Shown here one piece after another: positions 1 to 64,000 of a stretch of DNA of 64,000 bases. Below the pieces are notes generated by a model, which was not told the DNA's origin, did no database searches, and saw only the letters and a list, made by a program, of their open reading frames with translations. The position numbers and the translations under genes were made by a program. Where the stretch lies: NCBI RefSeq assembly GCF_032854445.1, contig NC_088299.1, positions 1 to 64,000 on the forward strand, given 5' to 3'. Within the stretch, counting starts at the first letter, position 1. Each line of letters starts with the position of its first letter. Origin of the DNA: Liolophura sinensis. Lineage: Eukaryota; Mollusca; Polyplacophora; Chitonida; Chitonidae.

Positions 1-54
1 GTTTTACGCCGTACTCAAGAATATTTCACTTATACGAAGGCGGCCAGCATTATG
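1..54 (+). mobile_element. Nin-DC SINE fragment
   Basis: The 54 bases starting GTTTTACGCCGTACTC and ending GGCCAGCATTATG match, from memory, the conserved Nin-DC central domain of mollusc SINEs. The domain would normally continue with GGTGGGAGGAAACC, but here it is cut by the (AATG)n tail of a minus-strand LINE. A reverse-strand copy with the same motifs lies at 41537-41762. The left end is outside the window. Confidence 0.75.
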
Positions 55-1035
55 AATGAATGAATGAATGAATGATTATGGCTTAACGCCACATCGGCAA
101 TATTTCAGCCATATCGTGGCGAGAACAAGGTGAAAACAAGAGACGGTTAAGGTTTACGATATGATAATATGAACATCAAAAGAAAAATAAAAAGTACAGA
201 CATGTTTAAAATCGCATAAAAGAAAAAATAAGAGTTAAAACTCGAAAACCAGGCTTATATATTACATGTATAAATCTATATGTATATAACTGTTTATATA
301 TAGATATTTATGACAATTAAAATTTATATTTTATGATATAGGCCAATGGCCTTCAAATAATTTTGACAACATCGCCAGCGATGCTGTCAAATAAATCATA
401 TATAGAGTTGACTGTGTAGAACCTCTGCCGAACATGGGCAAAGTCTACACAGTCAACCAGAATATGTTTAATGCCATATTGAGCATCACATCCAACACAC
501 TCGGGAGCACTGCTCCCATCCAAGATGAAATTGTGTGTTAGACGAGAATGTCCAATACGGCACCTGGTTAAAACGACTTGGTCTCTACGAGACATATCAA
601 GTGTATATGAATTAAAGCCAATGACAGGATGAATGGCATGCAGTTTATTGTAAACCTGCAGATCCCATTCACCCTGCCAAAGACGACGAATATATTTAAC
701 AATATTAGACTTAAAATCATTATATGGTATTTTAACTTTCGACAAAGGTTTAGTAAGGGCAGCTTTTGCTCCCTGTCAACGACTGTGTTTCCATGGATAC
801 CAACATGACTTGGAATCCAAAAGAATAGGATATCTTTACCTCTTTTAATTAGTTTTGGGTGTATGGCTAATATTCGAAGATCAACGGATTTTAAAATTTA
901 TTATTCTGTATTGCCAAAAGGCTGGAAAGCGAGTCACTGCATATCACAGCCCTCTGAGCATGCCCAGAAGAGACATATGATAAGGCCAAGAGTATAGCCC
1001 TGGCCTCTGCAGAAAAAGATTGAAGACGAGGATGG
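55..1035 (-). mobile_element. I-group LINE copy T1, 3' part
   Basis: The fragment starts with the (AATG)n tail (55-74; CATT repeats on the sense strand). The conserved 3'-terminal module (75-125), the 3'UTR and the RNase H/C-terminal part of ORF2 follow. It is cut at 1035 by the tail of copy A. Fragment B on the far side of A is in the same orientation and lies upstream in the element map. T1 and B may therefore be halves of one element that lost about 1.8 kb when A arrived (inference). Confidence 0.85.
324..1035 (-). pseudogene. LINE ORF2 C-terminal fragment (RNase H end and CCHC)
   Basis: The frame encodes the end of RNase H and the C-terminal zinc knuckle (C-x2-C-x7-H-x4-C, CVGCDAQYGIKHILVDC). 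Only 353-745 is continuously open. A one-base loss near 355 shifts the last residues, and the segment 745-1035 has lost or gained single bases compared with the intact copy at 28267-31962. In the family this C-terminal knuckle is thought to help bind nucleic acid. The fragment is non-functional. Confidence 0.85.
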
Positions 1036-1309
1036 AATGAATGAATGAATGAATGAATGATTATGGCTTAACGCCACATCGGCAATATTTCAGCCATATC
1101 GTGGCGAGAACAAGGTGAAAACAAGAGACGGTCAAGGTTTTCGATATAATAATATGAACATCAAAAGTAAAACAAAAAGTACAGACATGTTTAAAATCGC
1201 ATAAAAGAAAAAATAAGAGTTAAAACTCGAAAACCAAGGTTATATATTACATGTATAAAATCTATATGTATATAACTGTTTATCTATACATATTTATGAT
1301 AATTAAAAT

Positions 1310-4300
1310 TTATATTTTGTGATATAGGCCAATGGCCTTCAAATAATTGATGACAACATCGCCAGCGATGCTGTCAAATAAATCATATATAGAGGTTTAC
1401 CGTGTAGAATCTTTGCCGAACATGGGCAAAGTCTACACAGTCAACCAGAATATGTTTGATGCCATTATTGAGCATCACATCCAACACACTCGGGAGGACT
1501 GCTCCCATCTAAGATGAAATTGTGTGTCAGATGAGAATGACCAATACGGCATCTGGTTAAAACGACTTGGTCTCTACGAGACATAATCAAATGTATATGA
1601 ATTATAGCCAATGACCGGATGAATGGCATGCAGTTTATATGGATCTGCAAGTCCCATTCACCCTGCCAAAGGCGATGAATATATTTAAGAATATTAGACT
1701 TCACGTCAGTATAAGGGAATTTAACCCGAGATACAGGTTTATATAGGGCAGCTTTCGCTTCCCTGTCCACGACTGTGTTTCCATGGATACCAGTGTGACT
1801 TGGTATCCAACAGAATATAATATCTTTACCTCTTTTGATTAGTTTTCGGTGTTTGGCTATTATCTCAAGTATCAATGGATTTTTAAATTTATTATTCTGA
1901 ATCGCCAAAAGGCAAGACAGCGAGTCGCTGCATATCACTGCCCTCTGGACATGCCCAGAGGAAACATATGATAAGGCCAGGAGTATAGCCCTGGCCTCTG
2001 CAGAAAAGATAGAAGATGAAGGTGGCAGACGAAGAGAAGTGACCCGCTGCTCTAAGACAGCCGCAGCCGCAACCCTGTCCCCATCCTTTGACCCGTCAGT
2101 GTATATAAATTTGTAATCCATATAATGAGCCTTGATTTCAGCAAAACTTTGCTGAATTATAAGAGGATTTGTATTCGATTTATTATATTTACGTAGATCA
2201 AATATTAGTTTGCTTTGTGGGGAGAAGCCATGGAGGAGACTCCGGAAAAGACACCGGAGCTATATCCTCCAGCTTGATGTTAGCTCCCACAAAATGGTCC
2301 CGTATGCGAAGACCGAACGAAGGGATCTTGTTAGGACATTTAATATATTTGTCTACATATAATGGATTGAAAACACAGTCATAGGCAGGGTTTGTTGGAT
2401 GAGCTTTAAGCTTACTAGCGTATTGAAGGCTAAGTTTTATACGTCGGTTGTATAAGGAAGGCTCATTTGCCTCCACGTATAAACTTTCTACTGGTGAGGT
2501 TCTAAAAGCACCAAGGCTGAGCCTCAAACCTTGGTGATGAACAGGATCCAACATTTTAATGTACGACTTCCTAGCGGAACCGTAAATGATGGATCCATAG
2601 TCCAATTTAGACCTCACCAGAGAACGATATAAATTAAGTAAAACTGATCGGTCAGCACCCCAATCGGTGCTAGACACGACCTTAATTATATCGAGAGCCT
2701 TTGTACATTTAGCTTTAAGCATTTTTATATGAGGTATAAAAGATAGCTTACTATCAAATATTATACCTAAAAATTTAGTTTCTCCAACAATTTTAACCTG
2801 TTCACCACAAAAATTAAGCTCGGGATCAAGATGAAGCTTCCGTTTATTACAAAAATGCATACCGACGGTTTTAGACGTTGAAAATCTAAAACCGTTTTCA
2901 GTTGCCCATTTCTCGATTTTGTTGAGACAAAGCTGCAACTGACGTTCGATATTATTCATATTCTTAGCTCGGTAGCATATAAGGAAATCATCCACGTATA
3001 AAGAACCCTCTGTGCCAGATGTTAATGTTTTTGCTAGGCTATTTATTTTTATGCTGAACAGAGTTGGTGATAGAATACTGCCCTGGGGTACACCCATTTC
3101 CTGCTCATAAGAGTCAGAAAGAGTGGACCCAACCCGTACCTTAAACTGACGATCGGATAAAAATTGGGATATAAATATAGGTAATCGACCTTTAAGACCC
3201 ATATCCGTGAGGTCTTTTAAAATACCATATTTCCATGTGGTGTCGTAAGCCTTTTCAAGGTCAAAAAAAATGGACACCACATGTTCATTATTAACAAAAC
3301 CATTACGGATAAAAGTTTCAAATCGAACAAGGTGATCTAAAGTAGATCGACCTTGACGAAAACCACATTGAATGTTAGATAAAAGCTTGTTGGTTTCAAG
3401 AAACCAAACAAGTCTATCATTAATCATCCGTTCCATAGTCTTACAGACACAGCTGGTAAGAGCTATGGGACGGTAATTATTTGGATCATTATGATCCTTA
3501 CCCGGTTTAGGAACCGGGATAATACACGCCTCCCTCCATGATGGTGGAAAATTACCAGTTATCCAAATATCATTAATCAAGTCCAAGAGAGTCTCCAGTG
3601 GCTCAGGTGGTAAATGGTTCAGAAACTTATAATATACATTATCAGGACCACAAGCAGTATCGTGGGCCTTTTTTAATGCAGTTCTAAGTTCCTCGATATT
3701 GAATGGACAATTATAATCTTCTAAATTTTTAGAAGAAAAGGGCAATTTAATTTTCTCCTTCTGGTTTTTAATATGTTGGAATTCTTTAGTATAGTTCTTA
3801 GAAGAAGATTTCTTGGAAATTGTTTCAGCTAATTTATTGGCTATATCAGATGGAGATGTTAATATATTATCTCCATCTTTTAAATGCTGAACTTTTGCTT
3901 TATTATTTTTGCCCTTAAGTTTCTGAACCATGTTCCAGACCTTACGCATGGGTGTTTTTGACGTAATGCCTGAAACAAAGTTCCGCCAACAAGATCGTCT
4001 CTTGGACTTGAGTAATCGACGAGCCTTAGCTCGAAAAATACGAACCTGGTTTAAGTTATTATCAGTAGGACAAATATTAAAATTTCGCTCAGCCTTTTTG
4101 CGGTCCTTAATGGCTTTGCGACAGTCCTGATCATACCAGGGTTTGCTTTTGGATTGTGGATTTGTCGAGGTTTTAGGGATAGTTCTATCGGCAGCTCGTA
4201 AAAGAAGCTCGTTAAATTTTAATATTGGATCATTTGCTGCATTGAGAGTCTCTGGAGTGATATCAGCCTCACAGAACATCTCAAATGCGATCCAATCTGC

Positions 4301-5008
4301 TTTATCGAATTTCCACCTAGCTACACGTTCTAAAGAATTAGAAGTGATATGCTCTAGGATAATAGGAAAATGGTCACTACCACAAAGATCGTCATGCACC
4401 TTCCAAGAAAAATCTAGGAGAAGTGATGGATCTGTGATAGTGAGATCGATAGCAGAATAAGCGCCATTACCTGGATGTAAATAGGTATTAGAACCATCAT
4501 TGAAATAACACAGTTCATCCTTCGATAAGAAGTCCTCTACTATCTTGCCCTTATTGTTTATGTTATTACTGCCCCATAGGGGGTTGTGGGAATTAAAATC
4601 TCCCATAAGTATAAAAGGTTTTGGCAACTGTTCTGTTAAATTATGCAATTGCAAAGCTGACAAAGAAATGTTAGGAGGAATATAAACGGAACATAATGTG
4701 ATTGTTTCAGACAACGAAACACGGACGGCCACAGCCTGAAGTTCTGTATCCAGAGAAACAGGGCTGTGGATAATGCTGTTATTTATGAGTATTGAGGAGC
4801 CGCCAGCAGCTCGCTCTTTTTCATTTACATAAGTACTATATAAAGAATAATTTTTAAGAGTTATTTTATCTTTGTCAGATGTCTTCAGGTGAGTTTCCTG
4901 AAGACAAAGGGCAATAGGATTTAGTAATTGAACTAGCTGTGTTATTTCAATAAAATTTACCTTAAGACCTCGACAATTCCACTGTATAATTTTATCATAT
5001 ATCGCCAT
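1310..5008 (-). pseudogene. LINE copy A ORF2: EN-RT-RNase H polyprotein, frameshifted
   Basis: The 936-codon open part (5008 to 2198) begins MAIYDKIIQWNCRGLK. It holds the AP endonuclease (LQETHL, GDFN, SDHFP) and the reverse transcriptase (FDLEKAYD, GVPQGSILSP, LYVDDFLICYR). An extra G near 2218, in a GGGG run just after the WLLP motif, shifts the frame. RNase H (YTDGSKDGD, FSAEARA, CSDSLS, IPSHTGIHG) continues in another frame from 2121. Further indels near 1470 and 1640 break the C-terminal knuckle. The protein would normally nick target DNA and prime reverse transcription there. The start ATG shares its A with the ORF1 stop (TAATG). Confidence 0.92.
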
Positions 5009-6375
5009 TATGGAGGGAGACGTATAGGAGATTTATCTTTGTGTTTGGACCGCGGGCGACCCTTCCGTGGAGATCGGCTGTTAGATCTCCCTGGTGCGGG
5101 TGATGTATCCATCACCTCCGCATCTGAGGTTGAAGGACCAACGTCCTCCAACGATCCAAACTTATTAAAAGTTTGGACAGGGTCCCTAGTGGCCTTAGAG
5201 GGACGCTCTGTTGGGCCACTAGGTTTATTAGATTTATTGTTATTATTTGAAGGGTTATTTTCGGACATATTTTTGTTTCTACGTTGATTAAGTTTGGGGT
5301 TATCGGTTCGGTCAGTATTATTCGCTGGTTGTATTTGTTGTATTAAGGTAGTTTGGGTTGAGGAAGTATTGAAAGCAGGTCGAACAGTAGGTTCAACAGA
5401 AACAGGAGAAGGTTTCAAGTTTGCAATGGGCCAAGTCATTGATGTTTGAGTAGCAACAGATGCTACTCGCTTGACCGCATTGGCAAATGAAGTCTGCAGT
5501 GAAGTATTAGGAGGCGAGAAAAGTTTCCGGGCCTCCTGATACGATATATTGTTTTTAGTTTTTATAGTGATTATTTCTTTTTCTTTTATGAAAAGTGGAC
5601 AGTCCCTAGAGGAGGCCATGTGATCTCCACCACAATTGCAACACTTAACTGTGTTGCTGCAGTCGAAACCCTCATGACCTTCACTGCCACATCGAAAACA
5701 AACAAGTTTATTTTTACATTGGCCCTTGCCATGACCAAATTTCTGGCACGTGAAACAACGTGTTGGGTTAGGGATGTATAAGTCTACACTAACCCTATAC
5801 GGGCCAATGTAAATGTATGATGGAATGGAAGTAGAATTAAAAGTTAACAGGTATGTATTTAGTTTCAGGATATTACCAGATTTCTTCATAGTGAAGCGCT
5901 TTACTCTGGTAACACCCTGCGACTTCAGTTCAGTGCAGATTTCCTCTTCCGAAAGTTCCAAAATATCTTGATCCCGGTCACGAATTATTCCCTGACTGCT
6001 GTTCAGGGAATTGTGAGGGGATGTAAACACAGGTATGTCCGAAATTTTTTTCAACGATAATAAATTGACGGATTGTTGTTGGCGGAGACATTCAATGAGA
6101 ATGTCTCCGGATCTTAGCTTTTTCACATTTTTTAACGTTCCAGCGACTCCCTGGAGAGCCCTTTGCAATAGAAAGGGGTGGATTTTGGAGGCCGGCTTCT
6201 GTTCATTCTTAGTTGAAAGAACAATAAAAGCCGGCCAGCTGTCCGACACATTACATTTATCAAGCGAGTCCGAAAAAACCTCCAACTTCCTCTTTTTGTC
6301 GGTACTCGAAGTTATTCCAGTAGAAGCCCTAACAGATCTATTGGATAAGTTTTGGGATAAATTTAAAGAAGACAT
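5008..6375 (-). CDS. LINE copy A ORF1: gag-like RNA-binding protein with three CCHC knuckles
   Basis: An intact reading frame. Its N-terminal half (SWPAFIVLSTK through GPYRVSVDLYIPN) resembles the RRM-like region of I-group ORF1 proteins. Three zinc knuckles follow: CFTCQKFGHGKGQC, CFRCGSEGHEGFDC and CCNCGGDHMASSRDC. The tail is Ser/Thr/Asn-rich and ends in a basic stretch, SPIRLPP. Known ORF1 proteins of this type bind the element RNA and form ribonucleoprotein particles. An ATG lies four codons upstream (6387), but MSSLNL at 6375 aligns with the starts MSTS, MSS and MASP of other copies. The stop overlaps the ORF2 start. Confidence 0.9.
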   Translation of the reverse strand: MSSLNLSQNLSNRSVRASTGITSSTDKKRKLEVFSDSLDKCNVSDSWPAFIVLSTKNEQKPASKIHPFLLQRALQGVAGTLKNVKKLRSGDILIECLRQQQSVNLLSLKKISDIPVFTSPHNSLNSSQGIIRDRDQDILELSEEEICTELKSQGVTRVKRFTMKKSGNILKLNTYLLTFNSTSIPSYIYIGPYRVSVDLYIPNPTRCFTCQKFGHGKGQCKNKLVCFRCGSEGHEGFDCSNTVKCCNCGGDHMASSRDCPLFIKEKEIITIKTKNNISYQEARKLFSPPNTSLQTSFANAVKRVASVATQTSMTWPIANLKPSPVSVEPTVRPAFNTSSTQTTLIQQIQPANNTDRTDNPKLNQRRNKNMSENNPSNNNNKSNKPSGPTERPSKATRDPVQTFNKFGSLEDVGPSTSDAEVMDTSPAPGRSNSRSPRKGRPRSKHKDKSPIRLPP

Positions 6376-7002
6376 AATAAATATCATAAAGATTCACCCC
6401 ACGTGTTCCCCACCCACCACGGAGTGCCAACAAGGGCGATGCCTGAACCTGGGGATACCCAGCAGGACACACACCAAGGACTCCACATGAGGTATACTCG
6501 AATAGATGGCCTCAATGAGCAAACCCCATTTAGTAAATAAGGTCACACACCAGACACATACTACTCGATTGACCCATGAGCCACCGCCTCAAAACGTAGT
6601 CCCGCAAACGAAATTTCAGAAATAACATTTATTCTTTATTGATTGGTGTTAAGGAGAAATTCTGGGACAACGCAGAGGCAAGACATGACCAAGCCGATTG
6701 ATCGGACCGGGCCCATCCGACCTCCCGTCTCTCTCCAAGTAAGGGCCAAAGTTACGTGTTGGGCGTGAGGATCTCGCAAGACCAACACACCCTCAGCCAC
6801 CAGGATCCCGTCCTCGTAGATTACGGGTCGCAACCCACGGCAAACAGGTCGCTCCCCGGTTGCCTCTCACACAACCGAGAAGACGTGAGCCTATTATATT
6901 CACCGGGCTCACACAGGAGAGCTCTAGGTTAGTCGACTTTTACGACAAGCTTGCCTAGAGGGCTGAGGTCCTATTCTTATCACCCCGGAAACCACACGGG
7001 GG
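6376..7002 (-). promoter_or_regulatory. Structured GC-rich LINE 5'UTR (copy A)
   Basis: This is the conserved leader of the LINE family from its 5' terminus to the ORF1 ATG. It contains the inverted repeats described at 48171-48777. Non-LTR elements usually carry their promoter in this segment, so an internal Pol II promoter is expected by family knowledge. No core promoter element was identified. Confidence 0.7.
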
Positions 7003-8205
7003 CTCAGAAGAAGATTTTGTTGAAATTGTTTCAGCTAATTTATTGGCTATATCAGATGGAGAGGTTAATATATTATCTCCATCTTTTAAATGCTGAACTT
7101 TTGCTCTATTATTTTTGCCCTTAAGTTTCTGAACCATGTTCCAGACCATACGCATGGGTGTTTTTGACGTAATGCCCGAAACAAAGTTCCGCCAACAAGA
7201 TCGTCTCTTGGACTTGAGTAACCGACGAGCCTTAGCTCGAAAATTACGAACCTGGTTTAAGTTATTATCAGTAGGACAATTATTAAATCTCCGTTCAGCC
7301 TTTTTACGGTCATTTATGGCTTTACGACAGTCATTGTCGTACCAGGGTTTACTTTTGGATTTTGGATTTGTCGAGGTCTTAGGTATAGTTCTATCGGCAG
7401 CTCGTAATACAAGCTCGTTAAATTTTAACACAGGATCATCTGCTGCTTTGAGGATCTCTGGAGAGATATCAGCCTCACAGAACATCTCAAATGCGATCCA
7501 ATCTGCTTTATCGAATTTCCACCTAGCTACACGTTCTAAAGAATTAGAAGTGATATGTTCTAGGATTATAGGAAAATGGTCACTACCACAAAGATCATCA
7601 TGCACCCTCCAAGAAAAATCCGGGAGAAGTGATGGATCCGTGACAGTGAGATCGATAGCAGAATAAGCGCCATTACCTGGATGTAAATAGGTATTAGAAC
7701 CATCATTGAAATAACACAGTTCATCTTTCGATAAAAAATCTTCCAAAGTTTTGCCTTCAGCGTTTATATTATTACTGCCCCATAAGGGGTTATGGGCATT
7801 AAAATCCCCCATAATTATAAAAGGGGATGGGAGTTGTTCTTTTAAGTTATGTAACAGAGACTAACAAAGAACAATGAGGAGGAATATAGATCGAACATAA
7901 AGTAACTGTTTCCGACAAAGAAACACGGACGGCCACAGCCTGAAACTCAGTAACGAGATCAACAGGACTGTGAATTATATTATTATTTACGAAAATAGAG
8001 GAGCCGCCACAAGCTCGCTCTTCTTCACCAGAATAATTGCTATAAAGTGTATAATTTTTAAGAGATAATTTATCTTTGTCAGATGTCTTCAGGTGAGTTT
8101 CCTGAAGACACAGGACTACTGGATTTAAAGATTGAACTAGCTGTGTTATTTCAATAAGATTTACCTTCGACAATTCCATTGTATAATTTTGTCTAAAGAA
8201 GACAT
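7003..8205 (-). pseudogene. LINE copy B ORF2, endonuclease part, truncated
   Basis: The frame starts at 8205 (ATG overlapping the ORF1 stop in TAATG). A short deletion near 8168 and a second break near 7850 disrupt it. The endonuclease motifs LQETHL, MGDFN and SDHFP are recognisable. The open stretch 7812-7003 runs through the linker between EN and RT and ends where copy A begins, so RT and RNase H are missing. Confidence 0.88.
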
Positions 8206-9523
8206 TATGGAGGGAGGCGTATTGGGGATTTATGTTTCGACCGCGGACGACCCTTTTTGGGAGATCTACTAGGAGACCTCCCAGGTGCAGATGACGTATC
8301 CATCATGTCTGCACACGATGTCGAAGGATCAACGTCCTCCAACGATCCAAACCTATTAAAAGTTTGGATAGGGTTTCTAGTGGCCTTAGAGGGACGCTCC
8401 AGGGGGCCACTAGGTTTATCCCTTTTATGATTTTTCTCACATTTATTTTTGTCACCCGTTGTTTTCTGTGAAGAATCAACGGGTTTACAAGATTTGAATT
8501 TATTATCATTTGATGTGCTTTCAGACAAAGAAAGTGCTGGATAGTCAGGTAGAGTATCGGATATTTTAGAAAGGTTTATATCAGTTTGTGATGATGAGCT
8601 GGTTGTGTTATTTAAGGGTTTTATGACCAGTTTTTGTGGGTGTTCTTTGCCAATAGGCCAAGTAAATGTCGTTTGGACCCCCACAGAAACAGTGGTTTTC
8701 CTGACAACATTTGCATATGTAGGGGTAGTAAAAACATTTGTGGCAGAGACCAGGCGCTTAGCTTCCAGATATGATGTATTATTTTTACATTTTAAGGTTA
8801 TGATTTCCTTTTCGTTTTTGAAGAGAGGGCAGTCCTTGGAGGGGGCCATGTGGGCTCCACTACAATCCACACATTTTACTGTTTTTGTGCAGTCGAAGCC
8901 CACATGACCTGCTCCCGTACATCTAAAGCAGACCAGTGTGTTGCGGCATTGACTCCTGCCATGGCCAAACCTCTGACAGGAGAAACACCGGGTGGGGTTA
9001 GGTATAAATAACTCCACCCTTACACTATATGGTCCAATGAATATAGACGGCGGAAGGGATGTTTTATTGAATGTTAACATAAGTGTTGGTTTTTACCAGA
9101 TTCCCTTCTAATTAGGAAGCATTTTACCTTACCCCTTGGTGTTTTAGTTCTTCAGTTAATTGTTGTTTATTCATTTCGGTAAGGTCCTGGTCTCTGTCAC
9201 GAATTATACCATGACAGCAGTTCAATGTATTATGAGGATAAACAGAAACAGGCTGCTCTCCTATATTTTGAATTTTTAGTAAATTTTGATATTGTTGTTT
9301 TCTGGAACATTCTAACAGAATGTTTCCAGATTTCATTTTCTTAGCTTGTTTTAACGTTCCAGCATAACTTTCTATTGTTTTTTTAAATACAAATGGATTG
9401 ATTTTCATTTTTATTAGATATTACTAAGAAGGCAGGAAAATAATTATTTCCTCCTTCAATATCTAAGGGAACATCATTTTTTCTTTTTTCAGCAGCCACT
9501 GTGATAATTTCAGGGGAAGCCAT
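8205..9523 (-). pseudogene. LINE copy B ORF1, frameshifted
   Basis: The start is placed at 9523 (MASPEII...). Frames change near 9415 and again at 9080-9124. The C-terminal 291 codons are open and hold three knuckles: CFSCQRFGHGRSQC, CFRCTGAGHVGFDC and CVDCSGAHMAPSKDC. The basic C-terminus ends in SPIRLPP. Compared with copies A and H it is a distinct subfamily, with ESYAG in place of LQGTAG and KMKSGNIL in place of KLRSGDIL. Confidence 0.85.
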
Positions 9524-10126
9524 GATATATTTTTATTAATTTCACCTCACGTGTCCCCCCACCCGCCACGGAGTGACAACAGGGGCGAATTTACCTCTGC
9601 GGATGACCAGCAGAGAATAAAAACAGGGAATCCACGCAAGGTATACTCGAACAGATTGAGTCATACCAACAAGGTTAATTCAATCTACTCGATTGACCCA
9701 TTAGCCACCGCCTTCTACACTTACCCCGAACAAGAGTATTTGGAGAAAAGCCAACTTGACATCACAGTATGTGAAAGAATAACAAATAGGATCAAGAGTA
9801 GGGCTTGACGCGACCAGCCGATTGATCGGACCGGGCCCATCCGACCTCCCGTCTCTCTCCAAGTAAGGGCCAAAGTGGCGTGTTGGGCGTGAGGATCTCG
9901 CAAGACCAACCCGCCCTCAGCCACCAGGATACCGTCCTCGTAGATTACGGGTCGCAACCCACGGCAAACAGGTCGCTCCCCGGTTTCCTCTCACACAACC
10001 GGGAAGACGTGAGCCTATTATATTCACCCGGATCACACAGGAGAGCTCTAGGATAGTCGACTTTTACGACAAGCTTGCCTAGAGGGCTGAGGTCCTATTC
10101 TTATCACCCCGGAAACCCCACGGGGG
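9524..10126 (-). promoter_or_regulatory. Structured LINE 5'UTR (copy B)
   Basis: It has the same leader as the other copies, including the terminal CCCC/GGGG palindrome, the CTCTAGG/CCTAGAG stem and the TGTGAGCC/GGCTCACA-type stem (here imperfect). ORF1-proximal bases differ from copy A and resemble copies J, C and D. Confidence 0.7.
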
Positions 10127-10815
10127 GTGTTCATTGGGAAACCATTGAACATCTTTTCTTTTCTTGCAGTTTTGTTCGGCCCTTATAGGAATTTATCTCT
10201 GATTTGATCGAACGTTTGACTTTAATTTCTGTTCGTTTTTCCCTTCAGACTGTTGTATTTTCTGTTTTCTCGCCTTGTGAAAACACATTTTACAATGATT
10301 TGTTTCTGTTCTTTATTTCTCAGTTAAAGTGGGTTGTGTGGAAGTGTAGGAATGAACAGAAGTTTCATCGTTACACTTTCACTCGATCCCGCATAATTTC
10401 TCTCTGAGTCCTCAGTTCGTTCTCGTATCTGTGTTGATTTCTGTCGTTTTCCTGTCTCTCAGTTTCTTGACCAATGGTCCTGTGACCTTCGATTATGCTT
10501 TATTAATGAAAAAAATGAATTAGAATTTCTGTTATAATTGCATGTATTCTGTCTATAATCGTTTGTACCTACGTGTTTGTAATCTGTACCTTCTTCGCAC
10601 TGTCTTTGTACGTTTTATTGTAAATACTTCTCAACGTATAATTACCTTAACCTTTTAACTCATCCGTTGCTGATGTTGGTCTTCAGCGGCTGTTTATCTT
10701 AATTTTATTCCCATCATTGTACAAATTTCACATCATCTACCTGTAAATAGAAGGTCAGAATTGTATTAAATGCATGTATAAAGTCCTGTGAATGAATGTC
10801 TTTTCAAAGAAAAAA
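10127..10815 (+). mobile_element. Keno-like Tx1-clade LINE, copy 1, 3' end
   Basis: Bases 10130-10500 align well with 16680-17090 of the second Keno-like copy (for example CATTGGGAAACCATTGA and GTGTGGAAGTGTAGGAATGA). They encode the remnant ORF2 C-terminus in broken frames. A 3'UTR of about 270 bp follows, ending in a short A run. The very next bases are U2 snRNA from nucleotide 36 onward. This precise junction is what identifies the element as U2-targeting; Keno is the known U2-specific lineage of the Tx1 clade. The 5' side is replaced by LINE copy B. Confidence 0.8.
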
Positions 10816-10968
10816 GTATCTGTTCTTATCAGCTTAATGTCTGATACGCCTTCCATCGGAGGGCATCGATATTAAACTGATTTTTGGAACTGGGTGAGAG
10901 ATTTGGAGCTTGCTCCATTCTCGCCACGGGTTAACCCGGTATTGCAGTACTTCCGGGACTGGCCCACA
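10816..10968 (+). ncRNA. U2: U2 snRNA gene, nucleotides 36-188 (5' part displaced by Keno-like insertion)
   Basis: The sequence runs GTATCTGTTCTTATCAG, ATTTTTGGAACTGGGTG, GAGATTTGGAGCTTGCTCCA, CACGGGTTAACCCGGTATTG and CAGTACTTCCGGGACTGGCCC. It matches U2 from position 36 to the end, including the Sm-site region and stem-loops III/IV in slightly diverged form. The first 35 nt are missing because a Keno-like element ends here. The interruption falls inside the branch-point-pairing segment (GUAGUA, U2 33-38), so this copy cannot make normal U2. Confidence 0.9.
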
Positions 10969-11204
10969 ACTCCTAACACAAATGAAAATCAGACTTAAAA
11001 TTCAAAAGCAAATTTCCGCACTTAGTCCTCACTTTTATCGTACTGTCAGGCAATTGTACATATGTTGTAAGATGTATGCTTAATTATTTTTATTGTAGTA
11101 TGCAGGCTGTGTGTATCATATATATGTGTTGCCATCATTTGTGTGCATATGCTCGTTACAGAAATATAGGAGTATTATTATAGGAGTATTAGAAACTGAT
11201 CAGT
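10969..11204 (+). other. U2 intergenic spacer
   Basis: This is 236 bp of AT-rich DNA between the 3' end of one U2 gene and the 5' end of the next, both on the plus strand. It should contain the proximal sequence element of the second U2 gene about 55 bp before 11205, but I could not pick one out with confidence. Head-to-tail U2 fragments imply a tandem U2 array. Confidence 0.6.
10985..10993 (+). promoter_or_regulatory. Candidate snRNA 3' box
   Basis: AAAATCAGA fits the core of the snRNA 3' box consensus (AAARNNAGA). It lies 17 nt after the U2 3' end, within the usual range for Pol II snRNA genes. The upstream GTTT part of the consensus is not seen. Its position supports a once-genuine U2 gene rather than a retrocopy. 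Confidence 0.4.
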
Positions 11205-11235
11205 ATCGCTTCTCGGCCTTTTGGGTAGGATCAAG
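11205..11235 (+). ncRNA. U2: U2 snRNA gene, nucleotides 1-31 (3' part displaced)
   Basis: ATCGCTTCTCGGCCTTTTGG followed by GTAGGATCAAG matches U2 nucleotides 1-31 with two substitutions. The sequence then leaves U2 abruptly and becomes the 5' region of the second Keno-like element. The 3' junction of copy 1 is at U2 nucleotide 36, so both copies used the same target site within about 4 nt. Confidence 0.85.
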
Positions 11236-11404
11236 CGAATTCAGTTAGATATCAGTTACGCCTTGCACTCCAGGGCAGCGATATTTATCTGTTAATATTT
11301 GTTTGGAGAGGCTGTTGCCGCTCTGAGCGTCAATCGTTGTGTTCCCGCTTGGCCCAAACCCCAATTGGAGCTGCCCGGGGTAAAGTCAGACCTTACCTTT
11401 CAGA

Positions 11405-12525
11405 ATGGATGCGAGACGGCTGGAGAGAACGGTGAGGGTAACCTTTAACACACACCCCGTGGTGATGTGCATATGCACCTGTTTAATTATTTGACGAAGG
11501 AAGGGAACTTTCCTGTGGATTGTTTTGAAGGTATCGGCCAGTTGCGTGGCTCCAAAGACTGGTATGTGCTATTCCGTTCTGTTGAGTCAGCAAAGAGAGC
11601 TATGGCTCTTGAACCAACCAGCAGCAAGGACTGCGATGGTGGTTTTGTTTTCTCTGTGTTCCTGAAGAGGCATATAAATGTGAGGATTCTGTGGCTCCCT
11701 CTGTCGCTGTCAAAAGAGGTAGTTGACAGATTTGTTGCGTCATACGGAGAAATCCTTTCGTCCAAATTTTCTACCCACAAGATAACAAGCCTCCAAAACG
11801 GGGGAAGGTGGTATAAATTGTCGGTGTCCGTTGACAAGCTGCACACCATTCCGGACATTACGTCAATACATGGTTTTCCTGCCCTGGTCGTTGTTGAAGG
11901 ACGCCCCCCTCTTTGCCTGCGGTGCGAAGGTCGTGGTCACCTCCGTAAAGATGTATGGCGGTGGCCTGCATCAAATGCCGGTCTTTTAAACACGCTACGG
12001 CGGAATGCTCCAAGGCCATCTGGTCTGATCGTCTTCGGGCCAGACAGCCGGCAGGTCAGGACGACGGCCCAGTAGACCCTGTCGAGCGGACAGCCCCCCC
12101 CCCCCCCCCCCACCAAGAAGAGAAGGCGGATGACAGGGATGTTGTCGCCGAAGGGGATGCTCTTCCTTCAGAGGTTGAGGTGCGCGCCTTCCCCGGGCGC
12201 CTCGGAAGTCGATATGGAGGAAGATTCTTCCGACTCCATAGCACCGTCCGAGGATGAAGATCCCGCCTCCAGTCTCCCAATCCCACCCAACCGTGTTGTC
12301 CCCGTTAGACACAGTCAGACGTCAACAGTTGTCAGCCCACTGAAAAGCACAGGAAAGATCTCTGATACGGACTCGTGCAGCTCACCCCAGAACAGCCTCA
12401 CGGGTATGATAAGTGCTGACCTTCCACCCAGTTTCGTCGGCCACGATGACTTGGGCAGCGGAGACGGCCGAAAACGATCTACCGACGACATTTGGGCGCT
12501 ACCTGGAAAGCAAGTCAAACGCTAA
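11405..12525 (+). pseudogene. Keno-like ORF1 (RNA-binding, CCHC knuckles), frameshifted
   Basis: The likely start is MDARRLERTVRV at 11405. A frameshift near 11470-11490 moves into the long frame 11467-12075 (HLFNYLTKEG, WYVLFRS). The first knuckle, CLRCEGRGHLRKD, loses its last Cys to a frameshift near 11952. The second, CIKCRSFKHATAEC, continues in the frame 11955-12257. After a C18 tract (12094-12111) the acidic Pro/Ser-rich C-terminus (MEEDSSDS) continues in a third frame to 12525. This matches the known Tx1 ORF1 plan of an N-terminal domain followed by zinc knuckles. Confidence 0.8.
12094..12111 (+). repeat. Poly-C tract (C18)
   Basis: An uninterrupted run of 18 C falls at the point where the ORF1 reading frame changes. 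It could be a slippage hotspot or an assembly or sequencing length error. Confidence 0.9.
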
Positions 12526-13297
12526 GACAATGGTCATAAGAGTGTATTTCCTCTTTGCTTGTGTTAGTTATCTTTAGTTCTAAGATGTTTCTATTTAAGA
12601 TCTTAAGCTTACATGGCTGTTTCTTATGCTTATGTTTATTGTTAAGTATGGCTAATTTATATTTTCACTCCATTAATTGTAACGGCTTCTTTTCTTATCC
12701 TAAGTTCCCTACGTTGTCTGCTTTTTGTAGCACTTTGAATTTTGACATTGTCTTTCTCCAGGAGACTCATCTGGACTCTACTGGAGTTCAAAAGCAGTGG
12801 GAGTCCCCTGGAGAGGGCAATGTTGTTTTTCTTTTGGTTCTAATTTTAGTTGTGGGGTTGGAATCTTAATCCACCCCCGGTTAACTCTTGAGTTGGGCAA
12901 GATCCATAGGGACTTGTAAGGTCGTTTACTTTGCGTTGATTGTTTCGTTAATAATTTTAAGTTACGTTTAATTTCGGTCTATGCTCCCACTAGGGAGATT
13001 GATAGGCCAGAGTTCTTTCGGTCTTTGGTTCCCTTTTGCGTTTCAAGCCGGCCCATTGTCCTAGCGGGCGACTTTAACTGCATCTTAGATGCTGATATTG
13101 ATAAGGATGGGGGTAACCCGGACCGCGGCTTAGGCGGTTCCGAGGCCCTCAGGTCTTTGTGCTCTGATTTTTCTCTGATTGATAGTTTTCGTTATGTTAA
13201 TCCGAGGGTCCGTTCTTTTTAATGGTCAAATGATTCAGTTTCTTTTTTGCTTGATCGTATTTTCATTTCTTCCTCCTTGGTTAAGTATTTGGTCAAC

Positions 13298-13302
13298 TGT
13301 TA
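13298..13302. repeat. TSD of insertion in Keno-like ORF2, left
   Basis: TGTTA, repeated at 14333-14337. Confidence 0.6.
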
Positions 13303-14332
13303 CGGTATTGAAAACAGCAACAGAAAACAGACTCAGTGACTCAATATTACAATGTTAACAATGCTTTATATATAGAATGAGACGTACAGTTTTACAGACA
13401 GTTAAACAACAACAACTACAACAACAACATACACATCAGTATTACCGGTCTTTACAAGTTTCCAGTTCACCTTTGCATCCCAAGGAATGTATTCCAGGAA
13501 ATCCAACGTAAAGACCATGGGATAACCACACAATTCACAAATTGTCCTAGACAGGTACTTCGCCAGGTTAGCGAACACGAACACAGTACACAGGTTACAC
13601 AGAACTGGAACAGTCAAGCCTTTGAATGACGTCACACCCGCAGAGCACAACACAGGGTAAATACAGGCATGGAGGTATAATCCACTTCAGATCAGTCACA
13701 GCTCCCGCAGAAGCTCACAAACGAGCCGTTCAGAGACGTAGAGTAATGTCACCTTGTGGCAGAACGAACGTCCTTTGCAAAACTGAAAACTTCAGTTTAG
13801 AGTCCTTGACGACCTTGTCGGTCAGGTGAGGTCAGTGTGTTAAACAAATTACACAGTCAACACTGTATAATCATAATAAAGATCCGAACACCAATAAACG
13901 TGACTTCCGCAGAAATTCACATAAATCAGACATCAGTACTACTGTGGTACACAAACGGTGCCGGCATAAAAATCTGTCCTCCCAAATGAAACTGGCATCA
14001 CCAGCTCATATAAATATAATGGACTCGATACGAAAGCGTCGCACACTCTCCTGGCTCCCAGTGGATGCAGCAAAAATACCTTCACTCTGCACAGAAAACA
14101 CGGCTTATATACGTGCCAGGTGGATTCAACTATTCTTAGACACAGAATTAACAGCCAATGAACATCCAGTTAAATAAACAGAGCATTGAACAAGGTGCTT
14201 TCGGCCAGGTCCGCACTGTACATATATAACAGGGCCTGTTATGCTTATAACATATAACACAAAGGTCCGCAGACTAACAGTACTGGAAGACGTTAAATAG
14301 TCATACATAACATCAACTCAGACATTTCAGTT
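13303..14332. mobile_element. 1,030 bp insertion in Keno-like ORF2, possible solo LTR
   Basis: The segment is flanked by TGTTA on both sides (13298-13302 and 14333-14337). Removing it and one TGTTA rejoins the two halves of the EN coding region in the same frame, with one stop at the scar. It has no long ORF and no terminal inverted repeats that I can see. A 5 bp duplication fits an LTR element. On the minus strand a TATATAAG motif sits about 220 nt into the segment. The ends do not read TG...CA, so the class is uncertain. A (CAA)n-rich stretch is at 13404-13430. Confidence 0.65.
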
Positions 14333-14337
14333 TGTTA
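14333..14337. repeat. TSD of insertion in Keno-like ORF2, right
   Basis: TGTTA, the partner of 13298-13302. Confidence 0.6.
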
Positions 14338-17148
14338 AATTTCTGATCATTCCTTTGTTAATGCCATTTTGGTTTCCCTCCCGTCGGCGGTGGTTGGGCC
14401 GGGCTACTGGCACTGTAACGTCAATGTCCTGTCTGACCCCGACTTTCCGGAGGATTTTTTAGACTTATGGTCTGTCTTTTCGGATTCTGCAGACCATTCC
14501 TATTCCTGGTCGGAGGAATTTAAACATGAAGTTAAGTTGCTTATTATTTCTCACAGTCGTAGGTTATCAAAAATGAAAAATGCTAGCATTCGCCTTCTCC
14601 GCAAACAAATTTCGGAACTTCTGGCCTCTGACCCTACCTCCCCGTCTTTTTCGGATCTGAACAGTGAATTAAACGATTTAGTTGTTTCATTTAATTTTGG
14701 CGTCAAAATCAGATCAAAAGCCGTTAAGTTTAATTTCGACGACAAGCCCTCCCGTTTCTTTTTTAATAAGGAGAAGGCTAGAGCCCAACGTAAAGTCTTT
14801 GATTTTCTTACCGTTGATGGTTCTGTTTCTGATCAGTTGGAATTGATTTCCGCCGTCCGGTCTTTTTATTCTTCCTTATTTTCGGCAGAGCCAGTTATAG
14901 ATACTTACCTTGATTATTTCTTTTCTGATTTGCCTTTGTTGTCTCTGGCGGAGTCCGAATTACTTGAGGGTCCTATTACCCTTGTGGAGGTGCTGGCTGC
15001 GCTGGCGGGGATGAAGGACTTTTCTTCCCCTGGATCGGACGGCTTGCCCCAAGAGTTCTATTCTTTATTTCTCGATGTAATTGGTCCCGATTTAATTATT
15101 TACCTCAATCGTTGTTTTGATGAGTTTAAACTGTGTGATTCGCAATCGTCATGCTACATCTCTCTCATTTGTAAGGACGCCAGCCAGGCCGACAACCTAA
15201 AATACTGGCGTCCAATATCTTTACCCAATTTAGACTGTAAAATTATCTCTAAAGTTCTATGTAATCGTTTAAATACTGTAATGTCCGCTTTGGTTCACCC
15301 GGAGCAGACTGGTTCTGTTCCGGGCAGATCTATTTTAGATAATTGTCACCTGCTTAGAAATATTATTGATTATGTAGATTCCAAAGATAGTCCTGCTTTG
15401 TTTTTATGTATTGATAATGAGAAGGCCTTCGATCGTGTCTCTCACGAGTACCTCTTTCGGCTATTAGAAGTTTATAATTTTGGCCCCTCGTTTCGGCGCT
15501 GGATCAAACTCCTGTATTCGGAGTCAAAAGCCTCGGTTTTGGTAAACGGTTTTATTTCGCATCAGTTTGCGCTGTCTAGGGGCGCCCACCAGGGGTGTGC
15601 ACTAAGCCCTTTGCTTTATGTGCTCTCTTTGGAACCCCTCCTTAATAAAACTCGTACAAAGCCCGAAATTGAAGGAGTTAAACCTCCAGGAACCCAAAAG
15701 GCTGTCAAATCCCTCACATCAAGGCCTTCAGTTATCCATGTAATTAATTTATGTAATCTTTTTGGATTTGGTTTGGGTTCTAAAATCAACTTCATTAAAA
15801 CGTATGGGTTATGGCTCGGCCGATGGTCACACTCGGTCGAGCCTACACTATATAATGTTAAGATGTTCAACAACACCAAGAAAATTCTTGGTTGTCACTT
15901 AGGCTCTGCTAACGTGAGTTGTATTCAAGAGGGTAATTGGCGGCCGCTAATAGATAAGGTGCAAAATGTCTTTAATCTATGGAAAAACAGGCATTTGTCC
16001 TTTAAAGGCCGCACTGTATTAATCAATGTATTAGGTTTATCCAAACTGTGGTACGTTGGCTCTATTTTGCCCCTCTCCCAAGAGTATCTTAAGTTGCTTA
16101 ATCATTCAGTTTTCCAGTTCTTTTGAGGTGGCACTCATGAGTGCCTAAAGAGGGAGGTCTTATTTAATCCAGTCTCTTCTGGGGGTTTTGGTTTGGTTCA
16201 TATCCCTTCTAAGTTAAAAGCGTTTCACCTTATGCATCTAAAACGTTTAGTTTGTTTATTTCAGTCGGAGGAGTGCCCCATGTGGTGCTATTTCGCAATT
16301 TATTGGGTAGGTCTTCAGCTACGTGGCTTTTGTCCTTTTGCCAGTAATTTAATTCCCCATTCTACTTCTGTCCCTTTGTTTTACCAGAATGCCCTCGCGG
16401 CATTCTCAGAGTTTGTTCTGTTATCCCCTGATGCCGATGTGTTATCTTTTTCATCTATAAAAGCCTATGCTGTCTTTGTTTCCCCCGTATGTGTTCAGCC
16501 CCCTGTTAAACTGTTCCCCAATATTGATTTTATCTGTGTTTAAGAATGTAAATGTAAATATTTTAGAAAATAACGTAAAGAACTTTTTGTTTAGGCTTGT
16601 AAATAGGATCTTGTATAGACGGTGCTTCTTAAACAAAATTTGTAGAGAGCCCCGTCGTTATTTATGCTTATTTTGTGGTGCTCATTGGGAAACCATTGAG
16701 CACCTATTCTTTTCTTGCACTTTTCTTCGCCCCTTATGGGATTATCTCTCTGATTTAATTGAACGTTTGACTAATTTCTGTTCGTTTCTCGCTCCAAACT
16801 GTTGTGTTCTCTGTTTTCACACCTTGTGACAACAGATTTTATAATGATTTCTTTCTGTTCCTTATTTCTCAGTTGAAGTGGATCGTGTGGAAGTGTAGGA
16901 ATGAGCGAAAGCATCATCGCCGCACTTTCAGTCGATCCCGCGTTATTTCTCTCTTTGAGTCCTCAGTTCGTTCTCGTATTCGTGTTGAGTTTCACCGTTT
17001 ACCTGTCCCTCAGTTCCTTAACCAGTGGTCCTGTGACCTTTGCTTATGCTTCTTTAATAAAAATAATGAATTAGAATTTTTGCTTTCATTGCATGTGGAA
17101 TACCTTTGTAATATTTTACATGTATTGTATATATACCTTTGTAATTTT

Positions 17149-17210
17149 AGCCTTCAAATAAATTATCACAACATCGTTAGCGATGCTGTCAAATAAATCA
17201 TATATAGAAT
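17149..17210 (-). mobile_element. I-group LINE fragment K (last ORF2 codons)
   Basis: About 60 bp match the end of LINE ORF2 (GCCTTCAAATAAATT, then CAACATCG and GCGATGCTGTCAAATAAATC). The 3'UTR and tail are missing. Its left side is fused directly to the Keno-like 3' region and its right side is cut by the tail of copy G. It is a recombination scar rather than a clean insertion. Confidence 0.75.
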
Positions 17211-17461
17211 AAATGAATGAATGATTATGGCTTAACGCCACATCGGCAATATTTCAGCCATATCGTGGCGAGAACAAGGTGAAAGCAAGAGACGGTTAAG
17301 GTTTTCGATCTGATAATATGAACACCAAAAGTAAAACAAAAAGTACAGACGTGATTAAAATCGAATGAAAGAAAAATAAGATTTAAAACTCGAAAACCAA
17401 GGTTATAATACATGTATAAATATATATAACTGTTTATCTATAGATATTTGACAATTAAAAT

Positions 17462-19130
17462 TTATATTTTATGATATAGGCCAATGGCCTTCAAATAATT
17501 TATGACAACATCGCCAGCGATGCTGTCAAATAAATCATATACAGAATTGACTGTGTAGAATCTCTGCCGAACATGGGCAAAGTCGGCACAGTCAACCAGA
17601 ATATGTTTGATGCCATATTGAGCATCACATCCAACACACTCGGGAGCACTGCTCCCATCCAAGATGAAATTGTGTGTTAGACGAGAATGTCCAATACGGC
17701 ACCTGGTTAAAACGACTTGGTCTCTACGAGACATATCAAGTGTATATGAATTATAGCCAGTGACAGGATGAATGACATGAAGTTTATTGTAAACCTGCAG
17801 ATCCCATTCACCCTGCCAAAGGCGACGAATATATTTAAGAATATTAGACTTAAAATCATTATATGGTATTTTAACTTTCGACAAAGGTTTTGTAAGGGCA
17901 GCTTTTGCCTCCCTGTCCACGACTGTGTTTCCATGGATACCAACATGACTTGGTATCCAACAGAATAGGATATCTTTACCTCTTTTAATTAGTTTTCGGT
18001 GTATGGCTAATATTTCGAAGATCAACGGATTTTTAAATTTATTATTCTGTATTGCCAAAAGGCTGGAAAGCGAGTCACTGCATATTACAGCCCTCTGAGC
18101 ATGCCCAAAAGAGACATATGATAAGGCCAGGAGTATAGCCCTGGCCTCTGCAGAAAAGATTGAAGACGAGGATGGAAGACGAAGAGAAGCAACTCGCTGC
18201 TCTAAGACAGCTGCAGCTGCAACCCTATCCCCATCCTTTGACCCATCAGTATATATAAATTTATAATCCGAATATTTAGCCTTAATTTCAGCAAAACCTT
18301 GCTGAATTATAAGAGGATTTGTATTTGATTTATTATATTTACGTAGATCAAATATAAATTTAGGTTGTGGAAAAAGCCATGGTGGGGACTCCGGAAAAGA
18401 CACCTGAGCTATGTCCCCAAGTTTAATGTTGGCTTCCACAATATGGTCCCTAACACGAACACCGAACGAAGGGATCTTGTTAGAACATTTATTATATTTG
18501 TCTACATATGATGGATTGAAAACACAGTCGTAGGCAGGGTTTGTTGGATAATCTTTAATATTTGCAGCATATTGAAGGCTCAGTTTTACACGCCTGTGAT
18601 GTAAAGAAGGCTCGTTAGCCTCTACGTATAAACTTTCTACTGGTGAGGTTCTAAAAGCACCAAGGCTGAGCCTCAAACCTTGGTGATGGACCGGATCCAA
18701 CATTTTATTATACGACTTCCTAGCGGAACCGTAAATGATGGATCCATAATCCATTTTAGACCTCACCAGAGAACGATATAAATTAAGTAAAACTAATCGG
18801 TCAGCACCCCAATCGGTGCTAGACACGACCTTAATTATATCGAGAGCCTTAGTACATTTAGCCTTAATCATTTTAATATGAGGTATAAAAGATAGTTTAC
18901 TATCAAATATTATACCTAAAAATTTAGTTTCTCCAACAATTTTTACCTGTTTACCACAAAAATTAAGCTCAGGGTCAAGATGAAGTTTCCGTTTATTACA
19001 AAAATGCATACCGACGGTTTTAGACGTTGAAAATCTAAAACCGTTTTCAGTTGCCCATTTCTCGATCTTATTGAGACAAAGCTGCAACTGAAGTTTAATA
19101 TTATTTATATTTTTAGCTCGGTAGCATATG
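17462..19130 (-). pseudogene. LINE copy G ORF2: end of RT, RNase H, C-terminal CCHC
   Basis: The frame is open from 17462 through the F insertion point. It begins just after the YVDD box (CYRAKN) and covers RT motif D (ENGFRFSTSKT), the connection region, RNase H (YTDGSKDGD, FSAEARA, CSDSLS, HVGIHGNTVVDREA) and the knuckle CVGCDAQYGIKHILVDC. The stop is at 17462. The catalytic YVDD region lies in the piece at 25045-25250, separated by copy F. Confidence 0.88.
19119..19130 (-). repeat. TSD of copy F, left
   Basis: CGGTAGCATATG, repeated exactly at 25033-25044. One more A could belong to either the duplication or the tail. Confidence 0.92.
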
Positions 19131-19386
19131 AATGAATGAATGAATGATTATGGCTTAACGCCACATCGGCAATATTTCAGCCATATCGTGGCGAGAACAA
19201 GGTGAAAACGCGAGGCGGTAGAGGTTTTCGACATGATAATATAAACATCAAAAGAAAAGCAAAAAGTACAGACATGTTTAAAATCGTATAAAAGAAAATT
19301 AAGAGTTAAAACTCGAAAACCAGGGTTATAGTACATGTATAAATATATATAACTGTTTATCTATAGATATTTATGACAATTAAAAT

Positions 19387-22300
19387 TTATATTCTATGAT
19401 ATAGGCCAACGGCCCTCAAATAATTTATGACAACATCGCCAGCGATGCTGTCAAATAAATCATATATAGAGTTGACCGTGTAGAATCTCTGCCGAACATG
19501 GGCAAAGTCTACACAGTCAACCAGAATATGTTTGATGCCATATTGAGCATCACATCCAACACACTCGGGAGCACTGCTCCCATCCAAGATGAAATTGTGT
19601 GTCAGATGAGAATGTCCAATACGGCATCTGGTTAAAACTTGGTCTCTACGAGACATATTAAGTGTATATGAATTATAGCCAATGACCGGATGAATAGCAT
19701 GCAGTTTATTATGGGCCTGCAAGTTCCATTCACCCTGCCAAAGGCAACGAATATATTTAAGAATATTGGACTTCATGTCAGTATAAGGGATTTTTATCTT
19801 GGATATGGGTTTATTTAGGGCAGCTTTCGCCTCCCTGTCTGCGACGGTGTTTCCATGGATACCAATATGACTTGGTATCCAGCAGAATATAATATCTTTA
19901 CCTCTTCTAATTAATTTCCTATGTATAGCTAAAATTTGAAGGATCAAGGGATTTTTAAATTTATTATTCTGTATTGCCAATAAGCAAGACAACGAGTCCG
20001 TGCATATCATTGCCCTCTGGGCACACCCAGAAGAAACATATGATAAGGCCAGGAGTATAGCTCTGGCCTCGGCAGAGAATAATGAAGAAGAGGATGGAAG
20101 ACGAAAGGAAGAGACCCGCTGCTCCATGACAGCCGCAGTCGCAACCCTGTCCCCATCCTTCGACCCATCAGTATATATAAATTTATAATCCGTATAATTA
20201 GCTTTAATTTCAGCAAAACCTTGCTGAATTATAAGAGGATTTATATTCGATTTATTATATTTACGTAGATCAAATATTAGTTTTGGTTGTGGGAGAAGCC
20301 ATGGAGGAGACTCCGGAAAAGACACCGGAGCTATATCCTCCAGCTTGATGTTACCTCCCACAATATGGTCCTGTATACGAAGACCGAACGAAGGGATCTT
20401 GTTAGGACATTTAGTATATTTGTCTACATATAATGGATTGAAAACACAGTCGTAGGCAGGGTTTGTTGGATGAGCTTTAAGCTTTGTACTATATTGAAGG
20501 CTTAGTTTTATACGTCGGTGATATAAAGAAGGTTCATTAGCCTCCACGTATAAACTTTCTACTGGTGAGGTTCTAAAAGCACCAAGGCTGAGCCTCAAAC
20601 CTTGGTGATGAACAGGATCCAACATTTTAATGTACGACTTCCTAGCGGAACCGTAAATGATGGATCCATAGTCCAATTTAGACCTCACCAGAGAACGATA
20701 TAAATTAAGTAAAACTGATCGGTCAGCACCCCAATCGGTGCTAGACACGACCTTAATTATATCAAGAGCCTTTGTACACTTAGCTTTAAGCATTTTAAGA
20801 TGAGGTATAAAGGATAGCTTACTATCAAATACTATACCTAAATATTTTGTTTCTCCAACAATTTTCACCTGTTTACCACAAAAATTAAGCTCAGGGTCAA
20901 GATGAAGTTTCCGTTTATTACAAAAATGCATACCGACGGTTTTAGACGTTGAAAATCTAAAACCGTTTTCAGTTGCCCATTTCTCGATTTTATTGAGACA
21001 AAGCTGCAACTGACGTTCGATATTATTCATATTCTTAGCTCGGTAGCATATAAGGAAATCATCGACGTATAAAGAACCCTCTGTGCCAGATGTTAATGTT
21101 TTTGCTAGGCTATTTATTTTTATGCTAAACAGAGTTGGTGATAGAATGCTGCCCTGGGGTACACCCATTTCCTGCTCATAAGAGTCAGAAAGAGTGGACC
21201 CCACCCGTACCCTAAACTGACGATCGGATAAAAATTGAGATATAAATAAAGGTAAGCGACCTTTAAGACCCATATCCGCGATGTCTTTTAAAATACCATA
21301 TTTCCATGTGGTGTCGTAGGCCTTTTCAAGGTCAAAAAATATGGACACCACATGTTCGTTATTGATGAAGCCATCGCGAATAAAGGTTTCAAATCGAACA
21401 AGGTGATCCATAGTGGATCTACCTTGACGAAAACCGCACTGAATATTAGAAAGTAACTTGTTGGTTTCACGAAACCAAACAAGTCTATCATTAATCATCC
21501 GTTCCATAGTCTTACAGACACAGCTGGTAAAAGCTATGGGACGGTAATTATTTGGATCAGTATGATCCTTACCCGGTTTGTGAACCGAGATAATACACGC
21601 CTCCCTCCATGACGGTGGAAAATTACCAGTTATCCAAATATCATTAATCAAGTCCAAGAGAGTCTCCAGTGGCTCAGGTGGTAAATGGTTCAGAAACTTA
21701 TAATATACATTATCAGGACCACAAGCAGTATCGTGGGCCTTTTTTAATGCAGTCTTAAGTTCCTCGATATTAAAAGGACAATTATAATCTTCTAAATTTT
21801 TAGAAGAAAAGGGCAATTTAGTTTTCTCCTTCTGGTTTTTAATATATTGGAATTTTTTAGTGTAATTCTCAGAAGAAGATTTGTTGGAAATTGTCTCAGC
21901 TAATTTATTGGCTATATCAGATGGAGAGGTTAATATATTATCTTCATCATCTTTTAAATGCTGGACTTTGGCTTTATTATTTTTGCCCTTAAGTTTCTGA
22001 ACCATGTTCCAGACCTTACGCATGGGTGTTTTTGACGTAATGCCTGAAACAAAGTTCCGCCAACAAGATCGTCTCTTGGGACTTGAGTAACCGACGAGCC
22101 TTAGCTCTAAAATTACGAACCTGGTTTAAGTTGTTATCAGTAGGACAATGATTAAATCTTCGTTTAGTCTTTTTACGGTCCTTTATGGCTTTACGACAGT
22201 CATTGTCGTACCAGGGTTTGCTTTTGGATTGTGGATTCGTCGAGGTCTTAGGGATAGTTCTGTCAGCCGCTTGTAAAACAAGCTCATTAAATTTTAATAT

Positions 22301-23083
22301 AGGATCATCTGCTGCTTTGAGAGTCTCTGGAGTGATATCAGCCTCACAGAACGTCTCAAATGCGATCCAATCTGCTTTATCGAATTTCCACCTAGGTACA
22401 CGTTCTAAAGAATTAGAAGTGATATGTTCTAGGATTATAGGAAAATGGTCACTACCACAAAGATCGTCATGCATCTTCCAAGAAAAATCTGGGAGAAGTG
22501 ATAGATCCGTGATAGTGAGATCGATAGCAGAATAAGCGCCATTACCTGGATGTAAATAGGTATTAGAACCATCATTGAAATAAAACAGTTCATCTTTCGA
22601 TAAAAAATCTTCCAAAGTTTTGCCTTTAGCGTTTATATTATTACTGCCCCATAGAGGGTTATGGGCATTAAAATCCCCCATTATTATAAAAGGGGATGGG
22701 AGTTGTTCTTTCAAGTTATGTAATTGAGAGATTGACAAAGAAGAATGAGGAGGAATATAGATCGAACATAAAGTAACTGTTTCCGACAAAGAAACACGGA
22801 CGGCCACAGCCTGAAACTCAGTAACGAGATCAACAGGGCTGTGAATTATATTATTATTTACGAAAATAGAGGAGCCGCCACAAGCTCGCTCTTCTTCACC
22901 AGAATAATTGCTATAAAGTGTATAATTTTTAAGAGATAATTTATCTTTGTCAGATGTCTTCAGGTGAGTTTCCTGAAGACAGAGGGCAGCTGGATTTAAA
23001 GATTGAACAAGCTGTGTTATTTCAATAAAATTTACCTTAAGACCTCGACAATTCCATTGTATAATTTTATCGTATATCGCCAT
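19387..23083 (-). pseudogene. LINE copy F ORF2, one frameshift
   Basis: The first 355 codons (23083-22016) hold the endonuclease (QWNCRGLK, LQETHL, MGDFN, SDHFP). An extra G near 22080 (CTCTTGGGAC) shifts the frame. RT, RNase H and the C-terminal knuckle continue open in 22023-19387 with FDLEKAYD, GVPQGSILSP, LYVDDF, YTDGSKDGD and CVGCDAQ. A clean 3 bp deletion removes one Val in SRRDQVLTRC near 19638. Apart from the frameshift the copy looks young. Confidence 0.92.
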
Positions 23084-24379
23084 TATGGAGGGAGACGTAT
23101 AGGAGATTTATCTTTGTGTTTGGACCGTGGACGACCCTTTCTTGGAGATGCGCTGTTAGATCTCCCTGATGCGGGTGATGTATCCATCACATCCGCATCT
23201 GATGCTAAAGGACCAACGTCCTCCAACGATCCAAACTTATTATAAGTTTGAATGGGATCCCTAGTGGCCTTAAACGTGCGGTTTGATTGTCCACTAGGTT
23301 TACGATCTTGTTGATTAGACCCTTTTTGACCCACCTTAGATTTATTTTTATCAGCAGGAGCAGATGTACTGTTATGGTTCTTTCGTTCGATATCGGGTTG
23401 TATTGTCTGCGTAGAACAAGAAGTCATTTCTTGGTTTACAGGTTTAACTAATTGTGGTAGAGTTATTGTTTTAGGTTTGTCATCACCAATGGGCCAAGTT
23501 ATAGATGTTTGAGTGCCAACCGATGTGGACACTTTCTTGACTACACTGGCGAATGAAGTTTTCAGGGGAGTGCTCTGAGCGGAGATCAGGCGACGTGCTT
23601 CTAGGTAAGTAATGTTATTTTGCACCTTTAATGTAATAATCTGTTTCTCTTTAATAAAAAGAGAACAGTCCTTAGAGGAGGCCATATGGGCTTCGCCACA
23701 ATTGAAACATTTTATTGTTTTAGTGCAGTCGAAGCCCTCGTGGCCTTCTCCTGCACATCTGAAACACACCAACTGATTTCTACATTGGCCCTTGCCATGC
23801 CCAAATTTTTGACATGTAAAGCACCTCGTTGGATTAGGTATGTATAGGTCCACTCGAACACTATACGGGCCAATGTAGATCGATTGAGGAACAGATGGAT
23901 TGTTGAAAGTCAGCAAATAAGTATTCAGTTTTATAATGTTATCGCCTTTTTTTGTTGTAAATCGCTTGACTTTAACAACTCCTTGCGATTTTAATTTAGA
24001 ACATATCTGTTCCTCGGTGAAGTCGGCAAGGTCCTGATCTCTATCTCGGATTACTCCCTGACTAGAATTTAATGTTGTGTGAGGAGACACAACAACAGTA
24101 AAATCAGCAATTTTATTTATGGACATTAAATTAAGAGCCTGCTGTTTACGAAATACTTCGATCAGAACATCGCCCGACCGAAGCTTTTTAACTTGTTTAA
24201 CTTGTCCTGCCGATCCTTCTATACATTTTTTAAGCAAGAAGGGGTCCAATTTGCATGCAGGTCTTGTGTTGTTTTTTGTAGACAGGACAATAAAGGCAAG
24301 CCAATTATTGGACCCACTGTCCGTATCTATCAAAACTTCATTTTTTAGAAACATTTGGGAAAAGGTTTAATGAAGACAT
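23083..24379 (-). pseudogene. LINE copy F ORF1, N-terminal frameshift
   Basis: The start is at 24379 (MSSLNLFPNVS). An A-run near 24345 shifts the frame after about 13 codons; the remaining 423 codons are open from 24354. The knuckles are CFTCQKFGHGKGQC, CFRCAGEGHEGFDC and CFNCGEAHMASSKDC. The middle region (WPIGDDKPKTI, SVGTQTS) defines a subfamily shared with the C-terminal half of copy L. The stop overlaps the ORF2 start as TAATG. Confidence 0.9.
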
Positions 24380-25032
24380 GGTAGATCAATAAAAATTCAC
24401 CCCACGTGTCCCCCACCCACCACGGAGTGCCAACAAGGGCGATGCCTGAACCCGGGGATACCCAGCAGGAAAACGCATCAAGGACTCCACATGAGGTATA
24501 CTCGAATAGATGGCCTTAACATGCACACCCAATTCCCCACCACGAGCACCTCTGTCTCCTAAGCAAAGAAGAAGGTGGCACATCAAATACACACCACTCG
24601 ATTGACCCATGAGCCACCGCCTCAATCGTAGTCACGCAAACCAAATTTCAGAAATAGCAATTTCTCTAAGGAATAGTGTCATGGAAAAATGTTGGGACTA
24701 CGCAGAGGCAAGGCGTGACCAAGCCGATTGATCGGACCGGGCCCATCCGACCTCCCGTCTCACTCCAAGTAAGAGCCAAAGTGGCGTGTTGGGCGTGAGG
24801 ATCTCGCTAGACCAACACACCCTCAGCCACCAGGATCCCGTCCTCGTAGATTACGGGTCGCAACCCACTGCAAACAGGTCGCTCCCCGGTTGCCTCTCAC
24901 ACAACCGGGAAGATGTGAGCCTATTATATTCACCGGGCTCACACAGGAGAGCTCTAGGTTAGTCGACTTTTACGACAAGCTTGCCTAGAGGGCTGAGGTC
25001 CTATTCTTATCACCCCGGAAACCCCACGGGGG
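24380..25032 (-). promoter_or_regulatory. Structured LINE 5'UTR (copy F)
   Basis: The conserved leader runs to the exact 5' terminus at the TSD. The ORF1-proximal part differs from A and H (the ACGAGCACCTCTGTCTCC segment) and matches the old copy N at 39003-39025. Confidence 0.7.
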
Positions 25033-25044
25033 CGGTAGCATATG
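25033..25044 (-). repeat. TSD of copy F, right
   Basis: CGGTAGCATATG, the partner of 19119-19130. Confidence 0.92.
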
Positions 25045-25250
25045 AGGAAATCATCGACGTATAAAGAACCCTCTGTGCCAGATGTTAATGTCTTTGCTAG
25101 GCTATTTATTTTTATGCTAAACAGAGTTGGTGATAGAATGCTGCCCTGGGGTACACCCATTTCCTGCTCATAAGAGTCAGAAAGAGTGGACCCCACCCGT
25201 ACCTTAACCTGACGATCGGATAAAAATTCTGATATAAATAAAGGTAATCG
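25045..25250 (-). mobile_element. I-group LINE copy G, resumed (RT motifs B and C)
   Basis: About 70 codons of ORF2 with GVPQGSILSPTLF and SLYVDDFLICYR continue G upstream of the F insertion. At 25250 the sequence is cut by the tail of copy I. No matching upstream part of G is found on the other side of I, so that part is lost. Confidence 0.88.
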
Positions 25251-25509
25251 AATGAATGAATGAATGAATGATTATGGCTTAACGCCACATCGGCAATATT
25301 TCAGCCATATCGTGGCGAGAACAAGGTGAAAACGCGACACGGTAGAGGTTTTCGACATGATAATATGAACATCAAAAGTAAAACAAAAGTACAGACATGT
25401 TTAAAATCGTATAAAAGAAAATTAAGAGTTAAAACTCGAAAACCAGGGTTATAGTTCATGTATAAATATATATAACTGTTTATCTATAGATATTTATGAC
25501 AATTAAAAT

Positions 25510-28010
25510 TTATATTTTATGATATAGGCCAATGGCCTTCAAATAATTTATGACAACATCGCCAGCGATGCTGTCAAATAAATCATATATAGAGTTGACC
25601 GTGTAGAATCTCTGCATGGGCATGGGCAAAGGGCAAAGTCTACACAGTCAACCAGAATATGTTTGATGCCATATTGAGCATCACATCCAACACACTCGGG
25701 AGCACTGCTCCCATCCAAGATGAAATTGTGTGTCAGATGAGAATGTCCAATACGGCATCTGGTTAAAACGACTTGGTCTCTGCGAGACATATTAAGTGTA
25801 TATGAATTATAGCCAATGACCGGATGAATAGCATGCAGTTTATTATGGGCCTGCAAGTTCCATTCACCCTGCCAAAGGCCACGAATATATTTAAGAATAT
25901 TGGACTTCATGTCAGTATAAGGGATTTTTATCTTAGATATGGGTTTATTTAGGGCAGCTTTCGCCTCCCTGTCTGCGACTGTGTTTCCATGGATACCAAT
26001 ATGACTTGGTATCCAGCAGAATATAATATCTTTACCTCTTCTAATTAATTTCCTATGTATAGCTAAAATTTGAAGGATCAAGGGATTTTTAAATTTATTA
26101 TTCTGTATTGCCAATAAGCTAGACAACGAGTCCGTGCATATCATTGCCCTCTGGGCACACCCAGAAGAAACATATGATAAGGCAAGGAGTATAGCTCTGG
26201 CCTCGGCAGAGAATATTGAAGAAGAGGATGGAAGACGAAAGGAAGAGACCCGCTGCTCTAAGACAGCCGCAGTCGCAACCCTGTCCCCATCCTTCGACCC
26301 GTCAGTATATATAAATTTATAATCCGTATAATTAGCTTTAATTTCAGCAAAACCTTGCTGAATTATAAGAGGATTTATATTCGATTTATTATATTTACGT
26401 AGATCAAATATTAGTTTTGGTTGTGGGAGAAGCCATGGAGGAGACTCCGGAAAAGACACCGGAGCTATATCCTCCAGCTTGATGTTAGCTCCCACAATAT
26501 GGTCCCGTATGCGCAGACCGAACGAAGGGATCTTGTTAGGACATTTAATATATTTGTCTACATACAATGGATTGAAAACACAGTCGTAGGCAGGGTTTGT
26601 TGGATGTGCTTTAAGCTTTGTAGTATATTGAAGACTAAGTTTAATACGTCGGTGGTATAAGGAAGGCTCATTTGCCTCCACGTATAAACTTTCTACTGGT
26701 GAGGTTCTAAAAGCACCAAGGCTGAGCCTCAAACCTTGGTGATGAACAGGATCCAACATTTTAATGTACGACTTCCTAGCGGAACCGTAAATGATGGATC
26801 CATAGTCCAATTTAGACCTCACCAGAGAACGATATAAATTAAGTAAAACTGATCGGTCAGCACCCCAATCGGTGCTAGACACGACCTTAATTATATCGAG
26901 AGCCTTTGTACATTTAGCTTTAAGCATTTTAATATGAGGTATAAAAGATAGTTTACTATCAAATATTATACCTAAAAATTTTGTTTCTCCAACAATTTTA
27001 ACCTGTTCACCACAAAAATTTAGCTCAGGGTCAAGATGAAGTTTCCGTTTATTACAAAAATGCATACCGACGGTTTTAGACGTTGAAAATCTAAAACCGT
27101 TTTCAGTTGCCCATTTCTCGATCTTATTGAGACAAAGCTGCAACTGACGTTCGATATTATTCATATTCTTAGCTCGGTAGCATATAAGGAAATCATCCAC
27201 GTATAAAGAACCCTCTGTGCCCGATGTTAATGTTTTTGCTAGGCTATTTATTTTTATGCTGAACAGAGTTGGTGATAGAATGCTGCCCTGGGGTACACCC
27301 ATTTCTTGCTCATAAGAGTCAGAAAGAGTGGACCCCACCCGTACCTTAAACTGACGATCGGATAAAAATTTGGATATAAATATAGGTAAGCGACCTTTTA
27401 GACCCATATTCGCGAGATCTTTTAAAATACCATATTTCCATGTGGTGTCGTAGGCCTTTTCAAGGTCAAAAAATATGGACACCACATGTTCATTATTGAT
27501 GAAGCCATCGCGAATAAAAGTTTCAAATCGAACAAGGTGATCCATGGTAGATCTACCTTGCCGAAAACCACATTGAATATTAGATAAAAGCTTGTTGGTT
27601 TCAAGAAACCAAACAAGTCTATCATTAATCATCCGTTCCATAGTCTTACAGACACAGCTGGTTAGAGCTATGGGACGGTAATTATGTGGATCAGTATGAT
27701 CCTTACCCGGTTTTGGAACCGGAATAATACACGCCTCCCTCCATGATGATGGAAAATTACCAGTTATCCAAATATCATTAATCAAGTCCAAGAGAGTCTC
27801 CAGTGGCTCAGGTGGTAAATGGTTCAGAAACTTATAATATACATTATCAGGACCACAGGCAGTATCATGGGCCTTTTTTAATGCAGTTCTAAGTTCCTCG
27901 ATATTAAACGGATGATTATAATCTTCTAAATTCTTAGAAGAAAAGGGCAATTTGGTTTTCTCCTTCTGGTTTTTAATACGTTGGAATTCTTTAGTATAGT
28001 TCTCAGAAGA
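25510..28010 (-). pseudogene. LINE copy I ORF2, RT-RNase H half
   Basis: The long frame 27950-25548 carries RT (FDLEKAYD, GVPQGSILSP, LYVDDF), RNase H (YTDGSKDGD, FSAEARA, HIGIHGNTVADREA) and the C-terminal knuckle. A short duplication near 25615-25635 (GGGCATGGGCAAAGGGCAAAG) shifts the frame after DCVDFA and replaces the last 30 residues. The 5' half of the gene continues at 33943 beyond copy H. Confidence 0.9.
27998..28010 (-). repeat. TSD of copy H, left
   Basis: AGTTCTCAGAAGA, identical to 33930-33942 (13 of 13). Confidence 0.95.
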
Positions 28011-28266
28011 ATGAATGAATGATTATGGCTTTACGCCACATCGGCAATATTTCAACCATATCGTGGCGAGAACATGTTTAAAACCAGGAATCAGTATATG
28101 GTTTTCAAGACTGAAGTATGAACATACAAAACAAATGAAAAATGACAGACATGTTTTAAACTAGGTAAAACAATCAAAGCTCTTTAAAAACTTGAAAACC
28201 ACAAAGCTTTTGAAATTTTAATTTGTATATATGAACTAAAAATATCTATGTGAAATAAAAATGAAA

Positions 28267-31200
28267 TTATATCTTATGATATAATCCAATATGTTTTAAG
28301 TAATTAATGACAGTATCGCCAGCGACACTGTCAAATAAATCAAATATAGAGTTGACCGTGTAGAACCTTTGCCGAACATGGGCAAAGTCCACACAGTCAA
28401 CCAAAATATGTTTGATGCCATATTGAGCATCACATCCAACACACTCGGGAGCACTGCTCCCATCTAAGATGAAATTGTGTGTCAGATGAGAATGACCAAT
28501 ACGACACCTTGTTAAAACTACTTGGTCTCTACGAGACATTAGACAAGTATAGGCATTGTAGCCAATGACAGGATGAATGGCATGCAGTTTATTATGGATC
28601 TGCAAGTCCCATTCACCCTGCCAAAGGCGACGAATATATTTAAGAATATTGGACTTCACGTCAGCATAAGGGATTTTAACCCGAGATACAGGTTTATATA
28701 TGGCAGCTTTCGCTTCCCTGTCCACGACTGTGTTTCCATGGATACCAGTGTGACTTGGTATCCAACAGAATATAATATCTTTACCTCTTTTAATTAATTT
28801 TCGGTGTTTAGTTATTATCTCAAGTATCAATGGATTTTTAAATTTATTATTCTGAATTGCCAAAAGGCAAGACAGCGAGTCGCTGCATATCACTGCCCTC
28901 TGGACATGCCCAGAGGAAACATATGATAAGGCCAGGAGTATAGCCCTGGCCTCTGCAGAAAAGATAGAAGATGAAGGTGGCAGACGAAGAGAAGTGACCC
29001 GCTGCTCTAAGACAGCCGCAGTCGCAACCCTGTCCCCATCCTTTGACCCGTCAGTATATATAAATTTATAGTCCATATAATCAGCCTTGATTTCAGCAAA
29101 ACCTTGCTGAATTATAAGAGGATTTGTATTCGATTTATTATATTTACGTAGATCAAATATTAGTTTAGTTTGTGGGAGAAGCCATGGAGGAGACTCTGGA
29201 AAAGATACCGGAGCTATATCCTCCAGCTTGATGTTAGCACCCACAATATGGTCCCGTATGCGAAGACCGAACGAAGGGATCTTGTTAGGACATTTAATAT
29301 ATTTCTCTACATATAATGGATTGAAAACACAGTCGTAGGCAGGGTTTGTTGGATGTGCTTTAAGCTTTGTAGCATATTGAAGACTAAGTTTAATACGTCG
29401 GTTGTATAAGGAAGGCTCATTTGCCTCCACGTATAAACTTTCTACTGGTGAGGTTCTAAAAGCACCAAGGCTGAGCCTCAAACCTTGGTGATGAACAGGA
29501 TCCAACATTTTAATATACGACTTCCTAGCGGAACCGTAAATGATGGATCCATAGTCCAATTTAGACCTCACCAGAGAACGATATAAATTAAGTAAAACTG
29601 ATCGGTCAGCACCCCAGTCGGTGCTAGACACGACCTTAATTATATCGAGAGCCTTTGTACATTTAGCTTTAAGCATTTTAATATGAGGTATAAAAGATAG
29701 TTTACTATCAAATATTATACCTAAAAATTTTGTTTCTCCAACAATTTTAACCTGTTCACCACAAAAATTTAGCTCAGGGTCAAGATGAAGTTTCCGTTTG
29801 TTACAAAAATGCATACCGACGGTTTTAGACGTTGAAAATCTAAAACCGTTTTCAGTTGCCCATGTCTCGATCTTATTGAGACAAAGCTGCAACTGACGTT
29901 CGATGTTATTCATATTCTTAGCTCGGTAGCATATAAGGAAATCATCCACATATAAAGAACCCTCTGTGCCCGATGTTAATGTTTTTGCTAGGCTATTTAT
30001 TTTTATGCTGAACAGAGTTGGTGATAGAATACTGCCCTGGGGTACACCCATTTCCTGCTCATAAGAGTCAGAAAGAGTGGACCCCACCCGTACCTTAAAC
30101 TGACGATCAGATAAAAATTGGGATATAAATATAGGTAAGCGACCTTTTAGACCCATATTCGCGAGATCTTTTAAAATACCATATTTCCATGTGGTGTCGT
30201 AAGCCTTTTCAAGGTCAAAAAATATGGACACCACATGTTCATTATTGATGAAGCCATCGCGAATAAAGGTTTCAAATCGAACAAGGTGATCCATGGTAGA
30301 TCTACCTTGCCGAAAACCACATTGAATATTAGATAAAAGCTTGTTGGTTTCAAGAAACCAAACAAGTCTATCATTAATCATCCGTTCCATAGTCTTACAG
30401 ACACAGCTGGTAAGAGCTATGGGACGGTAATTATTTGGATCAGTATGATCCTTACCCGGTTTAGGGACCGGGATAATGCACGCCTCCCTCCATGATGGTG
30501 GAAAATTACCAGTTATCCAAATATCATTAAGCAAGTCCAAGAGAGTCTCCAGTGGCTCAAGTGGTAAATGGTTTAGAAACTTATAATATACATTATCGGG
30601 ACCACAGGCAGTATCGTGGGCCTTTCTTAACGCAGTTTTAAGTTCCTCGATTTTAAAAGGACAATTATATTCTTCTAAATTTTTAGAAGAAAAGGGCAAT
30701 TTAGTTTTCTCCTTCTGGTTTTTAATACGTTGGAATTTTTTAGTATAGTTCTCAGAAGAAGATTTCTTGGAAATTGTCTCAGCTAATTTATTTGCAATAT
30801 GGGATGGAGAGGTTAATATATTATCTCCATCTTTCAAATGCTGGACTTTGGCTTTATTATTTTTGCCCTTAAGTTTCTGAACCATGTTCCAGACCTTACG
30901 CATGGGTGTTTTTGACGTAATGCCTGAAACAAAGTTCCGCCAACAAGATCGTCTCTTGGACTTGAGTAATCGACGAGCCTTAGCTCTAAATTTACGAACC
31001 TGGTTTAAATTATTATCAGTAGGACAATGATTAAATCTGCGTTCAGCCTTTTTACGGTCCTTTATGGCTTTACGACAGTCATTGTCGTACCAGGGTTTAC
31101 TTTTGGATTTGGGATTTGTCGAGGTCTTAGGGATAGTTCTGTCAGCGGCTTCTAAAACAAGCTGATTAAATTTTAACATAGGATCATCTGCTCCAGTGAG

Positions 31201-31962
31201 AGTCTTTGAGGTGATATCAGCCTCACAGAACATCTCAAATGCGATCCAATCCGCTTTATCGAATTTCCACCTAGCTACACGTTCTAATGAATTAGAAGTG
31301 ATATGTTCTAGGATTATAGGAAAATGGTCGCTACCACAAAGATCGTCATGCACCTTCCAAGAAAAATCCGGGAGAAGTGATGGATCTGTGATAGTGAGAT
31401 CGATAGCAGAATAAGCGCCATTACCTGGATGTAAATAGGTATTAGAACCATCATTGAAATAACACAGTTCTTCGTTAGCTAAGAAGTTTTCGATGACCTT
31501 GCCCTTATCATTTATGTTGTTACTGCCCCATAGGGGGTTATGGGAATTAAAATCTCCCATAAGTATAAAAGGTGTTGGCAACTGTTGTTTTAAATTATGT
31601 AACTGCAAAGCTGACAAAGAAATGTTCGGGGGAATATACACTGAACATAATGTGATTGTTTCACATAGTGAAACACGAACGGCCACAGCCTGAAGTTCTG
31701 TATCCAGAGCAACAGGGCTGTGAATAACATTGTTATTGACGAAGATAGAGGAGCCGCCTGCAGCTCGATCTTCTTCATTCGAGTACGTACTGTATAATGA
31801 GTAATTTTTAAGAGTTATTTTGTCTTTGTCAGATGTCTTCAGGTGAGTTTCCTGAAGACACAGGGCAATAGGATTTAATGATTGAACAAGCTGTGTTATT
31901 TCAATAAAATTTACCTTAAGGCCTCGACAATTCCACTGTATAATTTTGTCATATATCGCCAT
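28267..31962 (-). CDS. LINE copy H ORF2: AP endonuclease-reverse transcriptase-RNase H polyprotein (1,231 aa)
   Basis: Intact. Endonuclease spans about 1-225: QWNCRG at 9-14, QETH at 37-40 with E38, GDFN at 136-139, SDH at 211-213. RT spans about 450-760: YRPIALTS 512-519, FDLEKAYD 582-589, GVPQGSILSP 639-648, YVDD 671-674. RNase H spans about 965-1090: D971 in YTDGS, E1004 in FSAEA, D1028 in CSDSLS, H1071 in PSHTG, D1081. The terminal knuckle is C1174-C1177-H1185-C1190. By family knowledge it nicks target DNA and copies the element RNA from the nick. The ATG overlaps the ORF1 stop (TAATG), so translation probably depends on reinitiation. Confidence 0.97.
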   Translation of the reverse strand: MAIYDKIIQWNCRGLKVNFIEITQLVQSLNPIALCLQETHLKTSDKDKITLKNYSLYSTYSNEEDRAAGGSSIFVNNNVIHSPVALDTELQAVAVRVSLCETITLCSVYIPPNISLSALQLHNLKQQLPTPFILMGDFNSHNPLWGSNNINDKGKVIENFLANEELCYFNDGSNTYLHPGNGAYSAIDLTITDPSLLPDFSWKVHDDLCGSDHFPIILEHITSNSLERVARWKFDKADWIAFEMFCEADITSKTLTGADDPMLKFNQLVLEAADRTIPKTSTNPKSKSKPWYDNDCRKAIKDRKKAERRFNHCPTDNNLNQVRKFRAKARRLLKSKRRSCWRNFVSGITSKTPMRKVWNMVQKLKGKNNKAKVQHLKDGDNILTSPSHIANKLAETISKKSSSENYTKKFQRIKNQKEKTKLPFSSKNLEEYNCPFKIEELKTALRKAHDTACGPDNVYYKFLNHLPLEPLETLLDLLNDIWITGNFPPSWREACIIPVPKPGKDHTDPNNYRPIALTSCVCKTMERMINDRLVWFLETNKLLSNIQCGFRQGRSTMDHLVRFETFIRDGFINNEHVVSIFFDLEKAYDTTWKYGILKDLANMGLKGRLPIFISQFLSDRQFKVRVGSTLSDSYEQEMGVPQGSILSPTLFSIKINSLAKTLTSGTEGSLYVDDFLICYRAKNMNNIERQLQLCLNKIETWATENGFRFSTSKTVGMHFCNKRKLHLDPELNFCGEQVKIVGETKFLGIIFDSKLSFIPHIKMLKAKCTKALDIIKVVSSTDWGADRSVLLNLYRSLVRSKLDYGSIIYGSARKSYIKMLDPVHHQGLRLSLGAFRTSPVESLYVEANEPSLYNRRIKLSLQYATKLKAHPTNPAYDCVFNPLYVEKYIKCPNKIPSFGLRIRDHIVGANIKLEDIAPVSFPESPPWLLPQTKLIFDLRKYNKSNTNPLIIQQGFAEIKADYMDYKFIYTDGSKDGDRVATAAVLEQRVTSLRLPPSSSIFSAEARAILLALSYVSSGHVQRAVICSDSLSCLLAIQNNKFKNPLILEIITKHRKLIKRGKDIIFCWIPSHTGIHGNTVVDREAKAAIYKPVSRVKIPYADVKSNILKYIRRLWQGEWDLQIHNKLHAIHPVIGYNAYTCLMSRRDQVVLTRCRIGHSHLTHNFILDGSSAPECVGCDAQYGIKHILVDCVDFAHVRQRFYTVNSIFDLFDSVAGDTVINYLKHIGLYHKI

Positions 31963-33326
31963 TATGGAGGGAGACGTATAGGAGATTTCTCTTTATGTTT
32001 TGACCGAGGACGACCCTTTCTTGGAGATCGGCTGGAAGATCTCCCTGATGCGGGTGATATATCCATCACCTCCGCATCTGATGTTGAAGGACCAACGTCC
32101 TCCAACGAACCAAACTTATTAAAAGTTTGTATAGGATCCCTAGTGGCCTTAGAGGGACGCTCTGTGGGGCCACCAGGTTTATTAGTTATTTTATTATTAT
32201 TTTGAGATTGACTTTTGGACTTATTTTTGTCATTTTTAGGGCAATCGGGCTCAGCTGGTTTACCAGGGTGTTCTATACTATTTACTGTTTTTATTTGTTC
32301 TTTTGAAGGAGTTTGAGTTGAGGAAGAACTAAATGAAGGTTGAGATGGAAGTTGCACAGAAACATAACTAGGTTTGTCGTTTCCAATGGGCCAAGTCCAA
32401 GAGGTTTGAGTAGCAACAGTTGCTACTCGCTTGACCACATTGGCAAACGAAGTCGGTAGAGAAGTATTAGAAAGTGAGGCTAATTTCCGGGCGTCCTGAT
32501 AGGAGATATTGTTTTTAATTTTCAAGTTGATAATTTGCTTTTCCTTAACGAAAAGCGGGCAGTCTTTTGAGGAGGCCATGTGATCTCCACTGCAGTTGCA
32601 ACACTTAACTGTGTTGCTGCAGCCGAAACCATCATGCCCTTCACTGCCGCATCTGAAGCAAATAAGTTTGTTCTTACATTGCCCCTTGCCATGACCAAAT
32701 CGTTGGCAATTAAAACAACGTGTAGGATTGGGGATATATAAATCCACATTAACCCTATACGGGCCAACGTAGATATGAGACGGAAGGGAGGTAGTGTTAA
32801 AGGTAAGCAGGTATGTATTAAGTTTAAAGAGGTTACCAGATTTCTTCGTAACGAAGCGTTTCACTCTGGTAACACCCTGTGAATTTAGTTCTTGGCAGAT
32901 TTCTTCCTCATTCAGGTCAGCTATATCACCATCCCTGTCACGAATGATTCCCTGACAGCTGTTCAGGGAATGGTGAGGGGATGTGAAAACAGATATGTCA
33001 GATATTTTATTTAATTTAAGTAAATTTTTTGACTGTTGTTGCCGGAAACATTCAATGAGAATGTCTCCGGATCTAAGTTTTTTAACGTTTTTTAAAGTTC
33101 CTGCTGTGCCCTGGAGAGCCCTTTGCAGAAGAAACGGGTGAATTTTTGAAGCCGGCTTTTGTTCACTCTTAGTTGAGAGAACAATGAAAGCCGGCCAACT
33201 GCTCTGTTCGTTATCCAGTGAGTCCGACAACTTCCTCTTTTTATCAGCACTTAAAGACAAAGTCGGCTGAGAGGAAGATTTATTAGATAAATTTGAAATA
33301 TTTAAAGTAGGTTTTGATGTAGACAT
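31962..33326 (-). CDS. LINE copy H ORF1: gag-like RNA-binding protein (454 aa)
   Basis: Intact. Residues 44-200 form the RRM-like region (SWPAFIVLSTK to VDLYIPNPTR). The three zinc knuckles are C204-C207-H212-C217, C223-C226-H231-C236 and C242-C245-H249-C256. A low-complexity Ser/Thr/Asn/Lys linker follows, then a conserved segment (PSKATRDPIQTFNKFGSLED), and the protein ends in basic residues and SPIRLPP. The family role is RNA binding and packaging with ORF2 protein. The start AGACATG is shared with most copies. ORF2 begins at the last base of its stop codon. Confidence 0.95.
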   Translation of the reverse strand: MSTSKPTLNISNLSNKSSSQPTLSLSADKKRKLSDSLDNEQSSWPAFIVLSTKSEQKPASKIHPFLLQRALQGTAGTLKNVKKLRSGDILIECFRQQQSKNLLKLNKISDISVFTSPHHSLNSCQGIIRDRDGDIADLNEEEICQELNSQGVTRVKRFVTKKSGNLFKLNTYLLTFNTTSLPSHIYVGPYRVNVDLYIPNPTRCFNCQRFGHGKGQCKNKLICFRCGSEGHDGFGCSNTVKCCNCSGDHMASSKDCPLFVKEKQIINLKIKNNISYQDARKLASLSNTSLPTSFANVVKRVATVATQTSWTWPIGNDKPSYVSVQLPSQPSFSSSSTQTPSKEQIKTVNSIEHPGKPAEPDCPKNDKNKSKSQSQNNNKITNKPGGPTERPSKATRDPIQTFNKFGSLEDVGPSTSDAEVMDISPASGRSSSRSPRKGRPRSKHKEKSPIRLPP

Positions 33327-33929
33327 GGTATATAGATAGAAATTTCACCCCATATGTTCCCCACCCACCACGGAGTGCCAACAAGGGCGATGCCTGAACC
33401 TGGGAATACCCAGCAGGAAAGACACCAAGGATTCCATATGAGGTATACTCGAACAGATTGATTTATACCAACAGGTTAAATTCAATCTACTCGATTGACC
33501 CATGAGCCACCGCCTCAAAACGTAGTCCTACAAACGATATTTCAGAAATAATATTTGTTCGCCAAACGATATGCTGTTATTGAGGCAATTGGGACCACGT
33601 AGAGGCAAGACATGACCAAGCCGATTGATCGGACCGGGCCCATCCGACCTCCCGTCTCTCTCCAAGTAAGGGCCAAAGTGACGTGTTGGGCGTGAAGATC
33701 TCGCAAGACCAACCCACCCTCAGCCACCAGGATCCCGTCCTCGTAGATTACGGGTCGCAACCCACGGCAAACAGGTCGCTCCCCGGTTGCCTCTCACACA
33801 ACCGAGAAGATGTGAGCCTATTATAATCACCGGGCTCACACAGGAGAGCTCTAGGTTAGTCGACTTTTACGACAAGCTTGCCTAGAGGACTGAGGTCCTA
33901 TTCTTATCACCCCGGAAACCCCACGGGGG
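33327..33929 (-). promoter_or_regulatory. Structured LINE 5'UTR (copy H)
   Basis: A 603 nt leader from the exact 5' terminus (set by the TSD at 33930) to the ORF1 ATG. It keeps the CTCTAGG/CCTAGAG, TGTGAGCC/GGCTCACA-type and CGGTTG/CAACCG stems described for copy C. It is the reference leader because both downstream ORFs are open. Confidence 0.75.
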
Positions 33930-33942
33930 AGTTCTCAGAAGA
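33930..33942 (-). repeat. TSD of copy H, right
   Basis: AGTTCTCAGAAGA, the partner of 27998-28010. Confidence 0.95.
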
Positions 33943-35143
33943 AGATTTGTTTGAAATTGTTTCAGCTAGTTTATTTGCTATATCAGATGGAGATGTTAAT
34001 GTATTATCGCCATCTTTTAAATGCTGAACTTTTGCTTTATTATTTTTGCCCTTAACTTTCTGAACCATGTTCCAGACCTTACGCATGGGTGTTTTTGACG
34101 TAATGCCTGAAACAAAGTTCCGCCAACAAGATCGTCTCTTGGACTTGAGTAATGAACGAGCCTTAGCTCGAAAAATACGAACCTGGTTTAAGTTATTATC
34201 AGTAGGACATATATTAAAATTTCGCTCGGCCTTTTTGCGGTCCTTTATGGCTTTGCGACAGTCCTGATCATACCAGGGTTTACTTTTGGATTGTGGATTT
34301 GTCGAGGTTTTAGGGATACTTCTATCGGCAGCTCGTAATACAAGCTCGTTAAATTTTAATATTGGATTATCTGCTGCATTGAGAGTCTCTGGGGTGATAT
34401 CAGCCTCACAGAACATCTCAAATGCGATCCAATCTGCTTTATCGAATTTCCACCTAGCTACACGCTCTAAAGAATTAGAAGTGATATGCTCTAGGATTAT
34501 AGGAAAATGGTCACTACCACAAAGATCGTCATGCACCTTCCAAGAAAAATCAAGGAGACGTGATGGATCCGTGATAGTGAGATCGATAGCAGAATAAGCG
34601 CCATTACCTGGATGTAAATAGGTATTAGAACCATCATTGAAATAACAGTTCTTCCTTACATAAGAAGTTTTCGACTATCTTACCCTTATTATTTATGTTA
34701 TTACTTCCCCAAAGGGGGTTATGGGAATTTAAATCTCCCAGTATTATAAACGGTTTGGGTAATTGTTGTGTCAGATTATGTAAGTCATTGGCTGACAAAG
34801 AAGTGTTCGGCGGTATATACACCGAACATAATGTGACTGTTTTAGACAATGAAACACGAACGGCCACAGCCTGAAGCTCTGTATTCAGAGCAACAGGGCT
34901 GTGGATAATGCTGTTATTTATGAATATCGAGGAGCCGCCTGCAGCTCGCTCTTCTTCATTTAAATAAGTACTATATAATGAATAATTTTTAAGTGTTATT
35001 TTATCTTTGTCAGGTGTCTTCAGGTGAGTTTCCTGAAGACAGAGGGCAACTGGATTTAAAGATTGAACTAGCTGTGTTATTTCAATAAAATTTGCCTGAA
35101 GACCTCGACAATTCCATTGTATAATTTTGTCTAAACAAGACAT
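33943..35143 (-). pseudogene. LINE copy I ORF2, endonuclease half
   Basis: The frame starts at 35143 (MSCLDKIIQWNCRGL, overlapping the ORF1 stop). The first 169 codons hold LQETHL, GDLN (the catalytic GDFN has F changed to L) and NPLWG. A small deletion near 34648 shifts the frame. The rest (34536-33943) carries SDHFP and the EN-RT linker and ends at the H insertion site. The RT half is at 25510-28010. Confidence 0.9.
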
Positions 35144-36488
35144 TATGGAGGAAGGCGTATAGGGGATTTCTCTTTATGTTTGGACCGTGAACGACCCTTC
35201 CTGGGAGATCGGCTGGAAGATCTCCCTGGTGCGGGTGATGTATCCATCACATCCGCATCTGATGTTGAAGGACCAACGTCCTCCAGCGATCCAAACCTAT
35301 TAAAAGTTTGGACAGGATCCCTTGTGGCCTTCGAGGGGCGCTCTTTGGGGCCACTAGGTTTATTATTTTCATTACGAGATTTATTTTCAGATTTATTTCT
35401 GGCAGGTTTGTTTTTGCTTTGATCAGGCTCAGGGTTATCAGTTTGTTTGTAATATTTACTGGGTTGTTTTGAGTTACTGTAGTCGTCTGGGTAGAGCAGG
35501 AATTACAGGCAGGTTGAGCAGCAGGCTGTAGAGAAGTAGGTCTGTCGTTCCCAATGGGCCAAGTCAATGAGGTTTGAGTAGCAACAGATGCTACTCGCTT
35601 GACCGCATTGGCAAATGAAGTCTGCAGTGTAGTATTAGGAGACGAGACTAGTTTGCGGGCCTCCTGATACGATATATTGTTTTTAGTTTTTATACTGATT
35701 ATTTGTTTTTCTTTGACGAAAAGTGGGCAGTCCTTAGAGGAGGCCATGTGATCTCCACTGCAATTGCAGCACTTCGCTTTGCTGCTACAGTCGAAACCAT
35801 CATGACCTTCACTGCCGCACCGAAAACAAACCAGTTTATTTTTGCATTGGCCCTTGCCATGACCAAACTTTTGACAGTTAAAACAACGTGTCGGATTAGG
35901 GATATACAACTCGACAGTAACCCTATAGGGGCCAATGTAGATATACGACGGAATAGATTTACTGTTAAATGTTAGAAGATATGTATTTAGTTTAATGATG
36001 TTATCAGATTTTTGAAGCGTTTTACTCTGGTAACACCCTGCGATTTCAGTTCTGTGCAGATTTCGTCTTCTGATAAATCAATGATATCCTGATCCCGGTC
36101 ACGTATAATTCCCTGACAGCTGTTCAGGGAATTATGGGGGGATGTATACACAGGAATATCAGTTATTTTATTCAAAGCTAGTAAATTAATGGATTGTTGT
36201 TTCCGAAAACATTCAATAAGAATGTCTCCGGATCGTAATTTTTTGACGTTTTTTAAAGTACCTGCTGATCCCTGCAAGGCCCTTTTAAGCACAAATGGAT
36301 GAATTTTTGAGGCCGGTTTCTGTTCACTCTTTGTCGAGAGAACGATGAAAGCCGGCCAACTGTCCTGTCCGTTATCAACTGAGTCAGCCAAAACCTCTAA
36401 TTTTCTCTTTTATCAGCACTTGAAATCGGCTGAGAGGAAGGCCTGTTAGTCATACTGAGACATTAATTAAAAGGTGTGAGGAAGACAT
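35143..36488 (-). pseudogene. LINE copy I ORF1, frameshifted
   Basis: The start is at 36488 (GAAGACATG). Open parts are 36391-35987 (RRM-like N-terminal region, SWPAFIVLSTKSEQKPASKI) and 35909-35247 (knuckles CFNCQKFGHGKGQC, CFRCGSEGHDGFDC, CCNCSGDHMASSKDC). Indels near 36010, 35450 and 36405 break the frame. It is closest to copies A and H. The end overlaps ORF2 as TAATG. Confidence 0.88.
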
Positions 36489-37080
36489 GGCATGTATATA
36501 TATATAAATTTCACCCCATAAGTTCCCCACCCACCACGGAGTGCCAACAAGGGCGATGCCTGAACCTGGGAATACCCAGCAGGGAAGACACCAAGGATTC
36601 CATATGAGGTATACTCGAACAGATTGACTTTTACCAACAGGTTAAATACAATCTACTCGATTGACCCATGAGCCACCGCCTCAAAACGTAGTCCCACATA
36701 CGAAATTTCAGAAATAACATTTATTCTTTGAGTGGTGTTATGGAGAAATTCTGGGACAACGCAGAGGCAAGACATGACCAAGCCGATTGATCGGACGGGC
36801 CCATCCGACCTCCCGTCTCACTCCAAGTAAGGGCCAAAGCGGAGTGTTGGGCGTGAGGATCTCGCAAGACCAACACACCCTCAGCCACCAGGATCCCGTC
36901 CTCGGAGATTACGGGTCGCAAACAGGTCGCTCCCCGGTTGCCTCTCACACAACCGAGAAGATGTGAGCCTATTATACTCACCGGGCTCACACAGGAGAGC
37001 TCTAGGTTAGTCGACTTTTACGACAAGCTTGCCTAGAGGGCTGAGGTCCTATTCTTATCACCCCGGAAACCCCACGGGGG
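36489..37080 (-). promoter_or_regulatory. Structured LINE 5'UTR (copy I)
   Basis: The leader has a complete 5' end at 37080. A short deletion near 36920 removes part of the CCGTGGGTTGCGACC segment. Other stems are retained. Confidence 0.7.
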
Positions 37081-38115
37081 CAGTACGTGAAAGAATAACT
37101 GGATCTAGTGTACGGGCTTGACGTGACCAGCCAATTGATCGGACCGGGCCCATCCGACCTCCAGTTAGTTCGAAAAGGTCTTGGTCTCTGTCAGGAATTA
37201 TGCAATGACAGCAGTTTAATGTATTATGAGGAGAAACAGAAACAGGCTGCTCTCCTATATTTGAATTTTCAGCAAATTGATATATTGTTGTTTTCTGGAA
37301 ATTTCCAACAAAATGTTTCCAGATTTCATTTTTTTAACCTGTTTTTAATGTCCCTGCGTAACTTTCTAATGTTTTTTTTTTTAATACGGAATGGGTTGAT
37401 TTTCATTTTGCCTTCATTTTTTTTGGATATAACTAAAAATGTAGGAAAATAATCTTTTTCTGTTTCTATTTCTAGTGGAATTTCATTTCTCTTTTTTTTA
37501 CCAACGACTGTTGAAGGTTGAGGCGAGGCCATGATGTATATTTTATTAATTTCACCGTACGTGCCCCCACCCGCCACGGAGTGCCAACAAGGGCGACTAC
37601 CTCTGCGGATGACCAGCAGAGAATAAAAACAGGGAATCCACGCAAGGTATACTCGAACAGATTGAGTTATACCAAAAGGTTAAATTCAATCTACTTGATT
37701 GACCCATTAGCCACCGCCTTCTACACTGACCCCGAACAATAACACCTGGGGAAAACCCAACTTTACATCACAGTACGTGAAAGAATAACTGGGTCAAGTG
37801 TAGGGCTTGACGTGACCAGCCGATTGATCGGACCGGGCCCATCCGACCTCCCGTCTCACTCCAAGTAAGAGCCAAAGTGGCGTGTTAGGCGTGAGGATCT
37901 CGCAAGACCAGCACGCCCTCAGCCACCAGGATCCCGTCCTCTGAGATTACGGGTCGCAACCCACGGCAAACAGGTCGCTTCCCGTTGCCTCTCACACAAC
38001 CGAGAAGATGTTGTATTCACCGGACTCACTCAGGAGAGCTCTAGGTAGTCGACTTTTACGACAAGCTTACCTAGAGGGCTGAGGTCCTATTCTTATCACC
38101 CCGGAAACCCCACGG
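37081..38115 (-). mobile_element. I-group LINE fragment J (5'UTR, start of ORF1, repeated 5'UTR piece)
   Basis: The 5'UTR (37533-38115, with a few terminal bases lost) leads into about 120 codons of ORF1. At 37163/37164 the ORF1 is joined to an 83 bp piece of 5'UTR (37081-37163) that nearly duplicates 37768-37850 in the same orientation. The B-type ORF1 subfamily is recognisable. The order cannot come from simple insertion; a local duplication or template switch is needed. Confidence 0.75.
37164..37532 (-). pseudogene. LINE fragment J ORF1, N-terminal part
   Basis: The start MASPQPSTVVGKKKRNE at 37532 is clear and resembles copies B and L (FPTFLVISKKN). The frame is lost around 37380 in a run of T/A. 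Downstream DNA still matches the GIIRDRDQDL region in pieces. Knuckles and the C-terminus are absent. Confidence 0.75.
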
Positions 38116-38592
38116 CACTCAGGGAGGTAGAACTAACCGTAAATAAATACGTATTCAATTTCAGGATGTTAACAGGTTTCTTTGTATTGAAACGTTTCAC
38201 TCTGGTAACACCCTGTGATTTCAATTCTGAGCATATTTCGTCTGCTGACAGGTCAATATTCTGATCCTATCACGAATTATTTCCCTAACAGCTGTTCAGG
38301 AAACTGAATAGGAGTAAACACAGGTTTAGCAACATTTTTATTTAAAGACGTCGAATTTGTCCGGAAAGATCAGTAAATTGACTGAGAATGTCTCCAGATT
38401 TAAGTTTTTGACGTTAAGACTTCCAGCTGCACCCTGGAGGAGCCCTTAACAACGAAAGCAACCGCCCGGCCATTATCATGCAACTACCACAAAACCTCCA
38501 ACTTCCTCTTTGTATCAACATTTAAGGAATTCAAACAGGAAGACCCGATAAATACATTAGAAAGATTTGCAGAAGGTTTTTCCGGAAGACAT
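38116..38592 (-). pseudogene. LINE remnant N ORF1, decayed
   Basis: Recognisable blocks in register with copy A are the TYLLTFN-type segment, VKRF, the GIIRDRD region (broken) and KLRSGDILIE-like sequence near 38390. Start context GGAAGACATG at 38592. No frame is open for more than a few dozen codons. Confidence 0.65.
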
Positions 38593-39420
38593 GCTAAATA
38601 AGTACAGATTTCACCCCATGTGTTCCCCACCCACCACGGAGTGCCAAGTAGGGCGATGACTGAACATTGGAATATCAAGAATTCCACTCAAAGATAGCTG
38701 TTATTTGACATGGAACTCATTCACGGACTACGAATTTGAACTTTGATATGGAATTCATGCCTGGAATATTCATTGTCTGCCCGGCATCATTGGAAACTGA
38801 TGACCGCTTCTCTCTTGTGTGTTACCGGCTTTATTTCTTATTTGTATAATTTCTTACATACCTTTGTCTTCGGGAGTTAGTGTTAAACGTTGTTGTGGAA
38901 ATGGATCTTGCGATTATCGACTTGGAACGCCCTTTACGGACTACGAATGGTATATGAATGTCGGACTTGACGCTTATATTAATACGCACACCCACTTTCC
39001 TACCACGAGCCCCGCCGTCTCCCACTGTATAAAGGTAGTGCATTACATACAAACCACTCGATTGACCCGTGAGCCACCGCCTCAAAACGTAGTCCCGCAA
39101 ACGGAACATCCAGAAATAACATCTATTCTAAGGAGTGGGGTCGTGGAGAAATTTTGTTAGCCGGTAGAGGGAAGATGTGACCAAGACGAATGATCGGACA
39201 GGGCCAATCCGACGCGTCCCTCTCCAAGTAAGGGCCAAAGGGAAGTGTTGGGCGTGACGATCTCGCAACACCGACACGCCCTCAGCCACCAAATCCCGTC
39301 CTTAGATTACGGATCGCAACCCACGGTAAACAGGTCAATCTCCGGTGGTTTGCCTATTATAGTTACCTGGCTCACACTGGGGAACTCTAGGCTAAGCGTT
39401 TTTTGACGTCAAGCCGCTAT
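38116..39420 (-). mobile_element. Old I-group LINE remnant N (ORF1 and 5'UTR)
   Basis: A decayed ORF1 N-terminal half (38116-38592) is followed by a 5'UTR remnant to about 39420, with many substitutions and indels. Within the leader, about 38690-38985 does not resemble other leaders and may be a small insertion or a subfamily-specific segment. The part at 38990-39420 matches copy F better than A or H. It is the oldest minus-strand copy in the window. Confidence 0.7.
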
Positions 39421-40114
39421 TCTGGTTTTGTTCCCTATCCTGTGCGCCTTTATACTTTATCATCTTTTACCTCTGTTATATTGGTGACCTCTTTACTTTT
39501 TTTTTTATAAAATAAAAGAAATGGTACTCCGACTGATTTGATGCACTCGCCCATAACGGTATATTATGACCTTAAAGGTGTTTCCGTCAATTACTTTAGC
39601 TCTACAGGCAGTCTGCCCTCGTTTACTTGAAAATTGGAACATCGTTTCCTCTAAAGAAAAACCCGACCCCCTTATAACCTGCCTTTGACAGCCTCATTCG
39701 CCACGGTTACATGCCACGTAAAACTTTCGATTCACTACGTTTTTCAGTCTCTCGGAGACCATTACCGGCCCACAACATTGGGAAGCGGGGTGACACACCA
39801 CACATAGTATGGGGGGAAACTGATGTTTAAATGGATACTTTAACACAAAACCTCACTGTCCTGACACGTTCAGCTACGTGGGCGGTCAGTCGGCCAATGA
39901 ATGAAATGAGACTAGTCAGGAAACTGAGGTATAGTTTTCTAGAATACTGAACTTCGTGCACGAAGACACGAAAACCCTTTAATTTCTTTACATGGAGAAT
40001 AGAAATTTGTGTTAGTTGACACGAAATTTTTCTCCAACAATAATCCTTTGCTTGCTAAGTGCAAACTGGAAAGAATGGAAGTTGTCCCAGTAAATGACCG
40101 TACACAAATTTACA
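39421..40114. other. No recognised feature
   Basis: AT-rich DNA without long ORFs, obvious inverted repeats or similarity to the LINE, SINE or Keno units. Some of it may be the eroded upstream part of the old plus-strand LINE remnant that becomes recognisable at 40115. Confidence 0.5.
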
Positions 40115-41319
40115 AGAAATCTACGCTACCGGGCTAAAATACGAATAACATCGAATGTCAGGAATAGATTTGTCTCAATAAGGTCAAGACATGGGATACC
40201 GAAAATGGTTTTAGATTTTCCACATCTATGGAAACGTGTACAGATTATTGGACAAACTAATATTTGATTGTAAGTTGTCCTTTATACCTTCTATGAAAAT
40301 GCTTAAAGCTATGCGTATATAGAAACACTCAAGATATAACTAGGGCCTGTTTTATTTCACCTATATCGTTCCCTGTGAGGAACTATGTATCCATCATTTA
40401 CGGTTCCGCAAAAAAGTGGTATATAAAAATGTTGGACGTTGTCCACCGCCAACGTTCAATGCTCAGCCTTGGTGCTTTTAGAACCTCGCCGGTAGAGGGT
40501 TTGATACAGAAATGAATATGCTGCAACGTGTAAAGCTCATCCAACAAACCCTACCTACGACTTTGTTTTCAATCCATCATACGTACATTAATTCCATAAA
40601 TGTCCCAGCAAGATCCATTCGTGTGGTCTTCGTATACGGAGCCATATTGTGGAAGCAAAGATCAAGCTAGAGGAAATAGCTCCGGTGTCTTTTCCTAAGT
40701 CTCCTCACTGGCTTCTTCCGCAACCTAACATTTATTTTATGTAAGCGTCATAAATCCAATACAAATCCTGTTATAATTTAGCAAGATTTTGCCGGAATAA
40801 AGGCTAAATATGCTGATGATGAATTTTTTTATACTCATTCGTCAAAAACATAGGGACAGCGTTGCGTCTGCGGCTGTCTTGGAACAGCACGTCTATTCTC
40901 TCCGTCTTCTGTCTTGTATTTCATTCTCAGCCGAGGCCAGGAATATACTCCTGGCCTTATCACATATTTTCCTGAAGGGATGCATATGTAGTGATTCGCT
41001 TTCTTGCCTTTTGGCAATACAGCATAATAAATTACATAGAATACCACTGAATAGAGGTTAATATATTTTCTTGGATACGGAGCAGTATTGGTATCCATTG
41101 GAGACAAAGTCGTAGACTCTGAAGCTAACGCTGCCCTTAATAAATTATCAACTAAAACAGTGTGTAGGGTGTGTTCCTCGTTACAGTATTCCTCGTCCTA
41201 GTATTCCACGTCCCCGAGTTCACGAAAAGTTATACACAGTCAACATTATATTCGACAACATTGCTAACGATGCTGTTATAAATTATTTAGAAGCCAATGG
41301 CCTATATTATAAAATGTAG
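40115..41319 (+). pseudogene. LINE remnant O ORF2, decayed
   Basis: Pieces of RNase H are readable in 40810-41061 (VASAAVLEQ, ISFSAEARNILLALSH, CSDSLSCLLAIQ), and the C-terminus (DAVINYLEANGLYYKM-like) ends at 41319. The zinc-knuckle region between them is largely deleted. Frameshifts are frequent. Confidence 0.72.
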
Positions 41320-41536
41320 TTCTTAATGAATATATGCAAATAAATCACATATATACGATTTTTTATATTGATGTAAATATACTGTGGTTTTTGAATTGTA
41401 ACTAAGTTTTTTTCAGAAAGAGGTTTTAAACATGTTCGTCTATTTTGGTTTTTTGTTAAGTATTCTCCATTGTATCGAAAAACATTCACTGGCTCCAGAT
41501 TTAAACCTGTTCTCGTCACGCTATGGCTGCAATATT
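40115..41536 (+). mobile_element. Old I-group LINE remnant O, 3' part
   Basis: A decayed plus-strand copy. It covers the RT end (GCTACCGGGCTAAAA near 40125), the connection region (CATCATTTACGGTTCCGC near 40393), RNase H, the last ORF2 codons (41250-41319), the 3'UTR and the first part of the terminal module (CTCGTCACGCTATGGCTG near 41512). The end of the module is replaced by a reverse-oriented SINE tail. It is the first plus-strand LINE, marking the change of orientation in the window. Confidence 0.75.
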
Positions 41537-41762
41537 AAATTAATGATTACGGCTTAACGTCACATTGCCATTCCTGATAATATGCGGTGACAGGCAATTG
41601 TAAGATCAAATACATACGTGGGAAGGTGTGGCATCAACCTGCGGATGGCCGTGGGATTCCCTCGGGCTCTGCTCGGTTTCCTCCACCATAATGCTGGCCG
41701 CTGTCGCAAAAGTGAAATACTCTTGAGTACAGCGTAAAACACCAATCAAATAAATAAATGGG
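41537..41762 (-). mobile_element. Nin-DC SINE with LINE-like 3' tail
   Basis: On the minus strand, reading from 41762, there is an ATTTATTTATTTG start, then the Nin-DC domain (GTTTTACGCTGTACTCAAG, GCGGCCAGCATTATGG, GAGGAAACCGAGCAGAG, CCATCCGCAGGTTG, CCTTCCCACGTA). It ends with a tail (GTCACCGCATATTATC, AATGTGACGTTAAGCCGTAATCATTA) that aligns with the last 50 nt of the LINE. A shared 3' end is the hallmark of a SINE mobilised by that LINE. No clear tRNA-like head was identified. Confidence 0.75.
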
Positions 41763-42736
41763 GACGTTCCAGGTCAATAATCGCAAGACCAATTCCAAAC
41801 AACGACGTGTAACACAAACCAGCCAAGAATGAAGAAAGTACATAAAAACAAAACCGGGACGGAATCATGAAGAGAGAAGCAGTCAGCAGTGAAATCAGTA
41901 TTCAGATCGTGTACCATTCTAGAATATCACTTGTTGATAACAATATGTATCTCAGATGCGCTTTGATTGCAACATGGCGATCTAATTCAACGCGATGAAT
42001 ATACCGCCCATAGCTCCGTCAAAGCGGAATTAGACACAATCATGTAATAGAGCGCTGAAAATTCTGATCGCTCTGTCCATATTTACTTACAAGAGAAGTA
42101 TACTCGTTGTATACTCGTTGTAAAACTTAGAGCAAAAGCGTTTAGTGGAATAACCGTGACACATTAGTCTTTTGCAGTAATAATTTGTGACGTTGATTAA
42201 AATCGCAACACAACACGCATGATGTGCAAGTAAGGATAATTCACAGTGTCAAAATTAAAAACTACAGGCGTCGGAACTGGGAAGGGGGACAGAGGGAGCA
42301 GGTGCCCAGCCCCCTGAGGGTGGCGGATATCTCCCCCAATCCCTCGCCCGCCCAGAGTTGCTGTTGGTTCAAGGTGAATGTTACGAAATGCTTAGGGCAA
42401 TGGCAAACAAGAGATGAAATTTGCCCCAGCACGGCCGTATAAAGGCCTCCATCCCTGGCGCTAAAGCTAAATAATGATATCCATTATATGACACCACAAT
42501 AACCTAGGCCTAGTGTATAAGCCTATGGTTTTCTAGGAAAGAAATATACTAAAAGAAAGTGGCCTATAAAATCCAGAGAAGCTATGACAAAATAAAAGAT
42601 AGTCGTGCTTTACCATAAGTACGCTAAGTTACGGTTGCCTAGGACCACTTAATATAGCTCTCTCAAGCTTTTAATTTACCCAGACATTATTATATTCTAT
42701 AACAAATTTCAAAAAGGAGTTTAGATATGGTTTATC
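41763..42736. other. No recognised gene
   Basis: Unique-looking sequence with short ORFs only. A small direct repeat (GTATACTCGTT twice) lies near 42098-42120, and a GC-rich patch lies at 42265-42365. No tRNA, rRNA or protein family is recognised. This is the pre-insertion locus of copy D. Confidence 0.5.
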
Positions 42737-42751
42737 TTTTTCTGCGTCACC
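42737..42751 (+). repeat. TSD of copy D, left
   Basis: TTTTTCTGCGTCACC, repeated exactly at 55536-55550 (15 bp). Confidence 0.93.
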
Positions 42752-43353
42752 CCCCGTGGGGCTTCCGGGGTGATAAGAATAGGACCTCAGCCTCTGGGCA
42801 AGCTTGTCGTAAAAGTCGACTAACCTAGAGCTCTCCTGTGTGAGCCCGGTGAATATAATAGGCTCACATCTTCTCGGTTGTGTGAGAGGCAACCGGGAGC
42901 GACCTGTTTGCCGTGGGTTGCGACCCGTAATCTACGAGGACGGGATCCTGGTGGCTGAGGGTGGGTTGGTCTTGCGAGATCCTCACGCCCAACACGCCCA
43001 CTTTGGCCCTTACTTGGAGAGAGACGGGAGGTCGGATGGGCCCGGTCCGATCAATCGGCTGGTCACGTCAAGCCCTACAGATGATCTCGTTGGTCATTTC
43101 TTTCACTTACTGTGATGTGAAATTGGTATTTTCCCAAATGCTCTTCTCTGGGATCGATGTAGAAGGCGGTGGCTAATGGGTCAATCGAGTAAATTGAGTT
43201 TAACCTTGTTAGTATAACTCAATTTGTTCGAGTATACCTTGCGTGGATTCCCTGTTTCTATTTCTGCTGGACATCCGCAGAGGTAGATTCGCCCTTGTTG
43301 GCACTCCGTGGCGGGTGGGGGGACACGTAAGGTGAATTCTTACTATATCAATT
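42752..43353 (+). promoter_or_regulatory. Structured LINE 5'UTR (copy D)
   Basis: A 602 nt leader ending at the ORF1 ATG (43354). It is almost identical in the ORF1-proximal half to copy C, including the GATGATCTCGTTGGTCATTT segment not seen in A or H. This makes C and D one leader subfamily. Confidence 0.7.
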
Positions 43354-44670
43354 ATGTCTTCCTCACAAACAATTTCAAATGCTCCAGTAAACATCGCAAA
43401 AAAACGTAAAAAATGAGGAATTTCTGGAAATAGGCAATGGAGCGGACAGTTGGCGGCTTTCATTGTTTTATCAACGAAAAAACGACCAACGTCCTTGCGT
43501 CTAAACTTGATCCATTCGCTCTAAAAAAACAATAGAAGGCTCAGCTGGTAAAGTTAAAAATGTTAAAAAATTAAGATCTGGCGATATCCTTATTGAATGT
43601 TTCCGAAAACAGCAGGCATTCAATTTATTATCATTGAATTCCGTTTTGGACGTGCCTGTTTTCGCATCGCCACATAAATCCCTAAATAGTTGCAAGGGCA
43701 TCATACGGGACAGGGATCGGGATCTGATTGACCTGTCTGAAGAACAAATTTGTGCTGAATTAAAGTCTGAGGGTGTTACCAATGTTAAACGTTTCGTTAC
43801 AAAAAAATCTGGTAACATCATTAAACTCAACACTTACTTGTTAACATTCAACAGCACATCACTTCCGTCATCCATTTACATTGGCCCGTACAGGGTTCGC
43901 GTTGACCTGTACAGTCCCAACCCGACAAGGTGTTTTACGTGCCAAAAATTTGGTCACGGCAAGGGCCAATGTATAAATAAATTGATTTGTTTCCGATGCG
44001 GGAAGGAAGGTCATGAGGGTTTCGGACTGCAGTGACACATTTAAATGTTGTAATTGCGGTGGAGATCATATGGCCTCCTCTAAAGACTGTCCATCATCCC
44101 TAAAGAAAAACAGATAGTTACTTTAAAAGTTAAAATAATATCCCATACCAGGAAGCACGCAAATTAGTGTGCAATACATCACAGGCTTTGTTTTCAAATG
44201 TGGTCAAGCGAGTTACAACATCTGTTGCTACTCAGACATCACTCACTTGGCCAATTGGAAACGATCAGCCCCAAACCATATCCGCTCAAACTTCTGTTTA
44301 ACCTGCAGCCCAGCCTAAATATAGTTCTTGTTCTACACAAACTATATCAACAAGTTCCGAAACTCCCAAAAATATAGAACAACGTAAAACAGCTGAACCT
44401 AATAAATTCCAGACAAAAAGCCAAGCAAAGCGACTAATAATATGAATAATAATAATAAACCTAGTGGTCCTGTGGAACGTTCTTCCAAGGCCACCAGGGA
44501 CCCTATCCAAACTTTTTAATAGGTTTGGATCGTTGGAGGATGTCGATCCTTCAACATCAGACGCGGAGGTGATGGATACATCACCCGCACCAGGGAGATC
44601 TTGCAGCCGATCTTCAAGGAAGGGTCGACCTCGGTCCAAGCACAAATCTCCCATACGCCTACCTCCATAA
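43354..44670 (+). pseudogene. LINE copy D ORF1, frameshifted
   Basis: The start is MSSSQTISNAPVNIAKK at 43354. Single-base changes near 43412, 43490, 43530, 44025, 44095 and 44515 break the frame. The longest open part (43634-44035) holds the end of the RRM-like region and knuckles CFTCQKFGHGKGQC and CFRCGKEGHEGF. The C-terminal 68 codons (44464-44670) end in SPIRLPP. Copy C ORF1 is its nearest relative. Confidence 0.88.
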
Positions 44671-47600
44671 TGTCTTCCTTAGATAAAATTATACAGTGGA
44701 ATTGTCGAGGTCTTAAGACAAATTTTATTGAAATAACACAGCTAGTTCAATCTTTCAATCCAGTTGCCCTGTGTCTTCAGGAAACTCACCTGAAGACATC
44801 TGACAAAGATTAAATAACTCTTAAAAATTATTCCCTTTATAGCACATATTGTATTGAAGAAGAGCGAGCTGCAGGCGGCTCTCGATCTTCATAAATAACA
44901 ATATTATCCACAGCCCTATAGCTTTGGATACAGAGCTTCAAGCTGTGGCCGTTCGTGTTTCATTATATGAAACAGTCACATTATGTTCGGTGTATATACC
45001 TCCGAACACCTCTTTGTCAGCTTTTCAGTTACACAATTTAAAAGAACAGTTACCTAAACCGTTTATAATACTGGAGATTTTAATTCACATAACCCCCTAT
45101 GGGGCAGTAACAACATAAGTAATAAGGGCAAGATAATCGAAGACTTCTTATCGAAATGGTGAACTGTGTTATTTCAATGATGGTTCTAATACCTATTTAC
45201 ATCCGGGTAACGGCACTTATTCTGCTATCGATCTCACTATCACGGATCCATCACTTCTCCCAGATTTTTCTTGGAAGGTGCATGACGATCTTTGTGGTAG
45301 TGACCATTTTCCTATAATCCTAGAGCATATCACTTCTAATTCTTTAGAACGTGTAGCTAGGTGGAAATTCGATAAAGCAGATTGGATTGCATTTGAGATG
45401 TTCTGTGAGGCTGATATCACCCCAGAAACTCTCAATGCAGCAGATGATCCAATATTAAAATTTAACGAGCTTGTTTTTCGAGCTGCCGATAGAACTATCC
45501 CTAAAACCTCGACAAATCCCAAATCCAAAAGCAAACCCTGGTATGATAAGGACTGTCGCAAAGCCATTAAAGACCGCAAAAAGGCCGAGCGAAATTTTAA
45601 TACATGTCCTACTGATAATAACTTAAACCAGGTTCGTATTTTTAGAGCTAAGGCTCGTCGATTACTCAAGTACAAGAGACGTTCTTGTTGGCGGAACTTT
45701 GTTTCAGGCATTACGTCAAAAACACCCATGCGTAAGGTCTGGAACATGGTTCAGAAACTTAAGGGCAAAAATAATAAAGCAAAAGTTCAGCATTTAAAAG
45801 ATGGAGATAATATTTTAACTTCTCCACCCGATATAGCAAATAAACTAGCTGAAACAATTTCAAACAAATCTTCATCTGAGAATTACTCTAAAGAATTCCA
45901 ACGTATTAAAAACCAGAAGAAGAAAATTAAATTGCCCTTTTCTTCTAAGAATTTAGAAGATTATAATTGTCCATTTAATATCGAGGAACTTAAAACTGCA
46001 TTAAAAAAGGCCCACGATATTGCCTGTGGTCCTGATAATGTATATTATAAGTTTCTGAACCATTTACCATCTGAGCCACTGGAGACTCTCTTGGACTTGA
46101 TTAATGATATTTGGATAACTGGTAATTTTCCACCATCATGGAGGGAGGCGTGTATTATTCCGGTTCCCAAACCGGGTAAGGATCATACTGATCCAAATAA
46201 TTACCGTCCCATAGCTCTTACCAGCTGTGTCTGTAAGACTATGGAACGGATGATTAATGATAGACTTGTTTGGTTTCTTGAAACCAACAAGCTTTTATCT
46301 AATATTCAATGTGGTTTTCGGCAAGGTAGATCTACCATGGATCACCTTGTTCGATTCGAAACTTTTATTCGCGATGGCTTCATCAATAATGAACATGTGG
46401 TGTCCATATTTTTGGACCTTGAAAAGGCCTACGACACCACATGGAAATATGGTATTTTAAAAGATCTCGCGAATATGGGTCTAAAAGGTCGCTTACCTAT
46501 ATTTATATCCCAATTTTTATCCGATCGTCAGTTTAAGGTACGGGTTGGGTCCACTCATTCTGACTCTTATGAGCAGGAAATGGGTGTACCCAAGGGCAGT
46601 ATTCTATCACCAACTCTGTTCAGCATTAAAATAAATAGCCTAGCAAAAACATTAACATCTGGCACAGAGGGTTCTTTATACGTCGATGATTTCCTTATAT
46701 GCTACCGAGCTAAGAATATGAATAATATCGAACGTCAGTTGCAGCTTTGTCTCAATAAAATCGAGAAATGGGCAACTGAAAACGGTTTTAGATTTTCAAC
46801 GTCTAAAACCGTCGGTATGCATTTTTGTAACAAACGGAAACTTCATCTTGACCCTCAGCTTAATTTTTGTGGTGAACAGGTTAAAATTGTTGGAGAAACA
46901 AAATTTTTAGGTATAATATTTGATAGTAAGCTATCTTTTACACCTCATATAAAAATGCTTAAAGCTAAATGTACAAAGGCTCTCGATATAATTAAGGTCG
47001 TGTCTAGCACCGATTGGGGTGCTGACCGATCAGTTTTACTTAATTTATATCGTTCTCTGGTGAGGTCTAAATTGGACTATGGATCCATCATTTACGGTTC
47101 CGCTAGGAAGTCGTATATTAAAATGTTGGATCCTGTTCATCACCAAGGTTTGAGGCTCAGCCTTGGTGCTTTTAGAACCTCACCAGTAGAAAGTTTATAC
47201 GTGGAGGCAAATGAGCCTTCCTTATACAACCGACGTATTAAACTTAGTCTTCAATATGCTACAAAGCTTAAAGCACATCCAACAAACCCTGCCTACGACT
47301 GTGTTTTCAATCCATTATATGTAGACAAATATATTAAATGCCCTAACAAGATCCCTTCGTTCGGTCTTCGCATACGGGACCATATTGTGGGTGCTAACAT
47401 CAAGCTGGAGGATATAGCTCCGGTATCTTTTCCAGAGTCTCCTCCATGGCTTCTCCCACAAACTAAACTAATATTTGATCTACGTAAATATAATAAATCC
47501 AATACAAATCCTCTTATAATTCAGCAAGGTTTTGCTGAAATCAAGGCTGATTATATGGACTATAAATTTATATATACTGACGGGTCAAAGGATGGGGACA

Positions 47601-48170
47601 GGGTTGCGGCTGCGGCTGTCTTAGAGCAGCGGGTCATTTCTCTTCGTCTGCCACCTTCATCTTCTATCTTTTCTGCAGAGGCCAGGGCTATACTCCTGGC
47701 CTTATCATATGTTTCCTCTGGGCATGTCCAGAGGGCAGTGATATGCAGCGACTCGCTGTCTTGCCTTTTGGCAATTCAGAATAATAAATTTAAAAATCCA
47801 TTGATACTTGAGATAATAACTAAACACCGAAAATTAATTAAAAGAGGTAAAGATATTATATTCTGTTGGATACCAAGTCACACTGGTATCCATGGAAACA
47901 CAGTCGTGGACAGGGAAGCGAAAGCTGCCCTATATAAACTTGTATCTCGGGTTAAAATCCCTTATGCTGACGTGAAGTCTAATATTCTTAAATATATTCG
48001 TGGCCTTTGGCAGGGTGAATGGGACTTGCAGATCCATAATAAACTGCATGCCATTCATCCTGTCATTGGCTACAATGCCTATACTTGTCTTATGTCTCGT
48101 AGAGACCAAGTAGTTTTAACAAGGTGTCGTATTGGGCATTCTCATTTGACACACAATTTCATGTTAGATG
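44670..48170 (+). pseudogene. LINE copy D ORF2, EN-RT-RNase H, interrupted by copy C
   Basis: The start is MSSLDKIIQWNCRGLK at 44670 (TAATG overlap). A stop follows at 44811, with further breaks near 44880, 45080 and 45160. A 963-codon frame from 45278 covers SDHFP, the linker, RT and RNase H and runs to 48170. RT motif B reads GVPKGSILSP instead of GVPQGS, an unusual Gln to Lys change at a highly conserved residue. YVDD, FLDLEKAYD and YTDGSKDGD are intact. The frame stops where C inserts (HNFMLD); the zinc knuckle and end are at 55080-55273. Confidence 0.9.
48158..48170 (+). repeat. TSD of copy C, left
   Basis: TTCATGTTAGATG; the right copy at 55067-55079 reads TTCATCTTAGATG (12 of 13 match). 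The right copy keeps the family-consensus ORF2 codons, so the change is in the left copy. Confidence 0.9.
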
Positions 48171-48777
48171 CCCCCGTGGGGTTTCCGGGGTGATAAGAAT
48201 AGGACCTCAGCCCTCTAGGCAAGCTTGTCGTAAAAGTCGACTAACCTAGAGCTCTCCTGTGTGAGCCCGGTGATTTATAATAGGCTCACATCTTCCCGGT
48301 TGTGTGAGAGGCAACCGGGGGAGCGACCTGTTTGCCGTGGGTTGCGACCCGTAATCTCCGAGGACGGGATCCTGGTGTCTGAGGGGTGTGTTGGTCTTGC
48401 GAGATCCTCATGCCCAACACGTCACTTTGGCCCTTACTTGGAGAGAGACGGGAGGTCGGATGGGCCCGGTCCGATCAATCGGCTGGTCACGTCAAGCCCT
48501 ACAGATGATCTCGTTGGTCATTTCTTTCACTTACTGTGATGTGAAATTGGTATTTTCCCAAATGCTCTTCTCTGGGATGGATGTAGAAGGCGGTGGCTAA
48601 TGGGTCAATCGAGTAGATTGGGTTTAACCTTGTCGGTATAACTCAATCTGTTTGAGTATACCTTGCGTGGATTCCCTGTTTCTAATTTCTGCTGGACATC
48701 CGCAGAGGTAGATTCGCCCTTGTTGGCACTCCGTGGCGGGTGGGGGACACGTAAGGTGAATTGTTACCATATTAATT
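48171..48777 (+). promoter_or_regulatory. Structured LINE 5'UTR (copy C, stems mapped)
   Basis: Three consecutive perfect inverted repeats are seen. The first is CTCTAGG (48213-48219) with CCTAGAG (48245-48251), enclosing GTCG (48227-48230) with CGAC (48238-48241). The second is TGTGAGCC (48260-48267) with GGCTCACA (48283-48290). The third is CCCGGTTG (48295-48302) with CAACCGGG (48312-48319). A CCCC/GGGG palindrome sits at the terminus. The leader is GC-rich while the rest of the element is AT-rich. Its function is not known from sequence; promoter, ribozyme or translation control are all possible. Confidence 0.75.
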
Positions 48778-50044
48778 ATGTCTTCCCGAAAAACCATTTC
48801 AAATGCTCCAGTAAACATCGCAAAAAAACGTAAAAATGAGGAATTTCTGGAAATAGGCAATGGAGCGGACAGTTGGCCGGCTTTCATTGTTTTGTCAACG
48901 AAAAACGACCAACGTCCTGCGTCTAAACTTGATCCATTCGCTCTAAATAAAACAATAGAAGGTTCAGCTGGTAAAGTTAAAAATGTTAAAAAATTAAGAT
49001 CTGGCGATATCCTTATTGAATGTTTCCGAAAACAGCAGGCATTCAATTTATTATCATTGAATTCCGTTTTGGACGTGCCTGTATTTGCATCGCCACATAA
49101 ATCCCTAAATAGCTGCAAGGGCATCATACGGGACAGGGATCGGGATCTGATTGACCTGTCTGAAGAACAAATTTGTGCTGAATTAAAGTCTGAGGGTGTT
49201 ACCAATGTTAAACGTTTCGTTACAAAAAAATCTGGCAACATCATTAAACTCAACACTTACTTATTAACATTCAACAGCACATCACTTCCGTCATCCATTT
49301 ACATTGGCCCGTACAGGGTTCGCGTTGACCTGTACATTCCCAACCTGACAAGGTGTTTTACGTGCCAAAACTTTGGTCACGGCAAAGGGCCAATGTATAA
49401 ATAAATTGATTTGTTTCCGATGCGGGAAGGAAGGTCATGAGGGTTTCGACTGCAGTGACACATTTAAATGTTGTAATTGCAGTGGAGATCATATGGCCTC
49501 CTCTAAAGACTGTCCATTATTTCTAAAAGAAAAACAGATAGTTACTTTAAAAGTTAAAAATAACATCCCGTACCAGGAAGCACGCAAATTAGTGTGCAAT
49601 ACATCACAGGCTTTGTTTTCAAATGTGGTCAAGCGAGTTACAACATCTGTTGCTACTCAGACATCACTCACTTGGCCAATTGGAAACGATCAGCCCCAAA
49701 CCATATCCGCTCAAACGTCTGTTAAACCTGCAGCCCAGCCTAAATATAGCTCTTGTTCTACACAAACTATATCAACAAGTTCCGAAACTCCCAAAAATAT
49801 AGAACAACGTAAAACAGTTGAACCTAATAAATTACCAGACAAAAAGCCAAGCAAAGAAACGAATAATAAGAATAATAAACCTAGTGGTCCTGTGGAACGT
49901 TCTTCCAAGGCCACCAGGGACCCTATCCAAACTTTTAATAGGTTTGGATCGTTGGAGGATGTCGATCCTTCAACATCAGACGCGGAGGTGATGGATACAT
50001 CACCCGCACCAGGGAGATCTTGCAGCCGATCTCCAAGGAAGGGT
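48778..50044 (+). pseudogene. LINE copy C ORF1, frameshifted and split by E
   Basis: The start is MSSRKTISNAPVNIAKK at 48778. An extra A near 49384 (GGCAAAGGGCC) shifts the frame inside the first knuckle (CFTCQNFGHGK). CFRCGKEGHEGFDC and CCNCSGDHMASSKDC follow in the second frame to 50044, where E inserts within the basic C-terminus (SPRKG). The last 15 codons resume at 51082-51126 and end in SPIRLPP with the usual TAATG overlap. Confidence 0.9.
50032..50044 (+). repeat. TSD of copy E, left
   Basis: TCCAAGGAAGGGT, identical to 51069-51081 (13 bp). Confidence 0.93.
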
Positions 50045-50804
50045 TGCAGCTGCAGCTGTCTTAGAGCAGCGAGTTGCTTCTCTTCGTCTTCCATCCTCGT
50101 CTTCAATCTTTTCTGCAGAGGCCAGGGCTATACTCCTGGCCTTATCATATGTCTCTTCTGGGCATGCTCAGAGGGCTGTGATATGCAGTGACTCGCTTTC
50201 CAGCCTTTTGGCAATACAGAATAATAAATTTAAAAATCCGTTGATCTTCGAAATATTAGCCATACACCGAAAACTAATTAAAAGAGGTAAAGATATCCTA
50301 TTCTGTTGGATACCAAGTCATGTTGGTATCCATGGAAACACAGTCGCAGACAGGGAGGCAAAAGCTGCCCTTACTAAACCTTTGTCAAAAGTTAAAATAC
50401 CATATAATGATTTTAAGTCTAATATTCTTAAATATATTCGTCGCCTTTGGCAGGGTGAATGGGATCTGCAGGTTTACAATAAACTGCATGCCATTCATCC
50501 TGTCATTGGCTTTAATTCATATACACTTGATATGTCTCGTAGAGACCAAGTCGTGTTAACCAGATGCCGTATTGGACATTCTCGTCTAACACACAATTTC
50601 ATCTTGGATGGGAGCAGTGCTCCCGAGTGTGTTGGATGTGATGCTCAATATGGCATTAAACATATTCTGGTTGACTGTGTAGACTTTGCCCATGTTCGGC
50701 AAAGGTTCTATACAGTCAACTCTATATATGATTTATTTGACAGCATCGCTGGCGAGTTTGTCATAAATTATTTAAAGGCCATTGGCCTATATCATAAAAT
50801 ATAA
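50045..50804 (+). pseudogene. LINE copy E ORF2 C-terminal fragment, open
   Basis: The frame is open from the truncation point (VAAAAVLEQRVAS) to the stop at 50804. It lacks the first RNase H Asp but has FSAEARAILLAL, CSDSLS, IPSHVGIHGNTVADREA and the knuckle CVGCDAQYGIKHILVDC. There is no promoter or start codon of its own; it is a dead-on-arrival copy. Confidence 0.88.
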
Positions 50805-51068
50805 ATTTTAATCGTCATTAATATCTATATATAAACAGTTATATACATATAGATTTATACATGTAATATATAACCCTGGTTTTCGAGTTTTAACTCTTAT
50901 TTTTTCTTTTATGCGATTTTAAACATGTCTGTACTTTTTGTTTTACTTTTAATGTTCATATTATCATATCGAAAACCTTAACCGTCTCTTGTTTTCACCT
51001 TGTTCTCGCCACGATATGGCTGAAATATTGCCGATGTGGCGTAAAGCCATAATCATTCATTCATTCAT
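50045..51068 (+). mobile_element. 5'-truncated I-group LINE copy E, nested in C
   Basis: A 1,024 bp 3' piece with part of RNase H, the ORF2 C-terminus, a type 1 3'UTR, the terminal module and (CATT)n tail, flanked by exact 13 bp TSDs. It sits in the ORF1 C-terminal codons of copy C. Because C is inside D, this is the third nesting level and the youngest of the three. Its nearest relative in the window is the 3' end of copy G or T1. Confidence 0.93.
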
Positions 51069-51081
51069 TCCAAGGAAGGGT
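51069..51081 (+). repeat. TSD of copy E, right
   Basis: TCCAAGGAAGGGT, the partner of 50032-50044. Confidence 0.93.
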
Positions 51082-51125
51082 CAACCTCGGTCCAAGCATA
51101 AATCTCCTATACGCCTACCTCCATA

Positions 51126-54100
51126 ATGTCTTCCTTAGATAAAATTATACAGTGGAATTGTCGAGGTCCAGCTAGTTCAATCTTTCAATCCAGTTGCCCT
51201 GTGTCTTCAGGAAACTCACCTGAAGACATCTGACAGAGATAAAATAACTCTTAAAAATTATTCCCTTTATAGCACATATTGTATTGAAGAAGAGCGAGCT
51301 GCAGGCGGCTCCTCGATCTTCATAAATAACAATATTATCCACAGCCCTGTAGCTCTGGATACAGAGCTTCAAGCTGTGGCCGTCCGTGTTTCATTATATG
51401 AAACAGTCACATTATGTTCGGTGTATATACCTCCGAACACCTCTTTGTCAGTTTTTCAGTTACACAATTTAAAAGAACAGTTACCTAAACCGTTTATAAT
51501 ACTGGGAGATTTTAATTCCCATAACCCCCTATGGGTCAGTAACAACATAAATAATAAGGGCAAGATAGTCGAAGACTTCTTATCGAATGGTGAACTGTGT
51601 TATTTCAATGATGGTTCTAATACCTATTTACATCCGGGTAACGGCACTTATTCTGCTATCGATCTCACTATCACGGATCCATCACTTCTCATTGATTTTT
51701 TCTTGGAAGGTGCATGACGATCTTTGCGGTAGTGACCATTTTCCTATAATCCTAGAGCATATCACTTCTAATTCTTTAGAACGTGTAGCTAGGTGGAAAT
51801 TCGATCAAGCAGATTGGATCGCATTTGAGATGTTCTGTGAGGCCGATATCACCCCAGAGACTCTCAATGCAGCAGATGATCCAATATTAAAATTTAACGA
51901 GCTTGTATTACGAGCTGCCGATAGAACTATCCCTAAAACCTCGACAAATCCCAAATCCAAAAGTAAACCCTGGTATGATCAGGACTGTCGCAAAGCCTTT
52001 AAGGACCGCAAAAAGGCCGAGCGAAATTTTAACATTTGTCCTACTGATAATAACTTAAACCAGGTTCGTATTTTTAGAGCTAAGGCTCGCCGATTACTCC
52101 AGTCCAAGAGACGATCTTGTTGGCGGAACTTTGTTTCAGACATTACGTCAAAAACACCCATGCGTAAGGTCTGGAACATGGTTCAGAAACTTAAGGGCAA
52201 AAATAATAAAGCAAAAGTTCAGCATTTAAAAGATGGAGATAATACATTAACATCTCCATCTGATATAGCCAATAAATTAGCTGAAACAATTTCCAACAAA
52301 TCTTCTTCTAAGAACTATACTAAAAAATTCCAACATATTAAAAACCAGAAGGAGAAAACTAAATTGCCCTTTTCTTCTAAGAATTTAGAAGATTATAATT
52401 GTCCATTTAATATCGAGGAACTTAAAACTGCATTAAAAAAGGCCCACGATACTGCTTGTGGTCCTGATAATGTATATTATAAGTTTCTGAACCATTTACC
52501 GCCTGAGCCACTGGAGACTCTCTTGGATATGATTAATGATATTTGGATAACTGGTAATTTTCCACCATCATGGAGGGAGGCGTGTATTATTCCGGTTCCC
52601 AAACCGGGTAAGGATCATACTGATCCAAATAATTACCGTCCCATAGCTCTTACCAGCTGTGTCTGTAAGACTATGGAACGGATGATTAATGATAGACTTG
52701 TTTGATTTCTTGAAACCAACAAGCTTTTATCTAATATTCAATGCGGTTTTCGACAAGGTAGATCTACCATGGATCACCTTGTTCGATTCGAAACTTTTAT
52801 TCGCGATGGCTTCATCAGTAATGAACATGTGGTGTCGATATTTTTTGACCTTGAAAAGGCCTACGACACCACATGGAAATATGGCATTTTAAAAGACCTC
52901 GCGAATATGGGTCTTAAAGGTCGCTTACCTATATTTATATCCGAATTTTTATCTGATCGTCAGTTTAAGGTACGGGTGGAGTCCACTCTTTCGGACTCTT
53001 ATAAGCAAGAAATGGGTGTACCCCAGGGCAGCATTCTATCACCAACTCTGTTTAGCATAAAAATAAATAGCCTAGCAAAAACATTAACATCTGGCACAGA
53101 GGGTTCTTTATACGTGGATGATTTCCTTATATGCTACCGAGCTAAGAATATGAACAATATCGAACGTCAGTTGCAGCTTTGTCTCAACAAAATCGAGAAA
53201 TGGGCAACTGAAAACGGTTTTAGATTTTCAACGTCTAAAACCGTCGGTATGCATTTTTGTAATAAACGGAAACTTCATCTTGACCCTGAGCTTAATTTTT
53301 GTGGTAAACAGGTGAAAATTGTTGGAGAAACCAAATTTTTAGGTATAATATTTGATAGTAAGCTATCCTTTATACCTCATATCAAAATGCTTAAAGCTAA
53401 ATGTACAAAGGCTCTCGATATAATTAAGGTCGTGTCTAGCACCGATTGGGGTGCTGACCGATCAGTTTTACTTAATTTATATCGTTCTCTGGTGAGGTCT
53501 AAATTGGACTATGGATCCATCATTTACGGTTCCGCTAGGAAGTCGTACATTAAAATGTTGGATCCTGTTCATCACCAAGGTTTGAGGCTCAGCCTTGGTG
53601 CTTTTAGAACTTCACCAGTAGAAAGTTTATACGTGGAGGCAAATGAGCCTTCTTTATATAACCGACGTATAAAACTTAGCCTTCAATATGCTACAAAGCT
53701 TAAAGCACATCCAACAAACCCTGCCTACGACTGTGTTTTCAATCCATTGTATGTAGACAAATATACTAAATGTCCTAGCAAGATCCCTTCATTCGGTCTT
53801 CGTATACGGGACCATATTGTGGGAGCTAACATCAAGCTGGAGGATATAGCTCCGGTGTCTTTTCCGGAGTCTCCTCCATGGCTTCTCCCACAACCTAAAC
53901 TAATATTTGATCTACGCATATATAATAAATCGAATATAAATCCTCTTATAATTCAGCAAGGTTTTGCTGAAATTAAAGCTAATTTTATGGATTATAAATT
54001 TATATATACTGACGGGTCGAAGGATGGGGACAGGGTTGCGACTGCGGCTGTCATGGAGCAGCGAGTCTCTTCCTTTCGTCTTCCATCCTCTTCTTCAATA

Positions 54101-54796
54101 TTCTCTGCCGAGGCCAGAGCTATACTCCTGGCTTTATCATATGTTTCTACTGGGTGTGCCCAGAGGGCAATGATATGCACTGACTCGTTGTCTTGCTTAA
54201 TGGCAATACAGAATAATAAATTTAAAAATCCCTTGATCCTTCAAATTTTAGCTATACATAGGAAATTAATTAGAAGAGGTAAAGATATTATATTCTGCTG
54301 GATACCAAGTCATATTGGTATCCATGGAAACACAGTCGCAGACAGGGAGGCGAAAGCTGCCCTAAATAAACCCATATCTAAGATAAAAATCCCTTATACT
54401 GACATGAAGTCCAATATTCTTAAATATATTCGTGGCCTTTGGCAGGGTGAATGGAATTTGCAGGTCCGTAATAAACTGCATGCTATTCATCCGGTCATTG
54501 GCTATAATTCATATACACTTAATATGTCTCGTAGAGACCAAGTCGTTTTAACCAGATGCCGTATTGGACATTCTCATCTGACACACAATTTCATCTTGGA
54601 TGGGAGCAGTGCTCCCGAGTGTGTTGGATGTGATGCTCAATATGGCATCAAACATATTCTGGTTGACTGTGTAGACTTTGCCCATGTTCGGCAGAGATTC
54701 TACACGGTCAACTCTATATATGATTTATTTGACAACATCGCTGGAGATGTTGTCATAAATTATTTGAAGGCCATTGGCCTATATCATAAAATATAA
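51126..54796 (+). pseudogene. LINE copy C ORF2, EN-RT-RNase H, three lesions
   Basis: The start is MSSLDKIIQWNCRG at 51126 (TAATG overlap). About 30 bp are missing at 51169, shifting the early EN frame. EN motifs GDFN and NPLW are open in 51376-51717. An extra T near 51697 shifts to the frame that continues through SDHFP to a TGA at 52703 replacing the Trp of RLVWF. From 52769 the remainder is open to 54796 with FDLEKAYD, GVPQGSILSP, LYVDDF, YTDGSKDGD and CVGCDAQYGIKHILVDC. Few lesions imply moderate age. Confidence 0.92.
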
Positions 54797-54989
54797 ATTT
54801 TAATTCTCATAAATATCTATAGATAAACAGTTATATACATTTATGCATGTACTCTAACCCTGGTTTTCGAGTTTTAAATCTTATTTTTCGTTTATTCGAT
54901 TTTAATCACGTCTGTACTTTTTGTTTTACTTTTGGTGTTCATATTATCATATCGAAAACCTTAACCGTCTCTTGCTTTCACCTTGTTCT

Positions 54990-55034
54990 CGCCACGGTAT
55001 GGCTGAAATATTGCCGATGTGGCGTTAAGCCATA
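54990..55034 (+). other. Candidate 3'-terminal H-type pseudoknot (copy C)
   Basis: Stem 1 is CGCCAC (54990-54995) with GTGGCG (55019-55024). Stem 2 is TATGGCT (54998-55004) with AGCCATA (55028-55034). The pairs cross, which defines an H-type pseudoknot. It ends immediately before the (CATT)n tail. Confidence 0.6.
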
Positions 55035-55066
55035 ATCATTCATTCATTCATTCATTCATTCATTTA
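55035..55066 (+). repeat. (CATT)n tail of copy C
   Basis: Tandem CATT units ending in a diverged TTATTCAT stretch that merges with the TSD. Confidence 0.9.
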
Positions 55067-55079
55067 TTCATCTTAGATG
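55067..55079 (+). repeat. TSD of copy C, right
   Basis: TTCATCTTAGATG, the partner of 48158-48170 with one mismatch. Confidence 0.9.
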
Positions 55080-55273
55080 GGAGCAGTGCTCCCGAGTGTG
55101 TTGGATGTGATGCTCAATATGGCATCGAACATATTTTGGTTGACTGTGTGGACTTTGCCCATGTTCGGCAAAGGTTCTACACGGTCAACTCTATATATGA
55201 TTTATTTGACAGTGTCGCTGGCGATACTGTCATTAATTACTTAAAACATATTGGATTATATCATAAGATATAA
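55080..55273 (+). pseudogene. LINE copy D ORF2, C-terminal end
   Basis: This is the continuation of D after copy C: the knuckle CVGCDAQYGIEHILVDC and the final DLFDSVAGDTVINYLKHIGLYHKI-like end, with stop at 55271-55273. The last residues are of the copy H type (KHIGLYHKI), not the type seen in C (KAIGLYHKI). This supports the assignment to D. Confidence 0.9.
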
Positions 55274-55471
55274 TTTCATTTTTATTTCACATAGATATTT
55301 CTAGTTCATATATACATATTAAAATTTCAAAAGCTTTGTGGTTTTCAAGTTTTTAAAGAGCTTTGATTGTTTTACCTAGTTTTAAACATGTCTGTCATTT
55401 TTCATTTGTTTTGTATGTTCATACTTCAATCTTGAAAACCATATACTGATTCCTGGTTTTAAACATGTTCT

Positions 55472-55516
55472 CGCCACGATATGGCTGAAATATTGCCGAT
55501 GTGGCGTAAAGCCATA
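55472..55516 (+). other. Candidate 3'-terminal H-type pseudoknot (copy D)
   Basis: Stem 1 is CGCCAC (55472-55477) with GTGGCG (55501-55506). Stem 2 is TATGGCT (55480-55486) with AGCCATA (55510-55516). The upstream 3'UTR is of the second type, yet this terminal module matches type 1 copies. Confidence 0.6.
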
Positions 55517-55535
55517 ATCATTCATTCATTCATTT

Positions 55536-55550
55536 TTTTTCTGCGTCACC
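55536..55550 (+). repeat. TSD of copy D, right
   Basis: TTTTTCTGCGTCACC, the partner of 42737-42751. Confidence 0.93.
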
Positions 55551-55755
55551 AAATAAGGCAAAAAAAGATCTCTGACATGTCTATAGGGGCCTACATTAGC
55601 TAATCAAAATTTCACGCCAAATTGCAGCCAAACTCTCATGTTTTATGCCTTTGCAGTTGAAACATAAAATTTAACGGCAGAAAATGTCACATATTTGCCG
55701 AAACAAGTCCGCACTTTACATTCATGTCATGTGCACGTATCATTCGAAGGTTTAA
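55551..55755. other. No recognised feature
   Basis: AT-rich flank that continues the locus broken by copy D. No ORF or repeat family is recognised. Confidence 0.5.
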
Positions 55756-57037
55756 CCCCCGTGGGGTTTCCGGGGTGATAAGAACAGGGCCTCAACCCTC
55801 TAGGCAAGCTTGTCGTAAAAGACGACTAACCTAGAGCTCTCCTGTGTGAGCCCTGTGAATATACTAGGCTCACATCTTCTCGGTTGTGTTAGAGGCAACC
55901 GGGAAGCGACCTGTTTGCCGTGGGTTGCGACCCGTAATCTACGAGGACGGAATCCTGGTGGTTGAGGGCATTTTGGTCTTGCAAGATCCTGACGCCCAAC
56001 ATGCCACTTTGGCCCTTACTTGGAGAGAGACGGGAGGTCGGATGGGCCCGGTCCGATCAATCGGCTTGGTCATGTCTTGCCTCTGCGTGGTCCCAAAATT
56101 TCTCCATAACACCACTCAATAAAGAATAAATGTTATTTCTGAAATTTCATTTGCGGGACTACGTTTTGAGGCGGTGGCTCATGGGTCAATCGAGTAGTAT
56201 GTGTCTGATGTGTGACCTTTTTCACGTAATGGGGTAGTTCTACATAGGAAATTAATTAGAAGAGGTAAAGATATTATATTTTGCTGGATACCAAGTCATA
56301 TTGGTATCCATGGAAACACAGTCGCAGACAGGGAGGCGAAAGCTGCCCTAAATAAACCCATATCTAAGATAAAAATCCCTTATACTGACATGAAGTCCAA
56401 TATTCTTAAATATATTCGTGGCCTTTGGCAGGGTGAATGGAACTTGCAGGTCCATAATAAACTGCATGCTATTTATCCGGTCATTGGCTATAATTCATAT
56501 ACATTTGATATGTCTCGTAGAGACCAAGTCGTTTTAACCAGATGCCGTATTGGACATTCTCATCTGACACACAATTTCATCTTGGATGGGAGAAGTGCTC
56601 CCGAGTGTGTTGGCTGTGATGCTCAGTATGGCATCAAACATATTCTGGTTGACTGTGTAGACTTTGCCCATGTTCGGCAGAGATTCTACACAGTCAACTC
56701 TATATATGGTTTATTTGACAGCATCGCTGGCGATGTTGTCATAAATTATTTGAAGGCCATTGGCCTATATCATAAAATATAAATTTTAATTGTCATAAAT
56801 ATTTAAAAATAAACAGTTGTATAAATATATATATTTTAACCCTGGTTTTCGAGTTTTAAATCTTATTTTTCTTTTATACGATTTTAATCACGTCTGTACT
56901 TTTTGTTTTACTTTTGGTGTTCATATTATCATATCGAAAACCTTAACCGTCTCTTGCTTTCACCTTGTTCTCGCCACGGTATGGCTGAAATATTGCCGAT
57001 GTGGCGTTAAGCCATAATCATTCATTCATTCATTCAT
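55756..57037 (+). mobile_element. Internally deleted I-group LINE copy M
   Basis: It has the complete 5' terminus (CCCCCGTGGGG) and about 485 nt of leader. At about 56240 it jumps directly into the RNase H region of ORF2, then continues through the end of ORF2, 3'UTR, terminal module and (CATT)n tail. ORF1, EN and RT are absent. No TSD is seen between GGTTTAA on the left and TTTATAAAGG on the right. Its right end abuts a Gypsy-type element. Confidence 0.85.
56240..56782 (+). pseudogene. LINE copy M ORF2 C-terminal fragment
   Basis: The frame is open from the deletion junction (HRKLIRRGKDIIFCW) to the stop at 56782. It contains the last RNase H block (PSHIGIHGNTVADREA) and the knuckle CVGCDAQYGIKHILVDC. 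Most of the RNase H active site is missing. It is close to copies F and I. Confidence 0.88.
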
Positions 57038-57522
57038 TTTATAAAGGAGAACAATGCGCATTTCCGTCTATACCTATCCGAATTAATCTCAGGCACTAGC
57101 ATCTTGATATAGCGCATTGTATCTGTCAAAACTTTCCGTGTTCGAAGTTGCACGGAGTAAAAGGCGTATCTCCTATGATCACTGCTGTTTTTACAGTTTT
57201 CTGCAATTGGGGCACAAGGGGCTGGCACTGTTACCGGAAGAGATTGGCGTAACTCTATTTCGAACGTGTTTAGCCAGAATTCCTTACCCATAGCAAGTGT
57301 CCCCTGTTTTACAAACAAGACACCATAATTTAACCTCTGAATTATATCTATATCCTTATCCGTTGGGTTGGCCAAAATTGGTCTTGCAAATAGCATCAGG
57401 AGCAGAAGAAGTCTCAGCACCGGGTTCATGCAAGTCCCTATGGAGAACAGAATGAAGAGAGAGAGATATGTAGTTTGAGTGTGAGAATTGGAAATGTAGT
57501 AATCAAGTACATTTCCTAGCAC
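57038..57522 (-). pseudogene. Env-like ORF of the Gypsy-type element, C-terminally truncated
   Basis: The frame is open from 57522. A better start is the Met at 57429, because it gives a typical signal peptide (MNPVLRLLLLLMLFARP, cleavage after ILA). The mature part has Cys residues (APCAPIAENC) and no recognised catalytic motif. The position directly downstream of the integrase on the same strand fits the third ORF of env-bearing Gypsy elements. Copy M cuts it after about 130 codons, so any transmembrane anchor is missing. The env assignment rests on position and the signal peptide only. Confidence 0.55.
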
Positions 57523-57734
57523 TAACAGTTGCCATCAAACCACATATGAAGAGGAGGGAAGAGAGAGCAGAGAAATGGCTCCGACCTAAATGAACCGGGT
57601 ACAAGAGCTCCATAGCTGCTGTACTACATATCTGAACCTTCCATTAGCCAATCAACTGAACTGGTACTGGAGTTTACTAGTTCCTTTGTTACTAGTATAA
57701 AACGAGTTAAAAGTTATAGGCGAGCAACCGTAGC

Positions 57735-59069
57735 TTACTTACGAAAGTGCCTGTATGGCCGTTTCCGCCTTCGACCAGTTTTTGTTTTCGTTATGTGAAA
57801 CATTTGTTTCGGTTTTTCACATATATCTTTTTCTTCTACCCATGAGTTTTCAGGGTGTTTGTACCATTTCACGAGATAAAATCTTTTGCCATTTGACCAT
57901 TTCATTTTCAGCAGTTCATCCACTCGGTACCATTGATCATTGTTTTGGTTTTCACCTGTGTCTTGTGTTTGTTTACTACCTACTTTGGGAGCATTTGTCG
58001 CCAGGTCATCCGTTATTTGTTCCTTGTTCTCTCTACAGGGTTGTTGAAATGGTTCAACTCTATCCATTGGGTCATGATAGTGCTTAATGCGATTTGCATG
58101 TATCCTTGACTTTACAAGGGAGTCATCCGCCCTTTTACGGAGCTTGTAGGTGTGATTCTCACCAACATCCACTATGTAATATGGACCAATAAATTTTGGA
58201 CATAACTTCGGGGATAGTCCTTTCCTTGATTTATGTGAAATCATGAGCACCAAGTCACCTGCCTTAAAGTTAGGGAGGGCTGTTTTCTTGTCATAGCGTT
58301 GTTTGCTTTTTAGATGAGCTTCTTTGGTGTTCTTTGCTGCTATATCTCTTGCAACTTTTAATTGGTCCATTACTTCTGTTACATGCTGCTTTGTAACACG
58401 AGGCAGAGTAACAATAGGCAACATGGTTGTGTCGAATGGCAGATTCATTTCCTTGCCGAACAACATGCGATATGGAGAAATTTGAGTGGAGTTCATACAT
58501 GGTGACATCCGAAAGGACATCATGATGCATGGAAGCAATGCAGGCCAATTGGAGTGAGTGTCGTCACAATAGGCACGAAGAGCAGACAAAATGGAACTAT
58601 TATTTCGCTCACAGGCAGCATTAGTCTGGGGGTGGTAGGAACTAGTTTTGACGTGGGTAACTTGAAACATTTCACATATGGCGGCAATCAAGGACGACAT
58701 GAACTTTGTTCCCCTGTCTGAAACTAGTGTGTTTGGGGCACCATAGCGACAAAATATTTCTTCGAATAGAACTTTTGCAATTTCAGTAGCCTCTTGCAAT
58801 TTCAAAGGAAAGGCCTCCGTCCAGTGCGATGCACTATCGACAACGAGAAGGATGTGTTTAAATCCTTCGGGAGACTCTGTTAGAGGACCCATAAAATCAA
58901 TATGCATTCGCTGGAAGACATCTACGACTGGCATAGATATAAGAGGGGCAGGCTTTGCTGTTCGAGATTGCTTACTTCTTTGACAAGCATCACACGATTT
59001 GATGTAATCATGTGTGTCTTGATACATTCTCGGCCAGTGGTATCTCATGCGCAGTGCTTCATACGTACG
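57735..59069 (-). pseudogene. Gypsy-type pol fragment: integrase with C-terminal chromodomain
   Basis: Numbering from the Met at 59048 (the frame stays open to 59069, so this Met is not the real start). The zinc-binding CC pair is C19/C22. The catalytic triad is D51 (HIDFMG), D111 (SDRGTKF) and E147 (ACERNN), exactly DD35E. A GPY/F-like module is at about 285-325 (FIGPYYIV, RIHANRIKHY). A chromodomain-like module is at about 374-410 (YRVDELL, FYLVKWYKHPENSWVEE). Integrase inserts element cDNA into chromosomes, and the chromodomain is known in relatives to bind histone marks. Reverse transcriptase and RNase H lie outside the window or beyond copy L. Confidence 0.9.
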
Positions 59070-59713
59070 CCCCCGTGGGGTTTCCGGGGTGATAAGAATA
59101 GGATCTCAGCCCTCTAGGCAAGCTTGTCGTAAAAGTCGACTAACCTAGAGCTCTCCCGTGTGAGCCCGGTGAATATAATAGGCTCACATCTTCTCGGTTG
59201 TGTGAGAGGCAACCGGGGAGCGACCTGTTTGCCGTGGGTTGCAACCCGTAATCTACGAGGACGGGATCCTGGTGGCTGAGGGTGTGTTGGTCTTGCGAGA
59301 TCCTCACGCCCAACACTCCGCTTTGGCCCTTACTTGGAGAGAGACGGGAGGTCGGATGGGCCCGGTTCAACCAATCGGCTGGTCATGTCTTGCCTCTTCG
59401 TAGTCCCAAACTTGTTATCAACATCTCCAAACAGCGAATTGCTACATTGACTAAAATCTGGTTTGCGGGACTATAGTGTGGGGCGGTGGCTCATGGGTCA
59501 ATTGGATAGTGGGTATCTGATGTGTGACCTTTTTTCCACGGGTGAATAAGGGAGGAGTTCGTGGTGGAAATTTGGTTAACTCATCTAGGCGGCTATCTGA
59601 GTATACCTTTCGTGGAATCCTCGGTGTGTATCCTGCTGGATATCCGCAGGCTCTGACACCGCCCTTGTTGGCACTCCGTGGTGGGTGGGGGGTGAAATTA
59701 ACACAAACACATT
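59070..59713 (+). promoter_or_regulatory. Structured LINE 5'UTR (copy L)
   Basis: The first 330 nt are nearly identical to the other copies and keep the three stems. The ORF1-proximal half (GGGTGAATAAGGGAGGAG onward) differs strongly. Conservation is thus concentrated in the structured half. Confidence 0.7.
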
Positions 59714-61024
59714 ATGTCTTTATCACAACCTTCCCCAGCAGTGTGTAAAAAAAGGAAAAATGAGTTATCGCTAGATTTAGAGGGAGCAAATAATCATTTT
59801 CCAGCCTTTCTAGTAATAACAAGTAAAAATAAAAATAAAGCTGCAAATAAAATAAACCCATTCTTATTAAAAAAAACTCTAGAAAGTTATGCAGGAAATT
59901 TAAAACAGGTAAAAAAGATGAAGTCTGGTAACATTTTGTTAGAAGTATTTAGAAAACAACAATATCTTAATTTAATGAAAATTCATAATATTGGAGAACA
60001 TAATGTTTCGGTCACTCCACATAACACCTTAAACTGCTCTCAGGGCATTATTCGGGATAGGGATCAGGACCTAAACCAAATGACAGAACAAGAAATAACA
60101 GATGAACTTAAAATCCAGGGCGTAACCAGTGTTAAACGATTTGCCATTAAACGAGATGGAAATCTCATTAATACAAATACCTATCTATTAACATTTGATA
60201 GACCTTCACTGCCAACATCTATCTTTGTTGGGCCTTACAGTGTACGGGTCGATTTATTCATACCCAACCCGACCCGGTATTTCTCCTGCCAGAGGTTTGG
60301 CCATGGCAGGGGTCAGTGCCGGAACAAACTCGTCTGCTTTAGATGTGCAGAAGAAGGCCATGAGGGCTTTGACTGTAATAATAAAATTAAATGTTTCAAT
60401 TGTGGTGAGGCCCATATGGCCTCCTCTAAGGACTGTTCTCTCTTTATAAAAGAGAAACAGATTGTTCAGTGTAAAATTAAAAACAATATATCGTACCAAG
60501 AAGCACGACGACTGATCGCTCTTCCGGATAATGCTCTGAAAACTTCCTTCGCCAATGTGCTCAAGAAAGTGTCAACATCTGTTGGCACACAAACAACTTC
60601 AACTTGGCCCATTGGTGACGATAAACCTAAAACAATAATTGTGCCAGCAATAGCTAAACCTGTTGATAAAACTACGTCTTCGTCTTGCTCTACGCAGACA
60701 GTTCAATCTAATACTGTAAAACAGAATAATAATACCTCTAATCCTGCTGACAAAAATATACCTAAATCAACTCAAAAAGGATCTAATCAGCATAGCCGTA
60801 AACCTAGTGGCCCTTCAGACCGTCCGTCTAAGGCGACTAGGGATCTGATCCAAACTTTTAATAGGTTTGGGTTGCTGGAGGACGCTGGTCCTTCGGCGTT
60901 GGATGCGTGCGTGATGGATACATCACCCGCACCGGGGAGATCGAACAGCACATCTCCCAAGGAAAGTCGTTCTCGGTCCAAAGTAAATCCCCTATACGTC
61001 TCCCTCCATAATGTCTATAAATGA
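59714..61024 (+). CDS. LINE copy L ORF1: gag-like protein, mosaic (436 aa)
   Basis: Open from MSLSQPSPAVCKKRKNE. The N-terminal half (KKTLESYAGNLKQVKKMKSGN, SCQRFGHGRGQC) is of the copy B type. The part from the third knuckle on (CFNCGEAHMASSKDC, KKVSTSVGTQT, WPIGDDKPKTI) is of the copy F type. The first Cys of knuckle 1 is replaced by Tyr (Y189, then C192-H197-C202). Knuckle 2 is C208-C211-H216-C221 and knuckle 3 is C227-C230-H234-C241. Near the end the frame is shifted, so the usual SPIRLPP terminus is replaced by NPLYVSLHNVYK and the stop overlaps ORF2 by 14 bp instead of TAATG. Confidence 0.88.
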   Translation: MSLSQPSPAVCKKRKNELSLDLEGANNHFPAFLVITSKNKNKAANKINPFLLKKTLESYAGNLKQVKKMKSGNILLEVFRKQQYLNLMKIHNIGEHNVSVTPHNTLNCSQGIIRDRDQDLNQMTEQEITDELKIQGVTSVKRFAIKRDGNLINTNTYLLTFDRPSLPTSIFVGPYSVRVDLFIPNPTRYFSCQRFGHGRGQCRNKLVCFRCAEEGHEGFDCNNKIKCFNCGEAHMASSKDCSLFIKEKQIVQCKIKNNISYQEARRLIALPDNALKTSFANVLKKVSTSVGTQTTSTWPIGDDKPKTIIVPAIAKPVDKTTSSSCSTQTVQSNTVKQNNNTSNPADKNIPKSTQKGSNQHSRKPSGPSDRPSKATRDLIQTFNRFGLLEDAGPSALDACVMDTSPAPGRSNSTSPKESRSRSKVNPLYVSLHNVYK

Positions 61025-64000
61025 CAAAATTATACAGTGGAATTGTCGAGGTCTTAAGGTCAATTTTATTGAAGTAACACAGCTAGTCCAATCTCTAAAT
61101 CCAATTACCCTTTGTCTTCAGGAGACTCACCTGAAGATATCTGACAAAGATAAAATAACTCTTAAAAATTATTCTTTATACAGTACCTATTCTAATGATG
61201 AAGAGAAAGCTTGTGGTGGCTCCTCTATCTTTATCAATAATAATATTATTCATAGCCCTGTTGCTCTTAATACGGAACTCCAGGCTGTTGCCGTACGTGT
61301 TTCTTTGTCTGAAACCATTACATTATGTTCTGTTTATATTCCTCCTCGTTCCTCCATGACAGCTTCCCAACTGCATAATTTAACAGAACAGTTACCTAAA
61401 CCTTTTATAATAATGGGTGATTTTAATGCCCATAACCCCCTATGGGGCAGTGATAACATAAATGATAAGGGCAGACAACTCGAAAACTTTTTATCTTCTG
61501 ATGGACTGTGTTATTTCAATGATGGTTCTAATACTTATTTACATCCTGGTAATGGTTCATATTCTGCTATTGATCTCACTATCACGGATCCATCACTTCT
61601 CCTGGATTTTTCTTGGAGGTGTATGATGATCTTTGTGGTAGTGACCATTTTCCTATTATCCTAGAGCATCTCACGTCTAATTCCTTAGAACGTATAGCTA
61701 GGTGGAAGTTCGATAAGGGAGACTGGATGGCATTTGAGATGTTCTGTGAGGCTGACATCATTCCAGAGAATATCAATGCTGCAGAAGATCCTCTTTTAAA
61801 ATTTAATGAACTTATATTAACAGCAGCTGATAGAACCATACCTAAGACCTCGACAAATCCAAAATCCAAAAGTAAACCCTGGTACGACGATGACTGTCGC
61901 AAAGCCATAAAGGATCGCAAAAAAGCCGAGCGCAGATTTAATCATTGTCCTGATAATAATAATTTAAACCAGGTCCGTATATTCGGAGCTAAGGCTCGCC
62001 GATTAATTAAGTCTAAGAGACGTTCTTGTTGGCGGAACTTTCTTTCAGGCATTACGTCAAAAACACCCATGCGTAAGGTCTGGAACATGGTTCAGAAGCT
62101 TAAGGGCAAAAACAACAAAGCCAAAATTCAGCATTTAAAAGATGGCGATACCCTATTAACATCGCCATCTGAAATAGCGAATAAACTAGCTGAAACAATA
62201 TCTCAGAAATCTTCTTCTGAGAATTACACTTCTGAGTTTCGACGTACTAAAAAACATAAGGAGAAAATTAAATTGCCTTTTTCTTCTAAGAATTTAGAAG
62301 ATTATAATCGTCGTTTTTCAATTGAGGAACTTAAAACTTCTCTTAAAAAGGCACACGATACTGCGTGTGGCCCTGATAATATATATTATAAGCTTCTGAA
62401 TCATTTACCATCTGAGCCACTTGAGACTCTCTTAGATTTACTTAATGACATTTGGCAAACTGGTAATTTTCCGCCGACTTGGAGGGAGGCGTGTATTATC
62501 CCGGTCCCTAAACCGGGTAAGGATCATAATGATCCAAATAATTACCGTCCCATAGCTCTTACCAGCTGCGTCTGTAAGACTATGGAACGGATGATAAATG
62601 ATAGGCTTGTTTGGTTTCTTGAAACCAACAAGTTACTATCTAATATACAATGTGGTTTTCGTCAAGGTCGATCTACTTTAGATCACCTTGTCCGTTTCGA
62701 AAGTTTTATTCGTGACGGTTTTATTAATAATGAACATGTGGTGTCGATGTTTTTTGACCTTGAAAAGGCCTACGACACCACATGGAAATATGGTATTTTA
62801 AAGGACCTTTCTGATATGGGTCTTAAAGGCCGCTTACCATCATTTATATCCGAATTTCTATCTGATCGTCGGTTTAAGGTACGGGCGGGGTCCACTCTTT
62901 CTGATTCGCATGAGCAGGAGATGGGTGTTCCCCAGGGCAGTATTCTTTCGCCAACACTGTTCAGCATAAAAATTAATAGCTTAGCTAAAACGTTGACATC
63001 TGGCACTGAGGGTTCTTTATACGTAGATGATTTCCTTATATGCTACCGGGCTAAAAATATGAATAACATCGAGCGGCAACTGCAGCTTTGTCTCAAGAAG
63101 ATTGAGAAATGGGCAGTTGCCAACGGTTTTAGATTTTTCACATCTAAAACCGTCGGTATGCATTTCTGTAATAAACGGAATCTTCATCTAGACCCTGAGC
63201 TTAAATTTTGTGGAGAACCAGTGAAGATTGTTGGGGAAAATAAATTTTTAGGGGTTATATTTGATAAAAAATTATCCTTTCTACCTCATATAAAAATGCT
63301 TAAAGCTAAATGCACAAAGGCTCTCCATATAATAAAGGTCGTGTCTAGTACCGATTGGGGTGCTGACCGATCAGTTTTACTTAATTTATATCGTTCTCTG
63401 GCGAGGTCTAAATTGGACTTTGGGTCCATCATTTATGGTTCTGCAAGGAAATCCTATCTTAAAATGTTGGATCCTGTCCATCACCAAGGTTTGAGGCTCA
63501 GCCTTGGTGCATTTAGAACCTCACCAGTAGAAAGTTTATACGTCGAAGCTAATGAGCCTTCTTTACATCTCAGGCGTATAAAACTATGCCTTCAATATAC
63601 TACAAAGCTTAAAGCACACCCAACAAACCCTGCCTATGACTGTGTTTTCAATCCGTTATATGTAGACAAATATAACAAATGTCCGAATTAGATTCCTTCG
63701 TTCAGTCTTCGTGTTCGGGACCACGTTGTGGGAGCTGGCATCGAGCTTGAGAATATAGCTCCGGTTTCTTTTCCGGAGTCTCCTCCCTGGCTTCTCCCAC
63801 AACCTAAATTGATATTTGATCTACGTAAACATAACAAAAGAAATACGAATCCTCTAATAATTCAGCAAAGTTTTTCTGAGATAAAGGCTAATTATCCAGA
63901 TTATAAATTTATATATACTGACGGGTCGAAGGATGGGGAGAAGGTTCCGGCTGCGGCTGTCTTGGAACAGCGGGTCACTTCTCTTCGTCTTCCATCCTCA
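61011..64000 (+). pseudogene. LINE copy L ORF2, EN-RT-RNase H, two lesions, incomplete
   Basis: The start is MSINDKIIQWNCRGLK at 61011. EN motifs LQETHL and MGDFN are in the first frame. A one-base loss near 61616 (TTGGAGGTG) shifts to the frame 61613-63691, which carries SDHFP, FDLEKAYD, GVPQGSILSP and YVDDF. A TAG at 63689 replaces the Lys of PNKIPSF. The same frame then continues (WLLPQPKLIFD, YTDGSKDGE) to the window edge inside RNase H. Confidence 0.92.

What the first reader, a model, noticed from the sequence alone, without database searches (positions are those of the whole stretch)
10127..11300. Two adjacent U2 snRNA genes split at the same site by Keno-like LINEs
The 3' end of one Tx1-clade LINE joins U2 at nucleotide 36, and 236 bp further on a second U2 gene is cut at nucleotide 31 by the 5' end of another copy of the same LINE. 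Both junctions define one target site. By established knowledge, Keno elements of the Tx1 clade insert in U2 snRNA genes; I know them mainly from fish. A mollusc member with both a 5' and a 3' junction in one locus would define the target and the tandem array context.
Basis: partly seen in the sequence, partly recalled or inferred. Interest (0 to 1): 0.88.

Follow-up and report, generated by a model that had tools for sequence, protein, structure and literature searches.

The report
Site-specific LINEs cutting snRNA gene arrays
In this animal genome, selfish DNA elements related to the known Keno family copy themselves into one exact spot of the U2 splicing-RNA gene, relatives have settled in the U4 and U5 splicing-RNA genes, and one U2-targeting subfamily carries a U2-like sequence at its own front end.

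Summary
A LINE 3' end with an A-rich tail joins U2 at nt 36 (window 10814|10815). After a 237-bp spacer, U2 nt 1-30 (11205-11234) runs into the 5' end of another LINE.

In the fetched parts of the window's own genome, 6 of 8 U2 3' fragments start at nt 36 and 7 of 7 U2 5' fragments end at nt 27-30. Several subfamilies share the site. A contig from another animal carries a distant relative at the same nucleotide.

Corrections: the two copies belong to different subfamilies; the published Keno 3' flank starts 4 nt further in; copies outside U2 exist.

Beyond the brief:
1. Close relatives sit at one identical site in the U4 gene (2 copies, 15-17-bp duplication). A more distant element sits in U5 loop I (1 copy).
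2. The window subfamily begins with a diverged U2-like block, present in 3 of 3 copies and not detected in 4 of 4 copies with other 5' ends.

Verdict: Keno-like U2-specific LINEs, a new variant of a known kind. Transcription from the snRNA promoter and any role of the U2-like head are inferred.

The parts
10127..10814 (+). Copy A: 3' fragment of a Keno-like LINE (end of ORF2, 3' UTR, A-rich tail), cut at its left side by LINE-M
   Evidence: tblastn to P0001 at 10138-10383 and 10409-10522; 84.4% to copy B; 92.0% to the C12 element
10815..10967 (+). U2 snRNA gene fragment, nt 36-188
   Evidence: Rfam 132.7 bits; BLAST to the host U2 of C9
10968..11204 (.). Shortened U2 array spacer; most of the region upstream of U2 missing
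   Evidence: compared with four other spacers and with upstream sequences
11205..11234 (+). U2 snRNA gene fragment, nt 1-30
   Evidence: BLAST 93.3% to host U2; weak Rfam match
11236..11300 (+). U2-like head of the type III element (about U2 nt 50 to the Sm region, target segment lacking)
   Evidence: local score 49, 0 of 2000 shuffles, 0 of 340 window pieces; same block in 3 of 3 type III copies
11404..12522 (+). Copy B: region of ORF1, frame broken
   Evidence: frames of 208 and 149 aa; the 208-aa frame has no Pfam match
12669..13282 (+). Copy B: APE-type endonuclease region, frame broken
   Evidence: tblastn to P0004, whose record carries PF03372, in two pieces
13283..14317 (.). About 1 kb inside copy B not matched by the relatives' ORF2, probably an insertion
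   Evidence: gap between the endonuclease and RT matches
14339..16123 (+). Copy B: reverse transcriptase, open 595-aa frame
   Evidence: RVT_1 E 7.9e-28; PDB hits LINE-1 ORF2p
16124..17096 (+). Copy B: rest of ORF2; similarity to copy A stops near 17096, before LINE-M sequence

Best explanation
The locus is a stretch of a U2 snRNA gene array whose units have been entered at one site by Keno-like LINEs (APE endonuclease plus L1/Tx1-type reverse transcriptase, A-tailed). Proposed mechanism, target-primed reverse transcription (inferred from the junctions): the endonuclease nicks the bottom strand opposite U2 nt 35/36, in the branch-recognition segment, and the A-tail of the element RNA is reverse-transcribed from there, which fixes the 3' junction. 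The top strand is cut 5-8 nt upstream, so a few target bases are lost and the 5' junction varies (nt 27-30). The elements lie in the sense of the gene behind U2 nt 1 to 27-30, so transcription from the host U2 promoter is the likely expression route (inferred). An insertion splits U2 after stem I and so should disable that gene copy. The subfamily of the downstream copy has a U2-derived head at its 5' end. Different subfamilies use the same site; close relatives use one site in U4, and a separate Tx1-type lineage uses U5 loop I, so endonuclease specificity has moved among snRNA genes.
For: Junctions: 6 of 8 U2 3' fragments at nt 36, 7 of 7 5' fragments at nt 27-30. Two uninterrupted elements have both U2 junctions: C5:16026116 to 16020870 and C118:40486 to 44382. 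RT closest to LINE-1 ORF2p in the PDB, R2 far behind. APE domain in relatives. Nine elements of this genome, U2 and U4 ones together, form one RT clade with P0001 (99/100; 100/100). Of 13 RT matches at 48% identity or more, 8 are in U2 loci, 3 in or beside the U4 array, 1 in the U5 array, 1 elsewhere. Two copies at the same U4 site. U5 insertion with both junctions. A Taylorina-symbiont contig has the same U2 3' junction.
Against: The site is not absolute: three relatives are outside U2. The published Keno flank starts 4 nt further in. Some array copies may be duplicates of one insertion, not separate events. Nicking, transcription and mobility were not tested. Only part of the array was fetched, and search counts are lower bounds.
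Confidence: 0.87

Rival explanations
1. The U2-like block at 11236-11300 is not part of the LINE. It is what remains of the same decaying U2 gene, the LINE having entered further downstream or having made a long target duplication.
For: It lies directly behind U2 nt 1-30 in U2 order, and cmscan aligns 11205-11362 to the whole U2 model, weakly (29.8 bits).
Against: Three type III copies at three loci share the block and changes relative to U2 (e.g. ...GTTA-GCCTTG...GGCAGCGATAT), while U2 nt 1-27 in front of two of them is unchanged. Types I and II enter U2 at nearly the same nucleotide without it.
Confidence: 0.1
2. The copies at one site are one old insertion spread by unequal crossing-over of the array, so the site recurrence says little about targeting.
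For: U2, U4 and U5 are tandem arrays here; the two U4 copies are 96.6% identical over 4451 bp with the same junctions.
Against: Elements with different 5' ends, 84% different subfamilies and one 3' region only about 40% alike share the U2 site; so does a distant relative in another animal.
Confidence: 0.06
3. The elements are Utopia-type LINEs, which also enter U2 genes.
For: Utopia also targets this part of U2 and may lose target bases (PMC4640811, section 6).
Against: Relatives carry an APE-type endonuclease upstream of the RT, the tail is A-rich, and the RT is far closer to L1 than to R2.
Confidence: 0.01

Closest known systems
Keno (Tx1-clade LINE of U2 snRNA genes; Kojima and Fujiwara 2004, known to me through PMC4640811 and PMC6136364 and by recall)
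   Same: U2 gene target, APE-type endonuclease, sense orientation with U2 sequence at the 3' end
   Different: 3' flank starts at A/GTATCTG, 4 nt upstream of the published TCTGTTC; A-rich tail; subfamilies with a U2-like head; relatives in U4. No Keno sequence was compared
Utopia (PMC4640811)
   Same: nearly the same place in U2; several families in one U2 array, as reported for Phytophthora
   Different: Utopia has a restriction-like endonuclease; these have the APE type and an L1-like RT
SINEU, SINEs with snRNA-derived heads (Kojima 2015, title seen as a reference, paper not held)
   Same: snRNA-derived 5' end on a retroelement
   Different: SINEs are short and non-autonomous (recalled); here the head sits on a LINE with ORF1 and ORF2 regions, inside the gene it resembles
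Dada DNA transposons of U1, U6 and tRNA genes (PMC8869645, passages)
   Same: small-RNA genes as exact targets, with target changes among related families
   Different: cut-and-paste DNA transposons; unrelated proteins

Membership tests
Keno | Insertion in U2 snRNA genes | tested here: met
   6 of 8 U2 3' fragments and 7 of 7 5' fragments
Keno | APE-type endonuclease and RT | tested here: met
   Pfam on relatives; the window copy itself has RVT_1 and a broken endonuclease region
Keno | 3' flank beginning TCTGTTCTTATCAG | tested here: not met
   6 of 6 nt-36 junctions begin AGTATCTGTTC, 4 nt upstream; published flank from a passage. The difference may partly reflect how the boundary was drawn
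Keno | RT grouping with Keno | not testable with these tools
   no Keno sequence held
Tx1 clade | RT within the Tx1 clade of the L1 group | tested here: inconclusive
   closest PDB chains are LINE-1 ORF2p; trees hold no named Tx1 row
Utopia | Restriction-like endonuclease | tested here: not met
   APE-type domain found instead
SINEU | Short non-autonomous element with snRNA-derived head | tested here: not met
   head is followed by ORF1 and ORF2 regions

The most novel reading that the evidence does not exclude
One Keno-like lineage in one genome has moved its exact target among spliceosomal RNA genes (U2 nt 36, U4 nt 53-69), while a separate Tx1-type lineage took U5 loop I. One U2 subfamily has also built a working U2 mimic (stem IIb, Sm-like stretch) into its 5' end, so that a transcript of host U2 stem I plus element head resembles the 5' half of U2 and is handled like it (cap, Sm ring, return to snRNA loci).
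Probability: 0.3. Interest if true: 0.85.

Novelty: new variant of a known kind. Interest (0 to 1): 0.66.

Why it matters
Site-specific LINEs are natural gene-insertion systems, and how an endonuclease changes its target is an open question. Here related elements with U2, U4, U5 and tRNA-cluster sites coexist in one genome, the U2 and U4 ones within one well-supported RT clade, so target change can be tested by swapping domains. The U2, U4 and U5 insertions split genes of core splicing RNAs. A host-RNA mimic at the front of a LINE would be a new way for such an element to exploit the gene it lives in.

Tried and rejected
U2 patterns in viral contigs gave 0 matches in each of two scans. The SINEU paper was not held. 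Splice-site-like motifs at the 5' ends of some subfamilies were seen by eye and not tested. The many repeats in the window are another LINE (LINE-M), not part of this finding.

Not done because the genome search did not complete: further copies of the U5-type element, U1 genes, COX1 for the species name. U6 and 5S were planned but never asked. One protein search was left unused.

Papers: of PMC4640811 I saw passages and section 6; of PMC6136364, PMC8869645 and PMC3747384 passages only; all others as search listings. Searches behind 'no U4- or U5-targeting LINE seen in print': (listings; 0 papers), plus the 2015 statement that only Keno and Utopia (U2), Dada-U1 and Dada-U6 had been reported. 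snRNA heads: listing only. The library is open-licence papers only.

Full report
WHERE IT IS. The window is bases 1-64000 of contig C5 (19.48 Mb) of an unnamed 609-Mb genome in 632 contigs. The few named relatives of its LINEs include molluscs (Pinctada; Patella) and lancelet; the species was not determined.

OBSERVATION. Rfam U2 hits 10796-10972 with 132.7 bits. Against the host's own U2 the true match is nt 36-188 at 10815-10967; the bases before it are the A-rich 3' end of a LINE. After 237 bp comes U2 nt 1-30 at 11205-11234, then a second LINE.

GENOME-WIDE JUNCTIONS. A genome search with the U2 family gave 12 places. BLAST over the fetched stretches shows 3 intact U2 genes (C9, C1, and C5:19478731 in the last 600 bases of C5), 8 three-prime fragments and 7 five-prime fragments. 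Six of 8 three-prime fragments start at nt 36 behind an A-run: C118:31962, C118:44382, C5:10815, C5:69798, C5:90816, C5:16020870. The other two (C118:37955 at nt 114, C118:86642 at nt 66) lie behind LINE-M 5' ends. The 5' fragments end, by BLAST, at nt 27, 27, 27, 28, 30, 30, 30. Nt 28/31 to 35 are missing between the parts. Elements lie in the sense of U2.

ELEMENT TYPES. By 5' end there are three types: I (C118:40486, 45386), II (C118:87549, C5:101810) and III (window, C5:89671, C5:16026116). The type I element at C118:40486 and type III share a similar ORF2 (RT 87-90% to the window) but have different 5' ends. Window copy A is 84.4% identical to copy B over 422 positions. The 3' region at C118:31962 is only about 40% identical to the rest.

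WHAT THE ELEMENT ENCODES. The RT of copy B is open at 14339-16123 (RVT_1). In the PDB its top rows are 8c8j 'RNA-directed DNA polymerase' (4.3e-48) and LINE-1 ORF2p (1.2e-47); R2 follows at 1e-13. The APE endonuclease is clear in two relatives and broken in the window copy. In two trees (74 rows; 51 rows) nine elements of this genome and P0001 form one clade (99/100; 100/100). I take these as Tx1-type; no named Tx1 or Keno sequence was available.

THE U2-LIKE HEAD. Sequence 11236-11300, just inside the LINE, aligns to U2 from about nt 50 to the Sm region with score 49; 0 of 2000 shuffles and 0 of 340 window pieces reach it. All three type III copies show it: scores 53, 42 and 44 against the array-type U2, 0 of 1000 shuffles each. 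The four copies of types I and II score 16-21, within their shuffles. Against the dispersed U2 of C9 the type III scores are lower (45, 34, 36), and shuffles reach two of them (4 and 1 of 1000), which fits an origin from the array-type U2. Of 4964 pieces of fetched DNA free of U2 hits, one reaches 42, and it lies on a type III head. In an alignment of two U2 genes and three heads, stem IIb pairs in 94.3% of cells, and 4 of 7 pairs have a change on both sides; two of those four come from the second U2 gene, not from heads, and 13 of 500 shuffles reach that count, so this is weak support. The sixth pair is C-G in both U2 genes and G-C or G-U in the heads. Minimum-energy folds keep the stem IIb hairpin in 3 of 3 heads while the rest folds differently. 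The branch-recognition segment, the target itself, is not in the head. Origin from U2 is well supported; a function is not shown.

U4. A search with the upstream element's 3' end found 12 matches: five carry the LINE and run into U2 (the query included), four match only the U2 part (one with a few A's before it), and three are outside U2. One of the three lies 33 nt before a U4 gene of a tandem array with 579-bp units. The U4 search scored 42 copies: 40 from C11:9931205 to 9986706, one at C11:9911668, one on C9. The RT search then showed C11:9954172 inside this array, between U4 nt 1-69 and U4 from about nt 55, so that TTGCTAGTTGAAAAC is duplicated. A second copy at C11:9995301 has the same 5' junction and the same site, duplicating nt 53-69. 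The two are 96.6% identical over 4451 bp; separate insertions or an array duplication are both possible.

U5. C11:3659438 (RT 43-44% to the window) ends with an A-tail against GATTTCCGTGGGGAGG. Its 5' end follows U5 ...AAATCTTTCCCCT, so six to nine bases of loop I are lost. It lies at the end of a U5 array: 46 copies scored, 44 on C11 from 3332696 to 3654743 and two on C3, with further U5 copies near 3657 and 3668 kb. In the trees it is outside the U2/U4 clade. An element 96.9% like the U4-spacer one sits near its ORF1 start with a 40-bp duplication.

DISTRIBUTION. In the RT search (76 matches, 75 candidates scored of 1424) the 13 matches at 48% identity or more are 8 in U2 loci, 3 in or beside the U4 array, 1 in the U5 array and 1 elsewhere (C12:27027409, 11 stops). 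These are matches, not elements; two of them on C118 are probably one element. U4 plus U5 arrays make roughly 0.4 Mb of 609 Mb, so 4 of 5 non-U2 matches there is far from chance, on my arithmetic, which assumes independence. More distant relatives sit in tRNA gene clusters (two loci looked at) and at a (GATA)n run (one locus looked at).

INDEPENDENT ANIMAL. A contig binned with a symbiont of Taylorina (recalled as a lucinid clam) has an RT frame and '...acaaaaaaaa|GTATCTGTTCTTATCAG'. Its RT is 38-42% identical to the U2 elements here and lies in another branch; the tree needs three changes for the U2 label. Two RT lineages thus use the same U2 site, by parallel gain or old inheritance. Of the two contigs found in that scan, the other carries U2 that is not interrupted at this site.

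KNOWN AND NEW. U2-specific LINEs are known: Keno (APE) and Utopia (restriction-like) share the published 3' flank, given for Keno as TCTGTTCTTATCAG. Here it starts 4 nt earlier in 6 of 6 nt-36 junctions, so I write Keno-like. Searches showed no paper on U4- or U5-targeting LINEs; the library is open-licence only. The U2-derived head on a LINE recalls SINEU, which I know by title and recall.

SHOWN AND INFERRED. Shown: junctions, recurrence of the site, domains, head similarity, U4 and U5 insertions. Inferred: nick positions, target-primed reverse transcription, use of the snRNA promoter, how the head arose, any function of it.

Noticed in passing
window 327-9405 and 17465-38254 (-), 40138-64000 (+): Most of the window is another LINE (LINE-M: endonuclease, RT, RNase H, separate ORF1), many copies nested in each other and in the Keno-like elements; one ORF2 is 99.9% identical in protein to a copy at C118:75769-79461.
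   Followed up: partly
C118:31962-38029: LINE-M sits antisense in a U2 3' fragment with a 15-bp duplication (U2 nt 114-128, GGTGAGAGATTTGGA).
   Followed up: partly
G000:C6:20899296 and C12:24474457 (L043, L045): A group with RT about 40% identical to the window has its 3' ends in tRNA gene clusters; one search lists many such copies, of which two loci were looked at.
   Followed up: partly
G000:C5:296963-304831 (L044): A group with RT about 37% identical occurs at spacings near 6.1 kb in several places; at the one locus looked at the copies are joined through a short GATA run.
   Followed up: partly
G000:C5 ends: Contig C5 starts in the U2/LINE array and ends within 600 bases of an intact array-type U2, so the array may break the assembly.
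   Followed up: no
L042, U5-type element 5' end: The U5-type element has only about 13 nt between the U5 fragment and its presumed start codon region, so the host snRNA would supply most of the leader.
   Followed up: no
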